A stretch of DNA of 64,000 bases, from NCBI GenBank assembly GCA_018814305.1, contig JAHJAA010000020.1, forward strand, positions 62,001 through 126,000. The letters run 5' to 3'. Made by a program: the position numbers and the translations under genes. Positions 1-64,000 of this stretch are shown here, one piece after another; the first letter of the stretch is position 1, and each line of letters opens with the position of its first letter. The stretch comes from Pseudomonadota bacterium (GTDB lineage: Bacteria > Desulfobacterota > Desulfobulbia > Desulfobulbales > JAGXFP01). The notes under the pieces were generated by a model. The model was not told the DNA's origin, ran no database searches, and saw nothing but the letters and a program-made list of their open reading frames with translations.

Positions 1-2
1 CT

Positions 3-566
3 TGGGAGTACTCGCCGCTGTCGGTATGGTGGCGTCTTGAGGGCGGTGATGATCGTAATATAGAGGTTGCTAACCACACAACGGCAGAAGAACTGGAAGC
101 CGCTCTGCGCATAGCCTCGCCACCCATAACGTCCTGGAATAACTTGGCTGATGTGGCAAGAGAACGCTTTCCTTCTCTGACATTTTCGGGTGATGCCTTC
201 GATCCATTCCGAGGACACCCTTTTGTCCCCGGTGCTGCACTTAGAATCATTGAGCGGCTTGAAATCCTGGAAAAAATGAAGGGTTGCTTTGATGCATCTG
301 GTGAGCGAACGCAAGAAGGACAAAGACTTTATCAGGAGTATTTCACTGGCGAAAATGCTTGGTTTTCAGATTCATCGGACCCTGAGAAACATGACTTTAA
401 ATCAGCGTTAACCTTTAAGCATCCAGGGAAAGCAGGCGAGACTTTATTTTGTTCCATGCACGGCAAGGTGAAAACGCCACAGATCAGGGTCCATTTTTCT
501 TGGCCCATAAGTAAAGACGCCGCGCTTTATATTGTGTATGTCGGTCCAAAGATCACAAAGCGCTGA
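3..566 (+). CDS. C-terminal part of an unknown protein upstream of pglZ
   Basis: The reading frame is open from the first complete codon of the window, so the gene begins upstream and only about 187 C-terminal residues are seen. A TTG at 144 could be read as a start, but the open frame before it argues against that. The visible part is soluble, with a charged, aromatic-rich end (motifs HGKVKTP, RVHFSWP, YIVYVGPK, final KR). No family was recognised with confidence. It lies on the same strand as pglZ with a 212-base gap, so it is probably an accessory gene of the BREX island. A stand-alone defence or toxin-type gene is equally possible. Confidence 0.7.
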   Translation, partial: WEYSPLSVWWRLEGGDDRNIEVANHTTAEELEAALRIASPPITSWNNLADVARERFPSLTFSGDAFDPFRGHPFVPGAALRIIERLEILEKMKGCFDASGERTQEGQRLYQEYFTGENAWFSDSSDPEKHDFKSALTFKHPGKAGETLFCSMHGKVKTPQIRVHFSWPISKDAALYIVYVGPKITKR

Positions 567-603
567 CTCGTACAGAAAGATCATTCAAAGCCCTTTGGGT
601 GTT

Positions 604-683
604 CTTGTGTCACCTCGGCAAGCATCAAATTGCTTTGTGTCTCGTCAAAACGATTATGAGTTACACAAAAACTCTTGTGTCGC
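604..683. repeat. Three imperfect TTGTGTC repeats upstream of pglZ
   Basis: The 212-base gap between the first ORF and pglZ has near-copies of CTTGTGTCNC at 604-613, 633-643 and 674-683, plus a weaker GTTGTGCC further on. An AT-rich TATAAA lies a few bases before the pglZ start. The spacing is irregular. They could be regulator sites for a promoter driving pglZ-brxL, or chance; nothing else is recognisable in the gap. Confidence 0.25.
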
Positions 684-778
684 GTGCGCCAGCCGCAAAA
701 CCGGTTGTGCCTACCGGCCTCTGTTTGGCGCTTTTGGGAAGACGCGCACGGGGTATGACGTTATAAAAGGATGTTGGA

Positions 779-3283
779 ATGAGTGAGCGCATAGCCCAGG
801 CCCTGAGTAGGCTTTTTGACAAACACCGTATCGTCTTCTGGCACGATGCTGATAAGGAACTGCGTGCTGATTTTGAGGCTCTGCATCTGCCGGATATTAC
901 CAAGGTAGAGCTCAACAACAACGAGTTTGCGGTGAAGCATCGGATACTCCGCGAGCTACCAGAGCAGAAGTTTCTCCTCTACCGCGAAGGACCGCAACCT
1001 GCTGACTTGGACAACTGGTTGCTGGATGTGCAGCTGGCCCACGGTGAGTTTCAAACCGATCAAGCAGCCCTCCATCTGAGTGAACTCGAATTACCCCTGG
1101 AATTTGCCGAGCTTGTCCGGCAGCACCTTGATTTTTTCACAGCCGCGAAACGCCGGGAGGCCTTAAAAAAGCTCCTGAAACCTGATGATCAACCGCGACA
1201 GATTCGGCTCAAGATCCTGGCGGTGTGTGCCGGCCCCGGGGCAGAGGCGAGGCTGGATTCGATCCTGGAGTTTTTGCTGGCTGAATTGGCCGAGGATCGG
1301 GAAGAGAAGATCAAGCTGATCGGCCGTTGCGGGCTGGACAAGTATCTCTGGGAACAGACTGAACGGCTCTATGGCTATGAATCGAAAACCCCCGGGATTC
1401 GCGATTTCGCCATCGAGCTGTTCAAATCCTGCTACCGGATGGAACTTGGTGAGTCATCTCTTCTGAACAGCGAAGCCCTGGTTTTTCTCAAACGTTGGAA
1501 GGACAGTATCCGCCATCGCGCCACTTTCGAAAAGTTGTCCGACGATTGCGCCGATGTGTTGGGGATAGAAAAGGATCTGCAGCAGCGGGATTATCGACAG
1601 CTTCTGGACCTGGATTTCTTCCGCCTTATTGAACAGAAGATCATCTCTGACCTGGTCAACAGCTTGGCCAGTCGAACCTTGGCTGCTGGTGAGTGTGCCA
1701 CCCTCATTCGTGCCCGCCGACAGAGTCATTGGCATCAAGGCTATAGCGATATCTATGAAGCCATTGATTATGCCGCCCGGATTTTCTCAGAATTGGAAAC
1801 CGTTCACCTGCAAATTGATTCACTGGCTGACGGCGTGGAGCGCTATGTAGCTAACTGGTACCGCATCGATCAACTCTATCGGAAGTTTGTCTTTCATGCC
1901 CGGCAATCCGGAGAACCTTCGCTACTTGGTAAACTCATCACCATGGTTGAGGATCTCTATACCAACAACTACTTGCGCCGGGTGAACGATAAATGGCAGG
2001 AGCAGGTTGACCTTTGTGTAGAGTGGCGCAGTGCCGGCGTGGTTCGCCAGGACGGTTTCTTCCGAAAATGGGTGGCCCCTTTTCTCAAAGAGCAAAAGAA
2101 GGTTTCGGTGATCATTTCTGATGCCTTGCGCTACGAAATTGGCGAGGAACTGGTGAGTCTGATCCGGCGCGAGGATCGATACGATGCCGTGGTCGCTCCG
2201 ATGTTGACCTTGCTGCCAAGCTACACCCAACTGGGAATGGCAGCCTTATTGCCCCACCAGACACTGAGCTTTGCCCCAAACGACACAGGGGCTGTTCTGG
2301 TTGATGGCGTGAGTTCGCAAGGAACCCCCAATCGCTGCAAAATTCTGGCTCAGGGAATCAAGGCCCGGGGGGCGGTGGTGAAAGCCGACGAGCTGCTGGC
2401 GATGGACAAGGATGGGTGTCGGACCTTATTCCGTGATCATGATGTGGTCTATATCTACCATAATCGGATCGATGCAACTGGAGATGACCGCAAGACCGAG
2501 GAGCAGGTTTTCGGGGCGGTTGAAGAAGCGCTGGCTGAGCTGATTAAAGTCGTCAAAAAGCTTACGGCGGCCAATGCTACCAACCTCCTGGTTACTGCCG
2601 ACCACGGCTTTATCTACCAGAACCGGCCAATTCCCGAGAGTGATTTTACCGACATTGAAGCCAAAGACGAGTTGGTGTTGTATCGTGACCGCCGTTTCTT
2701 ACTTGGTAAAGGAATAAACGAACATGCCAGTCTAAAGAAATTCTCCAGCCAGGCCGTTGGCCTTACGGGGGAGATGGAAATTCAGTTACCGAAATCAATC
2801 AACCGTCTGCGGCTGCAAGGATCAGGGAGCCGTTATGTCCATGGCGGTGCCGCCTTGCAAGAGGTGGTTGTGCCGGTCGTTTCAATCAATAAGAAGCGCC
2901 GCAGTGACACAGGCAAGGTTGAGGTCGAGATCCTGCAAAGCGGCAATCAGTTAATCTCCTCCGGACAATTGGCAGTGGCCTTCTACCAGACTTTACCGGT
3001 CAGCAGCAAGATTCAGCCGAGAATATTGCGGGCAGGGATTTATGACCAGGGTGACCAGTTGATTTCCGACAGTCAAACCTTGAATTTTGATTCCGTCTCT
3101 GAAAATCCCCGTGATCGCGAGTTCAAGGTCAGATTTGTGATGTCTAGAAAAGCAGACGAAGCAAACAACCAAGATGTCAATTTGAAACTTGAGGAACAGT
3201 TGCCAGGGACCTCGCATTTTAGAGAGTACAAATCTTTGCGGTACACCCTGCGCCGGTCATTCACCAGCGACTTTGAGCTTTAG
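779..3283 (+). CDS. pglZ: BREX type 1 PglZ
   Basis: An 834-residue protein of the usual size for BREX-1 PglZ, a core component of the BREX phage-exclusion system, which methylates self DNA and blocks phage DNA replication. The opening matches the family (FDKHRIVFWHDADKELR). The central alkaline-phosphatase-superfamily PglZ domain shows VSVIISDALRYEIGEEL near residue 440 and the metal-site stretch LLVTADHGFIYQ near residue 605. The start ATG follows AAAGGATGTTGGA. The gene ends 6 bases before brxL, so the two are co-transcribed. The other core genes (brxA, brxB, brxC, pglX) are expected upstream, outside the window. Family assignment is firm; the role in the complex is family knowledge. Confidence 0.95.
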   Translation: MSERIAQALSRLFDKHRIVFWHDADKELRADFEALHLPDITKVELNNNEFAVKHRILRELPEQKFLLYREGPQPADLDNWLLDVQLAHGEFQTDQAALHLSELELPLEFAELVRQHLDFFTAAKRREALKKLLKPDDQPRQIRLKILAVCAGPGAEARLDSILEFLLAELAEDREEKIKLIGRCGLDKYLWEQTERLYGYESKTPGIRDFAIELFKSCYRMELGESSLLNSEALVFLKRWKDSIRHRATFEKLSDDCADVLGIEKDLQQRDYRQLLDLDFFRLIEQKIISDLVNSLASRTLAAGECATLIRARRQSHWHQGYSDIYEAIDYAARIFSELETVHLQIDSLADGVERYVANWYRIDQLYRKFVFHARQSGEPSLLGKLITMVEDLYTNNYLRRVNDKWQEQVDLCVEWRSAGVVRQDGFFRKWVAPFLKEQKKVSVIISDALRYEIGEELVSLIRREDRYDAVVAPMLTLLPSYTQLGMAALLPHQTLSFAPNDTGAVLVDGVSSQGTPNRCKILAQGIKARGAVVKADELLAMDKDGCRTLFRDHDVVYIYHNRIDATGDDRKTEEQVFGAVEEALAELIKVVKKLTAANATNLLVTADHGFIYQNRPIPESDFTDIEAKDELVLYRDRRFLLGKGINEHASLKKFSSQAVGLTGEMEIQLPKSINRLRLQGSGSRYVHGGAALQEVVVPVVSINKKRRSDTGKVEVEILQSGNQLISSGQLAVAFYQTLPVSSKIQPRILRAGIYDQGDQLISDSQTLNFDSVSENPRDREFKVRFVMSRKADEANNQDVNLKLEEQLPGTSHFREYKSLRYTLRRSFTSDFEL

Positions 3284-3289
3284 AGGAAT

Positions 3290-5347
3290 ATGGGAACGAT
3301 GAATGAACTTGACCAAAAGATAGTTGAATATTTTCCGGGATTGGTGGTCAGAAAAGACCTTGTAAAAATAGTTAAGGGCAATGCCATTGTACCTTCCTAT
3401 GTTCTTGAATATCTCCTTGGGCAGTATTGCGCCACGGCTGACGAGCCCAGCATAAAGTCTGGAATTGAAACTGTTAAGGAAATTCTCCGAAAACATTACG
3501 TCCACCGGAATGAAGCCGGGCTTGTTAAGTCGATCATTAAGGAAAAAGGGCGGCACAAGGTAATAGACAAGATCGGTGTTGACCTGAATGACAAAGCTGG
3601 GACCTATGAGGCATCATTCTCTAACTTGGGGATCAGTAAGGTACTTGTCTCCGTTGATACTATTAAAAAACATCCTAAGCTTTTAGTTGGCGGGGTCTGG
3701 TGCATTGCCGAACTGGGATATGAACATCTTGACGACCCAAAGGCCAGCCCATGGGTGATGGAATCGATAAAGCCGATTCAACTTTCCCACTTCGACTATG
3801 ACGGCTATCTGGCGGCAAGAAAAAAATTCACTACGGATGAGTGGATTGATCTTCTTCTGCAAAGTATCGGGTTCAATCCCGAGATGTTCGGCAAACGCAG
3901 TAAGCTGTTACAACTTGTCCGGCTTATCCCTTACTGCGAGAGAAATTACAACCTGATCGAACTTGGGCCCAAGGGGACTGGAAAATCCCATATTTATTCT
4001 GAATTCTCTCCACACGGCATACTCATTTCAGGTGGTGAGGTTACGGTGCCCAAGCTTTTCGTTAATAACAGTAATGGGAAACTTGGCTTGGTGGGCTACT
4101 GGGACGCAGTTGCCTTTGACGAATTTGCTGGCAAGAAGAAAAAGCCCAACAAGGCCCTGGTCGACATCATGAAAAACTACATGGCCAACAAGACTTTCTC
4201 GCGAGGCGTGGAGACACTGGGAGCCGAGGCATCCATGGTTTTTGTCGGCAACACGCAGAACCCTTTACCTTACATGTTGAAACACACAGATCTTTTCGAT
4301 GAATTGCCTGATGCATATCACGATTCAGCCTTTCTGGATCGGTTGCATTTTTACATCCCCGGCTGGGAAGTGGACATCATCCGGGGAGAGATGTTCTCTG
4401 AAGGGTACGGCTTTGTCGTTGACTATCTGGCCGAGATCCTCCGGACCATGCGAAACCATGACTTTTCCCATTTTTACGCGGACCACTTTGATCTACTGAG
4501 TGACATTTCCACCCGGGATCGCGATGCGGTAAATAAGACTTTTAGTGGGCTGGTGAAAATTCTGTTCCCACACCAAGAAGCATCGACCGAAGAGCTGGAA
4601 GATGTCTTGAAGTTTGCCATTGAAGGAAGGAAGCGGATTAAAGACCAGCTGTTTCGGATCGATCAGACGTATGAGCCGGTTCGGTTTGGCTATAAGGTCC
4701 AAGGTGAGGATACTGTGAACCTGATTAAGACCTTGGAAGAAACACAATATCCCCAACATTATTATAAAGGCTTCAATCCGCCTGAGGATGCTGGGCAGGC
4801 CGAGCAGTCAGAAGTCCAACCGACAGCAACGGCAGCAGAGAGTACGGAGGAAATACTCAAAGAACAACATCTAACCTTTCAAGAGAATCAGCGGGGGCTG
4901 AGTTACGACAACCTTTTCGGCAAGTATCTGCAAGGGGCGAGCAAGATTACGATCACAGACCCGTATATTCGGCTCTTTTACCAAGCCCGCAACATGATGG
5001 AATTTCTCGAAACCGTTGCTAAATTCAAGTCAGACGATGCCGTGGTGGATGTCACTTTGGTTACTGTTGAGGACGAGTTTAAGGGCGATGCCCAAAAAGA
5101 TTTCCTTCAACAGATGCAGATGAGTGTCCAATCGGCCGGAATCAGGTTTTCCTGGGAATTCGACAAATCTGGATCAGCCCATGCCCGACATATTGTTATC
5201 GATACCGGCTGGAAGATCCTCCTTGATCGAGGATTAGATATCTTCCAGCACTACGACATGAATGAAGCATTCTCAATAAATAACAGGATACAGGATTTTC
5301 GAGCCTGCAAGGCATTTGAAGTGACCTTCCTCCTCATGAATAATTAA
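3290..5347 (+). CDS. brxL: BrxL AAA+ ATPase with a MIT_C-like C-terminal domain
   Basis: A 685-residue BREX protein following pglZ by 6 bases. The N-terminal part (VEYFPGLVVRKDLV, LEYLLGQYCA) and the AAA+ core with Walker A GPKGTGKSH near residue 228 are typical of BrxL, an oligomeric DNA-associated ATPase needed for phage restriction. After a low-complexity linker (about 500-527), residues 528-685 do not look like a Lon protease domain. The pattern RGLSYDNLFGKYLQGA, ITDPYIRLFYQARN, LVTVEDEF, GIRFSWEFD, RHIVIDTGWKI and GLDIFQ resembles the MIT_C phospholipase D-like domain of eukaryotic MITD1. ATG 3290 has GAGG just upstream; ATG 3299 is an alternative. The C-terminal call rests on remembered motifs. 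Confidence 0.92.
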   Translation: MGTMNELDQKIVEYFPGLVVRKDLVKIVKGNAIVPSYVLEYLLGQYCATADEPSIKSGIETVKEILRKHYVHRNEAGLVKSIIKEKGRHKVIDKIGVDLNDKAGTYEASFSNLGISKVLVSVDTIKKHPKLLVGGVWCIAELGYEHLDDPKASPWVMESIKPIQLSHFDYDGYLAARKKFTTDEWIDLLLQSIGFNPEMFGKRSKLLQLVRLIPYCERNYNLIELGPKGTGKSHIYSEFSPHGILISGGEVTVPKLFVNNSNGKLGLVGYWDAVAFDEFAGKKKKPNKALVDIMKNYMANKTFSRGVETLGAEASMVFVGNTQNPLPYMLKHTDLFDELPDAYHDSAFLDRLHFYIPGWEVDIIRGEMFSEGYGFVVDYLAEILRTMRNHDFSHFYADHFDLLSDISTRDRDAVNKTFSGLVKILFPHQEASTEELEDVLKFAIEGRKRIKDQLFRIDQTYEPVRFGYKVQGEDTVNLIKTLEETQYPQHYYKGFNPPEDAGQAEQSEVQPTATAAESTEEILKEQHLTFQENQRGLSYDNLFGKYLQGASKITITDPYIRLFYQARNMMEFLETVAKFKSDDAVVDVTLVTVEDEFKGDAQKDFLQQMQMSVQSAGIRFSWEFDKSGSAHARHIVIDTGWKILLDRGLDIFQHYDMNEAFSINNRIQDFRACKAFEVTFLLMNN

Positions 5348-5359
5348 TGGACTTAATAC

Positions 5360-5479
5360 ATGGATGAGTTTGATGATGGGCTCGACTTACTTGATGATGA
5401 TGGAGATGGAGTTGTAGAGACTTGTCTTCTTGAGGAAGAAGATAAGGGTAAAGAAAAAAAAACCACGGTTGCTGTGTAA
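5360..5479 (+). CDS. Tiny acidic ORF after brxL (39 aa)
   Basis: Begins 12 bases after the brxL stop with ATG and runs 39 codons to TAA. The product opens MDEFDDGLDLLDDDGDGVVE and ends with a Lys-rich tail. The first two thirds are dense in Asp/Glu, which could mimic DNA charge or bind metal. There is no strong ribosome-binding site, although translation could be coupled to brxL. It may be a last small gene of the BREX operon or a chance ORF; no family is recognised. Confidence 0.35.
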   Translation: MDEFDDGLDLLDDDGDGVVETCLLEEEDKGKEKKTTVAV

Positions 5480-5590
5480 TTTTTTTGGTATTGGGATCTT
5501 CCGCCCTAATATCAATCTGGGGTATGATAAGAATATTATCATAATGGTTAGGTCCCAACCATAAGTGGTGATTCCTATCGTGGATTATTT

Positions 5591-5640
5591 GAATCTTCCT
5601 AATCTTGGAGTCGCAGGTTCAATTCCTACTGGGACCACCA
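5591..5640 (+). other. tRNA-Arg(CCU) 3'-half remnant; candidate attachment site
   Basis: The stretch carries an anticodon loop TTCCTAA (anticodon CCU), a variable region, a T arm with TTCAATT between GCAGG and CCTAC, and an acceptor end TGGGACC-ACCA. This is the 3' half of a bacterial tRNA-Arg(CCU). The bases upstream do not form a D arm, although GGTCCCA at 5551 could pair with the acceptor end; the span of 90 bases is too long for this tRNA. Integrases commonly use tRNA 3' ends and leave such copies at island borders, so this probably marks the right edge of the BREX island. Confidence 0.6.
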
Positions 5641-5700
5641 AAGAGCATTGAGGTTTACTTGTTTTGGGGAGGTCGAATTGAGTAAAAACAGAATATTTTA

Positions 5701-5730
5701 GCCATTTGTTACCCATGCGTTACCCAAAAC
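5701..5730. repeat. Short direct repeat GTTACCCA beside the tRNA remnant
   Basis: GTTACCCA occurs at 5708-5715 and again at 5719-5726, about 70 bases past the tRNA-Arg remnant. Such short direct repeats next to an att core resemble integrase arm-type sites. No integrase gene is visible in the window, so this is inference. Confidence 0.25.
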
Positions 5731-5765
5731 AAAAAAGCACCTAGCCGTTTTCCGGCTAGGTGCTT
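5731..5765 (-). terminator. Intrinsic terminator of tRNA-Lys
   Basis: A perfect 13-bp stem (AAGCACCTAGCCG with its complement) and a 5-base loop. On the minus strand it is followed by TTTTTTGTTTT. It lies 8 bases beyond the 3' end of tRNA-Lys and is oriented to stop its transcription. Confidence 0.85.
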
Positions 5766-5773
5766 GATCTTCC

Positions 5774-5849
5774 TGGTGGGCCATCCCGGACTCGAACCGG
5801 AAACCTGCTGATTAAGAGTCAGATGCTCTACCAATTGAGCTAATGGCCC
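5774..5849 (-). tRNA. tRNA-Lys(CUU)
   Basis: Reading the minus strand gives a complete 76-base cloverleaf: acceptor GGGCCAT pairing with ATGGCCC, D arm with AGCTCAATTGGTAGAGC, anticodon loop CTCTTAA with anticodon CUU, T arm with GGTTCGAGTCC, discriminator A and an encoded CCA. An intrinsic terminator follows and a tandem repeat lies on its 5' side. Confidence 0.97.
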
Positions 5850-5854
5850 GAATT

Positions 5855-5963
5855 CACCCTTGCGGGTATACATTGCGTACGAGCAGACAGGCTGCTCAAC
5901 TCAGCTTTTCACCCTTCGGGTATAAGTTTCGTACGAGCAGACGAGCTGCTCAACTCAGCTTTA
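5855..5963. repeat. Two tandem ~54-bp repeat units upstream of tRNA-Lys
   Basis: Two adjacent imperfect copies, 5855-5909 and 5910-5963. Each begins CACCCTTCGGGTATA-like, contains GTACGAGCAGAC and ends GCTGCTCAACTCAGCTTT. Each unit contains two small inverted repeats (ACCC..GGGT and GAGCAG..CTGCTC). They occupy the 5' flank of tRNA-Lys, so they may be a processed leader or remnants of a tandem duplication. No gene is visible here. Confidence 0.7.
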
Positions 5964-6076
5964 ATTTTCACAGCGAAGCTATCATATGACGGTTATCCCG
6001 TCAAGCTTCTTTGTCTTCTATCTCAGAAATAGTAAGCAATATAAAGGGCTGCAGGGTGCGCAGGTTTGAGCGCAGT

Positions 6077-6111
6077 CTCCTGTCCGCTATAGTCAACTAT
6101 GCGGACGGGAG
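6077..6111. terminator. Hairpin downstream of the glutamate synthase operon
   Basis: CTCCTGTCCGC at 6077 pairs with GCGGACGGGAG at 6101 (one G-U), and the loop has a further ATAGT/ACTAT pairing. It lies 33 bases past the last stop codon of the minus-strand operon. There is no T tract on either side, so it may stabilise the mRNA 3' end rather than act as a classical terminator. Confidence 0.4.
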
Positions 6112-6143
6112 TCGGCGTTCAAAGATGCGTACACTGTGTTCCT

Positions 6144-8480
6144 TTAAAAAGGCTGGAGAACCCAGATTCCACAAGGACAGGTATCGGCGCAGAACCCACA
6201 GGCAATACATTTATCATCATCCGAGATATAACGATACCCCCCGTCCACCAGGACCTGACGGGAAATAGCCTGGGTAGGACAAATGGTCTCACAGAGATGA
6301 CAATCGCGACAGGATCCACAACTCAAACAACGCTCTGCAACTTCTTTGGGCGAGGCAGCCGGACCGGCAATGGGCTCATAGTGGGCAAAGGTCAGATTAC
6401 ACTGGGCCACAACCTCCTTGACAAAAGGCTTTGGCTCCTCGCCCTTGAATCGAGCAACAACCGCTTCGGCGGTATTCTTGCCGGCGCCCAGAGCATTGGT
6501 GGCCAAACCGGGTCGCTCCACATCACCCACTGCTGAGATCTTGGGATCGGTGGTAAGTCCGGTGGAATCACACTTTACCCAACCAGCCCCACCTACCGTC
6601 AAAACTTCAACGGTATCGGGCAGGAACTTCAGGGCTGGGACGTCACCAATGGAGATGATCACAGTCTGGGCCGGAATGAGCTGCCCAGCTGCATCGATCA
6701 AACCTTCTTTAGTAACTTCCTTGGTCATGACCGGCCACTTGAAGGTGGCGCCCAAAGCCTCGGCCGCCGCCTTTTCCTTACCAAAAGCCAGGGGTTTCTG
6801 GATATCAACCAGGACCACCTGCTCAGCCCCCAAACGATACGCTTCACAGGCCACATCACACCCAACGTTGCCCGCGCCGATAACCACCACCTGTTTCCCA
6901 ATCTTGGGCGGTTTGTCACCTTTGGCAGCTTTTAAGAAATCAAGGGCAGGAAGGACCCTTTCATGTCCCGGAAAAGGAATGGTCCGGGGTTGATGGGTCC
7001 CTACAGCCACGACCACATGGTCATAGTCTTTTTTAAGCTTGGCGAACTTCTCCTTGGTCATGGCCACCCCGAAATTGACCTTGATATTCGGCATTGCCAT
7101 AAAACGATCGATCTCCGAATCCCAGATCGCCTTGGGCAGCCGCTCCCAGGGAATAACCTGGGCCAGCTTGCCACCCAGCTGGGTGTCCTTTTCAAAGATA
7201 TGGGCTTCTACTCCGAGCCGGGCCAACTGCCAGGCAGCGTTCATCCCGCCGGGCCCGCCACCAATAATCGCCACTTTCTTGTTGAGAGACTTGGCTACTT
7301 TGGGTGGCTTGGCATCACGGGCGGCTCGACCGAGCATCTGGACATCAATCTTCTCATCAACCATCTGCCGGGAACAGTTCTGCATACAGAGATTAGGGCA
7401 AACATTACCGCAGACCGAGGCTGGCAATGGCGTATACTCCATGAGCATCTCGTAGGCTTCAGCTTCCTTGCCTTCCCGGAACAGCCGCAACCGATCGACG
7501 GTGGGGATATGAACCGGGCAGTAATAGGCACAAGGAGCCGCCTTGTCGCGGTTGGCCCAGAAGGGTTTCTTGCGCCGAAGATTACCGGTCTCGATCATCC
7601 CGATGGGTGAGCGGTCAAGCCCAGGGGCTAGGTCACGAATCGGATCACCGCCACCGAAACCCTTATCCCAGATCTTCCGCTTAAACTCGGCCATGGACAT
7701 GGGGCCTGAATACATCAAGGCCCTTTCCTGGGGCGGGATGGACACCAGCATGCTCCACTCTTCCCGCTTGGTAAGTTTCTTGAGGAGCCGTGAGCGACCG
7801 ATCGACTTCAAATAATCGGGCATCCGCTCCAGCAGCCACTGCCATTGTTCATCATCGGGCACCACGGCCTTGACACTGGTCTTGGAATAGCTGCCATCGA
7901 TCATGCCATGATAATAAATCCAACCACCGACCATCCCGACACAGGGCCGATATCCCAGGACGTTTTGAGGATTTTTCGCCTCAACCCCACAGACTACGGC
8001 AATCCCGCCGCAGTTGAATTCGGCAAAGGAGTCACCGGCGGAGCCCAGAATCCACAATTGGGGCCGCTGGTATTCAGGATTCCACTTGGTCATGGTCAGA
8101 CCCCGGGCGCCGATGGAACCCCCGATATAGACTTTGCCCTCGGCCATGGCGTTGCAGACCCCGTTGGTGGCATCACCCTTAACGGTAATCTTGGCGCCGA
8201 TATTCAGGTACCCCACATCGTCCGAGGCCGGGCCGTTACAGACAATATTGGTCCCGGGCAACCCCATGCAGCCGAGCCGCTGGCCGCAGGGACCGTCGAT
8301 TTCTATGGAAACCGGCTTGCCACCACTTTGCAACCGACCACCAACGTTGTGCTGTCCGTAGGTTTCCAGCTTTAAATTCTTAGATTTAGTAAAGGCCTGT
8401 TGGACCAGCTCTTCAAAATTTTTGGAGCTGATACGCTGGCCCTTTTCATCAAGCCCTTTTACAACTATCGTTTTACTCAT
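6144..8480 (-). CDS. Glutamate synthase GXGXG subunit fused to GltD-like FAD/NAD(P) oxidoreductase
   Basis: A 778-residue fusion. Residues 1-240 are the GXGXG beta-helix (subunit 3 of archaeal-type glutamate synthase; repeats such as GPASDDVGYLNIGAKITVKG). It continues into a GltD-type small subunit: cysteine-rich N-terminal Fe-S segment (CAYYCPVHIPT, CGNVCPNLCMQNC, about 328-385), FAD site IIGGGPGGMNAAWQ (about 405), NAD(P) site VVIGAGNVGCDVA (about 540), and a C-terminal two-cluster ferredoxin (CLSCGSCRDC.LCETICP; CIACGFCADTCP). It would feed electrons from NAD(P)H or ferredoxin to the FMN synthase subunit that converts glutamine plus 2-oxoglutarate to two glutamates. It is the last gene of the operon, 12 bases after the core subunit. 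Confidence 0.92.
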   Translation of the reverse strand: MSKTIVVKGLDEKGQRISSKNFEELVQQAFTKSKNLKLETYGQHNVGGRLQSGGKPVSIEIDGPCGQRLGCMGLPGTNIVCNGPASDDVGYLNIGAKITVKGDATNGVCNAMAEGKVYIGGSIGARGLTMTKWNPEYQRPQLWILGSAGDSFAEFNCGGIAVVCGVEAKNPQNVLGYRPCVGMVGGWIYYHGMIDGSYSKTSVKAVVPDDEQWQWLLERMPDYLKSIGRSRLLKKLTKREEWSMLVSIPPQERALMYSGPMSMAEFKRKIWDKGFGGGDPIRDLAPGLDRSPIGMIETGNLRRKKPFWANRDKAAPCAYYCPVHIPTVDRLRLFREGKEAEAYEMLMEYTPLPASVCGNVCPNLCMQNCSRQMVDEKIDVQMLGRAARDAKPPKVAKSLNKKVAIIGGGPGGMNAAWQLARLGVEAHIFEKDTQLGGKLAQVIPWERLPKAIWDSEIDRFMAMPNIKVNFGVAMTKEKFAKLKKDYDHVVVAVGTHQPRTIPFPGHERVLPALDFLKAAKGDKPPKIGKQVVVIGAGNVGCDVACEAYRLGAEQVVLVDIQKPLAFGKEKAAAEALGATFKWPVMTKEVTKEGLIDAAGQLIPAQTVIISIGDVPALKFLPDTVEVLTVGGAGWVKCDSTGLTTDPKISAVGDVERPGLATNALGAGKNTAEAVVARFKGEEPKPFVKEVVAQCNLTFAHYEPIAGPAASPKEVAERCLSCGSCRDCHLCETICPTQAISRQVLVDGGYRYISDDDKCIACGFCADTCPCGIWVLQPF

Positions 8481-8492
8481 ATCATGCTCCCC

Positions 8493-10130
8493 TTAACACA
8501 CGTATCTGATCTTCAGGCGTTCCGCCACATCCTTGTCGCTGATGCCAAGGGCATCGGACATCCCGATGGGCAGACTCTGGGAGCGACCAAGCGGGGCCAT
8601 GACCTTTTTCATTTCGGTCTGGATGGCCATGAAGGTCTCAACGACCCGCTCGGCAACCTTATCAGGATCAAGACGACGATACAGTTTTGGATTCTGACTG
8701 GTGATTCCCTTCGGGCAAAGCCCGATATTACACACGTTACAACGGTTTCGCTCGCTGCCGAGACACCCGGCGGCGGACTGCATAATGAACTTGCCCATAT
8801 GCACCCCGCTGGCCCCCAACATGATCAGAGCCATGCCATTCTGGGTGACGTTGCCGTTTTTACCAACCCCGCCGGCAGCAAAGAGCGGAATTTCGTTCTG
8901 CTTGCCCTGGGCGCAGAGATCGAGATAACACTCACGCAGGTTGGAGGCGATGGGATGGCCGGTGGCATCCATACTGATGTTGTAGGCCGCACCGGTACCA
9001 CCGTCGATCCCGTCGATCATCAAGGCTGAGGCATACGGATTCCGGACCAGATTGTTCAACACCGATTTGGCCGAGTTGGACCCAGAGATTTTCGGATAGA
9101 CCGGCACCTTGAAGTTAAAGGCCATGGACATGGTCTGGATCATCTTCATGACCGACTCTTCGATAGAGTACAAGGTCTGATGAACCGGCGGCGACGGCAG
9201 ATCAACGCCCTCCGGAACCCCGCGCAAACGGGCAATGAGTTTGGAAACTTTGAACCACATCAGGAGTCCGCCGTCACCGGGCTTGGCGCCCTGACCATAC
9301 TTAATCTCAATGGCGGCAGGATCACACTGCATCTCAGGAATCGCCCGAATAATCTCATCCCAGCCGAAATAGCCGGAGGCAATCTGCAGGATGATATATT
9401 TAAGGAAGGGGCTCTTCAACACCCAGGGCGGGCAACCGCCTTCACCGGTGGCCATGACCACCGGGATTCCCAGAACCTCGTTACAGTAGGCAACCCCCTG
9501 AAGCAATCCCAACCACATATTGGGGGACAAGGCCCCGAAGGACATGGAGCCGATGATAAAGGGGAAGATCTCCCGGACCGGCGGAATCCATTCCCCTGAC
9601 ATCTGCCGGCGGACATACTCTTCCGGCGGCAGAACCCGACCCAGCAAGGTGTTCATGGTAAACTCATGCCGACCGGCATCCAGGGCCGGGTCGGTGAGCA
9701 TTGAAATCCGGTTGAACGAGATCCGGTCCAAGAGACTAGGCCCGGGGTCATTGCGCCGGCCACCCCGTTTGGGGGCCTCACCACCCTTAGTGTTCTGGAA
9801 CCGATGCCGATCGGAATCGTTAAACACCGGGCGGATCGCCTCGTTTGGACAGACCATGGCACAGGACCCGCAACCGATACAACGCTTGTTCACTTCGGTA
9901 TTCTGCCGGATGCCCACAAAGGTTTTGTAGGAACTGCCCCGTTCGGCGGAAGAAAGCACCAACTTCGGCATCCGCTTCCGCATATAGGCCAGTTTCAAGG
10001 TATTCACCGGGCAGACTGCAGCGCAACGCCCACAAAGGGTACAGCGCTCTTCCCGATGTTCGATGACCCAGGGCAGGTCGTTAGGGGTCAGGCTGCCTGG
10101 TTCAGAAGGAATGGATTGAATTGAGACCAT
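8493..10130 (-). CDS. Glutamate synthase FMN core subunit with N-terminal ferredoxin
   Basis: A 545-residue central subunit of archaeal-type glutamate synthase. It uses ammonia and 2-oxoglutarate to form glutamate at an FMN/Fe-S centre. The N-terminus has two 4Fe-4S motifs (CTLCGRCAAVCPVN near 32; CIGCGSCAMVCP near 84). The FMN-barrel part shows MATGEGGCPPW, IKYGQGAKPGDGG and GGTGAAYNISMD, and CNVCNIGLCP supplies the cluster near FMN. The ATG at 10130 follows AGGAGCTTGAGAT and overlaps the end of the amidotransferase gene by 43 bases. No later start would keep the first cysteine cluster, so the overlap is real and implies translational coupling. Confidence 0.93.
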   Translation of the reverse strand: MVSIQSIPSEPGSLTPNDLPWVIEHREERCTLCGRCAAVCPVNTLKLAYMRKRMPKLVLSSAERGSSYKTFVGIRQNTEVNKRCIGCGSCAMVCPNEAIRPVFNDSDRHRFQNTKGGEAPKRGGRRNDPGPSLLDRISFNRISMLTDPALDAGRHEFTMNTLLGRVLPPEEYVRRQMSGEWIPPVREIFPFIIGSMSFGALSPNMWLGLLQGVAYCNEVLGIPVVMATGEGGCPPWVLKSPFLKYIILQIASGYFGWDEIIRAIPEMQCDPAAIEIKYGQGAKPGDGGLLMWFKVSKLIARLRGVPEGVDLPSPPVHQTLYSIEESVMKMIQTMSMAFNFKVPVYPKISGSNSAKSVLNNLVRNPYASALMIDGIDGGTGAAYNISMDATGHPIASNLRECYLDLCAQGKQNEIPLFAAGGVGKNGNVTQNGMALIMLGASGVHMGKFIMQSAAGCLGSERNRCNVCNIGLCPKGITSQNPKLYRRLDPDKVAERVVETFMAIQTEMKKVMAPLGRSQSLPIGMSDALGISDKDVAERLKIRYVC

Positions 10131-11230
10131 ATCTCAAGCTCCTGTCGGTCTGGAGGAATAATAACGGTATGTTCACGCATGGGCTGAAAATCCTTGCTAC
10201 GATCGCGATCCGGGATCATGGCGTCAACCCCGCACATTTCGGAAGCGATAGCCCATTCTCCGGGCTTACCACCAACCATGGCCGGTCGCAGTTTTTTTGC
10301 ATCCATCACCAGCATGCAGGTTTCATCGGGCAAGGTGCCGATAACCGCATTGGGGCCATCGATAATCAATCGCCGGCAGACGTTCCGCAAGCCACGCAGA
10401 AAATCTCCCTGGGGATGAACGGCCAGTTCTTCATTCTTCAGGGGAGTGATCACATGTTTATAGGCTTGCAACGGAAGCTTAAGCTGTTTGATCACGAAAT
10501 GGAGGATGTGGGTGAAGACCTCGGAATCAGATTGATACCCGAGATACCCTGGATAGCCCTTACCGGTAAGCCAGTCCTTAATGGGAATAAATGCGGTGTT
10601 CTCACCGTTGGTCATGGTGCCGATCCCCTGGATAAAGAAAGGGTGGCAAGCGTAAAGGTTGATGCCCCAATTGGTATTCTGGCGACCCTGGGCCATGCAG
10701 ACCCGGGCCTTGATCCGGCCGGACTCAAGCCCCAAGGCCTCGCCAACCCCTAGAGGCCAACCGACCTCCTTGATCATCGCCACATTGGGCCACAGGGAAA
10801 AAGCGGTCAGGTCTTCGTTGTGAGCCTCACCATCGGCCCTCAGAGCCAGACGGGTCATCATTAATTCATGTTCGACCTGATCCTTGCTCAAAGTCCCCCA
10901 GGATACCGGTTGTTTATATACCCGAAGGATATACTTGTACCTGTCTTGGGCCTCTACCTTACTTCTGTCCACCTCAAACTCGTGGTCATAGTTCAAGACA
11001 AAGCCCCGTTCATCCATGATGGCGTTGAGCCGGAACAAAGATGCTTCGGTATGGGCGATACCGGAAAGAATCGGATCCAAGCCGTTGTACTTGTAGTCCT
11101 CGAACTCAAGGCCCCGCAACAACAGACCTAAGCCGCTGCCGTCATACCCTTCCTGCATGGCTTCCATGGCCGTGAGGACGGTAAACGGCGAAAAAGGCAC
11201 GCTTGCGGTCTTTAATGCTAACCGGCACAT
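10088..11230 (-). CDS. Glutamate synthase glutamine amidotransferase subunit
   Basis: A 380-residue class II (Ntn) glutamine amidotransferase, the first gene of the operon. The protein begins Met-Cys, so Met removal exposes the catalytic N-terminal Cys, followed by YDGSGLGLLLRG typical of the family. It hydrolyses glutamine and channels ammonia to the FMN core subunit encoded next. In most bacteria this domain is the N-terminus of a single large GltB; here the enzyme is split into amidotransferase, synthase core and GXGXG/oxidoreductase. The start has GGAG 5 bases upstream (GGAGAACGAAATG). Confidence 0.93.
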   Translation of the reverse strand: MCRLALKTASVPFSPFTVLTAMEAMQEGYDGSGLGLLLRGLEFEDYKYNGLDPILSGIAHTEASLFRLNAIMDERGFVLNYDHEFEVDRSKVEAQDRYKYILRVYKQPVSWGTLSKDQVEHELMMTRLALRADGEAHNEDLTAFSLWPNVAMIKEVGWPLGVGEALGLESGRIKARVCMAQGRQNTNWGINLYACHPFFIQGIGTMTNGENTAFIPIKDWLTGKGYPGYLGYQSDSEVFTHILHFVIKQLKLPLQAYKHVITPLKNEELAVHPQGDFLRGLRNVCRRLIIDGPNAVIGTLPDETCMLVMDAKKLRPAMVGGKPGEWAIASEMCGVDAMIPDRDRSKDFQPMREHTVIIPPDRQELEIWSQFNPFLLNQAA

Positions 11231-11728
11231 TTCGTTCTCCTTTAGTTATGATCTATTTCTGAAACAACCCAGAATATCGCTGGGTTGGATTCGGCAAAGG
11301 GACCCCAGATCAAGACTGATTATCACATCCCTGACGACCGAACGAGGAAAAATACAACTGTGACCCGGAGATGTCAAGCTAGAACAAGCTATTTCCTCTC
11401 ATTGTTGACAATTATTAACACGTTGAAATTACGCGACGATCACTTGAAGTTCCGATAAGGCTGTGGCTGAGGTAATCACTCTCTTGGATAGCCTCGCTTC
11501 ATCCCCCTCGCCAAAGAAACGGGATATAAAGATCTTTTCCTGACACTCTTTCGTCTTCTTATTGTTTTTCCGAAACACTCGGCCTGAAACCGGGGGAAAA
11601 TCGCCATTTTTGTCGTGCATTTTCTTTATATGTATGTTATCTGCTGATCTTTTTCACCAAGTTCGGGTCGAATAGGCCCTATTGATTGGCAAGGAACACC
11701 ATTCCTGCATATGACAAGGAGCAGTTAC
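11231..11728. promoter_or_regulatory. Divergent intergenic region, glutamate synthase / transhydrogenase
   Basis: About 500 bases separate two divergent operons and must hold both promoters. No convincing gene is present; the longest minus-strand ORF here (63 codons at 11429-11620) lacks a ribosome site. A short palindrome, GGAACACCATTCC near 11690-11702, lies just upstream of pntAA and could be an operator. No riboswitch fold was recognised. Confidence 0.4.
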
Positions 11729-12862
11729 ATGAAGATCGCGGTGATGAAAGAAACCCATGGGGGGGAGACCCGGATACCCCTTATCCCGCCGACAGTGGAA
11801 AAACTGGTCAAACTTGGCGCTGAAGTCGAGGTTGAGGCAGGTTTGGGATTGACCTGCCGGTACACCGATGCGGATTACGAAAAAGTCGGGGCCAAGATCG
11901 TTGCCGACCATGAGGCCTTACTGAAATCGGCCGATATGGTTCTGCGCTTGCGGAAACCACCCATGGCTGATGTGGAGCTCATGAAAAAAGGCTGCATCCA
12001 GGTCGGCTATCTTGACCCCTTTAATGAAAAGGAACTGCTTGAGAAGCTGAAGACCTGCGGGATCAGCGCCTTCAGCCTTGAGATGCTCCCCCGAACCACT
12101 ATCGCCCAAAAGATGGACGTCTTGAGTTCCCAGGCCAATCTCGGTGGGTATGTGGCGGTCATGGAAGCAGTAACCCAACTCGATAAGATTTTCCCGATGA
12201 TGACCACTCCGGCCGGAACCATTAAACCGTCCCGGGTCTTTATCATTGGAGTCGGCGTGGCTGGCCTCCAGGCCATCGCCACCGCCCGACGGCTCGGGGC
12301 CAGGGTTGAGGCCTTTGACACCCGACCGGTGGTTGAAGAACAGGTTAAATCACTGGGCGCCAAATTCGTCAAAATCGATCTTGGCGAGACCGGCCAGACC
12401 AAGGACGGATACGCTAAGCAGCTGACCCCGGAGCAGGTTCAAATGCAAAAAGAGGGCATGGCCAAGGCCTGTGCCCAGGCCGATGTGGTGATCACCACCG
12501 CCCAGCTCTTCGGCAGACCGGCTCCCCGGATTGTCGACCGGGCCATGCTCGCCCAGATGCAGCCCGGCAGTGTCGTGGTTGATATGGCGGTGGAAACCGG
12601 GGGTAACGTCGAGGGTTCCGAGTTGGACAAGGTCGTAGAGATCGACGGGGTCAAGGTGGTCGGCTTCGGCAATCTGCCGGGCCGAGTCCCAATGACCGCC
12701 AGTCAAGTGTACTCGGCCAACCTGGGCAACTTTGTCGATCACTTCTGGGATAAGGAAGCCAAGACCTTCAAACTGAAGCTTGAGGATGAAATCGTCAAGG
12801 GCGCCCTGATGACCCATAACGGTGAGATATTCAGCGAAACCTATAAGAGTATCGTGAAATAA
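11729..12862 (+). CDS. pntAA: NAD(P) transhydrogenase subunit alpha part 1
   Basis: A 377-residue soluble NAD(H)-binding domain I of proton-translocating transhydrogenase, related to alanine dehydrogenase. It begins MKIAVMKETHGGETRIPL and has the Rossmann site VFIIGVGVAGLQAIATARRLGA near residue 170, and AQLFGRPAPRIV. It binds NAD(H) and exchanges hydride with NADP(H) bound to PntB, driven by protons crossing the membrane. An in-frame ATG at 11711 overlaps AAGGAG, the ribosome site of the ATG at 11729, so 11729 was chosen. It heads a three-gene operon; the alpha subunit is split in two as in many non-enteric bacteria. Confidence 0.96.
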   Translation: MKIAVMKETHGGETRIPLIPPTVEKLVKLGAEVEVEAGLGLTCRYTDADYEKVGAKIVADHEALLKSADMVLRLRKPPMADVELMKKGCIQVGYLDPFNEKELLEKLKTCGISAFSLEMLPRTTIAQKMDVLSSQANLGGYVAVMEAVTQLDKIFPMMTTPAGTIKPSRVFIIGVGVAGLQAIATARRLGARVEAFDTRPVVEEQVKSLGAKFVKIDLGETGQTKDGYAKQLTPEQVQMQKEGMAKACAQADVVITTAQLFGRPAPRIVDRAMLAQMQPGSVVVDMAVETGGNVEGSELDKVVEIDGVKVVGFGNLPGRVPMTASQVYSANLGNFVDHFWDKEAKTFKLKLEDEIVKGALMTHNGEIFSETYKSIVK

Positions 12863-12874
12863 GAGAGGAGAAGC

Positions 12875-13165
12875 ATGGAAGCCGTATTTTTAATCTTTGT
12901 TTTTGTATTAGCGATTTTCCTGGGGTTTGAGTTGATCTCCAAGGTGCCTTCCACCTTGCATACCCCATTGATGTCCGGCTCAAATGCAATTTCGGGCATC
13001 ACCTTGATTGGCGCTCTTGCCTCTCTAAAATCGGACAATGTTCAGGTTGCCGTCATTCTCGGCACCCTGGCCGTGGCCCTTGCCACCGTCAACGTGGTTG
13101 GTGGCTATGCGGTCACCAACCGAATGCTGGAGATGTTCAAGAAGAAAGACGGGGGTGCTAAATGA
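12875..13165 (+). CDS. pntAB: NAD(P) transhydrogenase subunit alpha part 2
   Basis: A 96-residue membrane protein with three predicted transmembrane helices. It forms part of the proton channel (domain II) of transhydrogenase. The family motif SKVPSTLHTPLMSGSNAISG is present near residue 30. AGAGGAG precedes the ATG, 12 bases after pntAA. It overlaps pntB by 4 bases (ATGA). Confidence 0.97.
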   Translation: MEAVFLIFVFVLAIFLGFELISKVPSTLHTPLMSGSNAISGITLIGALASLKSDNVQVAVILGTLAVALATVNVVGGYAVTNRMLEMFKKKDGGAK

Positions 13166-14544
13166 GCTCGATGACCCTTGGGATAAATTTCACCTATATC
13201 ATTTCCGCCATCATGTTTATCATCGGCCTAAAGATGCTCTCTTCTCCCGCTACAGCCCGGCGCGGCAACCTCCTCTCGGCCGCCGGCATGCTGCTGGCCA
13301 TCGTGGTCTGCTTAATGAATGCCGGTCTCGATTACAAATGGATTCTCGTCGGCATGGCCATCGGCACGGTGATCGGACTGATCGCCGCTTATAAGGTAGA
13401 AATGACCTCCATGCCTGAAATGGTCGCCCTGTTCAACGGTTTTGGTGGTATTTCCAGCCTGCTCCTGGCCTGGAGCGAGTATCACCAGCATCCAGAGTTG
13501 TCGGTCTTTCTGGCCGTTGTCACCTTTCTCTCCGCCTTTATCGGCGGGGTTACCTTTTCCGGCAGCATGATCGCCTTCGGCAAACTGGCCGAAAAGATTC
13601 CCAGCAAAGCCGTCGTCTTTACCGGTCAGCATATCGTCAACGCCCTGATTCTTCTGGTGGCAGTGGGTTCCGGGATCATGTTCGCCATGAATTCGGCCGA
13701 TAATTATACGCTCTTTCTGGTGGTGGTCGGTGTTTCGCTGATCTTTGGGGTCACCTCGGTCATTCCCATTGGTGGCGCGGACATGCCGGTGGTTATCTCT
13801 TTACTCAATAGCTATTCCGGGATAGCAGCCTGTGCGGCCGGTTTCGTGGTCAATAATACCCTGTTGATCGTTGCCGGTGCCTTGGTCGGCGCCAGCGGAA
13901 TCATTCTCACCAAAATCATGTGCAAGGCCATGAACCGCTCCTTGAGTAATGTTCTGTTCTCCGGCTTTGGGGCCAAACCCCAGGCCAAAGGTGCCGCCGG
14001 CCCCCAGGGCGAGATCCGACCGGCTACGGCCGAGGATGTCTACTATATTCTCGAAGCGGCCGACACGGTGGCCATTGTGCCGGGATACGGTCTGGCCGTG
14101 GCCCAGGCCCAGCATGTGGTCTGTGAACTCGGTGAGTTGCTGGAGAAGAACGGCACTGAAGTGATGTACGCCATCCACCCGGTGGCCGGCCGGATGCCCG
14201 GTCACATGAACGTTCTCCTGGCCGAGGCCAATGTCCCCTATGACCAGTTGGTCGAGATGGATGACATCAATCCTAAAATGGAAACCGTTGATGTCTGTGT
14301 GGTCATCGGGGCCAATGACGTGGTCAATCCGGCCGCCATCGATGACGAATCCAGCCCCATCTACGGGATGCCGATCATCGAAACCCATCGAGCCAAGACG
14401 GTCATTGTACTCAAACGCTCCATGAATCCCGGTTTTGCTGGGATCCAGAACGCCCTGTTTTTCAATGAGAATACCCGGATGTACTTTGGCGATGCCAAGG
14501 TCGCCATTCAAGCCCTGGTTGCTGAATTCAAAAGCGGTGATTGA
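13162..14544 (+). CDS. pntB: NAD(P) transhydrogenase subunit beta
   Basis: A 460-residue membrane protein. The N-terminal half is hydrophobic (about eight helices, domain II). The C-terminal half is the NADP(H)-binding domain III, with IVPGYGLAVAQAQHVV near residue 305, HPVAGRMPGHMNVLLAEA and VVIGANDVVNPAA, all diagnostic. With PntAA/PntAB it makes NADPH from NADH using the proton gradient. That NADPH could feed the NAD(P)H-linked glutamate synthase encoded divergently. Translation is coupled to pntAB by ATGA overlap, and a strong terminator follows. Confidence 0.97.
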   Translation: MSSMTLGINFTYIISAIMFIIGLKMLSSPATARRGNLLSAAGMLLAIVVCLMNAGLDYKWILVGMAIGTVIGLIAAYKVEMTSMPEMVALFNGFGGISSLLLAWSEYHQHPELSVFLAVVTFLSAFIGGVTFSGSMIAFGKLAEKIPSKAVVFTGQHIVNALILLVAVGSGIMFAMNSADNYTLFLVVVGVSLIFGVTSVIPIGGADMPVVISLLNSYSGIAACAAGFVVNNTLLIVAGALVGASGIILTKIMCKAMNRSLSNVLFSGFGAKPQAKGAAGPQGEIRPATAEDVYYILEAADTVAIVPGYGLAVAQAQHVVCELGELLEKNGTEVMYAIHPVAGRMPGHMNVLLAEANVPYDQLVEMDDINPKMETVDVCVVIGANDVVNPAAIDDESSPIYGMPIIETHRAKTVIVLKRSMNPGFAGIQNALFFNENTRMYFGDAKVAIQALVAEFKSGD

Positions 14545-14592
14545 TCCGATAAATTCTTCAGAAGAGTATTCAATTTGTCGAATACTCTCTTT

Positions 14593-14632
14593 AAAAAAAA
14601 AGCCGCTGGTATTTCCAGCGGCTTTTTTTTTT
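14593..14632 (+). terminator. Intrinsic terminator after pntB
   Basis: AGCCGCTGG pairs with CCAGCGGCT around a TATTT loop, flanked by runs of A on the left and ten T on the right. It works on the plus strand for the pnt operon and is also competent on the minus strand. Confidence 0.93.
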
Positions 14633-14801
14633 CGATTCCATCCCAGCTTCATTCTTTTGGCTGCCCTGACCCGTCTAATAAGGCAACTCCGAACATATCA
14701 CGCTACTCAAGGGCATATCCAGGTAAAAGCCGTTGTCGTATTCACGTTAATGTCTAAGAGGCGAATTCAACACAGGGCTCTACCCTCCGTACTCATTATA
14801 C

Positions 14802-14838
14802 AAAAGAGGTGTGAACGGGAAGCCCACACCTCTTTTTT
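14802..14838. terminator. Bidirectional terminator between pntB and the repeat lipoprotein
   Basis: AAAAGAGGTGTG at 14802 pairs with CACACCTCTTTTTT at 14825 around an 11-base loop. On the minus strand it lies about 20 bases after the stop of the giant lipoprotein gene, so it is most likely that gene's terminator. The 170 bases between this and the pnt terminator hold nothing recognisable. Confidence 0.75.
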
Positions 14839-14856
14839 CATGGATATGTCTGCCGA

Positions 14857-17800
14857 TTAGCCACAGTCAACCGCACAGGTATTCGCGTTTTCTCCATTGA
14901 TTGCATTACAGACCCCGTCACCGCAATACGGTGCAGCAGTCCCGCAATCGGCGGAACAAGTCTGTGAGGTCTCGGTGCCATTGCAGGTTCCGTCACCACA
15001 GTACGGCGTGACCGGACAATCATTGGGACAGAGGGCATTGGTCTCACCGGTTTCACAGATGGTGTTCCCGCAGACTGGACCGCCGCCAACCGCACAATCG
15101 ACCGCACATGAAGTGGTCGTTTCACCATTGATCGCATTACAGACCCCGTCACCACAGTAAGGAGCTGTCCCACAGTCACCGGCGCAGGTCTGCGGAGTTT
15201 CACTACCGTTACAAACTCCATCGCCACAGTATGGCGTAGTTGGACAGTCATTGGGACACAGGGCGTTGGTCTCACCAGCCTCGCAGATCCCGTTGCCGCA
15301 TACCTCACCTCCGCTGGGTCCTGTCCCACAGTCTGCAGAGCACGAGGTAGACGACTCCGCCGCATCACAAATCCCATCACCACAATACGGCGCCGTTGGG
15401 CAATCATTGGGGCAGGTAGCATTGATTTCACTGCCTTCACAGACCCCGTTCCCGCAGACCTCACCACCGCCAGGCACTGTCCCACAGTCCGCAGAGCAAG
15501 AGGTGGACGACTCCGCCGCATCACAAATCCCATCACCACAATACGGCGCCGTTGGACAATCATTGGGACAAAGGGCGTTGGTCTCACCACCCTCGCAAAT
15601 CCCATTACCGCAGACCTCCCCTCCGCCTGTTGCGGTACCACAATCTTTAGAACAGGACGCGGACGATTCTGCCGTATCACAAACCCCATCGCCACAGTAC
15701 GGCGCCGTTGAACAATCATTGGGACAAAGGGCGTTGGTTTCACTCCCTTCACAGATCCCGTTGCCGCAAACCTCGCCTCCGCCGGATCCTGTCCCACAGT
15801 CCGAAGAACAAGAGGTGGATGACTCTGCTGCATCACAAACCCCATCACCACAGTACGGCGCCGTTGGGCAATCATTAGGACAAAGGGCGTTGGTCTCACC
15901 ACCCTCGCAAATCCCATTACCGCAGACCTCGCCGCCGCCGGTTACAGTCCCACAGTCTGAAGAACAAGAGGTGGCCGACTCTGCCGCATCACAAACCCCG
16001 TCACCACAGAACGGCGCCGGTGGGCAATCACCAGGACAAAGGGCGTTGGTCTCACCACCCTCGCAGATCCCGTTGCCGCACATCTCCCCGCCACCCGTCA
16101 CGGTCCCACAGTCCGTAGAACAAGAGGTAGCGGACTCCGCCGCATCGCAAACCCCATCGCCACATTGACTTGTCCCGGTTGAAGGGCATCCCATGTTGGC
16201 CGCCGTTCCCACGGTATTAGGGCAACGATCAAAGCCATCGGGAATACCGTCCTGATCGCTATCCGTTGTTTCAGGACACCCGAAGCTCTTATAGAGTCCC
16301 GGTTCATTTATGCACTGGTCGACAGAGTCCGGGACACCATCACCATCGGTATCACCGATAACACCTTCCGGACATCCTCCGCTGGCAGCAACTCCCGGGG
16401 TCAGCGGGCAGAGATCATAACGATCGGGAACCCCATCACCATCAACATCGCCAGCGCTGGTCACCGGACACCCCAGAGCAGAGGCCGAACCGGGGGTATT
16501 AGGACACAGATCCGAAACATCGGGAACTCCATCGCCATCCACATCATCAACCACCGGACATCCCATCGCCGAAAGCGGTCCTGGGTCGTTAGGGCAACGA
16601 TCAATCTCGTCCGGGACCCCATCTGCGTCACTGTCTCCGGTTACCGGGCAACCTGCACTACTGAAGGAACCAGCACTGTTTGGACAGAGATCCTTGTCAT
16701 CGGCAATCCCGTCTCCATCGGAATCCGTACCCGGGGTCCCGGTGGTACCAATCACCGTAAAAGGACATCCTTTGAATGCTGCGGTTCCTGCTTTTTGCGG
16801 ACACATGTCCTGATCATTGGGCACACCATCTCCATCGTTATCCGCTTCACTGACCAGAGGACACCCGAAGTTAAGCGGATCCCCGGGGGTATCGATACAT
16901 TTATCACTTTCATTGGGCACACCATCCCCATCCAGATCGCCCCCGGTGGTAGGACAGCCGTTATTCGCGGCGGTTCCAGGCATATTAGGACATTGATCCT
17001 GATCGTTGGCAATGCCGTCCCGGTCTCGATCACCATCCAAGGGACAGCCTTTATTATCACGCGGCCCGGGCTGATCAGGACAGGCATCCACGGCATCTGG
17101 AATCCAATCAAAATCAGCATCGGTCAGATCGGGGCAACCATTCTTCGCGGCTGTACCCTGGCGCAGGGGGCAGCGATCCTGATCGTCATCAATCCCATCG
17201 CCATCGGTGTCACCGGTCGTTGAAGTTCTGGGACACCCTTGGTTGGCCGGTGGGCCCGGTTGGTCGATGCATTGATCGGCATCATCGGTCGTCCCGTCAC
17301 CATCGGTATCATTGGCCCCCTTTTCAGGACACCCATGATTGGCCGCGGTTCCAGGGCTATTCAAACACCGATCAACACTGTCATTGACCCCGTCCTGATC
17401 CCGATCACTCTGCAAGGGACATCCGTCATTTTCAGGAGGACCGATCCGGTTTGGACAACGATCGAAATAATTGGTCACCCCATCCCCATCGGTATCATCC
17501 TCACCGGGACAACCGTTGTAAAGCCCGGCGGCATCGGGACACTCATCGAAATCGTCTGGTCTACCATCACCATCACTATCATTGGGATCAAGCCAGGGAC
17601 ACCCAGAAAGGTTCCCATCCCCGGGATCATTGGGACAGAGATCGATGTCATCAGTCAATCCATCGCCATCGGAATCGGGCCAGGGACAACCGAAATTATC
17701 AACCGGTCCAGCCAGATCGACACATTCATCACGGCGATCCGGAATTCCGTCCTGATCGGTGTCCTCAGGCGGACAGCCATTCTTTGCAGCAAGGCCAAAG

Positions 17801-18552
17801 CGATATGGGCAGTCGTCAACTTCATCAAGGACGCCGTCACCGTCGGCGTCACCGGTCTGACCTGTCTGGCTGCCGCCAGACATCAAAATGCCACCCTGTT
17901 TGACCAGATCGATAATATCGGGGATACCATTACCGTCAGTATCGATTTTAAGCAGTGAGTCGAGATACCCACTGACCAGATTATTATCGACCGGATCCTT
18001 CTGGGGAAGCGCCGCAAAGGTGTTCGGGTCGATCACGATGTTCCCGAGATCAATGCCGAACTGACTCAAGTTTTCCAGGGGGAGCAGGACTCCATCACCA
18101 AACTGGACAAGACCGCTGAGGTTCTGCTCACAATCAACAATGGCCAGCAGATAGGTCGTGCCGGAGGGCAAACTGAGTAAGAATTGGCCATCGTCGGTAA
18201 TCTCCACCATCTGGGTAGCCCCTTGATCGGGAATGGCGACCATATACAAACAGGACGTGGCTGCGGCCCGCAGGTTGGCAGGGCCGGCCAGCAACGAGGA
18301 AATGGTCCCGGTTATATACAAAGAGCGCTGGTTGGCAGTAACTGCTGTGGTTGTTGTAGTTGAGGCAACCGTGGTTGTGGTCGACACAGCCCCACCGGTG
18401 GTAGTAGTAGTCGTTATGTTGGTGGTGGTCTGGGTTCCTCCACCGCCGCCGCCTCCTCCACAGCTGGTCATGACCCCGGCCAATACCAGGCATATCAGCA
18501 TCACACAAACGGGGGGAACCAATTTTATTTGGCGAATCTTCCTGGACATCAT
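14857..18552 (-). CDS. Giant TSP3 / cysteine-repeat lipoprotein
   Basis: About 1231 residues from the ATG at 18552, chosen because GGAGG precedes a double ATG there; the longer frame to 18624 adds an unlikely leader. It has a signal peptide with lipobox ending VMTSC, then poly-Gly and Thr-rich linkers and a globular N-terminal domain of about 150 residues. Eighteen thrombospondin type-3 repeats follow (DxDGDGxPDxxDxCP...GCP), expected to bind Ca2+. The C-terminus has seventeen short Cys repeats alternating CGDGVCDAAES..C..DCG and CGNGICEGGETNALCPNDCP. It is probably an outer-membrane-anchored surface protein for adhesion or structure. Nothing links it to a neighbour. The Cys repeats are nearly identical at DNA level, so copy number may vary and assembly errors are possible. 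Confidence 0.9.
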   Translation of the reverse strand: MMSRKIRQIKLVPPVCVMLICLVLAGVMTSCGGGGGGGGTQTTTNITTTTTTGGAVSTTTTVASTTTTTAVTANQRSLYITGTISSLLAGPANLRAAATSCLYMVAIPDQGATQMVEITDDGQFLLSLPSGTTYLLAIVDCEQNLSGLVQFGDGVLLPLENLSQFGIDLGNIVIDPNTFAALPQKDPVDNNLVSGYLDSLLKIDTDGNGIPDIIDLVKQGGILMSGGSQTGQTGDADGDGVLDEVDDCPYRFGLAAKNGCPPEDTDQDGIPDRRDECVDLAGPVDNFGCPWPDSDGDGLTDDIDLCPNDPGDGNLSGCPWLDPNDSDGDGRPDDFDECPDAAGLYNGCPGEDDTDGDGVTNYFDRCPNRIGPPENDGCPLQSDRDQDGVNDSVDRCLNSPGTAANHGCPEKGANDTDGDGTTDDADQCIDQPGPPANQGCPRTSTTGDTDGDGIDDDQDRCPLRQGTAAKNGCPDLTDADFDWIPDAVDACPDQPGPRDNKGCPLDGDRDRDGIANDQDQCPNMPGTAANNGCPTTGGDLDGDGVPNESDKCIDTPGDPLNFGCPLVSEADNDGDGVPNDQDMCPQKAGTAAFKGCPFTVIGTTGTPGTDSDGDGIADDKDLCPNSAGSFSSAGCPVTGDSDADGVPDEIDRCPNDPGPLSAMGCPVVDDVDGDGVPDVSDLCPNTPGSASALGCPVTSAGDVDGDGVPDRYDLCPLTPGVAASGGCPEGVIGDTDGDGVPDSVDQCINEPGLYKSFGCPETTDSDQDGIPDGFDRCPNTVGTAANMGCPSTGTSQCGDGVCDAAESATSCSTDCGTVTGGGEMCGNGICEGGETNALCPGDCPPAPFCGDGVCDAAESATSCSSDCGTVTGGGEVCGNGICEGGETNALCPNDCPTAPYCGDGVCDAAESSTSCSSDCGTGSGGGEVCGNGICEGSETNALCPNDCSTAPYCGDGVCDTAESSASCSKDCGTATGGGEVCGNGICEGGETNALCPNDCPTAPYCGDGICDAAESSTSCSADCGTVPGGGEVCGNGVCEGSEINATCPNDCPTAPYCGDGICDAAESSTSCSADCGTGPSGGEVCGNGICEAGETNALCPNDCPTTPYCGDGVCNGSETPQTCAGDCGTAPYCGDGVCNAINGETTTSCAVDCAVGGGPVCGNTICETGETNALCPNDCPVTPYCGDGTCNGTETSQTCSADCGTAAPYCGDGVCNAINGENANTCAVDCG

Positions 18553-18706
18553 CGTACCTCCATCACTCGTATTCAGCCCCCACCCTGGCCCAACAGCACC
18601 GAACAACAACCGGGAGCAACGCATCTCTCAACGGGAACAAACCCGACTTTTCAATCATAGCATGACTGTATTTTTACCATGAAAACTCAAAAATATAAAA
18701 TATATT

Positions 18707-18724
18707 CCAGGAACTGAAGCCTGG
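18707..18724 (-). terminator. Weak terminator-like hairpin after aat
   Basis: CCAGG at 18707 pairs with CCTGG at 18720, an 8-base loop, and on the minus strand an AT-rich run ending TATTTTT follows. The stem is only 5 bp, so this is tentative. Confidence 0.35.
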
Positions 18725-18738
18725 CAACCAACGTACCC

Positions 18739-19443
18739 CTACCTTCCCACCTCAGGCGATCCCCAACGACCAGGCCGCAATTCGTGGCGATTGATGGTTA
18801 AGCCTTCACGAAGCTGGGTAAAAAACATATCCCCCGATATTTCGCGCGCACCCATTCTGGCCAAATGCTCGGTCTTTACCTGGCAGTCGATGAGGCGGTA
18901 TCCCTGCTTTCTGAGCGCTGCAACCAATCCGGCCAGTGCAACCTTGGAGGCATCAGGCTCCAGAGAAAACATTGATTCTCCAAAAAACACGGCCCCCATG
19001 GCCACCCCATACAGACCTCCAGCCAAGCGATCTCCCTGATGACATTCCACCGAATGGGCATACCCGGCTTGATGGAGTCGACCATACGCCTCGATCATCT
19101 GATCATCGAGCCAGGTGCCCGGCCGGTTCAGGCTTCTGGTTGAAGCACAGGCTACGATCACTCCGGCAAAATCTTGATCATAAGTGAGTCTGAAACGGCC
19201 CTGGCGGATGGTTCGGGCCAAGCGCCTTGATATGTGAAGCTCATCGGGATACAGCACCAGACGTGGATCCGGCGACCACCACAGAATCGGCTCACCCGGA
19301 GAATACCAGGGAAAAATTCCCAGTTGATAGGCCAGGATCAGACGCTCAAGCGAAAGATCTCCCCCCACGGCCAGCAAACCGTCTTCCCGGGCCAACTGTG
19401 GTGGGGGGAAAGCGATAGTTTCCTCAAGTTGATATACCGGCAT
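18739..19443 (-). CDS. aat: Leucyl/phenylalanyl-tRNA-protein transferase
   Basis: About 234 residues, the normal size of Aat. It transfers Leu or Phe from charged tRNA to proteins with N-terminal Arg or Lys, marking them for ClpS/ClpAP degradation. Diagnostic motifs are GLLAVGGDLSLERLILAY, GIFPWYSPGEPILWWSPDPR, TWLDDQMIEAY, GGLYGVAMGAVFFGESMFS and LIDCQVKTEHL. The start at 19443 (MPVYQLEE) was preferred because AAGGGGG lies 8 bases upstream; the longer frame to 19524 adds an unconserved leader. Divergent from selA. A second N-degron enzyme, bpt, is encoded at the window's right end. Confidence 0.96.
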   Translation of the reverse strand: MPVYQLEETIAFPPPQLAREDGLLAVGGDLSLERLILAYQLGIFPWYSPGEPILWWSPDPRLVLYPDELHISRRLARTIRQGRFRLTYDQDFAGVIVACASTRSLNRPGTWLDDQMIEAYGRLHQAGYAHSVECHQGDRLAGGLYGVAMGAVFFGESMFSLEPDASKVALAGLVAALRKQGYRLIDCQVKTEHLARMGAREISGDMFFTQLREGLTINRHELRPGRWGSPEVGR

Positions 19444-19612
19444 GAAAGAATCCCCCTTCTGAATATTCAGCCATGATCCCGGGCAACGATACTCACACCC
19501 ATGGACTCGACTGATACTTGACACATTTTAGGAAAAACGGTAAGTGTTTTCAACAGCTTATGCGCTCCCCCCTTTTTCATCCCATCGGGGTCAACTCAAT
19601 CGAGAACTGCCA

Positions 19613-21049
19613 ATGCCTGGAGAATCACCAAAAACCGGATCGATATCCCCTGCAGCCTGCAAACTGTTGCAGGCCATCCCCAAAGTTGATGACTTTCTAG
19701 GAGTGCTGACCGACAGCGGTCATCCCGTTACCACCCGCTCCAAAAACATCGTCCGCCAGGTCCTGGAGGAATGCCGCCAGGCCATTCTGGCCGGGGACCT
19801 GACTGATAAAAACGAGCTGGCGCAGCCAAAACTTATCGCCCGCTTCGAGGCCCGACTTGCTGCACGCAACACCCCCAATTTCAAAAGGGTGATCAACGCG
19901 ACCGGGGTGGTTATCCACACCAATCTCGGCCGCTCGGTGTTACCGGATTCGGCCATGGCCTGGATCAATCGGGTCGGGGCAGGTTATTCCAATCTGGAAT
20001 TCGACCTGACCACCGGGCGACGAGGCAGCCGTTACAGTCTGGTTGAAGAACTGCTTTGCGAACTCACCGGGGCCGAAGCGGCTCTGGTAGTCAATAATAA
20101 TGCCGCCGCAGTCCTGTTATCACTGGAGACCCTGGCCAAGGGCAGGGAAGTAGTGGTCTCCAGGGGTCAGCTGGTTGAAATCGGGGGGTCGTTCCGAATT
20201 CCCGATGTCATGGCCAGAAGCGGTGCAACCCTGATCGAAGTTGGCGCCACCAACCGAACCCACCTCAGGGACTATGAGGCGGCAATCACCGAAAATACTG
20301 CCCTGCTGCTCAAGGTCCATACCAGTAATTACCGGATAATCGGCTTTTCTTCGGAAGTCCCCCTGCCGGACCTGGTTACCCTTGCCGGTCGGCACGACCT
20401 GCCGGTGATGGAGGATCTGGGCAGCGGTTGCCTGATCGATCTTTCCCGCTTTGGGCTCCCCCGGGAACCCACCGTTGGAGAGGTGGTGGCCTCCGGCGCC
20501 GATGTGGTGACCTTCAGCGGCGATAAACTGCTGGGCGGACCCCAGGCTGGAATTATCCTCGGGCGCAAAGAAATCGTCGAACGAATCAAGAAAAACCCGT
20601 TAAACCGAGCCCTGCGTATTGACAAGTTCACCTTGGCCGGACTTGAGGCCGTCTTAAGGATCTATGGTGATCAAGAGGATGCCCTGAAAATAATTCCCAC
20701 CCTGGCCATGCTCAGCATGCCCATTGAAAAGATCAAGGCCAGGGCCCAAAAACTTATCCGCCAGATCAAAAAACCATTAACCGACCATTGCTTCGCAGTA
20801 ACCATATCTGCATTTTCAAGGGTCGGCGGGGGAGCCTTACCGGAGCAGGATCTGCCCACTGTAGCAGTAGCCCTTACCCCCCTGAACCGCAGTGTCAACG
20901 ATCTGGAAAAAAGTCTTCGGGAATACCCGGAACCGGTGATCGGTCGAATTGAGAAAGATCAATTTCTCCTGGATATGCGAACCGTTGCCGACCACGAAAT
21001 CAACCAACTGGCCACAACAATTCTTGCTGTGCTTGGAACCGATCGATGA
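19613..21049 (+). CDS. selA: L-seryl-tRNA(Sec) selenium transferase
   Basis: About 478 residues from ATG 19613; a GTG at 19544 would give 501. SelA is a PLP enzyme that converts seryl-tRNA(Sec) to selenocysteyl-tRNA with selenophosphate. Visible motifs are RVINATGVVIHTNLGRS (about 90), GRRGSRYSLVEELLCELTGAEAALVVNNNAAAV and the PLP-lysine motif TFSGDKLLGGPQAG. Its presence implies that the organism makes selenoproteins. SelB often follows selA but here the next gene is a GGDEF-like/TPR protein, overlapping by 4 bases (ATGA). No selenocysteine TGA was recognised in the window. Confidence 0.95.
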   Translation: MPGESPKTGSISPAACKLLQAIPKVDDFLGVLTDSGHPVTTRSKNIVRQVLEECRQAILAGDLTDKNELAQPKLIARFEARLAARNTPNFKRVINATGVVIHTNLGRSVLPDSAMAWINRVGAGYSNLEFDLTTGRRGSRYSLVEELLCELTGAEAALVVNNNAAAVLLSLETLAKGREVVVSRGQLVEIGGSFRIPDVMARSGATLIEVGATNRTHLRDYEAAITENTALLLKVHTSNYRIIGFSSEVPLPDLVTLAGRHDLPVMEDLGSGCLIDLSRFGLPREPTVGEVVASGADVVTFSGDKLLGGPQAGIILGRKEIVERIKKNPLNRALRIDKFTLAGLEAVLRIYGDQEDALKIIPTLAMLSMPIEKIKARAQKLIRQIKKPLTDHCFAVTISAFSRVGGGALPEQDLPTVAVALTPLNRSVNDLEKSLREYPEPVIGRIEKDQFLLDMRTVADHEINQLATTILAVLGTDR

Positions 21050-23139
21050 ATGCTCCCTTTAACTGGCCCCGACCACAGCTTCAAGCTGAAGACTTCACCC
21101 TGATGCAGCCCTGGTTCGCCCGTGAAGTCAAGGCCTCGTTACCCTGCCACCGAGTACGTTTTTTGGCCCTCGACCCTGAAAAATTAGACACCGGCGGCCT
21201 CCCCGAATCGTGGCGGGAAGGGCTGGAACTGCTTCGCAAAAAGGGCCAACCGGTGGTCGACAACCACGCCCCCCGACTCTTTCTCCCGATCTGGCAAGAC
21301 AAAGAGATGATCGCGGCCGCAGTCCTGGAAGACGGGCAACAGGAACTCTACGAAAAATTTCCTTTAAAGACCATTCAAGATCACAGTCGCCTGATCTCTC
21401 GGAAACTGCTCGATCTGAAAATAACCTCCATCGATCCCCTGACCGGTCTGTTAAACAGCGGCATCTTCTGGCTCAGCCTGGAGTCCCAACTGACCGGAAT
21501 CAAGCCCTTCGTGCTGATGCTCCTGGAGCTATACCCTAGGATCCGTGATGCCGGCCAGGCCCAGGCCTATCTCAAACGGGCCGCGGGTTTTTTAAATGGC
21601 CTGACCGGACCTGATGTTCCGGTCTATCACCTGGGTTCCGGCACCTTCGCGGTCCTCTGGGACTCAGAGATCACCAACCGGGAGCAGGTGATCGGAGATC
21701 TTATTCTCCAACGATTGCGCCGGGACGGGATGCCCCGCGCCCACCTGGGCATTGCCCGGGCTGGACGCACCACCGACTTCTCCCCCCAAGAGATGATGGA
21801 TCAGGCCTGGGAAGCCGTGGTTGAGGCCAGGGGCCGCGGCCCCTTTGCCCGGGCCACTTACCGTGGCCCGGCTGAAAGAAGCCTTCATCCATTCCATCCC
21901 CTCTCCAGCCAACTCTTGAATCGATACAGCCATTATTGGCGCAAGGACAATTACTTCTGCCTCGCTCTCCTGGCCTGTACCAACCCGGAAGAACAACCAG
22001 ACCTGAACCAATCGGTACACCGATTGATACGCCCCGGGATGATGGTTATCGAGGACACTGACACCTGCATTTCAATCCTGATTCATGAGCCGGAACCTGA
22101 AGGCCTCCAGCTGACCAAGGAGCTTGCCGACCATCTTCACCAGGAAGACGGAAGAGCTTTTGGTATCGGGCTGGCCTCCTATCCCTGTGGCAGTTTTAAA
22201 AAATCCGATATTCCAATGAATGCCAGAAAGGCCCTGCGGCACGCCGGTTTTCTTGACGTGGGCACGGTGGTTCTCTTTGACGGGATTTCCTTGAATATCA
22301 GCGGCGATGTCTACTATAACGAAGGCGATCTGGCGGCGGCGGTCCGGGAATACCAGGCAGGGCTGGAACTGAACCCAGCCAGTGTCAACCTCCTCAACAG
22401 TCTCGGCGTGAGCTACATTCAAATGAACCGGTTGAAAACCGCCATTTCCTGTTTCGAAAAGGCCTTAAGCCTGGGCGGAGAGGAATACATGGCCCTGTTC
22501 AATCTGGGTGCGGCCTGGTTGGCTGCAGGAAGGGACGACCGGGCCATGGTCTCATTGGAAAAGGCCCTGGAAGTTGACAACAAAAATTTTGACCTGTGCC
22601 TCCAGTTGGCCGGGCTCTATTGCCGCCAGGGTAATTATCGGGGGGTCATCAATCTCCTGAGCCCGGGGATGGCGGACCAAGGAACCGAACGCCCCGAATG
22701 GGAAAAGGCTGCAGCTCTGAGACTGCTAGGCGAAGCCTGGTGGTCCTTGGGCCAGGGGCAAAAGGCCATGGAATGCCTCCAACGGGCCAGCCGTTACAAC
22801 CCAAGGGACACCAGAGTTTTGAGCCTTCTTGGGGTGGTTTACGATGATGAACGCCAAGGGGATGAGATCGCCCGGACCCTTTGCCGCCAAGCGGTTGAGC
22901 TGGATGAAACCAGGTGGGAAAACTGGCTGCGGCTCGGCCGGGTTGCCGCCCGGCAGGGGAGAGATACTGAGGCCTTAACCGCCTTACAAAAAAGTATCCG
23001 ATTACACCGAAAAAACCCGGAGGCCTTAACCCTCCTGGCCGAACGCTATGCCCTGCGAGGAAAAACCAGGCTGGCCCACCTGACCCGGGAAAAACTTCAA
23101 AAACTATCCCGCCGGAATTCAGACTACGCTCCGGTCTAA
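21046..23139 (+). CDS. Degenerate GGDEF-like domain plus TPR protein
   Basis: A 697-residue soluble protein, translationally coupled to selA. Near residue 133 it shows DPLTGLLNSGIFW, the usual opening of a diguanylate cyclase domain. Where GGDEF should stand (about residue 200) it has LGSGTFAVLW, so catalytic residues are missing. A second cyclase-like segment may follow (about 310-410, with FGIGLASYPCG and ARKALRHAG). From about 425 to 690 there are tandem TPR units (e.g. YYNEGDLAAAVREYQAGLELNP). It is probably a scaffold or signalling protein that binds partners rather than making c-di-GMP. A link to selenium metabolism is not evident. Confidence 0.8.
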   Translation: MNAPFNWPRPQLQAEDFTLMQPWFAREVKASLPCHRVRFLALDPEKLDTGGLPESWREGLELLRKKGQPVVDNHAPRLFLPIWQDKEMIAAAVLEDGQQELYEKFPLKTIQDHSRLISRKLLDLKITSIDPLTGLLNSGIFWLSLESQLTGIKPFVLMLLELYPRIRDAGQAQAYLKRAAGFLNGLTGPDVPVYHLGSGTFAVLWDSEITNREQVIGDLILQRLRRDGMPRAHLGIARAGRTTDFSPQEMMDQAWEAVVEARGRGPFARATYRGPAERSLHPFHPLSSQLLNRYSHYWRKDNYFCLALLACTNPEEQPDLNQSVHRLIRPGMMVIEDTDTCISILIHEPEPEGLQLTKELADHLHQEDGRAFGIGLASYPCGSFKKSDIPMNARKALRHAGFLDVGTVVLFDGISLNISGDVYYNEGDLAAAVREYQAGLELNPASVNLLNSLGVSYIQMNRLKTAISCFEKALSLGGEEYMALFNLGAAWLAAGRDDRAMVSLEKALEVDNKNFDLCLQLAGLYCRQGNYRGVINLLSPGMADQGTERPEWEKAAALRLLGEAWWSLGQGQKAMECLQRASRYNPRDTRVLSLLGVVYDDERQGDEIARTLCRQAVELDETRWENWLRLGRVAARQGRDTEALTALQKSIRLHRKNPEALTLLAERYALRGKTRLAHLTREKLQKLSRRNSDYAPV

Positions 23140-23254
23140 ACCAACCCGACCTTCAAGATATTTTTACCCGGCACCGTCGCAACCAGGAGTCACCGACAAA
23201 CGCTTTGCTTTTAAAAACCTATATTCAACCACCTCTTCAAAAAGAGACCCCACG

Positions 23255-23941
23255 ATGAAATATCCCCTTCCAAATCTAAATGACGAGAATCATCAATACT
23301 GGCTCGACAATTTCAAAGTCGGTGATTCGTGGCGTCTTTTCCGCATCATAAGTGAATTCGTCGAAGGGTTCGACACCCTTTCCGCCCTGTCCCATCCAGC
23401 GGTTTCCATCTTCGGATCGGCCAGAACCAGTCCCGATGACCATTATTATCATCTGGCCCAGAACATTGCCGGGCAACTGGCCGAAGCGGGCTACCCAATC
23501 ATGACCGGCGGCGGCCCGGGCATCATGGAAGCCGCCAACAAAGGGGCAAGCCTGGCCGATGGGATTTCCATCGGCTTGAATATAAATCTTCCCTTTGAGC
23601 AGGCCCCCAACCCCTACGCCAACATGCCCCTTGAATTCAAATATTTCTTTGTCCGCAAGGTCATGTTTATCAAATACGCCATGGCCTTTATCTGTTTACC
23701 CGGAGGCTTCGGAACCCTTGACGAACTTTTTGAATCGTTAACTCTGATGCAGACCAGACGAATCAAACCCTTCCCGGTCATTCTGGTGGGCAGTGAGTAC
23801 TGGAAAGGCCTGGTAGAATGGATCAAAGGTCAACTCCTCCAGAAAAAAAACAATATCAACCGGGACGACCTCTTCCTTTTCAATGTGATCGATGACCCTG
23901 ATGAGGTGGTTTCCTATGTTAAACGGACGGTCATTATGTAG
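23255..23941 (+). CDS. LOG-family (TIGR00730) Rossmann protein
   Basis: A 228-residue protein with the two motifs of the lysine-decarboxylase-like/LOG family: GGGPGIMEAANKGA near residue 87 and LPGGFGTLDELFESL near residue 148. Characterised members hydrolyse nucleoside 5'-monophosphates (cytokinin ribotide phosphoribohydrolases) or related nucleotides. The substrate here is unknown. It stands alone: 115 bases after the TPR gene and 250 before gspC. Confidence 0.88.
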   Translation: MKYPLPNLNDENHQYWLDNFKVGDSWRLFRIISEFVEGFDTLSALSHPAVSIFGSARTSPDDHYYHLAQNIAGQLAEAGYPIMTGGGPGIMEAANKGASLADGISIGLNINLPFEQAPNPYANMPLEFKYFFVRKVMFIKYAMAFICLPGGFGTLDELFESLTLMQTRRIKPFPVILVGSEYWKGLVEWIKGQLLQKKNNINRDDLFLFNVIDDPDEVVSYVKRTVIM

Positions 23942-23955
23942 TTTTATTGGTAAAA

Positions 23956-23977
23956 ACCCTTTTCGCAGGGTGTCTTT
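23956..23977 (+). terminator. Weak terminator after the LOG-family gene
   Basis: ACCCT at 23956 pairs with AGGGT at 23967, followed by GTCTTTT. A second hairpin (CATCAGG with CCTGATG) lies near 24005-24040. Both are short; together they may insulate the type II secretion operon. Confidence 0.4.
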
Positions 23978-24194
23978 TCCCGAGCAAAAAGGAACCTGTT
24001 CCAACATCAGGGAATAGAAGCCTTTCCTGATGGAAACTATTTAAACACTGAATTCTCAGATTGACGGTTGAACCTTTTGCGCCAATTATATATGGTACCT
24101 CTCTGGATACTCGACCTGTTCGGAATAAACCATGGTACAAAACAAGACCCGAACCGGCAACTACCATCAACCCTTATCCCATCACAGCTGAAAC

Positions 24195-25115
24195 TTGACT
24201 CGAATTACTAAAAAATTAACCGCGGGACGCGGACTGGCGCCGGCCAAATTCCTCCTTGCCATACTGTTGGTGTTGGCCACCGGCAAAGAGGCAGCGGACC
24301 TGACCTGGAAATTTTTGACTCCGCCCTCAGGGGTCAATGTCTTACCAATCGCCCTGGTCACGGCGCAATCCTCCTCTGCCAAACCTGCCGTCACTAAAAC
24401 CCTGATGGTTGATACCCCGCTCTTCGGCCAGGCCGCTTTGCCCGAGGAGTCTCCCCCCCTTGCCGATACCAAGAATGCCCCAGTGACCTCGTTGAATCTG
24501 ATCCTGAGGGGGATCGTGGCAGTCAAACCAAAATGGCGCGCTTTGGCTATTATCGGGGAAAAACAAAAGCGGGGTTCATCCCAAGAAGAGATTTATGCCT
24601 TGGGCGATACCGTACCCGGAGGAGCGGTGATTGAGGAGATCCTGGGGGACCGGGTCATCCTTAGACGGGGCACTTCCCTGGAAACCCTGCTCCTGGATAT
24701 GGAGATGGCTGATGCCTCTTCCGCTCCACCTGAACCGGAGGAACGGACGGTGATGACCGACAACATCCTTGAGCAGGGTGATGGGGTTCATTGGCAGATC
24801 AGCAACGACTACTGGCAAAAACGGCTCACCGACCTGCCCTCACTGGCCCGAGAGGTTGGGGTAGAAATCTACAAGGAGGGCGAGGTCCAGAAAGGCTACC
24901 GGTTGGTTTCAGCCCGGGGCAGCAGGCTCCTGACCGATCTTGGCCTGAAACCGGGTGACGTCCTCCATGAGGTCAACGGTATCCCGCTGGACAGTGTTTA
25001 CAAAGGGTTGTCAGTATACGACAAGGTCAAAGGGGCTTCGGAAGTCCGGGTGGTGGTCAGTCGGGATGGTCAACGCGAGACCCGGATCTACAACATATCG
25101 GATCTCGGCAATTAA
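24195..25115 (+). CDS. gspC: Type II secretion protein GspC
   Basis: A 306-residue inner-membrane protein. It has an N-terminal transmembrane segment (about 16-32), a periplasmic homology region (SLNLILRGIVAV...ALGDTVPGGAVIEEILGDRVILRR, about 95-170) and a C-terminal PDZ domain (LGLKPGDVLHEVNGIPLDS, about 245-275). It links the platform to the secretin GspD encoded next. An in-frame TGA sits just before the TTG at 24195 and no ATG follows before conserved sequence, so TTG appears to be the start; no good ribosome site is seen. First gene of the gsp operon. Confidence 0.9.
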   Translation: MTRITKKLTAGRGLAPAKFLLAILLVLATGKEAADLTWKFLTPPSGVNVLPIALVTAQSSSAKPAVTKTLMVDTPLFGQAALPEESPPLADTKNAPVTSLNLILRGIVAVKPKWRALAIIGEKQKRGSSQEEIYALGDTVPGGAVIEEILGDRVILRRGTSLETLLLDMEMADASSAPPEPEERTVMTDNILEQGDGVHWQISNDYWQKRLTDLPSLAREVGVEIYKEGEVQKGYRLVSARGSRLLTDLGLKPGDVLHEVNGIPLDSVYKGLSVYDKVKGASEVRVVVSRDGQRETRIYNISDLGN

Positions 25116-25172
25116 TCCTGACCAAAACTCAATATTCAATCTTGATCAGTTCCAAATAAACGGCTCACAAAC

Positions 25173-27176
25173 ATGGCAATGAAACCAATGAAAAAAATTA
25201 CAATCGGGTTGGCCCTGCTTCTCACCCTGCTGGGCGGAGGATTCCCGGCCGGGGCCGAAGAACCGGCCATGGCTGAAGGCAGAATCATGCTGAATTTTCA
25301 GGATGTAGAGATCAATGCGGTGATCTCAAGTGTCTCAAAGCTCACTGGCAGGACCTTCATCGTTGACCCTCGGGTCAAAGGCAAAGTTACCATTATCTCC
25401 AACCAGGAAGTGGATGAAAAAGAGCTCTACCCAATCTTCCTTTCAATCCTCCATGTCAATGAATTTGCGGCCATCGAAGGGGAAGGGGTCACCAAGATCG
25501 TCCCCCTGGCCCGGGTCAAGGATGACTCCACGGAATTCGACGGTGATACTCCCACCCCAGGGCGCTTTGGCGATAGTATGGTTACCCGGCTCTATAAGTT
25601 GAAACACATTCCAGCTGATCGGCTGGTGGCAATCCTTCGCCCCTTGGTGCCGACCAAGAGTTATCTGGCCGCCCAGCCCGACAGCAACATGATCATCATG
25701 ACTGATCGGGTTGCCAATATCGACCGTTTGGTAAAAATCATCCAACAGATCGATCAGGCCCGGGACGGAAATGTTGAGGTGATTAAACTTGAGCATGCTG
25801 ATGCCCGGGATGTGGTCCAGGTCATCCAGAATCTTGAAAATCCCGCTCAAAAAGCAGCCAATGGAACCGATCAACTGCGGCTGATCGCCGATGAACGAAC
25901 CAACAGTATCCTGCTCACCGGCAATGATTATGATATTGACCAATTGCAGGCCATCATCGCCCATCTGGACAAACCGATCGAGACGGAGGGCGACACCCGG
26001 GTCATCTTCCTCCGTTTTGCCAAGGCCAAGGATATGCTGCCGATTCTGCAAGGCATGGACCCCAGCAAAAATCCGGCGCTCCGAAAAGGCGTTCCCCCGC
26101 CCCCGGCCAACCAGCAGGAACAAGTCAATATCCAGGCCGATGAGGCGACCAACGCCCTGATCATCACCGCCTCCCCCGCTCTACTGCAATCGCTCCAGTC
26201 GGTGATCCGCACCCTTGATATCCGCCGGGCCCAGGTGCTGATCGAGGCGATCATCGCCGAGGTCCAGACCGGTAAGGGCGCTGAACTGGGAGTTCAATGG
26301 CGGGCCAACAGTGTCAAATCGTCCGATCGCAGCGGCATCATCGGCGGCACCAATTTCAGCTCAGCCTCCTCTCCGGGGATTAATGTCGTTTCGGCGAGTC
26401 CCGCTACGGCACTGGCCTCGATGAACGGTTTCAACCTGGGGTACTTAAGCGGCAGCGCCACCTTTCTGGGCAATGAGATTCTCAATCTGGGCTCACTGCT
26501 CTCCGCCCTGGCCTCCGACGGCAACAGCAACATCCTTTCCACCCCGTCGCTGGTCACCATGGACAATAAGGAGGCGGAGATTACCGTGGGCAACAATGTA
26601 CCTTTTGCCACCGGCAGCTACACCTCCACCGGCAGCAGCAATCCCCAGAATCCTTTTACCACCTACGAACGCAAGGATGTGGGCCTGAAACTCAAGGTTA
26701 CCCCTCAAATCAATGAAGGCGACACCATCCGCCTTGATCTCGAGCAAGAAGTTTCCAGCTTGACCAGTAGTGCAACCGATAGCACGGTTGGTTTACAAAC
26801 CACCGCCACCCGCTCAATCAAGACCAGCGTCATGGTCGAAGACGGCAAGGTTCTGGTTCTGGGCGGCCTGATCTACGACGACGTCCAGGAGTCCCAGCAG
26901 AGTGTACCGATTCTCGGCAGCATCCCCTTACTCGGCTGGCTTTTTCGATACAATAAAACCACCCACAACAAACAGAATCTGATGGTCTTTCTCCGACCGA
27001 CTATCATGAGAACCAGTGAATCGGGTCAGTCGATCACCTTTGACAAATACGACTACATGCGACGCCTCCAGGAAAATTTTGCAGCCAAAGGGGTTAACCT
27101 TCTTCCAAATGAAGCAATGCCGTCCTTGCCGGATCACTTCGCCCCTGCCCCGGAAGTCCCGGCAGACGCGGAATGA
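25173..27176 (+). CDS. gspD: Type II secretion secretin GspD
   Basis: A 667-residue outer-membrane channel. It has a signal peptide (LALLLTLLGGGFPAGAEE), the N0 domain (ILNFQDVEINAVISSVSKLTGRTF-like opening), three N1-N3 repeats ending in LDxRRAQVLIEAIIAEV, and the secretin domain with SILSTPSLVTMDNKEAEITVGNNVPF-like sequence, LKLKVTPQIN and VLVLGGLIYDD. It forms the pore for folded periplasmic proteins. Several ATG choices exist within the first six codons (25173, 25179, 25188) with no decisive ribosome site. Confidence 0.96.
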   Translation: MAMKPMKKITIGLALLLTLLGGGFPAGAEEPAMAEGRIMLNFQDVEINAVISSVSKLTGRTFIVDPRVKGKVTIISNQEVDEKELYPIFLSILHVNEFAAIEGEGVTKIVPLARVKDDSTEFDGDTPTPGRFGDSMVTRLYKLKHIPADRLVAILRPLVPTKSYLAAQPDSNMIIMTDRVANIDRLVKIIQQIDQARDGNVEVIKLEHADARDVVQVIQNLENPAQKAANGTDQLRLIADERTNSILLTGNDYDIDQLQAIIAHLDKPIETEGDTRVIFLRFAKAKDMLPILQGMDPSKNPALRKGVPPPPANQQEQVNIQADEATNALIITASPALLQSLQSVIRTLDIRRAQVLIEAIIAEVQTGKGAELGVQWRANSVKSSDRSGIIGGTNFSSASSPGINVVSASPATALASMNGFNLGYLSGSATFLGNEILNLGSLLSALASDGNSNILSTPSLVTMDNKEAEITVGNNVPFATGSYTSTGSSNPQNPFTTYERKDVGLKLKVTPQINEGDTIRLDLEQEVSSLTSSATDSTVGLQTTATRSIKTSVMVEDGKVLVLGGLIYDDVQESQQSVPILGSIPLLGWLFRYNKTTHNKQNLMVFLRPTIMRTSESGQSITFDKYDYMRRLQENFAAKGVNLLPNEAMPSLPDHFAPAPEVPADAE

Positions 27177-27233
27177 TCCGGCAGCGAGGTCATTTCAAAA
27201 TGAGCGGACATTTTTCACGGAAACAGACCGGCC

Positions 27234-28739
27234 ATGAGTAGTGAAACCCCACGTGCTGGAAATCGGTTGCCATACTCCTTTGCCCGGAGGCAATCGATCT
27301 TCATTTCGGACCAGGGCGGAGTCCCCCCTCTGGTCATCTATAAGACCGGGGTCTCCCCGCTTGCCCTGATGGAGGTCCGCCGCTTTCTTGGGGTACCCCT
27401 GCGCCTGGAGCCGGTGCCCCCCGAACGTTTTGACGAACTCATCCAACAAACCTATGAATCGAGTTCCAACGACACCATGCAGATCGCCGGTGATCTGGGT
27501 GATGATCTCGACCTGCAATCCCTGGCCGAACAGCTGCCCGAAACCGAAGATCTGCTGGAAAGTGAGGACGATGCCCCGATCATCCGACTGATCAACGGCC
27601 TCCTGACCGAGGCGGTCAAAGAAAATGCCTCGGATATCCATATTGAACCGTTTGAAAGCCGGATGCGGGTCCGCTTCCGGGTGGATGGAGTGCTGCGGGA
27701 AGTACTGCAACCCTCAAAAAGGCTGGCGCCGCTGATTATCTCCCGGGTCAAGGTCATGGCCCGCCTCGATATCGCTGAAAAGAGGCTCCCCCAGGATGGC
27801 CGGATTTCCCTGAAGGTTGCGGGACGCCCGGTGGATGTCCGGGTCTCGACCATTCCCTCTGCCGCCGGAGAACGGGTGGTGCTAAGGCTCCTGGATAAAC
27901 AGGCCGGACGTCTCGACCTGGAACATATCGGAATGCCGCCGGCCATCCTCAACACCCTGGATCGACTGATCCACCGCCCCAACGGGATCATTCTGGTCAC
28001 CGGCCCAACCGGCAGCGGCAAGACCACGACCCTCTATTCGGCCATCTCCCGACTCAATCAGGCCAGCCGCAACATCATGACCGTTGAGGATCCTATTGAA
28101 TATTACCTCGACGGCATCGGCCAGACCCAGGTCAATACCCGAGTCGATATGACCTTTGCCCGGGGACTCCGCTCGATTCTCCGCCAGGATCCGGACGTGG
28201 TCATGATCGGTGAAATCCGCGACCGGGAAACCGCTGAGATTGCCGTCCAGGCCAGCCTCACCGGCCACCTGGTTTTTTCCACTCTCCACACCAACACCGC
28301 AACCGGGGCGGTGACCAGACTGAGGGATATGGGAATTGAGCCCTTTCTGCTCTCCTCCACCATCACCGGGGTTCTGGCCCAACGACTGATCAGATTATTA
28401 TGCCACGAGTGCCGCGAGTCCTATGAAGCAGGGGCCGCCGAAATCAAAGAGCTGGGTCTTGATCCGAGCAATCCTCCAACCCTCTACCGGGCCACGGGAT
28501 GCGATCAATGCAACCATCAGGGCTATACCGGCCGAAGTGGTTTGTATGAGATGGTGGTGCTGGACGAAGCCTTAAAGTCCATGATCCACGAAATGGCAGC
28601 GGAGCATACCATGGAGGAATATGCCCGCAAAAGCTCACCAAGCCTGCGGGCGGACGGGGTCCGGAGAATACTGGCTGGTGATACCACCGTTGAGGAGGTC
28701 CTAAGGGCCACCAGCGAGGAATTAAAGGTAGAACTCTAA
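27234..28739 (+). CDS. gspE: Type II secretion ATPase GspE
   Basis: A 501-residue cytoplasmic hexameric ATPase powering pseudopilus assembly. It has an N-terminal GspL-binding region, the Asp box (VKENASDIHIEPFESRMRVRFRVDG), Walker A GPTGSGKTTTLYSAI (about 260), the His box and Walker B (DPDVVMIGEIRDRETAEIA, SLTGHLVFSTLHT), and the C-terminal zinc tetracysteine (CHEC...CDQC). The stop overlaps the gspF start (TAATG). Confidence 0.97.
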   Translation: MSSETPRAGNRLPYSFARRQSIFISDQGGVPPLVIYKTGVSPLALMEVRRFLGVPLRLEPVPPERFDELIQQTYESSSNDTMQIAGDLGDDLDLQSLAEQLPETEDLLESEDDAPIIRLINGLLTEAVKENASDIHIEPFESRMRVRFRVDGVLREVLQPSKRLAPLIISRVKVMARLDIAEKRLPQDGRISLKVAGRPVDVRVSTIPSAAGERVVLRLLDKQAGRLDLEHIGMPPAILNTLDRLIHRPNGIILVTGPTGSGKTTTLYSAISRLNQASRNIMTVEDPIEYYLDGIGQTQVNTRVDMTFARGLRSILRQDPDVVMIGEIRDRETAEIAVQASLTGHLVFSTLHTNTATGAVTRLRDMGIEPFLLSSTITGVLAQRLIRLLCHECRESYEAGAAEIKELGLDPSNPPTLYRATGCDQCNHQGYTGRSGLYEMVVLDEALKSMIHEMAAEHTMEEYARKSSPSLRADGVRRILAGDTTVEEVLRATSEELKVEL

Positions 28740-29959
28740 TGGGCGCCTTTGAATATGAAGCGGTCGACCGGAAGGGGAAGGTCAAGAAGGGTATACTCGC
28801 CGGTGACACCCCCCGTCTGGTTCGGCAATCCTTAAGGGAACAGGGGCTGACGCCCCTATCCGTCGCCGAGGTCTCCGGAAATCGTGGCGATACCCCCGGG
28901 GAAGGCCGTTCCAGCTTCAAGCGGGGGATAAGCCCGGCTAATCTGGCGCTGTTGACCCGGCAGCTGGCAACTATGGTCCGGGCCGGAGCTGTGCTGGGCG
29001 AGGCCTTACAGGTTGTGGCCGAGCAAAATGACCACGGTCGCTCTAAGAAGGTCTTAACCGCAGTGCGGTCCCGGGTCATGGAAGGGTTATCACTGGCCAC
29101 CGCCATGGGAGATTTCCCGGAAATCTTTCCGGAGCTATACCGCGCCACCATTGAGGCCGGGGAACATACCGGCAAGCTCGACCTGGTCCTGGAGCGACTG
29201 GCTGATTATACCGAATTCAAGACCCGGCTCCACCAGAAAATCCTTCTGGCCCTGGCCTACCCGATACTCCTGACCGTGGTCGCTCTACTGGTGGTTTCAG
29301 GGTTGTTAACCTATGTGGTGCCCCAGGTGGTCGGGGTCTTTAAAAATATCGACCAGCAACTCCCGCTGATCACCAGAATAATTATCGCCCTCAGCGATTT
29401 TTTTCGACACTATGGCCTGCTTCTGCTGATTTTCATCGCCGGTCTCTTGGCCGGTGGCCGCCTGCTGTTACGAAACGACGCGGTCAAACGCAAATATCAT
29501 CGTTTTCTCCTGATGCTCCCCGGACTGGGTCGGTTATTCAGGGCCCTGGACGTCTCCAGGTTTGCCCGGACCTTCAGCATCCTGGTGGCAAGCGGGGTTC
29601 CGGTTCTCGAGGGAATGCAGGTGGCAGCCGGGGTTTTATCCAATAGAGTCATGCGGGAAAGCGTTCAAGAGGCAGCTCGGGGCGTCCGAGAAGGCAAGAC
29701 TATCCATCAGGCGTTACAGCGAAGCGGGTATTTCCCGCCCATGGCCATCCACCTCATCGCCAGTGGGGAAGCCAGTTCCGAATTGGATACCATGCTCACC
29801 CAGGTTGCTACCAGCCAGGAAAGTGAAGTTGAGATGATGACCGGGCTCGCCACCACGGTTTTCGAACCCCTGCTGATCATTTTGATGGGCGGCATGGTCC
29901 TGGTCATTGTGCTGGCTGTACTGATGCCGGTATTTGAGTTGAATCAGCTGGTACGGTAG
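28739..29959 (+). CDS. gspF: Type II secretion platform protein GspF
   Basis: A 406-residue polytopic inner-membrane protein. It has two homologous cytoplasmic helical domains (LTRQLATMVRAGAVLGEAL near 75; FARTFSILVASGVPVLEGM near 280) and three transmembrane helices (about 172-195, 222-242 and 375-397). It contacts GspE and the growing pseudopilus. Overlaps the gspE stop. A 168-base gap follows before gspI with no gene in it. Confidence 0.96.
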   Translation: MGAFEYEAVDRKGKVKKGILAGDTPRLVRQSLREQGLTPLSVAEVSGNRGDTPGEGRSSFKRGISPANLALLTRQLATMVRAGAVLGEALQVVAEQNDHGRSKKVLTAVRSRVMEGLSLATAMGDFPEIFPELYRATIEAGEHTGKLDLVLERLADYTEFKTRLHQKILLALAYPILLTVVALLVVSGLLTYVVPQVVGVFKNIDQQLPLITRIIIALSDFFRHYGLLLLIFIAGLLAGGRLLLRNDAVKRKYHRFLLMLPGLGRLFRALDVSRFARTFSILVASGVPVLEGMQVAAGVLSNRVMRESVQEAARGVREGKTIHQALQRSGYFPPMAIHLIASGEASSELDTMLTQVATSQESEVEMMTGLATTVFEPLLIILMGGMVLVIVLAVLMPVFELNQLVR

Positions 29960-30127
29960 GTAATGAAAGTGCCTAAAGTTGCGGAAGGTTACCCTCGGAT
30001 ATTTATTTTTGCTTTTGACGCTATCACTTAAATTTGGTGATGCCGGTATATACTCTGCCATTTATTGAACTACGCTCCAATCGTACATTACCATAACTTT
30101 AGGCCCTTTAAACTTAAGGCACTTTTA

Positions 30128-30577
30128 ATGGAACCCCGGCAACAACCACCAATGGTCTATCCCCCCCACAAATATCCTTCGGGGGCAAAGAGTACCTCCA
30201 GGGGCTTTACCCTGCTGGAACTGTTGGTGGCCTTGGCGATCTTGAGTATTGTGGCAATCAGTGCCTTGAAAAATAATTCCACCATCATCGCCAACACCAC
30301 CTATCTTCAAGACAAGACCATGGCCCATTGGGTGGCGATGAACAAGGCGGCGGAATTACAACTGGCTGGGAATTGGCTGCCCGAGGAGGAAGAGATTGAG
30401 GGGGTTGCGGTCTTGGCAGACCGCCAGTGGCAATGGCACGCCAAGGGCCAGGCCACCCCGGACCCCGATCTCCAACAGCTCGAAATCAGGGTAGGACCCT
30501 TTCGGGAACAAGGGAAATTCAGCCCGATGGCCGATGTTACCGTCTATCTCGGCCGGCCGACGGGATATACCCTCTAA
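30128..30577 (+). CDS. gspI: Type II secretion minor pseudopilin GspI
   Basis: About 149 residues from ATG 30128; a TTG at 30065 would extend it. It has a prepilin signal with SRG/FTLLELLVALAIL: cleavage after Gly, Phe+1 and Glu+5. The GspI identity rests on size, position before gspJ, and the pattern of an aromatic-rich tail (DRQWQWHAKG). It forms part of the pseudopilus tip with GspJ and GspK. Leader of about 24 residues before the cleavage site is rather long. Confidence 0.85.
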   Translation: MEPRQQPPMVYPPHKYPSGAKSTSRGFTLLELLVALAILSIVAISALKNNSTIIANTTYLQDKTMAHWVAMNKAAELQLAGNWLPEEEEIEGVAVLADRQWQWHAKGQATPDPDLQQLEIRVGPFREQGKFSPMADVTVYLGRPTGYTL

Positions 30578-30589
30578 CGTGAGGGCTAA

Positions 30590-31231
30590 GTGGTGAGTTT
30601 CCGGATGCGCTGTCACGAAGGAGCGAGCAACGGTTTTACCTTATTGGAACTCCTGGTGGCATTATCGATCTTTGCGATCATGTCGGTGGTGGCCTATTCC
30701 AGCTTAGCGGCCATGGCAGAAATCAGAGAACAACTGAGGGACGAAGGAAAACGTCTCACCGAAATCCAGACGGCATTCAGACTCATCGGGCGGGATATCG
30801 AACAGGCGATTGCCCGGCCCATCCGAGACGGTTACGGCGACCCCCTCCCGGCCATGTCCCTGACCGAAGGAGAAGGAGTCATCCTGGAATTCACCCGGAG
30901 CGGTTGGCGCAACCCCACCGGTCGGCAGCGCAGTACCCTCCAGCGGATCACCTATCGGTTTTTAGGTGAGGAACTGATCCGGGAGAGCTGGCCGGTCCTG
31001 GATCGGGCGGTGGACAGCACCCCTTTCTCCCGAACGATCCTTACCGGGGTGATGAATCTGGAGGTGAGTTTTATTGGTCAGGATCGCCAAATTTCACCGG
31101 CCTGGCCCCCTGAGTCCAGCGCAGACCCGGCGCAAGCGGCCAAAATCCTGCCCCGGGCAGTAAGAATCTTTCTCGATCTGGAAGGATGGGGCCGGGTCGA
31201 CCGACTCTACTTGATCGGAGGGGCCATATAG
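30590..31231 (+). CDS. gspJ: Type II secretion minor pseudopilin GspJ
   Basis: A 213-residue prepilin-like protein with NG/FTLLELLVALSIFAIMS (Glu+5 kept), FRLIGRDIEQAIARPIRD and LEFTRSGWRNPTGRQRSTLQRI, typical of GspJ. It begins with one of two adjacent GTG codons (30590, 30593) after GAGGGC; ATG 30605 is possible. Part of the tip complex. Confidence 0.92.
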   Translation: MVSFRMRCHEGASNGFTLLELLVALSIFAIMSVVAYSSLAAMAEIREQLRDEGKRLTEIQTAFRLIGRDIEQAIARPIRDGYGDPLPAMSLTEGEGVILEFTRSGWRNPTGRQRSTLQRITYRFLGEELIRESWPVLDRAVDSTPFSRTILTGVMNLEVSFIGQDRQISPAWPPESSADPAQAAKILPRAVRIFLDLEGWGRVDRLYLIGGAI

Positions 31232-31267
31232 GGAGACCATTCCACAAGAAAGGCCCCTTAAAAGAAT

Positions 31268-32209
31268 ATGAACAACCGGTTCGAGCAAACATATCGAAAT
31301 GAATCCGGGATGGCCCTGATCACCGTCCTATTGGTTACGGCCCTGGCTTCAATTCTCGCCATGAGTATGAGTTCAGGACAGCAACTGGATATCAGGAGAA
31401 CCGCCAATATGATTGACGGGGACCAGGCCTGGCTCCTGGCCCGAAGCCTTGAAGAATGGGGACGCCAGGTTCTGATCCGAGACCGTCAGCAAAGTGCCGA
31501 TGACACCCTTGGTGAAGACTGGGCCTTCGGATTGCCTCCCACTACGGTCAATAACGGGGTAGTTTCCGGCCAGATCGAGGATCTCCAAGGGCGGTTGAAC
31601 ATTAACACTCTGGTGGATATAGACCCCAAGACCGCAGAACTGGCAGCCTGGCGCATGTCCCGGCTGTTCTCCCTCTGTGAGATTGAGGACGATCTGATCC
31701 CAGCCCTGATTGATTGGCTGGATGGTGACAGCGACACCCGTCCCGGAGGAGCTGAAGATGATGCGTACCAGCTCCGTGATCCACCGAGTCGGGCTGGAAA
31801 CCAAAAGATGTTCACCCCGAGTGAATTACTCCAGTTGGACGGCATCGATCCTGGTCAGTACGCCTGTCTGGCCCCGAACCTGACAGCCTTACCGGAATCA
31901 ACCAAGGTCAACATCAATACCGCCCCGGCCCTGGTAATCAGAGCGCTGGCCGAAGATCTTTCGGCAGAAGCGGCGGAAGAGGTGATCAATGACCGGGCCG
32001 GCAGTGGTTATAAGAACGTGGCTGAGTTTATGGCCCATCCAGCCCTGGTTGATGCTAAACTGGATGCCCGGGACCTGGATCTTTCCTCAAACTTTTTTTT
32101 GATCATGGGTCAGGCTGATTTTGGACATGGTCAGGTGGACCTATACAGTGTCATCGACCGGCGCAGTGGTGATATCAAAGTCATATCACGCAGCATCGGC
32201 GCTTATTAA
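31268..32209 (+). CDS. gspK: Type II secretion minor pseudopilin GspK
   Basis: A 313-residue protein. The N-terminal hydrophobic segment ESG/MALITVLLVTALASI lacks Glu+5, as is normal for GspK. It has the GspK core LQGRLNINTLVD, LIPALIDWLDGDSDTRPGGAEDDAY (the Ca2+-binding and helical insert region) and a helix-hairpin-helix-like STKVNINTAPALVIRAL. It caps the pseudopilus. Confidence 0.95.
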   Translation: MNNRFEQTYRNESGMALITVLLVTALASILAMSMSSGQQLDIRRTANMIDGDQAWLLARSLEEWGRQVLIRDRQQSADDTLGEDWAFGLPPTTVNNGVVSGQIEDLQGRLNINTLVDIDPKTAELAAWRMSRLFSLCEIEDDLIPALIDWLDGDSDTRPGGAEDDAYQLRDPPSRAGNQKMFTPSELLQLDGIDPGQYACLAPNLTALPESTKVNINTAPALVIRALAEDLSAEAAEEVINDRAGSGYKNVAEFMAHPALVDAKLDARDLDLSSNFFLIMGQADFGHGQVDLYSVIDRRSGDIKVISRSIGAY

Positions 32210-32371
32210 AAATATGGCACCGGTTTCCCGGTCGGGCCGTTTTGGGTTGTTTGGGGAATCGAAATGTACCGGGTTTCCGCGATGGAACCCGGATCGAATT
32301 GGGTCATACACCCCCTTCTCCTGCAGGGGATCATGACTCAACACATAATTCATCTCTGGATGATTTGATTG

Positions 32372-33586
32372 ATGAAAGAACTGATTGTCTATCTGGGAGC
32401 AGCAGCTCCGGAAACCGTTTCCTGGCTGGAACGCGACGGCAAGGAAATCGGCCCTCACCAGCAGGGAGCCCTCTCCGAACTCACTCGCCTGAAAAGCGGG
32501 CGGATCTATATCCTGATTCCCGGAGGAGATGTCCTGCTGACCGAAGTGGCCCTACCGGCTGGTCGACGCCGGATCGGGTTGAAAAGTCTCCCCTATCTGC
32601 TGGAGGAAAATCTGGCTGAGGATGTGGAAAGCCTCCATTTTGCTGTCGGTCCAGCTGACCGCCAAAACAAACTCCCCGTGGCTGTTGTAGCCCGGGACCG
32701 GATGGATCACTGGCTCAGCATGCTTCTGGAGGCCGGACTTGACGGAGCAGTTCTGGTCCCGGCCCCCCTGGCCCTGCCCTATCAGGAGGGAACATGGACC
32801 GGCTTGTTGACTGAAGATATGCTCCAAGTCCGGACCGGAATCCACCAGGGTTTTTCCGTTGACCGTGACAATATTGAACTTGTCTGGGAGCTTATCCGCC
32901 CCCAGATCCCTACGGCAACCGATGAGACACTTCCGCTTCTTCGACTCCAGACCTCGACCCCAGAAGATCTTAGCGACCTTTTTCCGGGCGTCAGAGTGGA
33001 AACCATCACCAACGATCATCCAATCACAACTCTTGCCCAAGGATTTCAAGCATCCCAAACCATCGATCTGCTCCAAGGCCCCTACAGTCGTCATGCCGAA
33101 TGGCAGGAGGTCTGGCGTCAATGGCGGCAGCCCCTTTTATTACTCCTGGTCCTAGTAGCCATGGTTGGCGCCGGAATGATTTTGAATTTTTCCCGTCTCC
33201 GCCACGAGGATCTCGCCTTGGAAGCGGCCATTATCAATGCGTATCGGGAAAGCTTTCCTGAAGCGAAAAAAGTTATCAATGCCCGGATTCAGATGGAAAA
33301 CCAACTAAAAGCGTTCCAGGACCGCGCCACCCGTCGCGACGACTTCCTGGAAACCTATGCCCAGATAGCCCCCCTGCTGAATGAGGCGGTCGGTTTTACG
33401 CTTAAAGGATTCCGTTACCGCAACGGTCGGTTTGATTATGATCTTGAAGTTGACAATCTCCAGATCCTGGAAGAATTAAAAGGTCAGCTCTCGGCTTTGC
33501 CTGGTATCGGTGTGGAAATCCGGAATGCCGCTGCCTCCGGCGACAAGCTGGCGGCAAAGCTCCAGATCAAAGGAGGTGAACAATGA
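32372..33586 (+). CDS. gspL: Type II secretion protein GspL
   Basis: About 404 residues. The N-terminal cytoplasmic actin-like domain binds GspE (PGGDVLLTEVALPAGRRRI, LPYLLEENLAEDVE). A transmembrane helix lies near 254-272, with a periplasmic ferredoxin-like domain after it. The ATG at 32372 was preferred to the overlapping TTG at 32369. The 160 bases between gspK and gspL hold no gene. Overlaps gspM by 4 bases. Confidence 0.92.
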   Translation: MKELIVYLGAAAPETVSWLERDGKEIGPHQQGALSELTRLKSGRIYILIPGGDVLLTEVALPAGRRRIGLKSLPYLLEENLAEDVESLHFAVGPADRQNKLPVAVVARDRMDHWLSMLLEAGLDGAVLVPAPLALPYQEGTWTGLLTEDMLQVRTGIHQGFSVDRDNIELVWELIRPQIPTATDETLPLLRLQTSTPEDLSDLFPGVRVETITNDHPITTLAQGFQASQTIDLLQGPYSRHAEWQEVWRQWRQPLLLLLVLVAMVGAGMILNFSRLRHEDLALEAAIINAYRESFPEAKKVINARIQMENQLKAFQDRATRRDDFLETYAQIAPLLNEAVGFTLKGFRYRNGRFDYDLEVDNLQILEELKGQLSALPGIGVEIRNAAASGDKLAAKLQIKGGEQ

Positions 33587-34062
33587 AAATTTCATGGAAC
33601 GACTTAAACCAACGGGAGAAATATACCCTAGGATTAGGGCTAACCGCCCTGGCGATTGTGCTCGGCTATTTTTTGCTCATCGATCCCTTTTTAACCGAGT
33701 ACAGCCGTCTGCGCCAACGGGTTCCAGGGAGGACCGCCGAACTGGCCTGGATGCGAGGCGCAGCCCTGGAAGTCGCCCACCTGCGCGGAGCAGGACCCAA
33801 GGGCGCCACAACCGATTCCCCGTTGAAGATCATTGACCGGGCAGCCCGGCGGTTTCGGGTTTCAAGTGCCTTAAAGCGGGTGGAACCGGCCGAAGACGGC
33901 CAGGTCAAAATCTGGATGGAACAGGTGGTCTTTATCGACCTGATGCGTTGGCTACGGAGCATGTCAGGTGAATACGGTCTCAATGTCTTTGAAATCTCAG
34001 TAGATCGCCAGGAAGCGGCCGGAATAGTCAACGCCCGCTTGACCATGAAGACTTCCCAGTAA
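33583..34062 (+). CDS. gspM: Type II secretion protein GspM
   Basis: A 159-residue bitopic membrane protein with a short cytoplasmic start (WNDLNQREKYTLGLG), one transmembrane helix (about 18-37) and a periplasmic ferredoxin-like domain (RFRVSSALKRVEP...FIDLMRWLRSMSGEYGL). It stabilises GspL. AAAGGAGG lies 8 bases before the ATG, inside the end of gspL. Confidence 0.92.
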   Translation: MKISWNDLNQREKYTLGLGLTALAIVLGYFLLIDPFLTEYSRLRQRVPGRTAELAWMRGAALEVAHLRGAGPKGATTDSPLKIIDRAARRFRVSSALKRVEPAEDGQVKIWMEQVVFIDLMRWLRSMSGEYGLNVFEISVDRQEAAGIVNARLTMKTSQ

Positions 34063-34075
34063 AAAAGGACGGGGA

Positions 34076-34855
34076 ATGCATCGCACAAAAAAAATAACCG
34101 GCTGGCTGCTCCTTTTCGCCACCGCCTATCTCTTTTTCTTCGTGGCCGAAATACCAGCGGCGAGGGCTTGGTCCTACCTCTCCGGGAAGGGCTATATTAA
34201 GATGGATGGGATAAAATTTTCCTCCATTGAAGGGAGTTGGCTCAATGGCCGACTCAGCGGGGTTTCCTATAAGGGATTCGACCTGGGAGACCTTACCTGG
34301 AGGCTGCACACCTTGCCGCTTCTCCTTGGCAGGATCAACCTTAATGTTGAAGACAAGTCACCGGTCGGCCAACTGACCGGGAAGGTGAGCATGCAACGAA
34401 CCTCACTGATCATCCGTGATCTTTCAGGGACAGTGCATGCCAACCTGATGAAAAATTTTGCCCCGCTCAAGGGACTCGATATTACCGGTGATTTTGTGGC
34501 TAAAGGTTTGGGGGTTGCTCTACGGGAAGGAATTCCCGTGACAGGAGAAGGCCAGCTGGTCTGGCGGGAAGCTGGGATTGGCGCTCCCTATGAACTAAAT
34601 CTGGGTGGCATCCAAGCTGAACTTTCCAGCGGCCGGGATGAATTGGTGATCAAACTCACCGACCTGGGCGGGAATCTCGCAGCTTCAGGAACCTGTAACG
34701 TAAAACCGGACGGCACCTATATCCTGAATGGTTCTGCGGGCTCACGGGATGGCGGCAGCTCAAAATTATCCTCCTTTATTCAGGTTTTGGGCGAACCAGG
34801 CCCCGACGGAAGGATCAGAATATCCCACAAAGGCCAGTTATCACCGTTGCTGTAA
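34076..34855 (+). CDS. gspN: Type II secretion protein GspN
   Basis: A 259-residue protein with an N-terminal signal anchor (WLLLFATAYLFFFVAEIPAA). Its pattern is of GspN: ISGSWLNG-like (IEGSWLNGRLSGVSYKG), LTWRLHTLPLLLGRINLN, SGTCNVKPDGTYILNG. GspN is an accessory subunit present in only some type II systems. It follows gspM by 13 bases. Confidence 0.85.
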   Translation: MHRTKKITGWLLLFATAYLFFFVAEIPAARAWSYLSGKGYIKMDGIKFSSIEGSWLNGRLSGVSYKGFDLGDLTWRLHTLPLLLGRINLNVEDKSPVGQLTGKVSMQRTSLIIRDLSGTVHANLMKNFAPLKGLDITGDFVAKGLGVALREGIPVTGEGQLVWREAGIGAPYELNLGGIQAELSSGRDELVIKLTDLGGNLAASGTCNVKPDGTYILNGSAGSRDGGSSKLSSFIQVLGEPGPDGRIRISHKGQLSPLL

Positions 34856-34998
34856 CCTGTGTCATCTGCCGTTGCCACCGGACAATGTAAGGACTTGATA
34901 TTTATAAAAATGTATCGCATATATTACGATAATGCCCACGCATGTTGAACCGCTGGGGATTGACGATTTTTCAATTTATCAATCAGGATAAGAGAGCA

Positions 34999-35502
34999 AT
35001 GAAAGTGACTGACAAAGCATATTCCATGCTCCCCAAGGGAGCTGAGATCCACCGGAGATTAGGGTTTACTTGTATAAACAAGAGAGCTCAACTGGGCTTC
35101 ACCTTGATCGAAATCATGGTGGTGGTGGTGATTTTGAGTATCCTCGCCGCCTTTGTGGTCCCGAAGATCATGGACCGTCCCGACCAGGCCAGAGTAGTCA
35201 AGGCCCGGCAGGATATCCGGGTGATTGAAAACAGCCTGAAACTCTACCGCCTTGATAACCACGTGTACCCCAGCACCGATCAGGGACTTGAAGCCCTGGT
35301 CACCCGCCCCAGTGATGACCCCGAGCCCAAGAACTGGAAAGAAGGTGGCTATCTTGAACGGTTGCCCAAGGATCCCTGGGGAGGAGAATACTTCTTCTTG
35401 AATCCCGGTGAACATGGTTCCATCGATATTTTTTGTTATGGGGCCGACACTCGGCCCGGCGGTGAGGGCATCAATGCAGATATCGGCAACTGGCAGGAAT
35501 AA
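34999..35502 (+). CDS. gspG: Type II secretion major pseudopilin GspG
   Basis: About 167 residues from ATG 34999 (AAGAGAG upstream); an ATG at 34942 would add 19 residues. Cleavage site QLG/FTLIEIMVVVVILSILAAFVVPKIM, then the GspG signature DNHVYPSTDQGLEALV, LPKDPWGGEYFFLNPG and a C-terminal Ca2+-site region. It forms the pseudopilus shaft. The gene usually sits right after gspF; here it lies after gspN. A 140-base gap upstream may hold a separate promoter, which would let the major pilin be expressed more strongly. Confidence 0.95.
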   Translation: MKVTDKAYSMLPKGAEIHRRLGFTCINKRAQLGFTLIEIMVVVVILSILAAFVVPKIMDRPDQARVVKARQDIRVIENSLKLYRLDNHVYPSTDQGLEALVTRPSDDPEPKNWKEGGYLERLPKDPWGGEYFFLNPGEHGSIDIFCYGADTRPGGEGINADIGNWQE

Positions 35503-35995
35503 TTATCGAGCTGGGTTCACCCTGCTGGAGATCCTGGTTGTCCTGGTTATCATCGGAATTATCCTGAGCTTCGCCGTCATCTCAGTTGACACCGAACCGG
35601 AAAAGCTGGGAATAGAGGGACGCCGGCTGGCCTCACTCCTTGACCTGGCGGCGGAAGAAGCAGTGATGAACTCCAAAGAATATCAGGTAAAGTTACAACC
35701 AGACGGCTACTCTTTCCGGCTATTTGCCGGCGGGCAATGGATGGAATCCGATGATGAACTGTTCAAGGCGCGAACCCTGCCGGAGGGATTTGTCCTTGAT
35801 GCCACCCTTGAAGGGATGAAGGCAGATCTAAAAAGTGAGGGCGACGGCCCGGCCGGCGAGGTCCGGGGGGCGGTAATTTTCCTCCTGTCCAGCGGCGAAG
35901 CAACCCCATTTGAAATTTTTATCCGGACCCCCACCGGCCGCGAAGCCGAGATCAGCAATCTTGAGCAGGGAAAGATCCATTTCTCCCAACACTGA
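35474..35995 (+). CDS. gspH: Type II secretion minor pseudopilin GspH
   Basis: About 173 residues from ATG 35474, which has GAGGG 6 bases upstream and overlaps the end of gspG by 29 bases. Prepilin motif RAG/FTLLEILVVLVIIGIILS. The body matches GspH (EGRRLASLLDLAAEEAVMNSKEY, FRLFAGGQWM). It is the last gene of the secretion operon; a radical SAM gene starts 12 bases later, so transcription may continue. Confidence 0.9.
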   Translation: MQISATGRNNYRAGFTLLEILVVLVIIGIILSFAVISVDTEPEKLGIEGRRLASLLDLAAEEAVMNSKEYQVKLQPDGYSFRLFAGGQWMESDDELFKARTLPEGFVLDATLEGMKADLKSEGDGPAGEVRGAVIFLLSSGEATPFEIFIRTPTGREAEISNLEQGKIHFSQH

Positions 35996-36007
35996 TGACG
36001 CCATACC

Positions 36008-37345
36008 ATGAAAAAAATCCTTTTGATCAGCCCCGCCTATCGCACCAAATTACTTGAAAATGTCCGGGTTCTGGCCCTGCCGCCGCTGAACCTGGGCTTG
36101 ATTGCCGCCCATACCCCAGAGGATTTTGAGATCCAGATCCTGGATGAGGCCTTTGATGATATCGATTACAGCACCTCAGTGGATTTGGTCGGCATCACCT
36201 GTATGACCCCTCTGGCTCCCAGGGCATATGAGATCAGTGAAGGATTTCGTAAGCGGGGGATCCCGGTGGTTATCGGAGGTATTCATCCCTCGATGATGAG
36301 TGAAGAGGCCTCATGCTATGCCGATACCGTGGTGGTGGGAGAAGGCGAAGAGGTTTGGCCTCAGCTGCTCAGGGATTTCACCAACGGCTCCCTGAAGAAA
36401 ATTTACCGGGCGGAACAACGACCGGACATCACCCACCTGCCCGCCCCCCGCCGGGATCTACTCAATAACAAATATTTCGTCCAGACCGTTCAGACCTCCC
36501 GGGGCTGCCCCCACAACTGCCGATTCTGCTCGGTCACCCAGTTCAACGGCGGCCAATACCGACTCCGAGAGATCGACCACGTCATCGACGAGATCAACTC
36601 CATCCCGGATAAACGAATTTTCATCATCGATGACAATATCATCGGTTCAGGGAAAACCTCAATTGACCGAGCCTTCCGGCTCTTCGACCGACTTCAGGGA
36701 TGCAACAAGGAATGGGGTGGCCAAACCTGTCTCAACATCGTGGAACATGACGGTCTACTCAAGGCCGCAGCCAAAAGCGGCGCCAAGGCCTTGCTCATCG
36801 GCTTCGAATCAATCCAGGAGGACACCCTGGCCTCCTTTAATAAAAAGGTCAACATGCGCCCCACCACCAGAAATTTCAAAGAGGCGATTAAAAAGATCCA
36901 TGACCACGGCATTGCCATTATCGGTGGTTTTATCTTCGGCACCGACTGCGACACCCCTGACACCTTCCAACGAACCCTTGATTTCATAATGGAGGCCGAG
37001 GTTGATGCCGTCCAGCTTTCCATCCAGACTCCGCTCCCTGGCACCGCCCTATACCGGCAACTGGCTGAGGAAAACCGACTGCTGCTCACCAACTATCCGG
37101 CGGACTGGGAGGCCTACAACGTCTTCGAACCGGTCTTTGCACCCAAGGGAATGAGCCCTGATGAACTCTATCAAGCGCTGATCGAGGCCTACCGAACCGT
37201 CTCCTCACCCTGGCCCTCCTTCAAACGGGGCCTTAAGACCTTCATCAAAACCCGGAGTCTCTTCTCAACCGGCATCTCTTTCTTCTGGAATTATGACAGC
37301 TACAAGACGATCAGTTCATTCACCAACACCGGCCCCCGTTCCTGA
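36008..37345 (+). CDS. B12-binding radical SAM protein 1
   Basis: A 445-residue protein. An N-terminal cobalamin-binding-like Rossmann domain (about 1-140: ILLISPAYRTK, PLNLGLIAAHTPEDFEIQILDE) precedes a radical SAM domain with CPHNCRFC near residue 166 (CxxxCxxC, the 4Fe-4S/SAM site) and GFIFGTDCDTPDTF. The class includes methyltransferases and ring-forming enzymes acting on lipids, antibiotics and tetrapyrroles. The substrate cannot be read from the sequence. It stands 12 bases after gspH but seems to begin a biosynthetic group with the next four genes. Confidence 0.88.
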   Translation: MKKILLISPAYRTKLLENVRVLALPPLNLGLIAAHTPEDFEIQILDEAFDDIDYSTSVDLVGITCMTPLAPRAYEISEGFRKRGIPVVIGGIHPSMMSEEASCYADTVVVGEGEEVWPQLLRDFTNGSLKKIYRAEQRPDITHLPAPRRDLLNNKYFVQTVQTSRGCPHNCRFCSVTQFNGGQYRLREIDHVIDEINSIPDKRIFIIDDNIIGSGKTSIDRAFRLFDRLQGCNKEWGGQTCLNIVEHDGLLKAAAKSGAKALLIGFESIQEDTLASFNKKVNMRPTTRNFKEAIKKIHDHGIAIIGGFIFGTDCDTPDTFQRTLDFIMEAEVDAVQLSIQTPLPGTALYRQLAEENRLLLTNYPADWEAYNVFEPVFAPKGMSPDELYQALIEAYRTVSSPWPSFKRGLKTFIKTRSLFSTGISFFWNYDSYKTISSFTNTGPRS

Positions 37346-37492
37346 TTCCGAATCCGCCTGCCAGCCCCCTTCCTGTTTCCCCGCCGGCTATGATCTGGTA
37401 TAATGCCGATTGAAAATGAGCGCGCTTCCAAACATATCCACCTTTTTCATCGAAGAGTCCATTACCGCCGTGACCAAGGAAACCCTTTTCCC

Positions 37493-38791
37493 ATGAAAAT
37501 CCTGTTGGTAAATCCACCCAACTGCGGTCGCAGTATCCCGGAAGAACGCTACGGCATCGATTCGATCAAACAGATCTTCCGGGGGGAACCCCTGGCTTTA
37601 GAGGCCCTGGCTGGGAACCTCATTGCAGACCACGAGGTGAAAATTCTCGACTTGAAGGCCGACCCGGGGGAACTTGCAGCAACTCTCGCCAACTTCCAAC
37701 CAGAACTAGCCGGGATCACCGGAGTGACCTGTGAGGCCAACACCGTGATCCAGCTGGCCCGAGAGATTAAACAATCGACCGGCGCCAGAATCGTGGTGGG
37801 CGGTATCCATGCCTCCAATGATCCGGATTTTTATAATCACCCTGAAATCGATTATGTGGTGATCGGCCTGGGAAAACTCAGCTTTAGGGAATTGGTCATG
37901 GCCCTCACCCAGGGCACCGACCCAGGGGCCCTGGCAGGAATCGGCGTCACCCGCCCCGGCAAACCACTGGGGTATACCCCGCGACCTTTCTGCCAAGCCG
38001 ATCTGGCCGATGCCGTCCCGCCGGCCTACGACCTGGTCGCCCGATATCGGGAGTCCTATCGACTCAAATCCCTTAACCTGGACATGGGTTTCGTGGTCAC
38101 TGCCTTTGGTTGCCCATTCAACTGCGACTTTTGTTGCATTAAAGGTTTGACCGATGGACGTTATCTCACCCACTCCACCGAGGCTGTCCTGCGGGATATC
38201 GGGCTCCTGGGCGAGATCCCCGTGATTCGATTACTGGATGCCAATACCTTCGGCAACCCTGACCATGCGGCCCGGCTCTGCGCCGCCATCGGAGGGGCCG
38301 GGATCAAAAAACAGTTTCTGGCCGATGTCCGCTCGGACACCGTGGTCCGTTATCCTGAGTTGATGCAGCAATGGCATGCCATCGGCCTGCGAGCGGTAAT
38401 CATCGGCTTTGAAGAGATCAGCGACGCGGGTCTTGCCAAAATGAACAAGTCTAACCAGGTGACAATGAATACCGAGGCCATCCGGATCCTTCACGAGATC
38501 GGCATCACCATCATCGGTGATTTTATCCTCTCCCCGGATTACGTTCATGATGATTTTGCTCGCCTTGATGGGTATATTGCTGAAAATCGCGTTGATCTGC
38601 CGATGATCACAGTGATGACCCCACTGCCCGGAACAGCTCTCCATGCCAGAATCAAGGACAAAATCACAGTCCACGACCTGGACTATTACACCTTGACCAA
38701 TGCGGTGACTCCCACCCGTATGGCCGAAGAGGAGTTCTATCGGTGTTATGCCGAACTGATGAAAAAAGGACATGCCGGAGCCCGTTTGTGA
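37493..38791 (+). CDS. B12-binding radical SAM protein 2
   Basis: About 433 residues from ATG 37493 (AAGGAAA upstream); an ATG at 37403 would add 30 unconserved residues. Same layout as the preceding protein: N-terminal B12-type domain (PLALEALAGNLIADHEVKILDL, IVVGGIHASN) and radical SAM motif CPFNCDFCC near residue 206. The two proteins are paralogous but diverged. Two such enzymes next to a ketosynthase suggest modification of an acyl chain or a derived product. Confidence 0.87.
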   Translation: MKILLVNPPNCGRSIPEERYGIDSIKQIFRGEPLALEALAGNLIADHEVKILDLKADPGELAATLANFQPELAGITGVTCEANTVIQLAREIKQSTGARIVVGGIHASNDPDFYNHPEIDYVVIGLGKLSFRELVMALTQGTDPGALAGIGVTRPGKPLGYTPRPFCQADLADAVPPAYDLVARYRESYRLKSLNLDMGFVVTAFGCPFNCDFCCIKGLTDGRYLTHSTEAVLRDIGLLGEIPVIRLLDANTFGNPDHAARLCAAIGGAGIKKQFLADVRSDTVVRYPELMQQWHAIGLRAVIIGFEEISDAGLAKMNKSNQVTMNTEAIRILHEIGITIIGDFILSPDYVHDDFARLDGYIAENRVDLPMITVMTPLPGTALHARIKDKITVHDLDYYTLTNAVTPTRMAEEEFYRCYAELMKKGHAGARL

Positions 38792-38830
38792 TAGGATCAG
38801 AATCATTTTTTTACACCCACGAGGTTATCG

Positions 38831-39967
38831 TTGAACAACGTTTTTATCCAAGATATCGCCAGTTTTCTCCCCAATGATCCGGTGGACAACAACCAGATGG
38901 AAGAGATCCTCGGCATGGTCAACCAGTTGCCCTCCCGGACCCGGAAAATTATTCTCCGAAACAACCGGATCAAGACCCGCTACTATGCCATTGATCCGGC
39001 AACCGGCCAAACCACCCACACCAACGCCGAACTGGCCGCCGAGGCAGCCCGCAGACTAACACCCTCCGGCCCGATTTCCTGCCTCTGCTGCGGGACCGCA
39101 GCCCCGGACCTCTTGATGCCAGGACACGCCTCCATGGTCCATGCCGCCCTGGGCAATCCCCCGTGCGAGATCGTCAGCACTGCCGGAATCTGCCTGGCCG
39201 GGATCACCGCCTTAAAATACGGCGCCATGGCGGTAGCCCTGGGTCAACACGGGCAGGCCGTCAGTACCGGTTCAGAACAGGCCAGTTCTTTTATGCGGGC
39301 AAAATTCTGTGGCCCGGTAAACCCCGAACGGGCCGAAGCACTGCCCCACCAACCGGCACTCTCCTTTGAAGCGGATTTTCTCCGCTGGATGCTCTCCGAT
39401 GGGGCCGGGGCAGTCCTCCTGGGTAACACCCCCCGACCAGATCGCCTTAATCTCCGAATCGACTGGATCGAAATCGTTTCCCACGCCGATTCCATGGACA
39501 CCTGCATGTATGCTGGTGGAGTTAAGGAAAAGGACGGATCAATCAAGGCCTGGCGCGAATTTTCTTCACTCACCGAGGCCGCAGAACGTGGTGCCTTTCT
39601 GGTCAAACAGGATGCCAAGCTCTTAAACAGCCAGGTGGTCCCGGCCGTGGTCACCCGTTCCCTTCCAGGGATCATCAAAAAACACAACCTGCACCCGGAA
39701 GATGTCACCTGGTTTTTACCCCATTACTCTTCGGACTATTTCCGAATGATTGTCCATGACCACCTTGCGGCCATTGATTTCGCTATCCCCCTTGATCGCT
39801 GGTTCACCAATCTGGAAGAAAAGGGTAATACCGGCTCGGCCTCGATCTATATCATTCTGGAAGAACTCTTCAAATCCGACCAACTGAACAAGGGAGACAC
39901 CATCCTCTGCTTCATCCCCGAAAGCGGCCGCTTTTCCGTGGGCTATATCATGCTCACCGCAGTATAA
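38831..39967 (+). CDS. KAS III-like beta-ketoacyl-ACP synthase
   Basis: A 378-residue thiolase-fold protein that starts with TTG (GAGG 7 bases upstream). Catalytic Cys lies in TAGICLAG (about 119), His in FLPHYSS (about 299) and Asn in KGNTGSAS (about 336), so the FabH-type Cys-His-Asn triad is complete. Sequence around it (SDGAGAVLLG, SGRFSVGYIMLT) is typical of KAS III. Rather than housekeeping FabH it looks like a specialised member, as in alkylresorcinol or aryl-polyene type clusters (inference). Follows the second radical SAM gene by 39 bases. Confidence 0.85.
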   Translation: MNNVFIQDIASFLPNDPVDNNQMEEILGMVNQLPSRTRKIILRNNRIKTRYYAIDPATGQTTHTNAELAAEAARRLTPSGPISCLCCGTAAPDLLMPGHASMVHAALGNPPCEIVSTAGICLAGITALKYGAMAVALGQHGQAVSTGSEQASSFMRAKFCGPVNPERAEALPHQPALSFEADFLRWMLSDGAGAVLLGNTPRPDRLNLRIDWIEIVSHADSMDTCMYAGGVKEKDGSIKAWREFSSLTEAAERGAFLVKQDAKLLNSQVVPAVVTRSLPGIIKKHNLHPEDVTWFLPHYSSDYFRMIVHDHLAAIDFAIPLDRWFTNLEEKGNTGSASIYIILEELFKSDQLNKGDTILCFIPESGRFSVGYIMLTAV

Positions 39968-40105
39968 TTTTTTACGTGCAGCTTCCCTTTCTATATTTTT
40001 GAGATTACCGCTGCTGAACATAAAATAAACTGTTGATCCGAATAAATTCGACTGTTTTGATCACTTTAAACTTACGGTCCTTCTTTTCCCCAGGATTTTG
40101 AAACC

Positions 40106-40552
40106 ATGCGTGAACAGGACGTCCCCCAGGACGAAGGCATCGCTGAAGGATTAAAAGAGGTTTGCTACGCTGTAAACCAGGAAGGGCGTTATGTGCTGGC
40201 GGCCAGCGCGGGCTGGGAACCGAAGAATATCACCAATTACCAGGCCTGGGAGCAGATCGGAGAAAAGCTGGCCGATCTCCGTCGTGAGGTCCAGGCTGGA
40301 CGGCTCAGCCCCCTGGCCTATCATATGGCCAGAAACCAGATGGATCTTGCCCTCTTGGCGCAATACACCGGTTTTTTTCGCTGGCAGATCAAACGTCACC
40401 TGAAACCCAAGGTTTTTAAAAAGCTAAAAGACCCGCTCCTTAGGCAGTATGCCACCCTCTTCCGGCTCACCGTCGAACAGTTCCTGGATCCGGCCACCAT
40501 CGACCATGACCGGATTCCCGGACAACCACAGCCGACCCCGGAAAAACCATGA
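40106..40552 (+). CDS. Unknown helical protein in the KAS III cluster
   Basis: A 148-residue protein of no recognised family. It looks mostly alpha-helical. The stretch LAYHMARNQMDLALLAQYTGFFRWQIKRHL resembles a helix-turn-helix, so it may be a small regulator. The C-terminus is Pro-rich. Its stop overlaps the start of the BtrH-like gene (ATGA), so the two are translated together. Confidence 0.75.
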   Translation: MREQDVPQDEGIAEGLKEVCYAVNQEGRYVLAASAGWEPKNITNYQAWEQIGEKLADLRREVQAGRLSPLAYHMARNQMDLALLAQYTGFFRWQIKRHLKPKVFKKLKDPLLRQYATLFRLTVEQFLDPATIDHDRIPGQPQPTPEKP

Positions 40553-41547
40553 AGATAACCTTCCGTCATCGCCAATCCGCCCACTGTGAAAGCGGGGTCA
40601 CCGCCAATCTTCTGTCCCATTATGGGGAGGAGCTCAGCGAAGCCATGGCCTTTGGGATCGGGGCCGGAATTTTTTTCGCCTACCTTCCGTTCATTAAGTT
40701 AAACGACCTGCCCCTGACCACCTTCCGAAACATCACCGGGGGAATCTTGAAACGGACAATGAAGGCCATGGGCTGCCGTCTCGAAGCCCAAACCTTCCGG
40801 AATCCATCCCAGGGGATGGCGGCCCTTGACGAGAAGCTCGCCCAAGGGACTCCAGTGGGCCTTCAAACCGGGGCCTGGTGGCTACCGTATTTCCCCGAGG
40901 CCTACCGTTTTCATTTCAACATGCACAACCTGGTGGTCTACGGGAAGGATGGCGATCGCTATATAATCAGCGATCCGGTCTTTTCAGAACCGGTTCTCTG
41001 CCTTGGGAGTGATCTCAGCAAGGCCCGTTTTGCCAAAGGAGCCCTGGCTCCAAAAGGTAAAATGTACTACTTGGTCGGCACGCCAAAACCGGAACGGCTT
41101 CCCTCGGCAGTGAAAAACGGGATCAAAACTGCCTGCCGAGCCATGCTCAAAACCCCACTCCCCATCGCCGGCACCCGCGGCATGCGTTTCCTGGCGAACA
41201 GACTTGAAAAATGGCCGGCAAAACTTGGTGAGGACAAGGCCATGCTTTACTTGGGCCAGCTGATTCGAATGCAGGAGGAGATCGGCACCGGCGGGGCCGG
41301 TTTCCGCTTTATCTACGCTGCTTTTCTTCAAGAGGCGGCCACGGTTCTCTCCGAAAACCGCCTGGCCAAACTTTCAGGAGACCTGACCGACATCGGGGAT
41401 CACTGGCGAGAATTTGCGGTTCGAGCCGCCCGCAACTGCAAGGGAAGAGCTGGAACCGACGATTCATACCCGGCCATGGCCGCCATCATCCGGCAATGCG
41501 CCGATCGGGAGGAAGCCCTGTTTAAAGAACTGAGCCGGATCGTATAG
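40549..41547 (+). CDS. BtrH-like acyltransferase (papain-like fold)
   Basis: A 332-residue protein with a BtrH N-terminal-type domain. BtrH of butirosin biosynthesis moves an acyl group from an ACP to an amine. The possible Cys-His-Asp triad is visible: Cys in HCESGVTANLL (about 14), His in FNMHNLVVYG (about 124) and Asp in ISDPVF (about 144). The C-terminal 150 residues are helical (DUF4872-like). Next to a ketosynthase it would offload or transfer an ACP-bound acyl product. No ACP is adjacent; the nearest is at 50216-50470. Confidence 0.8.
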   Translation: MKITFRHRQSAHCESGVTANLLSHYGEELSEAMAFGIGAGIFFAYLPFIKLNDLPLTTFRNITGGILKRTMKAMGCRLEAQTFRNPSQGMAALDEKLAQGTPVGLQTGAWWLPYFPEAYRFHFNMHNLVVYGKDGDRYIISDPVFSEPVLCLGSDLSKARFAKGALAPKGKMYYLVGTPKPERLPSAVKNGIKTACRAMLKTPLPIAGTRGMRFLANRLEKWPAKLGEDKAMLYLGQLIRMQEEIGTGGAGFRFIYAAFLQEAATVLSENRLAKLSGDLTDIGDHWREFAVRAARNCKGRAGTDDSYPAMAAIIRQCADREEALFKELSRIV

Positions 41548-41774
41548 TCGTTTGTATTATTCAATCCTGATTAAATAGATTACTGAAACCGCCCAGAATA
41601 TCCATTGATGGAATCCTCTCCGTCAGGTAAAAAAAGTGTTAACCTCTCCCTCCATTCGTGTAAAATGGGAAAAAAGGGAACAACCAGTTTTTATAAACAA
41701 AACCAGCTTCTGGAGAAGAGAACCGGCAAATCCGGGATCTGCTCAAATGCGACGTAATGCAAAAGGTGAAAAAC

Positions 41775-42218
41775 ATGCGAAACATCTTCCTCTCTCTCAT
41801 GCTCCTCTTCCTGGCAGGATGTGCAACGAAATTAACCCCGGCCGCCCAGCAGCTCACCATTATTTCTGAATATTCCCCCGACAAAGTCCAGCAATGCCTG
41901 AAAATCGGGGAAGTCACCGGTTATTCCCGGCATGGTTTTGGCAACGATGTTGGTATCGTCCAGGCAACGGTTTCCGCTAAAAATAAAGCCGGCGCCATTA
42001 ATGGTTCCGATACCCTGGCCTTTACCAACAAAACCAGTACCTTTAATAATGCTCAGGTCAGTGGATTTGTCTATAATTGCTCCCAAGCCCGCGGTCAATC
42101 AGGTCAAGTCGTAAACGCTAAACCGACCGACCCAAAGACGGTTTACGGCAAAGCCCAGGCTTGTCAGGAAAAAGGCGGCGTTTGGGTTAACGATCAGTGT
42201 GTTTTAAAGGTCGACTAA
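41775..42218 (+). CDS. Small lipoprotein, DUF4156-like
   Basis: About 147 residues from ATG 41775 (AAAGGTG upstream); ATG 41757 is an alternative start. It has a lipoprotein signal with lipobox LFLAGC at the sixteenth residue, then LTPAAQQLTIISEYSPDKVQQC and a second Cys pair near the end of the domain, a pattern recalled from DUF4156 lipoproteins. The C-terminal CQEKGGVWVNDQC is a small Cys loop. Function unknown; probably on the inner leaflet of the outer membrane. Confidence 0.75.
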   Translation: MRNIFLSLMLLFLAGCATKLTPAAQQLTIISEYSPDKVQQCLKIGEVTGYSRHGFGNDVGIVQATVSAKNKAGAINGSDTLAFTNKTSTFNNAQVSGFVYNCSQARGQSGQVVNAKPTDPKTVYGKAQACQEKGGVWVNDQCVLKVD

Positions 42219-42493
42219 GATCCGAAACCATCCCGCAGCAAAGGAACATCATTCACACTTACCACCAGCGCTGAAACAGTTGAGGGGATGGGTAGAGGCA
42301 TTTTATTTTGGCCATAACCGTCCCCTCTTTGCTCTTTGTTCATTAGTCATTCTCTGTCGAGCCCGATTCCGAAAGATCTCATCCAGACGGAGTTAACGCC
42401 ATGAGAAAACCCTGCGTCTTCCTTGTTTTCGATTTCCCCCTTTTGTGTGACGATCAAAGACTCTGGACCATTTCACATAAATGAAGAAAATCA

Positions 42494-43699
42494 ATGGAAC
42501 CCTCCAAATATATCCACGCAGGGCACCTGATCGACGGCAGCGGCGGCCCGATCCAAAGACATGTATTACTAACGATCAAGGACGGGATCATAACCGCCCT
42601 TAACCGATTTAATCCAGAGAGCTGCCCCGATCCGGCCCGAACGACCAACTTCTCCCATTGTTCCATCACGCCACCACTTATTGACAGTCATGTCCATCTC
42701 GCAATGTCCGGGACCATTGACAAAACCATGCGCCAACGGCAACTTATTGCCGATTATGATTCAGTAAAACCGATTATTGTCCGAAATGTCAGCGATCATT
42801 TCAACCATGGCATCCTTGCAGTTCGGGACGGTGGTGATCGCCGTGGTTTTGTTTTAAAGTGGAGTAAATCCCCAACCCAAAAAACGCTAAGACCGATTCA
42901 GATTCAGGTAGCAGGGCGAGGTTGGCATCAAAAAAATCGCTACGGTAGCGCCTTTGGCAGACCATTGGAAGGTTCTGATCCTACTTTTCAGGAACTAGCC
43001 AAAGAAACTGGACCCATCTCCCAGGTGAAACTGTTTCAATCGGGGGCAAACAGCCTGGATGAATTCGGCAAGGAAACGTCACCTCAATTCACCCTGGAGG
43101 AACTGCAAAATATTGTAAAAATTGCGGCCAAGCGGAGGCTGCCGGTGATGGTGCACGCTAATGGAGTGCTCCCGGTCCAACTGGCTGTCAAAGCCGGCTG
43201 TCGCTCCATTGAACACGGTTATTTCATGGGCAGGGACAATCTCCAACGGATGGCTGACCACCAGATCTTCTGGGTCCCAACCATCTTTGCCATGAAGATC
43301 CTGACCCACAATGTCATTAGAATAGTCGGACCGAAAGAGCGGGATATTGCAGCAAGAAATATGGACAGCCAGCTCAAGCAGCTAGCCCTGGCTCGAGAAC
43401 TGGGAGTGCCCATTGCCCTGGGGACTGATGCTGGTTCCCCCGGGGTCGTCCATGGAGAATCACTCGTTGAGGAAATGAAACTGGTGATGAAGGCAGGATA
43501 CTCTTTGACCGAAGTGATCAAATTCGCAACCAGTAATGGCGCCCAACTACTGGGACTAAAAAATGAGGGCCTGATTGCCAAAGGCAAATCGGCCAATTTT
43601 CTAGTAGTCCGGGGCTCCCCGACCCAACTACCGAGAAAACTGGCCTATCTTGAGGCTATTTACCTGAATGGCACCCCAAACCCGCTCTATCGGAAATAA
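42494..43699 (+). CDS. Amidohydrolase family protein
   Basis: A 401-residue metal-dependent hydrolase of the imidazolonepropionase/prolidase-like branch. An N-terminal beta strand domain (GHLIDGSGGPIQRHVLLTIKDG) precedes the metal site DSHVHL (about 72), HANG (about 220), EHGYFMG (about 240) and GTDAGSPG (about 313). The substrate is unknown. It stands alone, convergent with the channel gene; 275 bases upstream hold no gene. Confidence 0.9.
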   Translation: MEPSKYIHAGHLIDGSGGPIQRHVLLTIKDGIITALNRFNPESCPDPARTTNFSHCSITPPLIDSHVHLAMSGTIDKTMRQRQLIADYDSVKPIIVRNVSDHFNHGILAVRDGGDRRGFVLKWSKSPTQKTLRPIQIQVAGRGWHQKNRYGSAFGRPLEGSDPTFQELAKETGPISQVKLFQSGANSLDEFGKETSPQFTLEELQNIVKIAAKRRLPVMVHANGVLPVQLAVKAGCRSIEHGYFMGRDNLQRMADHQIFWVPTIFAMKILTHNVIRIVGPKERDIAARNMDSQLKQLALARELGVPIALGTDAGSPGVVHGESLVEEMKLVMKAGYSLTEVIKFATSNGAQLLGLKNEGLIAKGKSANFLVVRGSPTQLPRKLAYLEAIYLNGTPNPLYRK

Positions 43700-43740
43700 T
43701 CCACGTTCTCTCCGTTCCCCCATTCCTGAAAGTCTCAACT

Positions 43741-44556
43741 TTACAGGGGTGACCCGCAATATTTGCAGTGAGTGGCATCGTGGTCATGGCCTTCGGCCGC
43801 GCACTGGGGGCAGGATTGGGTGGAGACCGTTTTTTTTGCCGCCTGGTTCATTTCCATGGTGACTATACCGGTCGGTACCGCAATAATCCCATACCCGATA
43901 ATCATGACCAACGAGGCCAGCGCTTTACCCAACGAAGTCTGGGGAGAGATATCACCATACCCCACGGTGGTCATGGTGACGATGGCCCAATAAATGGAGG
44001 CGGGGATACTGGTGAAACCATGTTCCTCCCCTTCAATCACGTACATCAGGGTGCCGATAATAATAACGATGGTTATCACCGCCGAGAGGAAGACCCCGAT
44101 TTTACGGGAACTGGCCGCAAGAGCAGTGGTAATGACCCGGGCTTCAGCCAGGTAGGCGGATAGTTTAAAGACCCGGAAAGTTCTGAGCAACCGCAGGGTC
44201 CGGATGGCGATCAACGATTGGCTGCCGGGAATAAGCAAGCTTGCATATGTAGGGATAACGGCCAGCAGATCGACAATACCGAAGAAACTGGTGGCGTAAC
44301 GCAACGGCCTACCGACGCAGGAGATACGCAACAGATACTCGATAGTAAAAACGATGGTGAAGAACCACTCGGCCATGGAGAGATAGGGGCCGAAAACGGC
44401 CCGGATGGAAACGACGCTTTCAAGGATAACGGTAACCACGCTGGCAATGATGCTGACGATCAAGACCACATCGAAGGTCTTTCCGGCCCGGGTATCGGCC
44501 TCGAAGATTATCTCGTGCATCCGATCCCGCCAGTTTGGTGGTTGTTGCTCGGTCAT
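43741..44556 (-). CDS. Voltage-gated-type potassium channel with C-terminal zinc ribbon
   Basis: A 271-residue six-helix channel. It has an S1-S4 voltage-sensor-like unit, with S4 carrying spaced arginines (IRTLRLLRTFRVFKL, about 118-132), a pore helix and selectivity filter TMTTVGYGDIS (about 198-208), and S6. The short cytoplasmic tail ends in a zinc-ribbon pattern CPQC...CKYC (about 250-268). It is a KvAP/Kch-like channel; the ribbon may tether a partner or serve in assembly. Confidence 0.92.
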   Translation of the reverse strand: MTEQQPPNWRDRMHEIIFEADTRAGKTFDVVLIVSIIASVVTVILESVVSIRAVFGPYLSMAEWFFTIVFTIEYLLRISCVGRPLRYATSFFGIVDLLAVIPTYASLLIPGSQSLIAIRTLRLLRTFRVFKLSAYLAEARVITTALAASSRKIGVFLSAVITIVIIIGTLMYVIEGEEHGFTSIPASIYWAIVTMTTVGYGDISPQTSLGKALASLVMIIGYGIIAVPTGIVTMEMNQAAKKTVSTQSCPQCAAEGHDHDATHCKYCGSPL

Positions 44557-44699
44557 AATTTGCCGGAATCAGAGTTCATTATAAATAATTTTCGAATGTA
44601 TTGTGATAACACACAGAGTTCCGTTCAGCGAGGAGAACTGGAGCGGATCAAAGGAGCTTGATCATTCCTGAATACACATTTTTCAAATGCAAATATCAA

Positions 44700-46877
44700 C
44701 TACATGCCAGCGTGAATCGAAGAGTTCTCTTCAAAATCCGATTTTCCGGGTCCTGTGGATAGCTGATTATTGCGCCACTTAAGCCATATTTTCCGATAAC
44801 CCTTTTCTATTTCTTGGCTGAACCGCTGGGCGTCCATGAGCGGCGATACTTCCATCCGCTGCCGCAGACTACTGCGAAGATCGCATAAACGTTCGGGATC
44901 TCCGGCCAAGGATAAAGCTCTCTTTTTATACCCTTCTTCGCTTTGGCTGACGAGTTGGTCCATGCCTATCCGGTGCAGAATACTGGCGCCGACCCGCCCG
45001 GAATGCCGCTCCCCGATCATCGTAACCACCGGGACCCCCATCCATAGCGCTTCACAGGTTGTGGTGGTCCCATTGTAGGGAAAAGGGTCAAGCCCGATAT
45101 CAATGCGCTGGTAGAGACTTAGATGGTCCTCTTTTCGAGCCAACATGCCAAAGAGCTCCACACGATCAACGTCGCCGCCCTCTTCCGCGAAGCACTGCCG
45201 GAAGCGGGCCCGGGTTGAGGCATCGACCAGGGACTTATTTTTCAGAATCAAGCGTGATTCCGGCATCTCGCTCAGGATCTCCGCCCATAGGCGCATAACC
45301 TGTCGGTTGATCTTCGATAGGTTATTGAAAGATCCGAATGTTATCAAACCGTTGGCGAGACAAGGTGGTTCTGTCGGTGCCGGAGCGGAACTTTCGGGCA
45401 GATAACATAAGAACCCCAGCGGCAGCCTGAGCAGGGTTTCACTGTTAAATAAATCAGCCGGGCCGACCGGATCGGCAACCTCATCGGTGATTCGATAATC
45501 CATGGCCGATAAACCGGTAGTATTTGGGTACCCAAGCCAGGTTACCTGTATCGGCGCCGGACGGCGGGCAAAGACAAGCAACCGGTTGGCATTGGTATGA
45601 CCTGATAAATCCACCAGGATATCAATCCGATCCCTCATGATCAGATCGGCGACATCCTGATCATTCATCCGGGCAATATCCCGCCAGTTCAGGTTCTCTC
45701 TTTTTAGCCTTTCGGTTACCGAATCCTCTTTCTGTACATTGGAATAGCAGAAGATCTCAACCGAATCGGGGTCATGGCCACGAAGCACCGGCTCGATAAA
45801 ATAGGCAACCGAATGATCCTTGAAATCGGCCGAAACATAGCCAATCCGCAGGCATTGTTTCGGAGTCCCCTCAACCCTGAATTTGCCCTTTTGGTCTGCC
45901 ATATTCGTCGTAAACTGATTTGCCCAGTTAAGAGATTCCGAATAGATATCTTCCTGGCTGATGGTGGCTTGATACTGAAGGGTCATAAGCAGATTTGAAT
46001 GAACCTGGGGATCCGAAAAACAGGCAAGAGCTTTCCGGTAGTGCTTAACGGCACTGGTCACGTCTGCCCGGTCAAGGGCGATTACCCCAAGATTTTTATA
46101 GGCTGGGGAAAAATTGGAGACAACGGTCAAGGCCTTTTGGCACTGTCGTTCGGCCTCTCCATAACATCCCTTATTTCTCAAAGCATTGGCCAGATTATTG
46201 TAAACAATATGATTCCGGTCGTTAATCTTGATTGAACGGTGATAACAAGCAATAGCCTCATCAAACAAGCCCAGATCGTCATGAATCGCTCCGAGATTAT
46301 CCAGGGCCATGTAATACTCAGGATTTATCGTCAATGTCTTCTGAAAGCATTCCCGGGCGCTATGAAGATCCCCCTGCAACCACCGAGCGATACCAATATT
46401 ATACCAGGCAAAATAATACCTGCCATCAAGCCGGATAGCATCTTGGTAATGGATTATGGCCTGATCCAACTTCCCCTGGTCCTTCAAGGCATTGCCAAGA
46501 ACATTATAAACGACCGGTTGGCGCAGACCAAGATTCAAAACTTGTTGCAAAAGACCAACGGCGTCCTTGCCATTTCCCTGATCAAGTTTAGTTAAGCCAG
46601 AATGAAAATGGGCTTCAGCAAACTGCGGGCTTAATTGGAGGGCACTATCCAGCAACACCCCGGCTTGGGACAAATTCCCAGAGGTATAGGAGAGCACTCC
46701 CTGAACGTACAAGGCCATAGCGTTTTGAGGCTGTACCCGCAATTCCTCGGCACTAACCCGCTCCGCCTCACCAAGTCTCCCGGCTTGCAAAAGCCTCATT
46801 GACCGCGAAACCTCGGAGTTGGAACCATGCGCTCCTGTTTTATTTCTCCAGCAAGCTGACCGCTTTTTCCCTGCCAT
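44700..46877 (-). CDS. TPR protein with GT41 (O-GlcNAc transferase-like) domain
   Basis: About 725 residues. N-terminal TPR units span about 25-300 (e.g. AIIHYQDAIRLDGRYYFAWYNIGIARW). The C-terminal half is a GT41/SPINDLY-type glycosyltransferase: LRIGYVSADFKDHSVAYF, DILVDLSGHT, PIQVTWLGYPNTTGLSAMDYRITD, ITFGSFNNLSKI, LDPFPYNGTTTTCEALWMGVPVVT. It would use a UDP-sugar to modify proteins in the cytoplasm. ATG 46877 was chosen because GGAG sits 8 bases upstream; the frame extends to a GTG at 46895. No acceptor or flagellar gene is near. Confidence 0.9.
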   Translation of the reverse strand: MAGKKRSACWRNKTGAHGSNSEVSRSMRLLQAGRLGEAERVSAEELRVQPQNAMALYVQGVLSYTSGNLSQAGVLLDSALQLSPQFAEAHFHSGLTKLDQGNGKDAVGLLQQVLNLGLRQPVVYNVLGNALKDQGKLDQAIIHYQDAIRLDGRYYFAWYNIGIARWLQGDLHSARECFQKTLTINPEYYMALDNLGAIHDDLGLFDEAIACYHRSIKINDRNHIVYNNLANALRNKGCYGEAERQCQKALTVVSNFSPAYKNLGVIALDRADVTSAVKHYRKALACFSDPQVHSNLLMTLQYQATISQEDIYSESLNWANQFTTNMADQKGKFRVEGTPKQCLRIGYVSADFKDHSVAYFIEPVLRGHDPDSVEIFCYSNVQKEDSVTERLKRENLNWRDIARMNDQDVADLIMRDRIDILVDLSGHTNANRLLVFARRPAPIQVTWLGYPNTTGLSAMDYRITDEVADPVGPADLFNSETLLRLPLGFLCYLPESSAPAPTEPPCLANGLITFGSFNNLSKINRQVMRLWAEILSEMPESRLILKNKSLVDASTRARFRQCFAEEGGDVDRVELFGMLARKEDHLSLYQRIDIGLDPFPYNGTTTTCEALWMGVPVVTMIGERHSGRVGASILHRIGMDQLVSQSEEGYKKRALSLAGDPERLCDLRSSLRQRMEVSPLMDAQRFSQEIEKGYRKIWLKWRNNQLSTGPGKSDFEENSSIHAGM

Positions 46878-47703
46878 TAAAAATCTCCATATCACTCAAT
46901 TTTCATCCTAAGAGTTCCTGCCCAGGGACAAAGACCTTAGTTCCAGCCAGAATAAGGTTTTCGATTTTGAGAAAAGCCAGTGTAACTCCACAGAAGCAGG
47001 AGGAATGAATCGACTAGGCATTAAGTTCTTACCAAGAATCTGACAAAAGAGAATTTGCCAGAGCACAAAAGAGGTTGAGAACAATCAATTCCCTAATGCA
47101 TTGCAGGGATTTCTCCTCGGAGGTTGTTTTACTTGTTACCCTGATTGATTGATAAAAGTATGTCAGTAAAATGCTTTATTTTTTGTAGTCCGAATCCTAC
47201 AAGCCCTGCGGCAACATGGAATCATGCTGGCAAACCGCTAATATGACGTCACAACTTGTTTATTCAAACATGATCTGACCCCGGGGAATGAGCGCCGAAG
47301 ATCCTCTTCCACAAGACGAATCCTTTATTTTCCACTAATACCAATGAGTGATAGAGACATCTAACCACGGTCCAACACTTCACTCTGAGGCATACCCCAG
47401 GCAAAGAAGATAGCTATAGACGCCTAATCCCAACTTTTGAGGGCAGATATTCACGGAAGGGGTTGCTGCGGAATCACCGGAGAGGAAAACGAAGACATTG
47501 TTATGGTCATGAAAACCACACGAACAGGGAACAGTCGCAACATCAGTATACAAATTTACAGGGAGTCCATTTTAAAAATGAAACACGACCACAATACAAC
47601 TTGAAACTCAAATTACCCTCCTGAGCTTGGTTCACCGGAAGGCAGTACTTCAAAAACTTTTAGAAATACCAAATATGTTTATCTTTGCATCCAAAAAGAA
47701 ACA
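46878..47703. other. Gene-poor stretch
   Basis: About 830 bases without a convincing gene. Short ORFs lack ribosome sites. The sequence is more AT-rich than its flanks and has no insertion-sequence ends or tRNA fold that could be recognised. It may be decayed coding DNA. Confidence 0.6.
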
Positions 47704-47746
47704 CCCGGCACGCCGAACCGACCACGAGTCGGATCGGCGTGCCGGG
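47704..47746 (-). terminator. Strong hairpin terminator after the BamE-like lipoprotein
   Basis: CCCGGCACGCCGA pairs with TCGGCGTGCCGGG, extended by CCGAC/GTCGG with one mismatch: about 18 bp with a CACGA loop. On the minus strand it is followed by TGTTTCTTTTT, and it lies 45 bases after the stop codon at 47791. Confidence 0.85.
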
Positions 47747-47790
47747 AACATTACACGAAGACTAATCGCCAAATTACGTACAGCCCTTTC

Positions 47791-48171
47791 TCATTTATAC
47801 CCATCTTCTTTGGGATCATAATCAATCGATACAACTTTATCGTTTCCGCCGAAGACCAGGCGACCATGGTTTTTGTAGTAGTAGACCCAACGGCCGGTAT
47901 CTTTGCCATAGTAGAATGGGATATAGCTCTTGCCAGTAGTAAAGTGCTGTTGATCTCCTGGGGGGCCGATCAAATCTAAAACCTGTTTGCTCCCCATACC
48001 CATTTTAATTTTAGCAAAGGGACTACTTGCCGGAATATCTATTGTTTCAGCAGAGTCACTATTTGTGCTCGCTGTGGCATTTTGCTCGGTTTGAGTTTTT
48101 TGAGTAGCAATGCAACCTGTTGAGATACATATGGTTAACAACGACAAAAGCAACAAATTCAATTTTCTCAT
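47791..48171 (-). CDS. Small BamE/SmpA-like lipoprotein
   Basis: About 126 residues from the ATG at 48171 (AAGGAG 7 bases upstream). The lipobox is ISTGC near residue 20. After a Ser/Thr-rich linker the stretch FAKIKMGMGSKQVLDLIGPPGD matches the start of the SmpA/BamE fold, then FYYGKDTGRWVYYY and the closing VVSIDYDP. It may assist outer-membrane assembly or simply share the fold; the paralog class is unclear. Confidence 0.75.
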   Translation of the reverse strand: MRKLNLLLLSLLTICISTGCIATQKTQTEQNATASTNSDSAETIDIPASSPFAKIKMGMGSKQVLDLIGPPGDQQHFTTGKSYIPFYYGKDTGRWVYYYKNHGRLVFGGNDKVVSIDYDPKEDGYK

Positions 48172-48656
48172 AAATCGCTCCTTGTTCAATAGTTGATAAA
48201 TCTTTGTTCTTCATTTCAAGAACTTTATTAAATATTTTTTACTAAAACTCCTTGGTTATCCTTACTGAGATGCTGGAAAATTGCAAATAAATTTATTTAC
48301 TGGACCTGATTCATAAAAAGAATTTTAGACTTCAGTTACTATTGAAGTAGTTCCATTTCAAATTCGCCGAGTATGTCAACAATCTCATTGATCATGTAAA
48401 AAATATCTCTCAAAAAGGAACTCCACCAGACCAAATTGGGGAGATCCTCAAGACAAATTATTAACAATTGAATCAACGCTTCTGTCCAACGCAGTTGCAG
48501 ACCCTGCCGGAAGATGTGGGTATAAAAAAAGAACGGGCCAGACAAAGTCTGATTATTTGGTGGCTGAGATGGCCTTAGCCACCGCCGCATTAATCCATAA
48601 TCAAAAATTAATTTCATGCTCAGTCAACTTTTTTGATATAATCGTAACAATGAGCT
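48172..48656. other. Intergenic stretch with no clear gene
   Basis: The plus strand at 48351-48450 reads as a short helical peptide (e.g. FAEYVNNLIDHVKNIS) with stops on both sides and no start. The minus-strand ORF at 48339-48617 mirrors it and lacks a ribosome site. It may be decayed coding DNA; no function is assigned. Confidence 0.45.
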
Positions 48657-48765
48657 TAAAGGTCCGACCGCAAGACCGAGGGGCCTTTACTCTTTTAAAA
48701 GGCGAGGATACCTCCCGAAGAGATCAGGGATCGATTACGATCCTCCGGGGGCAATTAGAAACCCA
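48657..48765 (+). promoter_or_regulatory. Possible structured leader of the cytochrome gene
   Basis: AAAGGTCC near 48658 can pair with GGGCCTTT near 48682, enclosing a GACCGCAAGACC loop. A CTTTTAAAAG palindrome follows, and then a second stem AGGAT/ATCCT around 48710-48745. It lies upstream of the c-type cytochrome on the same strand. It does not fit the GEMM c-di-GMP/cGAMP consensus and no named riboswitch was recognised. Confidence 0.3.
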
Positions 48766-48816
48766 CTTGTTGTTCATATTCATTTAAGATTCCGTACGTT
48801 ATCGGGTGATGAAATC

Positions 48817-49980
48817 ATGCGCAGAAACAAGATCACTTGTCTTATTCTTGTTCTATTTGGCTTGACGATTATTTTTGCAACGGATGTTTTCTCGGAAGGC
48901 ACCGGCAAAGATTGTCTAAAGTGCCATAATGATGTTTGGGATGAATCCATGAATAAGAGTTTTATCCATGTCCCGTTTATGGATAAAAAATGTAGAGAAT
49001 GTCACGACCAGGATGCTGCTTCGGACAAAAACGGTGCCAATAGTGCAGATAGAACTGCTGACGTGAATTGGCTCAGCCGGCACTTTACGGAAGATCCGTC
49101 CCATTGGTTTGTTTTTGCAGCCCCGGGAGGGGAAAATACCATCGTGGTGGAAGCAAGCGCCATGGGCCGAAAAAAATTGGTCACGGAATTGACTCTCCCT
49201 CCCCTTGTCGAGCTGGCCGAGTCCCCAGAGAACAGCCAGGATGCGCCAATTATTTCGAATGTTCGGGTTCTTGAGGTAAATCGAGGAATTTTCTTTTCCG
49301 CTACTATCGGATGGGAGACAGATAAACTGGCAACGTCCCAAGTCATCTATGGACTGGAACGACCAACCATTTCATCACCGATGGATGGACAGGCAACCAC
49401 GAATCACACAGTGATTTTGACAACCGGAATCAAATCCGAAAGGACATATGAGTTTCGGGTCGTCTCAGAAGACCTGAACGGTCATCGATCCGAATCGGAT
49501 AAATATATCCTGTCAACCGATAAACTATTTTCTTTGAATCCGGCTAGTGTACAGAACGAGCGGAGCAATGGTGTAATCGACCTTCAACCAAAATTTTACC
49601 GGACCGGTGATAAATACACCATTAACCTCATTGCATCTCGCCCTGTCACCATGGCCTTGGGCATGAAAAAGCAAAATAATCCGCAAGGCCGGCAAAATGA
49701 CGACCTTAAAGGCGAAAATCATATCAAAACCAATGAGCAGATTGTGACGAATATCACTACCTGCTATACCTGTCACCGTAATTACAAAGAAATGGTCACC
49801 CACCCAGTTAATGTTTACCCAAAACGCGGCATGGTGATCCCCCCTGAATACCCCACCTTGCCGGACGGTCGAATCACCTGCCTATCCTGCCATGCCGAGC
49901 ATGCATCAAATATGGAATATATGATGCTAAAGCCCCACAAAAAAGAGCTCTGCATCGGGTGCCATGCAGATATGCTCTAG
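48817..49980 (+). CDS. Five-haem c-type cytochrome with central beta domain
   Basis: A 387-residue secreted protein. It has an N-terminal signal (about 8-26), then haem motifs CLKCH and CRECH (about 33 and 60). A long haem-free part follows (about 100-310) with a fibronectin III-like segment (TTGIKSERTYEFRVVSEDLNG). Three C-terminal motifs CYTCH, CLSCH and CIGCH (about 318-384) are doubled-CXXCH-like. It is probably a periplasmic or surface electron carrier with a binding domain. Its stop codon TAG falls in the CTAG that borders the MITE-like element. Confidence 0.88.
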   Translation: MRRNKITCLILVLFGLTIIFATDVFSEGTGKDCLKCHNDVWDESMNKSFIHVPFMDKKCRECHDQDAASDKNGANSADRTADVNWLSRHFTEDPSHWFVFAAPGGENTIVVEASAMGRKKLVTELTLPPLVELAESPENSQDAPIISNVRVLEVNRGIFFSATIGWETDKLATSQVIYGLERPTISSPMDGQATTNHTVILTTGIKSERTYEFRVVSEDLNGHRSESDKYILSTDKLFSLNPASVQNERSNGVIDLQPKFYRTGDKYTINLIASRPVTMALGMKKQNNPQGRQNDDLKGENHIKTNEQIVTNITTCYTCHRNYKEMVTHPVNVYPKRGMVIPPEYPTLPDGRITCLSCHAEHASNMEYMMLKPHKKELCIGCHADML

Positions 49981-50171
49981 GAGCCTGTCGGACTTAGACA
50001 TAAATCTACTGCAGGTAGCGAAGACTCCGAATTTGAGAAATCAGCCCATATTCCCATGGTTTTTCGTTAAATAACAGCGAAGCGGTGTCTTCTGCTATTC
50101 GCCTCAAATCCATGAAAATCTGATCTCAATTTCTCAAATTTTCGCTACGAGTCTCTAAGCCCGACAGGCTC
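49981..50171. mobile_element. 191-bp MITE-like element with long inverted repeats
   Basis: The ends are GAGCCTGTCGGACTTAGA and TCTAAGCCCGACAGGCTC, which match as inverted repeats with one mismatch. Further in, GTAGCGAA pairs with TTCGCTAC and AATTTGAGAAAT with ATTTCTCAAATT, so the whole element can fold back. CTAG flanks both ends (49977-49980 and 50172-50175) as a target duplication or palindromic end. There is no coding frame. It is a non-autonomous element; IS5-like families use CTAG-type targets (inference). It touches the cytochrome stop codon without breaking it. Confidence 0.85.
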
Positions 50172-50215
50172 CTAGGGTGCTGGTTCTATTTACATTCAAC
50201 CAACCCAGACAGGGA

Positions 50216-50470
50216 TCATTGTTTATTACGAATAAATTCCGCCAGGCTCTGTAAAGAACTCAGGACCTTGCTGCTGGTCTCTTCGGAATCAATCCGTACT
50301 CCGTATTTGTTTTTTACGGTAAAGACGATTTCCACCGCGTCCAGTGAGTCGATGCCCAAAGGTGACTCGGGGCCGATCAACGGCAGGGTCGGATCAATGA
50401 CCGAATGCTCGTCCTTAATTTTACAGACCTCGCAGATCATCTCCAACAATTCCCGTTCCAGTTCATTCAT
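50216..50470 (-). CDS. Acyl carrier protein
   Basis: An 84-residue acidic helical protein. The phosphopantetheine site is in GIDSLDAVEIVFTV (Ser near residue 42). It differs from housekeeping AcpP and resembles the ACPs of specialised lipid clusters. It lies 41 bases after the ABC permease gene on the same strand, so it is likely the last gene of the kinase-ABC operon. It could serve the ketosynthase and BtrH-like enzyme at 38831-41547 (inference). Confidence 0.92.
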   Translation of the reverse strand: MNELERELLEMICEVCKIKDEHSVIDPTLPLIGPESPLGIDSLDAVEIVFTVKNKYGVRIDSEETSSKVLSSLQSLAEFIRNKQ

Positions 50471-50511
50471 AGATGTTACCTTTACTCTTTCAAGAGCACG
50501 TAGCCTCTTGA

Positions 50512-51825
50512 TTATCGGTTACGGAACAGTACCCCCCAAGCCACCAGGAGGTTGACGCCGGCAAAGAGGAGAAGTTTCCCCACCGGGAGGGCCACACTTT
50601 TGAGATTGCCTCCCCGGACCACGAGATCCAAAAAGGCGTCCATCCCCCAGTTCAATGGAGAGATCGCACTGAGTGACTGCATGAGCGGCGGCATGGCATA
50701 GACCGGCACCATGATGCCACCGATGGCCGCAGCCAAGACCACCGAGATCGAACCAAACATGGAAACCTGCTCGATGGATCTGGAGAGTGAACCCAGCATC
50801 AGACCATAGGCCGAGGCAGCCACGGCGGCACCCAGACAGATCAGCACAGCCACGGGCCAATTGCTCCCAAGGACAAAGCGAGATGTTCCCAAGGCGGGCA
50901 AAAGAAACCTGCCGATCAACAGAATCAACCAGAACTGACCGAGACAGACCATACTATAGGCGATGATCTTGCCACCCAAAATGGTCAACCCGGAAACGGG
51001 CATGGCCAGGAGACGGGTGAAGACCCCATCGCGCCGCTCCCGCTGAAGGGCACCGGCCAGCGGAACCACAATAAAAAATATCCCAAACAGGGTCCAGGCC
51101 GGGACATTCTGCTGGACCGGAGTGGGCAGAATGGTCATCCCATGCCGGGAGGCACCATGCTCAGTCACCCCCACCAGGGTTTCATTGTCCCAGGTAAAAT
51201 CAAGGGACGGGACCGAAACCATATCACGAAATTTTGGATCAATCTGGGCTTGAATCTGTTTTTCCAGCTCTACCGGCAGAATTCTTCGGAATTCGTCCAT
51301 TTTCAGTTTCGCAGAAAAACCAAGGATAATCATCTTGAGACCGTTCTGGATCCCCATCCGAAAACCACCCATCACGGTGGGATCATAGTAGACCTGTAAT
51401 TCCGGGGTGGGAGGCCGGGTTGTGATGACCTCCTCGCCGAATCCTCGCCTAACCGACTCTCCGACCCTTTGATTCAATACTTCGGTAAAACCGGAGGGGA
51501 TAACAATAGCCACCTTGAATCGTCCTAAACCTACCGCGTTAATGGCCTGGTCTCGATCAATAACATGACCGTCAAGATTCTCCACCACCTCGAGATTACC
51601 GGTTTCGGCAAACTTTGCCCCAATCTCCCGACCGAGCCCGCCCCGATCCTGATCCACCAGCAGGACCTGGGTTAGCGATACCCCCATCAGTTTCTGGACA
51701 TTACTCTGGACCAGGGTAATCACCAGAACCAACACGGCCGGCATGGCAAAGAGGACCAAGAGCCCCCCCCGATCCCGCCCTAAAAGGAGAAGCTCCTTCT
51801 TCACCATGGTCAGGAGCTGGGCCAT
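50512..51825 (-). CDS. ABC-2 type transporter permease
   Basis: A 437-residue membrane protein. One N-terminal helix (about 20-38) is followed by a large extracytoplasmic domain (about 40-240) and five or six C-terminal helices (LFGIFFIVVPLAGAL and on) with ERRDGVFTRLLAMPVSG, the typical ABC-2 coupling motif. This is the YhgE/DrrB-type exporter layout. Start ATG has GAGGG 8 bases upstream, within the end of the ATPase gene region. Exports an unknown hydrophobic or acyl substrate. Confidence 0.9.
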   Translation of the reverse strand: MAQLLTMVKKELLLLGRDRGGLLVLFAMPAVLVLVITLVQSNVQKLMGVSLTQVLLVDQDRGGLGREIGAKFAETGNLEVVENLDGHVIDRDQAINAVGLGRFKVAIVIPSGFTEVLNQRVGESVRRGFGEEVITTRPPTPELQVYYDPTVMGGFRMGIQNGLKMIILGFSAKLKMDEFRRILPVELEKQIQAQIDPKFRDMVSVPSLDFTWDNETLVGVTEHGASRHGMTILPTPVQQNVPAWTLFGIFFIVVPLAGALQRERRDGVFTRLLAMPVSGLTILGGKIIAYSMVCLGQFWLILLIGRFLLPALGTSRFVLGSNWPVAVLICLGAAVAASAYGLMLGSLSRSIEQVSMFGSISVVLAAAIGGIMVPVYAMPPLMQSLSAISPLNWGMDAFLDLVVRGGNLKSVALPVGKLLLFAGVNLLVAWGVLFRNR

Positions 51826-51827
51826 GG

Positions 51828-52592
51828 TTAATCCCTCAACCGCTTGCCGGTCATCGACAAAAAGAGTTCCTCAAGGCTCATACAACCGCCCTGGTTGATT
51901 AATTCTCTGGGGCTTCCCTCGCCTATAACCCGTCCCCGGTCCATGATCGCCACCCGGCAACAAAGGCGCTCCACCTCTTCCATGTAGTGAGTGGTATAGA
52001 CCATGGTCATGCCGCAACGGTTCAAATCGAGAAGTTTTTCCATGATCAGATTACGGGATTGGGCATCGATACCTACGGTGGGCTCGTCCAGAAAAAGGAG
52101 CTGCGGTTCATGCAGGATTCCGGCGGCCAGATTTAACCGCCGCTTCATCCCGCCTGAATAGGTTATAACCTTCTGGTTGCCTCTGTCCGTCAAACCGATA
52201 AACTCTAGACAATCGGCGATTCGCTCCCGAAGCCTTGCCCCGGAGAGCCCGTATAACCGGCCGAAAAACCATAAATTTTCCTGGGCAGTCATCTCTTGAA
52301 ACAGGGCGATTTCCTGGGGGACCAGGCCAATGCATTTTTTTATCGAATGATTATCAGACCCGATCCTGAAGCCCAAAAGATGCATCTCTCCCCCACTGGG
52401 TTTGAGAATAGTAGTCATCATGGAAATCACGGTGGTCTTCCCAGCCCCGTTAGGGCCAAGTAGGCCGAAAAGCTCCCCTTGGCGAACGGTCACATCAAAC
52501 CCCTCCACCGCCGGAGCCCCGCCGCCAGGGTATTGTTTGACCACCCCCTCGGCCTGAAGTGCCGGAGGGACCAAATCGCCTTCGGGGCTCAC
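51828..52592 (-). CDS. ABC transporter ATP-binding protein
   Basis: A 254-residue ATPase with Walker A LGPNGAGKTTVISM (about 43), Q-loop GLVPQEIALF, signature YSGGMKRRLNLA (about 145) and Walker B QLLFLDEPTVGID (about 167). DrrA/CcmA-type drug-exporter class. It pairs with the permease 2 bases downstream. Its start overlaps the stop of the histidine kinase gene (ATGA), so sensor and exporter are translationally coupled. Confidence 0.95.
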   Translation of the reverse strand: MSPEGDLVPPALQAEGVVKQYPGGGAPAVEGFDVTVRQGELFGLLGPNGAGKTTVISMMTTILKPSGGEMHLLGFRIGSDNHSIKKCIGLVPQEIALFQEMTAQENLWFFGRLYGLSGARLRERIADCLEFIGLTDRGNQKVITYSGGMKRRLNLAAGILHEPQLLFLDEPTVGIDAQSRNLIMEKLLDLNRCGMTMVYTTHYMEEVERLCCRVAIMDRGRVIGEGSPRELINQGGCMSLEELFLSMTGKRLRD

Positions 52593-55500
52593 GGGTTCTC
52601 CAGGTCGAACCCTTCAACTGATCCAACCGGAAATCGCCCCTGCTCCCTGCCCCATCGAACAAGGGCGGCGAAGGAACCCTTCAACAGGCCAAGGGCTTCC
52701 TCCGCCTGATCCCGATCCTTCGTGGCCCCAGCCTCTTCCAACAAAGAACCGGCAGCGGCAAGACCATTGGCATGGAGCATGGTGGCTGCACCCTTGATGG
52801 CATGGCCAACCTTCTGCTGCTGTAATCCTTCACCGCTACGCACCGCCTCCTCCGCCTCTTTGAGCCAACGGGGCCCGGATTCCTCATAAAGATTTTTCAA
52901 CAACTGCTCGGCCAGCCGAGTATTGCCCCGACAACGCCGTTCCACCAAAAGATCATAGTCCAGGGGCACAAAAGCATCACCCACGGTATCATCTCCATTC
53001 CCCATGGCAATATTCCTTTCTAGTACCAGATCAATTTCCTGTAACAGACAACCTGGATCAATTGGTTTCGTCACATAGCCATCCATCCCGGCTTCCAGAC
53101 ATTTTTCCCGATATCCCTTGATGGCATGGGCGGTCATGGCTATAACCGCAACCGAACGACCACGCCCCTGTTCCTCAGCTCGAATCCGGCCGGTGGCCTC
53201 AAAACCGTCCATGCCGGGCATCTGCACATCCATCAGAACCAGATCATACTCATTATCCATAAAGAGCTGGACTGCCTCCCGACCATCCGACGCCTCAGCA
53301 ACACTGATTCCGTCCCTGTTCAACAGACTGACAGCGTACATCCGATTAATCTCTTCATCTTCCACCAGAAGAATCCGCAAAGGTTTCTTGCCGGGGACCC
53401 ATTCCCGACGAAGCAGCGACCAACCTATTACATCGGTGACCCCGTCTTCCTTATCGAGTTCAGCAAGATCCTCAGCTCGGGTGATCTCCTCAGCCATCAC
53501 CGTAAACCGGAAGGTAGCCCCCTTCCCGAGAGTGCTCTCCACCCAGATCGAGCCTCCCAGGAGAGTCACCAGTTGCTCGGCAATGGCCAAGCCGAGACCA
53601 CTCCCGCCCCCTCTCCGATCGAAACACCCCGGCCCTTGGGTGAAGGTCTGGAATATCTGCCGATGATGGTCCTCCGGGATCCCGATACCCGTATCCCGGA
53701 CTTGAAAAAGTAATTGGACCTGGGTCCCAAGTTCATCGTTCCGGACATGATGATCCTCGGTTGCCTCCATCCTGCTTAGAGTAACGACCACCTCGCCCTG
53801 ATCGGTACAGCGGATGGCATTCCCCATCAGATTGATCAAAATTTGACGAAGACGATCGGGATCACTGATTACATATCGGGGTACCCTGTCCTCCACCGAC
53901 CAGGTCAAAACCACCCCTTTATCCCCGGCCAGTGCGGCAAACATTTTCCCGGTTTCATTGAGGACCAGAGCTGGCTGAAAGGCCCTCGGAACAACTTCAA
54001 GTTTGCCGGCCTCAATTCTGGCAAAATCAAGGATATCATTGATCACCCGCAACAGACGGTCCGCCGAGATTCTGAGGTTTCGTAACAACTCCTGCTGTTC
54101 AGGACTACAGACCGTCCCGGACAAAAGGTTGATCATTCCGGCAATCCCGTTCAGGGGGGTCCTGATTTCATGACTCATTCTGCTTAAAAAATCACTTTTA
54201 GCCTCATTGGCCGATCGGGCTTCGTGCACCGCCAGCTTATGCTCGAGGATCTTCTGCTCAAGGGCACAATTCACCTTGCCGATCTCTGCTGTCCGTATTG
54301 CCACCTGATCCTCAAGAGAGTCCCGATACCCCTTGAGTTCCTCTTCGGCCCGCTTCCGCTCGATAATAACCGCCAGAACCCCACCGATGGAACGGAGAAC
54401 TCCGACCAATCCTTCATCATCCACTTGCCCCGGACGAGTAAACAGAATCAACTGTCCCAGACAGAGTCGATTGGGCGACATGATCGGAACACAATAATAA
54501 CCCCCACTTCCCGCCACCGGTAAAAACATCTCGTTTACGCTCGGTTCAGCCCGGACAAAAACGACTTCACCGCCAAGAACTTTACGGCAGTGGGGCATTT
54601 GCTCAATCTCCAAGGATTTGCCGGGTAACTCAACATCTTCCATCCCGCGAGCCGCCATCAAGGTCATGGTTGCCTGATTCTTTTCTTTCAGGAGAATTGC
54701 CCCTTTTTTTAGAAGCTCATCCCAGGGCAATGCGGTCAAAATTTCAATATACCGATCAAGAATGGCGGACAAAGGATAATCAAGATGGGAAAATTGCAGC
54801 AGATTATTAAGAACAGATTGAGCCTGATATGAGCGGCGAATCCCCCTGTCGGCCAGAAACAAACGCTCCACCTCTTCTCGATAAGAGACATAACAAAAAA
54901 GAGGTATCGCCAGAAGATACAATCCGCCCCGAACCGTATCGAACACCAAGGTATAAACCCAGCCGGAGAGATAATCGAACACCTTGAGGAATTCATGAAG
55001 AAAAACCAGAAAGAGCCCGGCCGCAAGGAGACCGCTTCGCAAGCCCCGTTTTCGAAAGACCAGCACGACTACAGGGTAAAGCAACAATCCGGCGATGGTC
55101 ATCCGAAAAAGCCAGTCACACCAGGTCTGACTGAATTCCGCCCCGGGATGGGACGTAACCTGAGCCCCCCACCACCAGAACGTCACCAGATAACAACATA
55201 AAAGCAACGAGGTACCTACGTTCAAATAAAAAACGGACCCTGCGGCTCCTCGCTGAGACCGACGAAGAAAACCATCAGCAATGGCAACCATGGCCACACC
55301 GAACACTGCTTGTTCCATGGGGGGGATGATCAGGATAACAAGGGATGGGTCAATCACTCCATAGGCCTGCAATGCTGCGGAGAAGAGCAAAAAGATTTCT
55401 CGCCCCAAGGCGATCACGATCCCCAGGACCAGAAATCGATTCCCGCTTTTCCCTTGATAATACCGCCGGTTCCTGACAATAACCCAAAAACAGGCCCAGA

Positions 55501-55600
55501 AGATCGCCGCCAGAGCATAAGGAACCAGGGTAACGCCCCCTCCGGCCCCACCGGTAATCGGTGAGAACAGCCCAATTGTCACGTTGAAAAAAGTATTCAT
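52589..55600 (-). CDS. Hybrid histidine kinase with membrane sensor, REC and HPt domains
   Basis: About 1003 residues from the ATG at 55600 (AGGAAA upstream); an ATG at 55648 adds 16. A seven-helix membrane sensor (about 1-245) precedes a GAF-like domain (about 290-430), a coiled coil, HisKA with phosphorylated His in SHEIRTPLNG (about 480), HATPase (DPDRLRQILINLMGNAI, GGGSGLGLAIAEQL), a REC domain with Asp in LVLMDVQMPGMDGF (about 790), and a C-terminal HPt with His in VGHAIKGAATML (about 935). All relay sites are present but no DNA-binding output is seen, so a separate regulator is expected. Coupled to the ABC genes, it may sense the exported compound. Confidence 0.93.
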   Translation of the reverse strand: MNTFFNVTIGLFSPITGGAGGGVTLVPYALAAIFWACFWVIVRNRRYYQGKSGNRFLVLGIVIALGREIFLLFSAALQAYGVIDPSLVILIIPPMEQAVFGVAMVAIADGFLRRSQRGAAGSVFYLNVGTSLLLCCYLVTFWWWGAQVTSHPGAEFSQTWCDWLFRMTIAGLLLYPVVVLVFRKRGLRSGLLAAGLFLVFLHEFLKVFDYLSGWVYTLVFDTVRGGLYLLAIPLFCYVSYREEVERLFLADRGIRRSYQAQSVLNNLLQFSHLDYPLSAILDRYIEILTALPWDELLKKGAILLKEKNQATMTLMAARGMEDVELPGKSLEIEQMPHCRKVLGGEVVFVRAEPSVNEMFLPVAGSGGYYCVPIMSPNRLCLGQLILFTRPGQVDDEGLVGVLRSIGGVLAVIIERKRAEEELKGYRDSLEDQVAIRTAEIGKVNCALEQKILEHKLAVHEARSANEAKSDFLSRMSHEIRTPLNGIAGMINLLSGTVCSPEQQELLRNLRISADRLLRVINDILDFARIEAGKLEVVPRAFQPALVLNETGKMFAALAGDKGVVLTWSVEDRVPRYVISDPDRLRQILINLMGNAIRCTDQGEVVVTLSRMEATEDHHVRNDELGTQVQLLFQVRDTGIGIPEDHHRQIFQTFTQGPGCFDRRGGGSGLGLAIAEQLVTLLGGSIWVESTLGKGATFRFTVMAEEITRAEDLAELDKEDGVTDVIGWSLLRREWVPGKKPLRILLVEDEEINRMYAVSLLNRDGISVAEASDGREAVQLFMDNEYDLVLMDVQMPGMDGFEATGRIRAEEQGRGRSVAVIAMTAHAIKGYREKCLEAGMDGYVTKPIDPGCLLQEIDLVLERNIAMGNGDDTVGDAFVPLDYDLLVERRCRGNTRLAEQLLKNLYEESGPRWLKEAEEAVRSGEGLQQQKVGHAIKGAATMLHANGLAAAGSLLEEAGATKDRDQAEEALGLLKGSFAALVRWGREQGRFPVGSVEGFDLENP

Positions 55601-55857
55601 GCCGCGTATTGTTTCCTGAGACAAGCAAGGAGAAAAGCCAATCACCATTTCAACCCGGACTTCTTACATTAAAACATATTTCAGTCAGGCGAACGATGAA
55701 AAAAGAGCGCAGGAGAGTCTGGGTTTGAGGATGAATAACCATATCCAATCCCCCCAAAGCAACTAAGCACCAACCCAATAGACGCAGATAGTTCTCCTGG
55801 CTTCTCGGTTTGAGACCATCGCAAGACGTGCTGCGCCACTATTATAACAGGTGTAAA

Positions 55858-56070
55858 ATGCCAATTAAGACGGAAGATGAAGCGCGGCAAATAATAAAAG
55901 GGTGGCTAGACGCGCCGGTTCCTGCCCAGGAAAGATCCCTGCGGCAGGCCATTGAAGAAACCGAACTGGCTCAGATGTACTATGAACAGAAAGGGAACGA
56001 CAACGGCGTTGCCCGCTGCGGGCGGATCATCGATCTCCTGAATGATCGCCGCAAAAACCTGGAATCCTGA
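55858..56070 (+). CDS. Small unknown protein (70 aa)
   Basis: About 70 residues from ATG 55858 with AGGTG upstream; the longer frame from 55810 is unlikely. It is helical and charged (TEDEARQIIKGWLDA, ETELAQMYYEQKGNDNGVARC). No family is recognised. It is divergent from the kinase gene and convergent with the TlpA-like gene. Confidence 0.65.
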   Translation: MPIKTEDEARQIIKGWLDAPVPAQERSLRQAIEETELAQMYYEQKGNDNGVARCGRIIDLLNDRRKNLES

Positions 56071-56159
56071 CCGAGACCCACCGACGCAACTAAAGTTGCC
56101 GCTCAACTGGCACTCATTATTCAGAAACCGATTTCAAAAAAACCGCTTCGGTAACGGTC

Positions 56160-56711
56160 TCAGTTTTTTCTCAAATACTTGCCCAGTAACTGCCGGGCCT
56201 CGGATGAATTCCATTCCCACGGCCCGATCACCTTTTCCCGTAAAATACCGTTCCGGTCGACAATAAAGGTTTCAGGAACGCCGGTAATCCCATACGCTTT
56301 AGCGGCTTTGGATTCGGGATCAACCAGGATAGGGAAAGTACATCCGAGTTTTGCAGCCAAGGCATCGGCAAAAGCGGGTTTATCGTTACTGAGAATAGTC
56401 AACATGACAAAATCGCTTGGAGGCAACGCCATAAAGAGTTCCTGCATTGACGGCAATTCCTTGCGACAGGGCGGACACCAGGTCGCCCAAAAATTGATAA
56501 AGACCACCTTTCCCCGTAACGACTTCAAATCCCAGGAGATTTCCTTGGTGTCCTTCAAGGTGAAGAGCGGCGCAGGCTTGCTCAGTGACGCCACCATGGG
56601 CGCCGCCTCCTCTTTACGGTTGCAGGCCATGAGCAGTCCGAGAACCAACACCACCATGATTAAAAATAAGCCGACTATCCGTCCCTGCCTCAACTTAATC
56701 CCCTGTTGCAT
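56160..56711 (-). CDS. TlpA-like thioredoxin lipoprotein
   Basis: A 183-residue protein with a signal/lipobox LGLLMAC (Cys about 30), then the thioredoxin fold: FTLKDTKEISWDLKSLRGKVVFINFWATWCPPCRKE-like region with active site CPPC (about 79-82), and the cis-Pro region GVPETFIVD. It probably reduces disulphides or apocytochrome c in the periplasm, as needed for haem c attachment. It stands alone, with no cytochrome maturation genes nearby. Confidence 0.93.
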   Translation of the reverse strand: MQQGIKLRQGRIVGLFLIMVVLVLGLLMACNRKEEAAPMVASLSKPAPLFTLKDTKEISWDLKSLRGKVVFINFWATWCPPCRKELPSMQELFMALPPSDFVMLTILSNDKPAFADALAAKLGCTFPILVDPESKAAKAYGITGVPETFIVDRNGILREKVIGPWEWNSSEARQLLGKYLRKN

Positions 56712-56868
56712 AACTCACCAAAAAAAAATTGACTCAAATCAATGCACACCGCCTCTGGCTGTGCCATAATTGAACTCAACCAAGGGCTCCGGATAGAGAT
56801 ACACAATCCCCCCTCGACTGACAAGAAAATATCCATTGACCTGGAAAGACCAAACTGGAGGAACCAAA

Positions 56869-57834
56869 ATGACCGAGCAACCCCGATGGGACGAATACCT
56901 GATTGCCGAACATGAACTCATTGAACGGGCCATGGCCGTTCTCAAAACAAATCTGGAAAAACTCGATGACCAGGAGCATGACCCCCGAAGGATGCGACGG
57001 GCTCTGGACTTTCTTCTGGAGTTCGGCGATGCAATCCATAACCGCAAAGAGGAAAATCATCTCTTTCCCTTGATGCATTCCCGGGGAATCCCCAAGGAGG
57101 GTGGCCCCCTCGGGGTGATGATCGCCGAACACGATGCGGAACGAACCCTGTTACGGCAGATGCTCGCAGGTATTGACACCCTGAGCAAAGCCGATCTTGA
57201 AGAGGTCATCTCCTTCAAACAGGACGGGTTGGAATATCTCGCCATCCGGGCGGAACATATCTGGAAGGAAAATGACATCCTCTATCCCATGGCCCGTCAG
57301 GTATTAAAGCCCGGCGATGCGGAAAATCTTTTGTCATCCTTCACCAAAATCAACGAGGAAACATACGGCCCCGAGGCAAGTGATAAATTCGGCCGGATGG
57401 TTGAGGAGATGGAACAGCAAAGCCCTGGTGAAAAGGCGGGCTTGATCCACAACCTTTCCTACCGGCAGATTGAGGCAATCATGGAAACCCTGCCAGTGGA
57501 AGTGACCTTTGTTGATGCCCAGGACACCGTGGCCTATTTCAACCGGCTCGATAAAAAGAAAATCTTCCCCAGAACCCGCTCGGTGATCGGGCGGAAGGTG
57601 GATAAATGCCATCCGGAAAAAAGCGTCCACATGGTCTTGGAGATCGTCGCCGGGTTCAAGAACCGCACCATGGACCAAGCCGAATTCTGGATCAACTTTC
57701 GCGATGAGACCGTGCTGATCCGCTATTTCCCTGTCTACAGTGATGATGGTGAATATCTGGGCGTTATGGAGGTCACCCAAGAAATCGGTCGATTACAGAA
57801 ACTGACCGGAGAAAAACGACTTTTGCATTCCTGA
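56869..57834 (+). CDS. Hemerythrin-like and PAS domain protein (DUF438-type)
   Basis: About 321 residues from ATG 56869 (GGAGG 8 bases upstream); the frame extends to 56836. The N-terminus is a hemerythrin HHE four-helix bundle with metal-binding His/Glu in EHELIERAM (about 16), HNRKEENHLFP (about 57), EHDAERTLL and HIWKENDILYP. The C-terminal half (about 205-310) is a PAS domain (LPVEVTFVDAQDTVAYFN, RSVIGRKVDKCHP). It is likely an O2 or NO sensor or iron-binding protein; no output domain is seen. It is convergent with the next gene. Confidence 0.88.
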   Translation: MTEQPRWDEYLIAEHELIERAMAVLKTNLEKLDDQEHDPRRMRRALDFLLEFGDAIHNRKEENHLFPLMHSRGIPKEGGPLGVMIAEHDAERTLLRQMLAGIDTLSKADLEEVISFKQDGLEYLAIRAEHIWKENDILYPMARQVLKPGDAENLLSSFTKINEETYGPEASDKFGRMVEEMEQQSPGEKAGLIHNLSYRQIEAIMETLPVEVTFVDAQDTVAYFNRLDKKKIFPRTRSVIGRKVDKCHPEKSVHMVLEIVAGFKNRTMDQAEFWINFRDETVLIRYFPVYSDDGEYLGVMEVTQEIGRLQKLTGEKRLLHS

Positions 57835-57915
57835 AACCAGGAGAGGCGTGACCTCAGGCAGCATACCGGGCACGTGCGATCCAATGAATCACAGGAATCA
57901 GATCCTTAATTCATC

Positions 57916-57950
57916 AGTAAGAGATTGCAGGGGCTCTGCAATCTCTTACT
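57916..57950. terminator. 15-bp inverted repeat between convergent genes
   Basis: AGTAAGAGATTGCAG pairs perfectly with CTGCAATCTCTTACT around a 5-base loop. It lies between two convergent genes and includes the TAA stop of the minus-strand gene at 57946. There is no T tract, so termination is inferred from its placement. Confidence 0.5.
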
Positions 57951-58296
57951 GAATCTTGTAGACCCGGTCGCCCTCAACGAGAAGTTCAACCCCCTCTTCG
58001 AACTGAAAGCCGGCAATGGTCTGCAGGGCCTCTTCCACCGGGACCCCCAAGGCCAGGGCGATGTCATTGATATCGTAATAGGGTTGCCCCGATTCGCTAT
58101 ACCCTTTGACGGCAACATCGGGGAAACACTGCCCCAGGGCGGCACCGGAGGCCTCCTCCAGAATTTCCTTAATATGGGGAGGACCGTAAAGCAGTAACCA
58201 TTTGACCGCTTCCGCCCAAACCTTGGCATCCACCGCCTCGCTTTCCAGCACATCCAGCGCCATCTCCAGATTCCATTGATCCTTAAAATCCACCAT
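57946..58296 (-). CDS. Unknown 116-aa protein
   Basis: About 116 residues from the ATG at 58296, which has GAGGATC upstream; an ATG at 58308 adds four. It contains an alpha-helical region (LEMALDVLESEAVDAKVWAEAVKWLLL) and a later IALALGVPVEEALQTI. No family is recognised. It follows the 59-residue gene by 73 bases on the same strand, so the two probably form an operon divergent from the WYL-UmuD gene. Confidence 0.7.
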   Translation of the reverse strand: MVDFKDQWNLEMALDVLESEAVDAKVWAEAVKWLLLYGPPHIKEILEEASGAALGQCFPDVAVKGYSESGQPYYDINDIALALGVPVEEALQTIAGFQFEEGVELLVEGDRVYKIQ

Positions 58297-58369
58297 TACG
58301 ATCCTCATTATGGCCCGGGGCCAGCCCTGAACTTTCTATTGCCCGCATTTCCCCCGTTCGGCCTGTCCA

Positions 58370-58549
58370 TCAGTGTTCGTCAAGTAACAGCCGTTGTCCC
58401 TTCCGTAAAAAAGTCGGAATTGCCAGATACCGCTCCTCCGACCAGATCCTGCCACCGAAGACCGGAGTCCTGCCGACCGGGGCCTCGCCCGGTCGTACCT
58501 GTACCTCTTGTTCTCCGTTAACTATAACCCTTTTTTCCGAAGAGACCAT
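58370..58549 (-). CDS. Unknown 59-aa protein
   Basis: Fifty-nine residues from the ATG at 58549, chosen because GGAGG lies 7 bases upstream. Basic and beta-rich (KRVIVNGEQEVQVRPGEAP, GRIWSEERYLAIPTFLRKGQ). It is transcribed away from the WYL-UmuD gene and shares its 100-base promoter region. No family is recognised. Confidence 0.65.
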   Translation of the reverse strand: MVSSEKRVIVNGEQEVQVRPGEAPVGRTPVFGGRIWSEERYLAIPTFLRKGQRLLLDEH

Positions 58550-58568
58550 CGCCCACCTCCATTTTATT

Positions 58569-58597
58569 TTGACATGGTTATGGGAGTACTTTACACT
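58569..58597 (+). promoter_or_regulatory. Sigma-70 type promoter of the WYL-UmuD / umuC operon
   Basis: TTGACA at 58569-58574, a 17-base spacer, then TACACT at 58592-58597. This is a perfect -35 and a good -10 for the gene starting at 58650. Confidence 0.65.
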
Positions 58598-58598
58598 C

Positions 58599-58627
58599 AG
58601 GGGTAGGACATCCATGGTCCCACCCCT
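58599..58627 (+). promoter_or_regulatory. Palindrome over the start site: candidate operator
   Basis: AGGGGTaGGAC at 58599 is mirrored by GTCCcACCCCT at 58617, two 11-base arms with one mismatch around a 7-base centre. It lies directly after the -10 box, covering the expected transcription start. A repressor bound there would block the operon; autoregulation by the WYL part is the simplest idea. No enteric LexA box (CTGT-N8-ACAG) is present. Confidence 0.5.
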
Positions 58628-58649
58628 GAATTTTTTTTAAGGAACCGAT

Positions 58650-60083
58650 ATGGAACGCAACAAAAGCCAGCTCCAGCGCCTTCTCTTCATCGACCAGCAG
58701 ATCAGAAAAGGCATGCGGACCGGGCAACTGACCAACTGCGCCGCCATGGCTGCGAGCTATGAGGTCAGCGCCAAGAGCATCATGCGAGACATCACCTATC
58801 TCCGCGAACAATGCGCCGCCCCCATTGATTATGCCCCAAGCCGCCACGGTTTTTTTTATACGGAAGAAAACTATCAACTACCCGCGATCAACATCAGCGA
58901 AAGTGACCTTTTTGCCATCTGCATCGCCGACAAGGCCCTGCGCCAACATCAAAATACCCCAATTTACAGCAAGCTCACCCGCATCTTCAAAAAGATCCAG
59001 GACGCTCTGCCCGAGCGGATCACCATCAATCCGGACGACAGCAACGACAGGATGACCGTTGTCAATACCCCGGGAACCAGAATCGACCCCAGGCTCTGGG
59101 AAAAAGTGGCCAAGGCCCTGCGGCGAAAACGGCAACTCCGCATCACCTATACCAAACCCGGGGCCAAAGAAACCACCAGCCGACAGGTCGATCCGTACCA
59201 GGTGATAAGTTATCAGGGAGAATGGTATCTGATCGGCTACTGTCACTCACGAAAAGCAGTCAGAACCTTTGCCATTTCCCGAATCAACCGAGCCACCATC
59301 CTCCCCCAGACCTTCATCCTGCCCAAAACCTTTGCCGGAGAAGCCGCCATCGGTCCGTTCGGGATCTTCCAGGGAAGCGGCCACTACCAGGTCCGCATCC
59401 GCTTCGCGGCCGGGAACGCCCCCTATATCCGGGAACGACAATGGCACCCGGAGCAGGAAATCCAGGACGAGGAAAATGGCGGACTCCTGCTCGCCTTCCC
59501 GACCGAACACCTCTACGAAGTACTCCGCTGGGTCCTCTCCTTCGGCGCCGGAGCCCATGTTCTGGCCCCGCCGGAGTTGGTCGAGATGGTGGGGGAGGAA
59601 CTTCGCAAGGGAACCGAGACGTACTCCGCAACGGCCCCACCTTCACCACAGGATCCAACCATCACCCAAATCGACCGGGCCGTCGTAACCATGACCAGCA
59701 AAAGCAGGCCTCTGTTTTTGTCGGCAGTCACCGCCGGATTTCCTTCACCAGCCGACGACTATATTGAAAAACAACTGGACGTGGGAGACTATCTGGTCAA
59801 GAATCCGACGGCCACCTTTTTTGTCCGGGTGGCTGGAGACTCCATGGTTGACGCCGGCATTCACAACGATGATATCCTGGTGGTGGATCGGTCGTTGCCG
59901 CCAGTCTCGGGCCGGGTCGTCATTGCCATCCTTAACGGGGAACTCACAGTGAAAAAATTCGAACAACGGGGGGAAATCTGCCGCCTGCTCGCCGCCAATC
60001 CGGATTACCCGGATATCGACATCTCAGAAGACAGTGAACTCGCCATCTGGGGAGTGGTAACCCATGCCATCCATCATCTCTAA
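58650..60083 (+). CDS. WYL-domain regulator fused to UmuD (S24 self-cleaving) domain
   Basis: A 477-residue fusion. Residues 1-70 form a winged HTH (LLFIDQQIRKG, EVSAKSIMRDITYLRE); 140-320 a WYL domain with the literal motif at W192-Y193-L194. Residues 353-477 match E. coli UmuD along the whole UmuD' core: FPSPADDYIEKQLDVGDYL, FFVRVAGDSMVDAGI, GELTVKKF. The cleavage bond Ala362-Gly363 (E. coli Cys24-Gly25), Ser398 (Ser60) and Lys435 (Lys97) are at exact spacing. Self-cleavage would release a UmuD'-like piece for UmuC, encoded 31 bases later, and leave the regulator alone. AAGGA precedes the ATG. Fusion of the two families is seen directly; damage control is inference. Confidence 0.93.
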   Translation: MERNKSQLQRLLFIDQQIRKGMRTGQLTNCAAMAASYEVSAKSIMRDITYLREQCAAPIDYAPSRHGFFYTEENYQLPAINISESDLFAICIADKALRQHQNTPIYSKLTRIFKKIQDALPERITINPDDSNDRMTVVNTPGTRIDPRLWEKVAKALRRKRQLRITYTKPGAKETTSRQVDPYQVISYQGEWYLIGYCHSRKAVRTFAISRINRATILPQTFILPKTFAGEAAIGPFGIFQGSGHYQVRIRFAAGNAPYIRERQWHPEQEIQDEENGGLLLAFPTEHLYEVLRWVLSFGAGAHVLAPPELVEMVGEELRKGTETYSATAPPSPQDPTITQIDRAVVTMTSKSRPLFLSAVTAGFPSPADDYIEKQLDVGDYLVKNPTATFFVRVAGDSMVDAGIHNDDILVVDRSLPPVSGRVVIAILNGELTVKKFEQRGEICRLLAANPDYPDIDISEDSELAIWGVVTHAIHHL

Positions 60084-60114
60084 ACACCCGGGGCAACGAA
60101 CCAAGGACCGCAAC

Positions 60115-61365
60115 ATGGTCTTTGCCCTGGTAGACTGCAACAACTTCTACGCCTCATGCGAACGGGTCTTTGACCCGAAACTGATCGGCCGGCCGGTGGT
60201 GGTCCTCTCCAACAATGACGGTTGCGTCATTGCCCGTTCCGCCGAAGCCAAGGCCATCGGGATCGGCATGGGGACCCCGCTGTTCAAGTGCATGGCGTTG
60301 ATCCGAAAACACCGGGTGGCAATATTTTCCTCAAACTATGCCCTTTACGGCGATATGTCGCACCGGGTGATGACCATTCTCAACCTGCTTGAACCCGAGG
60401 TTGAGGTATACTCCATCGACGAGGCCTTTATCCGCTTGCCGGCCAGCCGACCGGGGAGACTCGAAGCCTATGGCCAGACACTCCGGGAAACCATCCGCAG
60501 CCGGACCGGATTACCGGTATCCATCGGCTTCGGCACCACCAAGACCCTGGCCAAACTTGCCAACCGTCAAGCCAAAAAAACCCCAACCGGGGTCTGCGAC
60601 CTCACCGCCATCAGCGATCTTCCGACCTTTCTGGCCACTATCCCGGTGGATAACATCTGGGGGATCGGTCGACGCTTGGCAGCAAAGCTCCGTCTGCGCG
60701 GCATCACCACCGCCAGAGATCTAAGTCAGACCGACGACAGCTTTCTCCGCCGGCTCCTCACGGTGACCGGCCTCCGGACCGCCACCGAACTCAGGGGTAT
60801 TCCCTGCCTTGAAATGGAGCTCGTCCTGACCCGCAATCAGACCATCGTCACCTCCCGTTCCTTCGGCCATCCCGTTACCACTCTGACCGAACTCACCGAG
60901 GCCGTGGCCACCTACGTGACCATGGCCGCAGAAAAATTGCGCCGCCAACATTTACTCGCCGCCTGCCTCCAGATCTTCATTACCACCAATCCCTTTGCCG
61001 AGCATCAACCCTATCACGCCGGCAATCGGCTAATCCGGCTGACAGCGCCAACCGATCATACCGGAGAATTGATCAAGGCCGCCATCCGGTGCCTGCCCGA
61101 ACTCTTCCAACCCGGCTGCAGTTACAAAAAAGCCGGGATCATGCTAAGCGACCTGACCGACCGGTCTTGCCGCCAGACCTCTCTCTTCACCACGCCCCCC
61201 AACGCCAGGTTAATGCCCGCCCTGGACCAAATTAACCGCCGCCTGGGGCAAAACACTATTCAATACGGGGTGGCCGGCCTTGATAAAGAGTGGCGCAACC
61301 GTCGGCTCCACCAGTCCCCGTCCTACACCACCCGTTGGTCCGATCTGCCCCGAGCCATGGCCTGA
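60115..61365 (+). CDS. umuC: DNA polymerase V catalytic subunit UmuC
   Basis: About 416 residues from ATG 60115 (MVFALVDCNNFYASCE; AAGGA 8 bases upstream); an ATG at 60064 lies inside the fusion gene and adds 17 unconserved residues. A Y-family lesion-bypass polymerase: metal-binding Asp in ALVDCNNFYASCE, VVLSNNDGCVIARS, and YSIDEAFI with the catalytic Asp-Glu. It continues through a helix-hairpin-helix (VDNIWGIGRRLAAKL), a little-finger domain and the UmuC-specific C-terminus (KKAGIMLSDL). It needs a UmuD'-like partner; the only candidate here is the fused domain upstream. Confidence 0.96.
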   Translation: MVFALVDCNNFYASCERVFDPKLIGRPVVVLSNNDGCVIARSAEAKAIGIGMGTPLFKCMALIRKHRVAIFSSNYALYGDMSHRVMTILNLLEPEVEVYSIDEAFIRLPASRPGRLEAYGQTLRETIRSRTGLPVSIGFGTTKTLAKLANRQAKKTPTGVCDLTAISDLPTFLATIPVDNIWGIGRRLAAKLRLRGITTARDLSQTDDSFLRRLLTVTGLRTATELRGIPCLEMELVLTRNQTIVTSRSFGHPVTTLTELTEAVATYVTMAAEKLRRQHLLAACLQIFITTNPFAEHQPYHAGNRLIRLTAPTDHTGELIKAAIRCLPELFQPGCSYKKAGIMLSDLTDRSCRQTSLFTTPPNARLMPALDQINRRLGQNTIQYGVAGLDKEWRNRRLHQSPSYTTRWSDLPRAMA

Positions 61366-61459
61366 AACACAACGTCCGGAATAGTACAAACCTTCTTCCT
61401 GCATTAAGATCCCTCTTTTCCCTGATTCCCAGACAGCACCGGCTGAATGGCACAAATTA

Positions 61460-61518
61460 AAATGCCCCAGGTTTCGGCCCTATTCCCATCTGGGGAGGAC
61501 CATAACCGTGGGGCATTT
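61460..61518. terminator. Terminator-like structure between umuC and the chemoreceptor gene
   Basis: AAATGCCCCA at 61460 pairs with TGGGGCATTT at 61509. The inner CCCCAG at 61465 can alternatively pair with CTGGGG at 61490. On the minus strand the outer stem is followed by TTAATTTG. Placed between two convergent genes it likely ends one or both transcripts; the two exclusive pairings could also be regulatory. Confidence 0.5.
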
Positions 61519-61594
61519 AACTCAAGGGCACTGAGGACCCTCTCAAGGATCACGGAAATCTTTCACCCCATGCTCCTCTCAGGAAAAAACTGAA

Positions 61595-63103
61595 TTACTT
61601 CCGGCCTCCTTCGATAAGTCGCTCAATGGCTTCAATATTTTCTCGGAGAAGCACAACCTGATCAGCCAAGGCATTGGCAGAGGAGGCATTCTGGTCCGAG
61701 GTGGCCGCGAGATGCTGGGTCGAGCGATCCATTTCCTGAGCGGCCTTGCTGATTTGACTGATTCCTGTAGCCTGCTCATGGGATGATCGGGAAATCTCAT
61801 CGACCAGGGAATTGATCCTGATGGAGCTTTCATCGACCTCGGCCAAACCGCCGGCAACAGAACTGACCCGATCCAAACCCTCATTGACATTGGCAATGGC
61901 CTGGGCCACCAAGTCATTGGTTCTCTGGGCCGCCTCAGCGGTATTCCGGGCCAGACTTCGGACCTCGTCAGCCACCACAGCAAAACCGGCACCGGCCTCG
62001 CCAGCCCGGGCCGCCTCGACCGCCGCATTTAAGGCGAGCAGGTTCGTTTGAAAGGCGATACTTTCAATATCCTTAATGATATTGGCGATCTTATCGCTAT
62101 CGCTCTTGATTTTCTGCATACTGCCCTGCATCTCAACCATGGCGCTATTGGCCTTTTGGGCGGTTTCGGTATTCCGTCGCACGACCCCGGAGGCCTCCTG
62201 GGCCGATTCATCGTTCTGATGGATCATTGAGGTGATCTGCTCTAGGGAGGCACTGGTTTCTTCCAGGGAGGCGGCGATATCCCCAGACATATCCGCCAGG
62301 GCCTGGGAGGACACAGAAGATTGCTCCGACTCCTCGGTAATCCTTTCCGCCGAACGATTTAACTCGGCAACAATAGTCAGAACCGACCGACTGAGATAAC
62401 GCATAAAGAGCAGAGAACCGACGATCAAAACCAACAATGATACCAAGCCCCCTGCGGTGTAGAGCAAAACAATCCGGTCGGTCTCGGCAATGACCTCTTC
62501 CCTCAGGATGTTCAAGGCCTCCCGGATCACCTCAATCTCGTCCTTGCTGGTAACCATCATCCCCGCATAATGATCCATATACTCTTCTTCAAAGATGTCT
62601 CCGGCCTCCTCAACAGCATCTTCCTCCAAGGCCGGAAGAATGCGCTCAAGAATCATTTTTGACATCTCTGTCCATTGCTGATCAATACTATCCAGCAACC
62701 CCAGGATCTTTTCACAATGTTCTCTGTTGTGGCAGGATTGACACGTGAACTCTCGGGATTTCCCTTGGTAGGTATCACCGAGGATAACAATCAACTCCCG
62801 ATTGCGGGCGACATTCTCGGCAAGTCTTTCCCGCCGCTCTTCTTCGTTATCCCACACCGCCGAATAAACCAGGGTGTTAGTTAAATTGAGGTTTGCCCGC
62901 AAGCGGGCCAGGATGTCGACATATTCATTTTTTAACTCTATCCCATGATAGGCATGCCCACCGATTCGAACCTTGTTGATGATGCCCCGGCTGAACACCA
63001 AACCGAAAATCACCGTGCAGAAAAAAATTGCCAGGAAAATAATAAGCTGCTTTTGCATCCCTAAATTACTGAAGACCTTCAATCGCCGTCTGCCTGCTCG
63101 CAT
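61595..63103 (-). CDS. Methyl-accepting chemotaxis protein with haem-c motif in the sensor
   Basis: About 502 residues from the ATG at 63103 (GGAG 6 bases upstream; the frame extends to GTG 63115). TM1 lies near 18-38 and TM2 near 214-236. The periplasmic sensor between them is helical and holds CQSCH at 121-125, followed by a further Cys at 130. The cytoplasmic part has a HAMP-like linker and the receptor hairpin tip [37 protein letters not shown]-type sequence, present and typical. It should signal to CheA/CheW. The CxxCH suggests covalent haem and sensing of redox state or gas. Confidence 0.93.
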
Positions 63104-63493
63104 TCTTTTCTCCACTCTTGCCGGGGATAAATCCGCCTTGATCGTGACGATGGAAAAATCTAAAATTGAAAAAAATCGTCTGTATTCATTACCCTATCAG
63201 AACACTAAAAGTCCGGTCAAACCGAAATCACAAATAAAAAAAAATGGGAAATTTAAAACTAATTTTGACATGGAGCTAACACTTCGAATCTCCAGACAAA
63301 ATCACCAAAAAGCCCTCATTACCCCCCCGCGACAAAACCAGCAAACCATTGAAATTAAAGCGAAATTACCAAAAGCCATTCAGTCTATATTCCCTTGACT
63401 TTTCTTTGGCCAATGGTGAGTATTAAAGTATCAAAGTTAGTTCACAAATTGAAATTGCGGGATGAAATTAAGAAGAGTCTGACAGGTGAATTT
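63104..63493. other. AT-rich intergenic stretch
   Basis: About 390 bases, AT-rich with A runs, between the chemoreceptor start and the next small ORF. The 141-codon plus-strand frame through it partly mirrors the chemoreceptor gene and lacks a ribosome site. It must contain the divergent promoters. Confidence 0.5.
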
Positions 63494-63667
63494 ATGGAAA
63501 AGTGGCAGCTCGCAGGAATCATCTCCTCTAATCGACGAACAAAACTCATTCTCCCCAAGGAGAACCTTAGAGCGCCTGCCGACCAGTCTCCGGCACCGTT
63601 GAAGAGATTTATGAATATTCTTAAGGACTCTTTTGAAAAACTGGGGCAGAGGGGGGATCATTCATAG
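63494..63667 (+). CDS. Small basic ORF coupled to bpt (57 aa)
   Basis: ATG 63494 has AGGTG 7 bases upstream. The 57-residue product is basic (SSNRRTKLILPKENLRA, LKRFMNILKDSFEKLG). No family is recognised. Its TAG stop at 63665-63667 overlaps the likely first codon of bpt, so it may serve to couple translation. Confidence 0.4.
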   Translation: MEKWQLAGIISSNRRTKLILPKENLRAPADQSPAPLKRFMNILKDSFEKLGQRGDHS

Positions 63668-64000
63668 CAGCTACCCCCACCATCCCCCACGAACTTGATC
63701 GATACTTCACCGACCTTCCGGCAGTGTGTCCTTACGGTCTCCAGCCTCCGGCCCGTTACCGCATGGCCCGATTCCAGACCATTCCCGCCGACATCATGCA
63801 CCTTTTACTCCAAGCCGGGTACCGTCGGCATGGGGATATCTGCTACGCCATGCGTTGTCCGACCTGCCGGATGTGCCAACCAATCCGTCTTGATCCACGG
63901 ACCTTTATTCCCAACCGCTCCCAAAAAAGAACGCTACGCGGGAACAATGACCTGACCATCAGCCAGGGGCCCGTCCAGGCAACTCAAGAAAAACTCAATC
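63664..64000 (+). CDS. bpt: Aspartate/glutamate leucyltransferase (N-degron), 5' part
   Basis: The frame is open to the window end and reads about 112 residues of an ATE/Bpt aminoacyl-tRNA-protein transferase. Family motifs are visible: LPAVCPYGLQPPARYRM, LLLQAGYRRHGDICYAMRCP, CPTCRMCQPIRLDP and FIPNRSQKR, with the conserved Cys residues. It adds Leu (or Arg) to acidic N-termini for ClpS-linked degradation. There is no ATG, GTG or TTG between the in-frame TGA at 63634 and conserved sequence. AGGGGGG sits 8 bases before ATA 63664, which overlaps the TAG of the small ORF. ATA or ATC initiation, or a sequencing error, could explain this. Confidence 0.85.
   Translation, partial: MAATPTIPHELDRYFTDLPAVCPYGLQPPARYRMARFQTIPADIMHLLLQAGYRRHGDICYAMRCPTCRMCQPIRLDPRTFIPNRSQKRTLRGNNDLTISQGPVQATQEKLN

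Follow-up and report, generated by a model that had tools for sequence, protein, structure and literature searches.

The DNA analyzed here, a stretch of 64,000 nucleotides (hereafter the window), lies on a 150-kb contig in a 4.15-Mb genome and begins within a BREX operon whose remaining genes are supplied by the upstream sequence (L021). The operon reads brxA-brxB-brxC-Schlafen-pglX-sduA-nsnABC-pglZ-brxL, with brxL as its last gene. Between brxC and pglX lies a Schlafen/Fic-like gene, and between pglX and pglZ lie sduA (Shedu) and a complete Menshen nsnABC set (L021:14096-18566, ending at window position 566). The complete nsnC-like product (324 amino acids) matches the PADLOC NsnC model PDLC03896 at 7.7e-124. 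Farther along the window, at 14857-18624 on the minus strand, a long gene product that looks secreted carries numerous Asp-rich repeats (DxDxDG...D), together with CGDGxC repeats in tandem. The features around brxL are the following.

1-566, plus strand: 3' part of the nsnC-like (Menshen) gene, which in full spans L021:17592-18566
779-3283, plus strand: pglZ, BREX-1 type A, directly upstream of brxL (TIGR02687, 9e-292)
3290-5347, plus strand: brxL, 685 amino acids, with a C-terminal MIT_C (PLD-fold) domain (PADLOC PDLC02508, TIGR02688)
3326-3721, plus strand: BrxL_N, residues 13-144 (PF20442, E=2.3e-47)
3752-4684, plus strand: BrxL AAA+ ATPase, residues 155-465 (PF13337, E=7.1e-130)
4739-4870, plus strand: poorly conserved Pro/Gln/Glu-rich linker, residues 484-527 (identity and sequence)
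4895-5329, plus strand: MIT_C phospholipase-D-like domain, residues 536-680 (PF16565, E=1.8e-42)
4958-4972, plus strand: DPYIR motif, D557-R561, with D557 invariant and also in MITD1 (conservation in 49 domains)
5180-5203, plus strand: HxRx4D, H631-D638, a degenerate HKD ('HRD') site (49 and 104 domains)
5228-5239, plus strand: RGLD motif, with R647, G648 and D650 invariant and also in MITD1 (conservation in 49 domains)

The BrxL protein and its C-terminal end

The brxL product is matched by PDLC02508 over residues 4-681 of 685 (1123 bits) and by TIGR02688 at 4e-192, and the occurrence of BrxL_N and the BrxL AAA+ domain in a locus with brxA, brxB, brxC, pglX and pglZ assigns the system to Type-1 BREX. 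Both NCBIfam BrxL models (TIGR02688 and TIGR02653) stop at residues 458-469, so the tail lies beyond the part of the protein that they describe. PDLC02508 covers the whole protein, tail included, and a BrxL with an MIT_C end is thus an architecture already present in databases. PF16565 (MIT_C) scores 145 bits against the protein, far above its curated cut-off of 25 bits, with profile positions 1-140 of 142 covered; positions 4871-5344 alone give E=8e-44. In phmmer searches of the PDB, residues 5-468 match Acinetobacter BrxL (E=3e-135) and residues 528-675 match human MITD1 (E=4e-15), which is itself matched at E=3e-44 by a profile of 10 bacterial MIT_C domains. The window protein is a Type-1 BREX BrxL that ends in MIT_C, the family to which the C-terminal half of human MITD1 also belongs; the genome has a single MIT_C domain. 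A homologue from Methylomonas koyamae is 66% identical.

The original prediction had named an MITD1-like end from the motifs RGLSYDNLFG, ITDPYIRLFYQARN, LVTVEDEF and RHIVIDTGWKI, which lie at residues 535, 555, 590 and 633 of the reading frame, and this identification is fully borne out. Its observation that a Lon protease is missing is equally sound: no Lon/S16 peptidase model in Pfam or NCBIfam matches the tail at E<=1. Neither of the outcomes that it had set against itself, a clear S16 match and a lack of any PF16565 match, arose. The phrase "instead of a Lon protease" is right about the tail but overstates the contrast, because the usual BrxL C-terminal domain is Lon/RadA-like in shape and is without protease and DNA-binding residues (Shen 2023, PMC10164562). 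Acinetobacter BrxL (8emc, 8emh) shares the N-terminal and AAA+ domains with the window protein (residues 5-468) and, unlike it, ends in this Lon/RadA-like fold without an active site. The description "eukaryotic-like" is probably wrong, since MIT_C domains occur widely among bacteria, in most cases as part of BrxL. The Pro/Gln/Glu-rich linker ahead of the domain (...NPPEDAGQAEQSEVQPTATAAESTEEILKEQH), also part of the prediction, is real: mean identity across 19 relatives is 27% over residues 469-527, as opposed to 78% over the N-terminal and AAA+ domains and 64% over MIT_C. A full-length AlphaFold2 model was poor (pLDDT 51.8, pTM 0.35) and served solely to note that the linker is a low-confidence region.

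The tail alone, modeled with AlphaFold2 from 36 sequences (the window and fetched loci), gave a pLDDT of 89.7 and a pTM of 0.86. Foldseek comparison of this model with the PDB returned MITD1 chains as the first five matches, with 4a5z_B, the MITD1 C-terminal domain, as the best (E=7e-17, TM 0.81, rmsd 2.0), in agreement with the fold originally predicted. After these came mouse Zucchini/PLD6, phosphatidylserine synthases, human PLD2 and the restriction enzyme SauUSI, and no Lon structure was among the 50 PDB matches listed. Zucchini/PLD6 (E=3.5e-5, TM 0.43) and SauUSI (E=1e-3, TM 0.50) have the PLD fold in common with the tail but differ in carrying an HKD motif with lysine, and their TM scores are low. 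By sequence and predicted fold, the closest solved structure is human MITD1, followed by catalytic PLD-fold enzymes.

A conserved pocket in common with MITD1

MITD1 is described as a membrane-binding cytokinesis factor and is an ESCRT-III cofactor. Its C-terminal domain (4a5z, 2ymb) belongs to the same Pfam family as the BrxL tail and has the same predicted fold and the same invariant residues; unlike BrxL, MITD1 starts with an MIT domain that binds ESCRT-III, carries Asn at the Asp position of HxRx4D and has its context in cytokinesis. No match to the MIT domain was found anywhere in the 685 amino acids of the window protein, whose N-terminus is that of BrxL. Across 49 bacterial MIT_C domains, non-redundant at 85%, 11 residues are invariant (D557, Q565, N568, T592, H631, R633, G640, R647, G648, D650 and R671), which points to a site under selection, and human MITD1 carries all 11.

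The HxKx4D motif of HKD phospholipase-D nucleases is absent from the tail, where the motif is HxRx4D (H631-R633-D638). Its His and Arg are invariant in the 49 domains, whereas D638 is not (Asp in 88%, Asn in 10%). A wider count took in 104 domains including MITD1, one of which ends before the motif at a contig end; HxR is kept in 101 of the 103 that reach it, the two exceptions reading QxR (L068) and HxC (L149), and the Asp is present in 86 of those 101. Some bacterial members have Asn, Ser or Gly at the Asp position, and MITD1 has Asn. With HxR kept, the Asp variable and the conserved residues present in MITD1 as well, what selection maintains is a His/Arg/Asp pocket common to MITD1 and not an HKD triad. 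At a pI of 5.2 the window domain is acidic and offers DNA no net basic charge.

Two ORF6N-domain proteins (L158, L159) have the C-terminal motif HDRFLIID, also an HxRx4D, which suggests that PLD-like domains of the HxR kind turn up in further bacterial families. Menshen NsnC was considered as a carrier of MIT_C, as the model PDLC03880 matches MIT_C weakly (E=0.0043), and was dropped when a search of 291 relatives returned only a fragment and ORF6N-fused proteins with the HDRFLIID motif.

The window protein belongs to a BrxL class already in print, BrxL-HKD. Rakesh & Krishnan (NAR, January 2026, PMC12839542) report a C-terminal 'HKD-endoDNase' with HRD in 1030 of 2913 Type-1 BrxL, propose a DNase role for the class, call HKD fusions Type-1-specific and regard HRD as likely to preserve activity; they credit the first notice of BrxL-HKD to Li et al. 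2025 (gkaf357). Their proteins, like the window's, have a BrxL core and a PLD/HKD-fold end with Lys-to-Arg in place of the Lon-like domain. Our results depart from their account in that the HRD Asp is not conserved and a Type-4-like core also has the domain. Furthermore, the same Lys-to-Arg change gives the standard catalytically dead PLD2, K758R (PMC10942622), which weakens the published view of HRD by analogy, although natural HxR families may have adapted. The main text of PMC12839542 makes no mention of MITD1, MIT_C or PF16565, and the MITD1 link and the repeated recruitment of the domain appear not to have been described before; the additions made here are that MITD1 keeps the invariant residues, that BrxL acquired MIT_C on several occasions, and that MITD1 groups with one BrxL subtype.

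Distribution and repeated recruitment of MIT_C

Among the BrxL cores that we fetched, 105 end in MIT_C, 19 in a Lon-like domain of about 206 amino acids and four in no C-terminal domain, counts that come from an MIT_C-baited search. Only a handful of the MIT_C domains found lie outside BrxL. Across 297 genomes sampled evenly across the phylum, the BrxL ATPase was present in 27 and MIT_C in seven. Phage records searched with the window domain and the L004-type domain gave no match, nor did viral contigs searched with the window domain; with the L004-type profile the viral contigs gave three loci only, all BrxL.

In a tree of 39 BrxL cores, from which the C-terminal domain was excluded, MIT_C falls in three separate clades. 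One is the window's, a second (L004, L146, L147) is nested among Lon-type cores, and a third (L027, L137) is sister to cores without a C-terminal domain. Constraining the MIT_C cores to a single clade was rejected (delta lnL 158, p-AU 1e-44). Judged from this tree, BrxL gained MIT_C on three or more occasions, one of them on a Type-4-like core, a setting from which it had been reported missing. Loci of the third group contain an Eco57I-type methyltransferase, an SspC-like BrxC and a divergent PglZ, and L027 also has DUF4007/SspB; this content indicates that HKD-type tails also occur outside Type-1 cores. Two BREX-like loci (L027:4515-18810 and L155:438-13593) combine a short-type BrxL core and MIT_C with an SspC-like BrxC and a divergent PglZ. 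No PAPS reductase was present among the genes scanned in these two loci, where an Eco57I-type methyltransferase is present, and they look like a hybrid of a Type-4 chassis and methylation.

Other arrangements of the domain were also encountered. A 947-aa plasmid protein of Candidatus Thiodictyon syntrophicum (L023:5628-8471) joins a Dynamin_N GTPase to a C-terminal MIT_C, and a 349-aa plasmid protein of Paenarthrobacter (L022:7437-8486) joins IF2_N to one. At L112:640-1839 a RhuM-family protein carries, as an in-frame fusion, the second half of MIT_C; it looks like the product of a RhuM gene that inserted into a brxL.

Possible functions of the MIT_C end

The C-terminal end of BrxL is the least understood part of BREX restriction, and the MITD1 link supplies an experimental structure and a defined set of residues for about a third of Type-1 BrxL, by the published count. 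We propose, as a reading that falls just short of probable, that MIT_C is a phosphodiester-binding PLD-fold module that acts on DNA under the BrxL ATPase, perhaps as a nuclease and not as a protease. Hypothetically, the AAA+ ring would load onto incoming DNA, as in Acinetobacter BrxL, with the MIT_C domains hanging on flexible linkers in the position from which Lon-like domains ordinarily link a pair of rings tail to tail. The His/Arg/Asp pocket would bind the phosphodiester backbone and probably nick or cut the DNA once two MIT_C domains pair, because single-motif PLD enzymes work as dimers. MIT_C would then be a DNA-acting effector controlled by the ATPase. The domain identity, the predicted PLD fold, the BREX operon, the invariant pocket and the near-universal HxR all favor this reading, as do the independent assignment of the class as an HKD-type endoDNase (PMC12839542) and the assembly of BrxL on dsDNA with ATP (PMC10164562). 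Against it stand the dead K758R form of PLD2, the variable motif Asp, the low pI, the description of MITD1, with the same invariant residues, as membrane-binding, and the Acinetobacter BrxL structure, in which the C-terminal domains are far from the DNA (PMC10164562).

Catalysis in particular is uncertain, because Lys-to-Arg kills PLD2. It is a real possibility, not far behind the first reading, that the domain is non-catalytic, a phosphate-binding and dimerizing end of BrxL that joins rings and contacts DNA, while PglZ and other nucleases of the locus carry out restriction. The Lon-like end, too, is an enzyme fold without activity, put to use in joining two rings tail to tail (PMC10164562), and the interchange of MIT_C, Lon-like and no domain on one ATPase core is what one would predict were the ATPase the essential component; the inactivated PLD2 and the unconserved D638 fit as well. 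However, near-invariant H631 and R633, together with many other conserved pocket residues, seem to go beyond the needs of a scaffold alone. The original suggestion of membrane binding, which would put BrxL where phage DNA enters the cell, draws on MITD1 as the nearest solved structure, on the title of Hadders 2012 (cited in PMC9477494), which presents MITD1 as a membrane-binding PLD fold, and on the coupling of MIT_C to a dynamin GTPase domain in the Thiodictyon plasmid protein. We consider it unlikely for BrxL: nothing found here supports it directly, almost all the loci found have the domain on a DNA-loading ATPase, and the domain has no net basic charge. Its setting on BrxL is more in keeping with a role in binding phosphodiesters on DNA, even as the unrelated dynamin-type protein keeps a membrane role conceivable for the MIT_C family. 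Very unlikely, finally, is an abortive response in which a phosphodiesterase activity, of phospholipase type or another, harms the membrane or nucleotides of the cell itself, since the Foldseek matches to phosphatidylserine synthases and PLDs that bring it to mind are weak, at a TM of about 0.45, and common to proteins of this fold, and the chain has no second HKD motif.

The shared domain suggests a connection between a eukaryotic cytokinesis factor and a bacterial immune protein through a module that binds membranes in the former. It is conceivable, if somewhat doubtful, that the membrane-binding domain of MITD1 descends from a BREX domain of the L004/L146/L147 BrxL subtype, with the phosphate pocket left intact and reused for lipid headgroups. 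Human MITD1 groups with L004-type MIT_C to the exclusion of all others with support of 100/99 (21 domains, long-branched rows excluded) and of 90/98 with all rows included, in a tree that is unrooted and holds one eukaryotic sequence, so that it gives a grouping and not a direction of transfer. The identity of human MITD1 is 44-46% to L004 and L146 and 34% to the window domain.

Follow-up and report, generated by a model that had tools for sequence, protein, structure and literature searches.

The end of this type I BREX cluster, where a stretch resembling the 3' end of tRNA-Arg(CCU) lies just before a tRNA-Lys(CTT) gene, raises the questions of (i) whether that stretch is a displaced tRNA half left behind by an integrating element; (ii) whether such an element brought the BREX genes; and (iii) where the intact tRNA-Arg(CCU) gene and the integrase belonging to it might be. 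The window, by which we mean the whole stretch of 64,000 nucleotides that was analysed, corresponds to C70:62001-126000 in a draft genome of 4.15 Mb (92 contigs, 96.7% complete). The features around the remnant are collected in Table 1.

Table 1. Features at the right end of the BREX cluster, in window coordinates; + and - give the strand.
Feature	Position	Strand	Basis
pglZ (type I BREX)	779..3283	+	PADLOC PglZ, 1072 bits
brxL (type I BREX)	3290..5347	+	PADLOC BrxL, 1123 bits
Residual frame, after brxL, of a small acidic protein whose tail is hydrophobic; frame change at an A run	5360..5544	+	Comparison by eye
CTGTGTAATT, one copy, 124 bases upstream of the crossover	5472..5481	+	One exact occurrence in 146 kb, both strands
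GGTCCCA, exact partner of the acceptor 3' strand TGGGACC (5630-5636)	5551..5557	+	Sequence, chance estimate, comparison with other remnants
38 bases in place of tRNA positions 8-31	5558..5595	+	Alignment versus shuffles; last 8 bases are TTTGAATC
tRNA-Arg(CCU) 3' half, probable attachment half-site	5596..5640	+	16-gene alignment, covariance model, 23 other remnants
Tandem direct repeat TGGGTAAC-GCA-TGGGTAAC, period 11, 47 bases downstream of tRNA-Lys	5708..5726	-	Flank comparison
Terminator-like hairpin after tRNA-Lys, 13-base arms	5735..5765	-	Similar hairpins in relatives, by eye
Intact host gene for tRNA-Lys(CTT), bordering the inserted interval on the right	5774..5849	-	ARAGORN; typA neighbour in G002 and, by eye, in G033

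The original prediction, a displaced tRNA-Arg(CCU) 3' end without a D arm between the BREX genes and tRNA-Lys, was borne out by alignment, covariance model and blastn alike. In an alignment to 16 intact tRNA-Arg(CCU) genes from the same order, the remnant corresponds to tRNA positions 32 to 76, so that its first base is the start of the anticodon loop and its end is the CCA. It is identical to the consensus of these genes at 39 of 45 bases, while the 16 genes taken singly match it at 34 to 40 bases. The D arm and the 5' strand of the anticodon stem are absent; tRNA positions 8-31 have no counterpart, and the 38 bases found in their place align with the normal stretch no better than shuffled sequences do and contain no D-arm residue by the same comparison. 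A covariance model built from the 16 intact genes (R1) scored 34.9 bits on the remnant stretch (E 8e-9, 501 bases searched) and 27.4 bits when 176,592 bases were searched (E 2.4e-4), with an E value of 0.0056 in a search of the whole genome. Furthermore, blastn with the 321 bases 5540-5860 matched intact tRNA-Arg(CCU) genes of four genomes (G022, G031, G039 and G049) with 84-89% identity over 45-49 bases (best E 4e-11). These scores place the likeness well beyond chance.

We do not expect the remnant to work as a tRNA. A functional tRNA-Arg(CCU) has four arms, including a D arm and an anticodon stem, which 5551-5640 does not provide. By eye, the T stem of the remnant carries one C-A mismatch and the anticodon stem is unable to form, from which it follows that these 45 bases are not a working tRNA gene. 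Neither ARAGORN nor the Rfam tRNA model called a tRNA at 5551-5640, the neighbouring tRNA-Lys(CTT) being the sole call there. A minus-strand match to the Rfam family 'Plastid-ycf2' fell under its cut-off and was set aside as mere tRNA resemblance.

The remnant lies at the border of DNA that a relative lacks. While tRNA-Lys(CTT) is followed by typA and the mur cluster after 1.8 kb in G002, a member of the same family, about 35 kb separate tRNA-Lys(CTT) from typA here, which places the remnant at the right edge of the extra DNA; in G033, a typA frame (named by eye) is found less than 6 kb after tRNA-Lys. Part of the extra DNA is the BREX cluster itself, which spans C70:47,617-67,347 and has the complete type I gene set of brxA, brxB, brxC, pglX, pglZ and brxL. 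Its genes are ordered brxA, brxB, brxC, a gene for a Schlafen/AlbA protein, pglX, Shedu SduA, NsnA/NsnB-like genes, a frame without a Pfam match, pglZ and brxL. The cluster is preceded by genes for a radical-SAM protein, glycosyltransferases, a thioesterase, a subtilase and others, and before these by typA and the mraZ-mur-ftsZ cluster, both named from the gene order in the relative G002 and from sequence. The Shedu SduA and NsnA/NsnB-like genes, nested between pglX and pglZ at G000:C70:58096-61611, lie to the left of the window.

At its other end, the BREX-side DNA can be followed beyond brxL. A frame similar to that of the small acidic protein listed in Table 1 is whole in L275, and variants are seen in L277 and L274 (by eye), so that its remains carry the BREX-side DNA to 5544, 6 bases before GGTCCCA. 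This protein may be an undescribed BREX companion; a term search of the BREX survey PMC12839542 gave no mention of a small, transmembrane or acidic protein, or of one downstream of BrxL. Among 13 BrxL relatives read, the 12 with 449-1503 bases of downstream DNA have no tRNA after brxL. In a longer stretch of one BrxL relative (L348), brxL and a tRNA-Cys are several kb apart, and no integrase was matched. Finding this remnant at the same position in a genome that lacks BREX had been named as an observation that would speak against an island border; no such remnant was found at the loci of 13 relatives from other genera in which tRNA-Lys lies near a glutamate synthase gene: the best scores there were near those of shuffled DNA or fell on tRNA-Lys, and the highest (30 in L069, versus 25 for shuffled DNA) was not beside tRNA-Lys.

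An intact tRNA-Arg and an integrase had been expected to the left, and neither was found on the contig. The 67.6 kb of contig to the left of the remnant contain no tRNA-Arg of any kind; the only tRNAs there (Thr, Gly, Tyr and Thr) all fall within the contig's first 800 bases. In a tblastn search of 146 kb of the contig, with five tyrosine integrases and one serine recombinase fragment as queries, the best E value was 0.07. Several of these queries find one another at E < 1e-4, and the one from tRNA-Leu matched no other locus, so that a distantly related integrase could have gone undetected. Among those proteins of the interval that were scanned against Pfam, none was an integrase, and no repeat of the right edge was present at the left side beyond the length found in shuffled sequence.

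The draft as a whole was searched for the intact partner as well. With RF00005, 43 tRNA genes were detected, each of which could be assigned an anticodon, and only Ile-GAT, Ala-TGC and Arg-CCT are missing from the set. Ile-GAT and Ala-TGC usually lie in rRNA operons, which drafts lose. Neither RF00005 nor the Arg(CCT) covariance model revealed an intact tRNA-Arg(CCU) in this 96.7%-complete draft; the best genome score of the latter was 79.2 bits, at tRNA-Arg(TCG), compared with 108.4 bits for an intact gene that is itself in the training set. Within the order, 119 of the 148 genomes that are at least 90% complete match the 3' pattern of tRNA-Arg(CCT), be it in an intact gene or in a remnant, and the match in the present genome is the remnant. 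The absence of tRNA-Arg(CCT) is unusual in the order, not unique, and the neighbourhood of tRNA-Arg(CCU) is not constant among the nearest relatives. A genome can tolerate the loss of tRNA-Arg(CCU) provided that AGG is read through wobble by tRNA-Arg(UCU).

Similar tRNA-Arg(CCU) halves recur in the order. Pattern searches of the fetched loci yielded 62 distinct intact copies and 24 remnants, the present one included; as the loci were picked from genomes with two or more pattern matches, these numbers are counts and not rates. At least 100 bases upstream were required for a remnant to be counted, and the remnant at a contig end in L322 was excluded; the second copy in L329, whose 3' part is damaged, was retained among the 24. 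In six of the 24 remnants, again including the present one, the departure from the normal gene falls exactly at position 32, and in 18 of 24 the likeness extends 1 to 6 bases further, an agreement in start base that is partly built in because the search pattern itself starts at position 32 and misses fragments starting further right. Several remnants lie on the same strand as an intact copy: the two are 4.5 kb apart in G002, about 10.9 kb apart in G051, and 9.6 kb apart in G190, with a tyrosine integrase (Pfam Phage_integrase gene) between them. In G191, remnants lie at 1.0 and 6.6 kb from the intact gene, on the same strand, in a tandem array with a tyrosine integrase between them. The recurrence of remnants whose first base is this one or lies up to 6 bases upstream, several of them beside an intact copy, points to the present remnant being the attachment half-site of a tyrosine-recombinase element.

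The bases that precede the crossover can be compared with the ends of two of these elements. The 8 bases TTTGAATC recur with 8 of 8 matches in L335 (+1262) and with 7 of 8 in L336. The L336 element, found in G190, resembles the present locus in its tRNA-Arg(CCU) site, in a remnant starting from position 32 and in the TTGAATC before the crossover; it differs in that the intact tRNA is present, along with a tyrosine integrase and with tandem repeats at either end, and no BREX genes were noticed among its frames. Its type of element end carries CTGTGTAATT as a repeat unit, the L335 and L336 copies of which lie about 137 and 148 bases before the crossover, mostly with one mismatch. The single copy here is suggestive only as an element-end repeat unit, and it may be due to chance, as it falls within the coding region of the BREX-side small protein and was sought after the fact. 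With up to 3 mismatches, the 3' half occurs in one of 257 genomes of the order, which is the present genome. Viral contigs gave no match to pieces of the remnant or to its 5' part, and phage and plasmid records gave only short blastn matches, mostly to tRNA 3' ends.

Two of the loci fetched for these comparisons contain small elements that deserve separate mention. In G002, the intact tRNA-Arg(CCU) and its displaced 3' half flank a TOTE primase-helicase and an AbiE pair (L196:6532-11130); no integrase match was obtained in this 4.5-kb interval, and the TOTE/AbiE defence cassette may move with a borrowed integrase. In L337 (G191:C1:597000-607000), two small elements are arrayed at tRNA-Arg(CCU), the first of which, about 1 kb long, has no integrase and only one gene, NYN-like by eye.

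The neighbouring tRNA-Lys(CTT) offers another assignment, namely that it is the site of the island, with the Arg(CCU) half arriving as a passenger of the inserted DNA, for instance as an attP or as a stray tRNA gene of a mobile element; we consider this a serious possibility, somewhat short of even. In its favour is the tandem repeat downstream of tRNA-Lys, which likely represents the arm-type sites of a lost element in tRNA-Lys. Period-11 repeats at 46-47 bases are found also after tRNA-Phe, tRNA-Thr(CGT) and tRNA-Arg(ACG), giving 4 of the 38 flanks of the genome in all versus a mean of 0.012 and a maximum of 1 in a shuffled control (1000 rounds), and this shared layout makes tRNA-Lys perhaps an integration site too, although the offset and period tested were picked after 12 of the 38 flanks had been seen to have some tandem repeat of at least 7 bases. 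Across the order, tandem repeats of 7 bases or more and a period of 10-13 are found in 4 of 37 distinct tRNA-Lys(CTT) flanks, the present one included. Repeats of this kind can accompany integrases: period-12 repeats after tRNA-Ala(CGC) and tRNA-Leu(TAA) of the present genome have integrase-like frames directly after them (by eye), the one after tRNA-Ala(CGC) being a weak match to other integrases, and the tRNA in G190 has a period-11 repeat 45 bases downstream, with the integrase following it. The acceptor stem of the remnant, moreover, is unlike those of the 16 aligned genes, as would be expected of a foreign tRNA. Against tRNA-Lys as the site, however, no integrase was seen by eye in about 1.5 kb after the three other tRNAs that share the layout, the DNA retrieved downstream of tRNA-Lys in three other genomes with such repeats (12.6, 3.9 and 1.5 kb) gave no integrase match, and no displaced tRNA-Lys 3' half was found on 146 kb of the contig. 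The claim that the remnant is the distal att site of the BREX island stands in part: the displaced half does lie at the right edge of the extra DNA, but the assignment is one of two, as tRNA-Lys(CTT) may be an integration site as well.

The acceptor bases bear on the remaining alternatives. The suggestion that GGTCCCA could pair with the acceptor end holds for 7 of 7 pairs, and the acceptor bases of both strands deviate from the order's consensus yet pair completely. An exact partner is expected by chance within 60 positions in about 0.26% of cases, and none of the 23 other remnants has one between -100 and -20. GGTCCCA probably represents a genuine tRNA gene 5' end, with chance as a possible alternative, and it suggests either a foreign tRNA gene as the source of the fragment or the former presence of more of the gene at this place. 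As such a partner is unexpected at a simple displaced half, it counts against the attachment half-site. It would fit a whole tRNA-Arg gene formerly present here, whose middle (positions 8-31) was replaced or scrambled, which would make the remnant a decayed pseudogene and not a displaced half; R1 likewise aligns to 5551-5640 over its full length. We nevertheless regard this as unlikely, given that the likeness ends at the very base where 5 other remnants also stop, that the bases before the crossover match two element ends (L335 and L336), that the internal 38 bases have kept nothing of a D arm, and that tRNA-Arg(CCT) is beside tRNA-Lys in none of the 13 relatives' loci. A chance or convergent T-arm-like sequence, finally, might be entertained, as T arms of tRNAs are common and the phage and plasmid matches are short (at most 43 bases among the matches listed), but the 45-base match runs through the loop, the anticodon, the variable region and the CCA at the E values given above, and we attach next to no weight to it.

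A GTTACCC repeat considered as an arm of the Arg element was dropped, because, read from the other strand, its fixed distance after tRNA-Lys fits better. In viral contigs, GTTACCC matched once, within a coding frame; the piece of phage-like contig concerned had no tRNA, and the match was taken as chance. Elsewhere in the genome there is a further displaced tRNA half, a tRNA-Phe 3' fragment about 0.95 kb after tRNA-Arg(TCG) (L300, G000:C66:78628-78706), which is accompanied by the same hairpin and tandem repeat as the intact tRNA-Phe.

Taken as an attachment half-site left by a mobile element at the edge of inserted DNA, which we hold to be the probable explanation, the remnant would have arisen when a tyrosine recombinase integrated the element into a tRNA gene. 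With a crossover in the anticodon loop, the element's own 3' half would have restored the gene, while the old 3' half would have been moved to the far end of the element, where the present tRNA-Arg(CCU) half, starting at position 32, would be its trace. The BREX genes would be the last cargo before the element's end at this point, and the loss or relocation of its integrase and left attachment site would since have made it immobile. If tRNA-Lys(CTT) served as a second integration site at the same place, as it perhaps did, the locus would be a decayed composite hot spot. Its best reading is that of a dead, composite tRNA-integration hot spot that is ordinary in kind. That BREX arrived with that very element we put at about one half.

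A bolder version would have the BREX element enter the host's sole tRNA-Arg(CCU) gene without restoring it, so that the isoacceptor was lost and AGG came to be read by tRNA-Arg(UCU); the defence island would then have been acquired at the price of a host tRNA. We think this very improbable. Bolder still, the leftover would be transcribed and act as a decoy for a tRNA-cutting effector, an idea that draws on the acceptor ends, which still pair, and on the Schlafen/AlbA-domain protein in the BREX cluster.

Displaced tRNA ends of this type are well represented among known islands. According to PMC4383910, the Islander table comprises 3919 islands, of which 3760 have a 3' fragment and 2083 an anticodon-centred site, and tandem arrays are described. 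The present locus resembles such islands in its displaced tRNA 3' fragment and in its crossover in the anticodon loop. It has the tRNA end fragment at one end, and its extra DNA is missing from a relative (G002) at the same locus. Islander also requires the intact cognate tRNA and an integrase; in contrast to such islands, no intact cognate tRNA was found here at the other end in the right orientation and distance (contig to the left; draft) and no tyrosine integrase inside the interval (tblastn on 146 kb; Pfam on part of the proteins), and the fragment has a 5' acceptor partner.

PMC9897764 describes mobile-element integration as a widely occurring source of tRNA fragments and such scars as common. 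An example is the island PYG1, which has a 90-bp partial copy of Gln-TTG with a 44-bp repeat, and in another case the partial and full tRNA copies were moved about 179 kb apart by inversion. A split of that kind would explain the missing partner here. These cases resemble ours in being tRNA 3' fragments from mobile-element integration, whereas their full copy is present in the genome. In tRNA-dependent lysogeny, as outlined in PMC10865867, a tRNA gene is likewise the site, and the present draft, which shows no intact gene for the isoacceptor, resembles it in this as well; those phages, in contrast, carry a replacement tRNA, whereas no working tRNA of that isoacceptor supplied by an element was found in the draft. 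Titles and abstract openings in the literature revealed no treatment of this locus.

The remnant leaves general ideas unchanged. It shows the end of one BREX cluster, which is probably located in a decayed tRNA hot spot, with tRNA-Lys on one side and typA on the other. Within the order, tRNA-Arg(CCU) is a recurrent integration site that is cut in or just before the anticodon loop, and this helps to locate the borders of other defence islands in the order.
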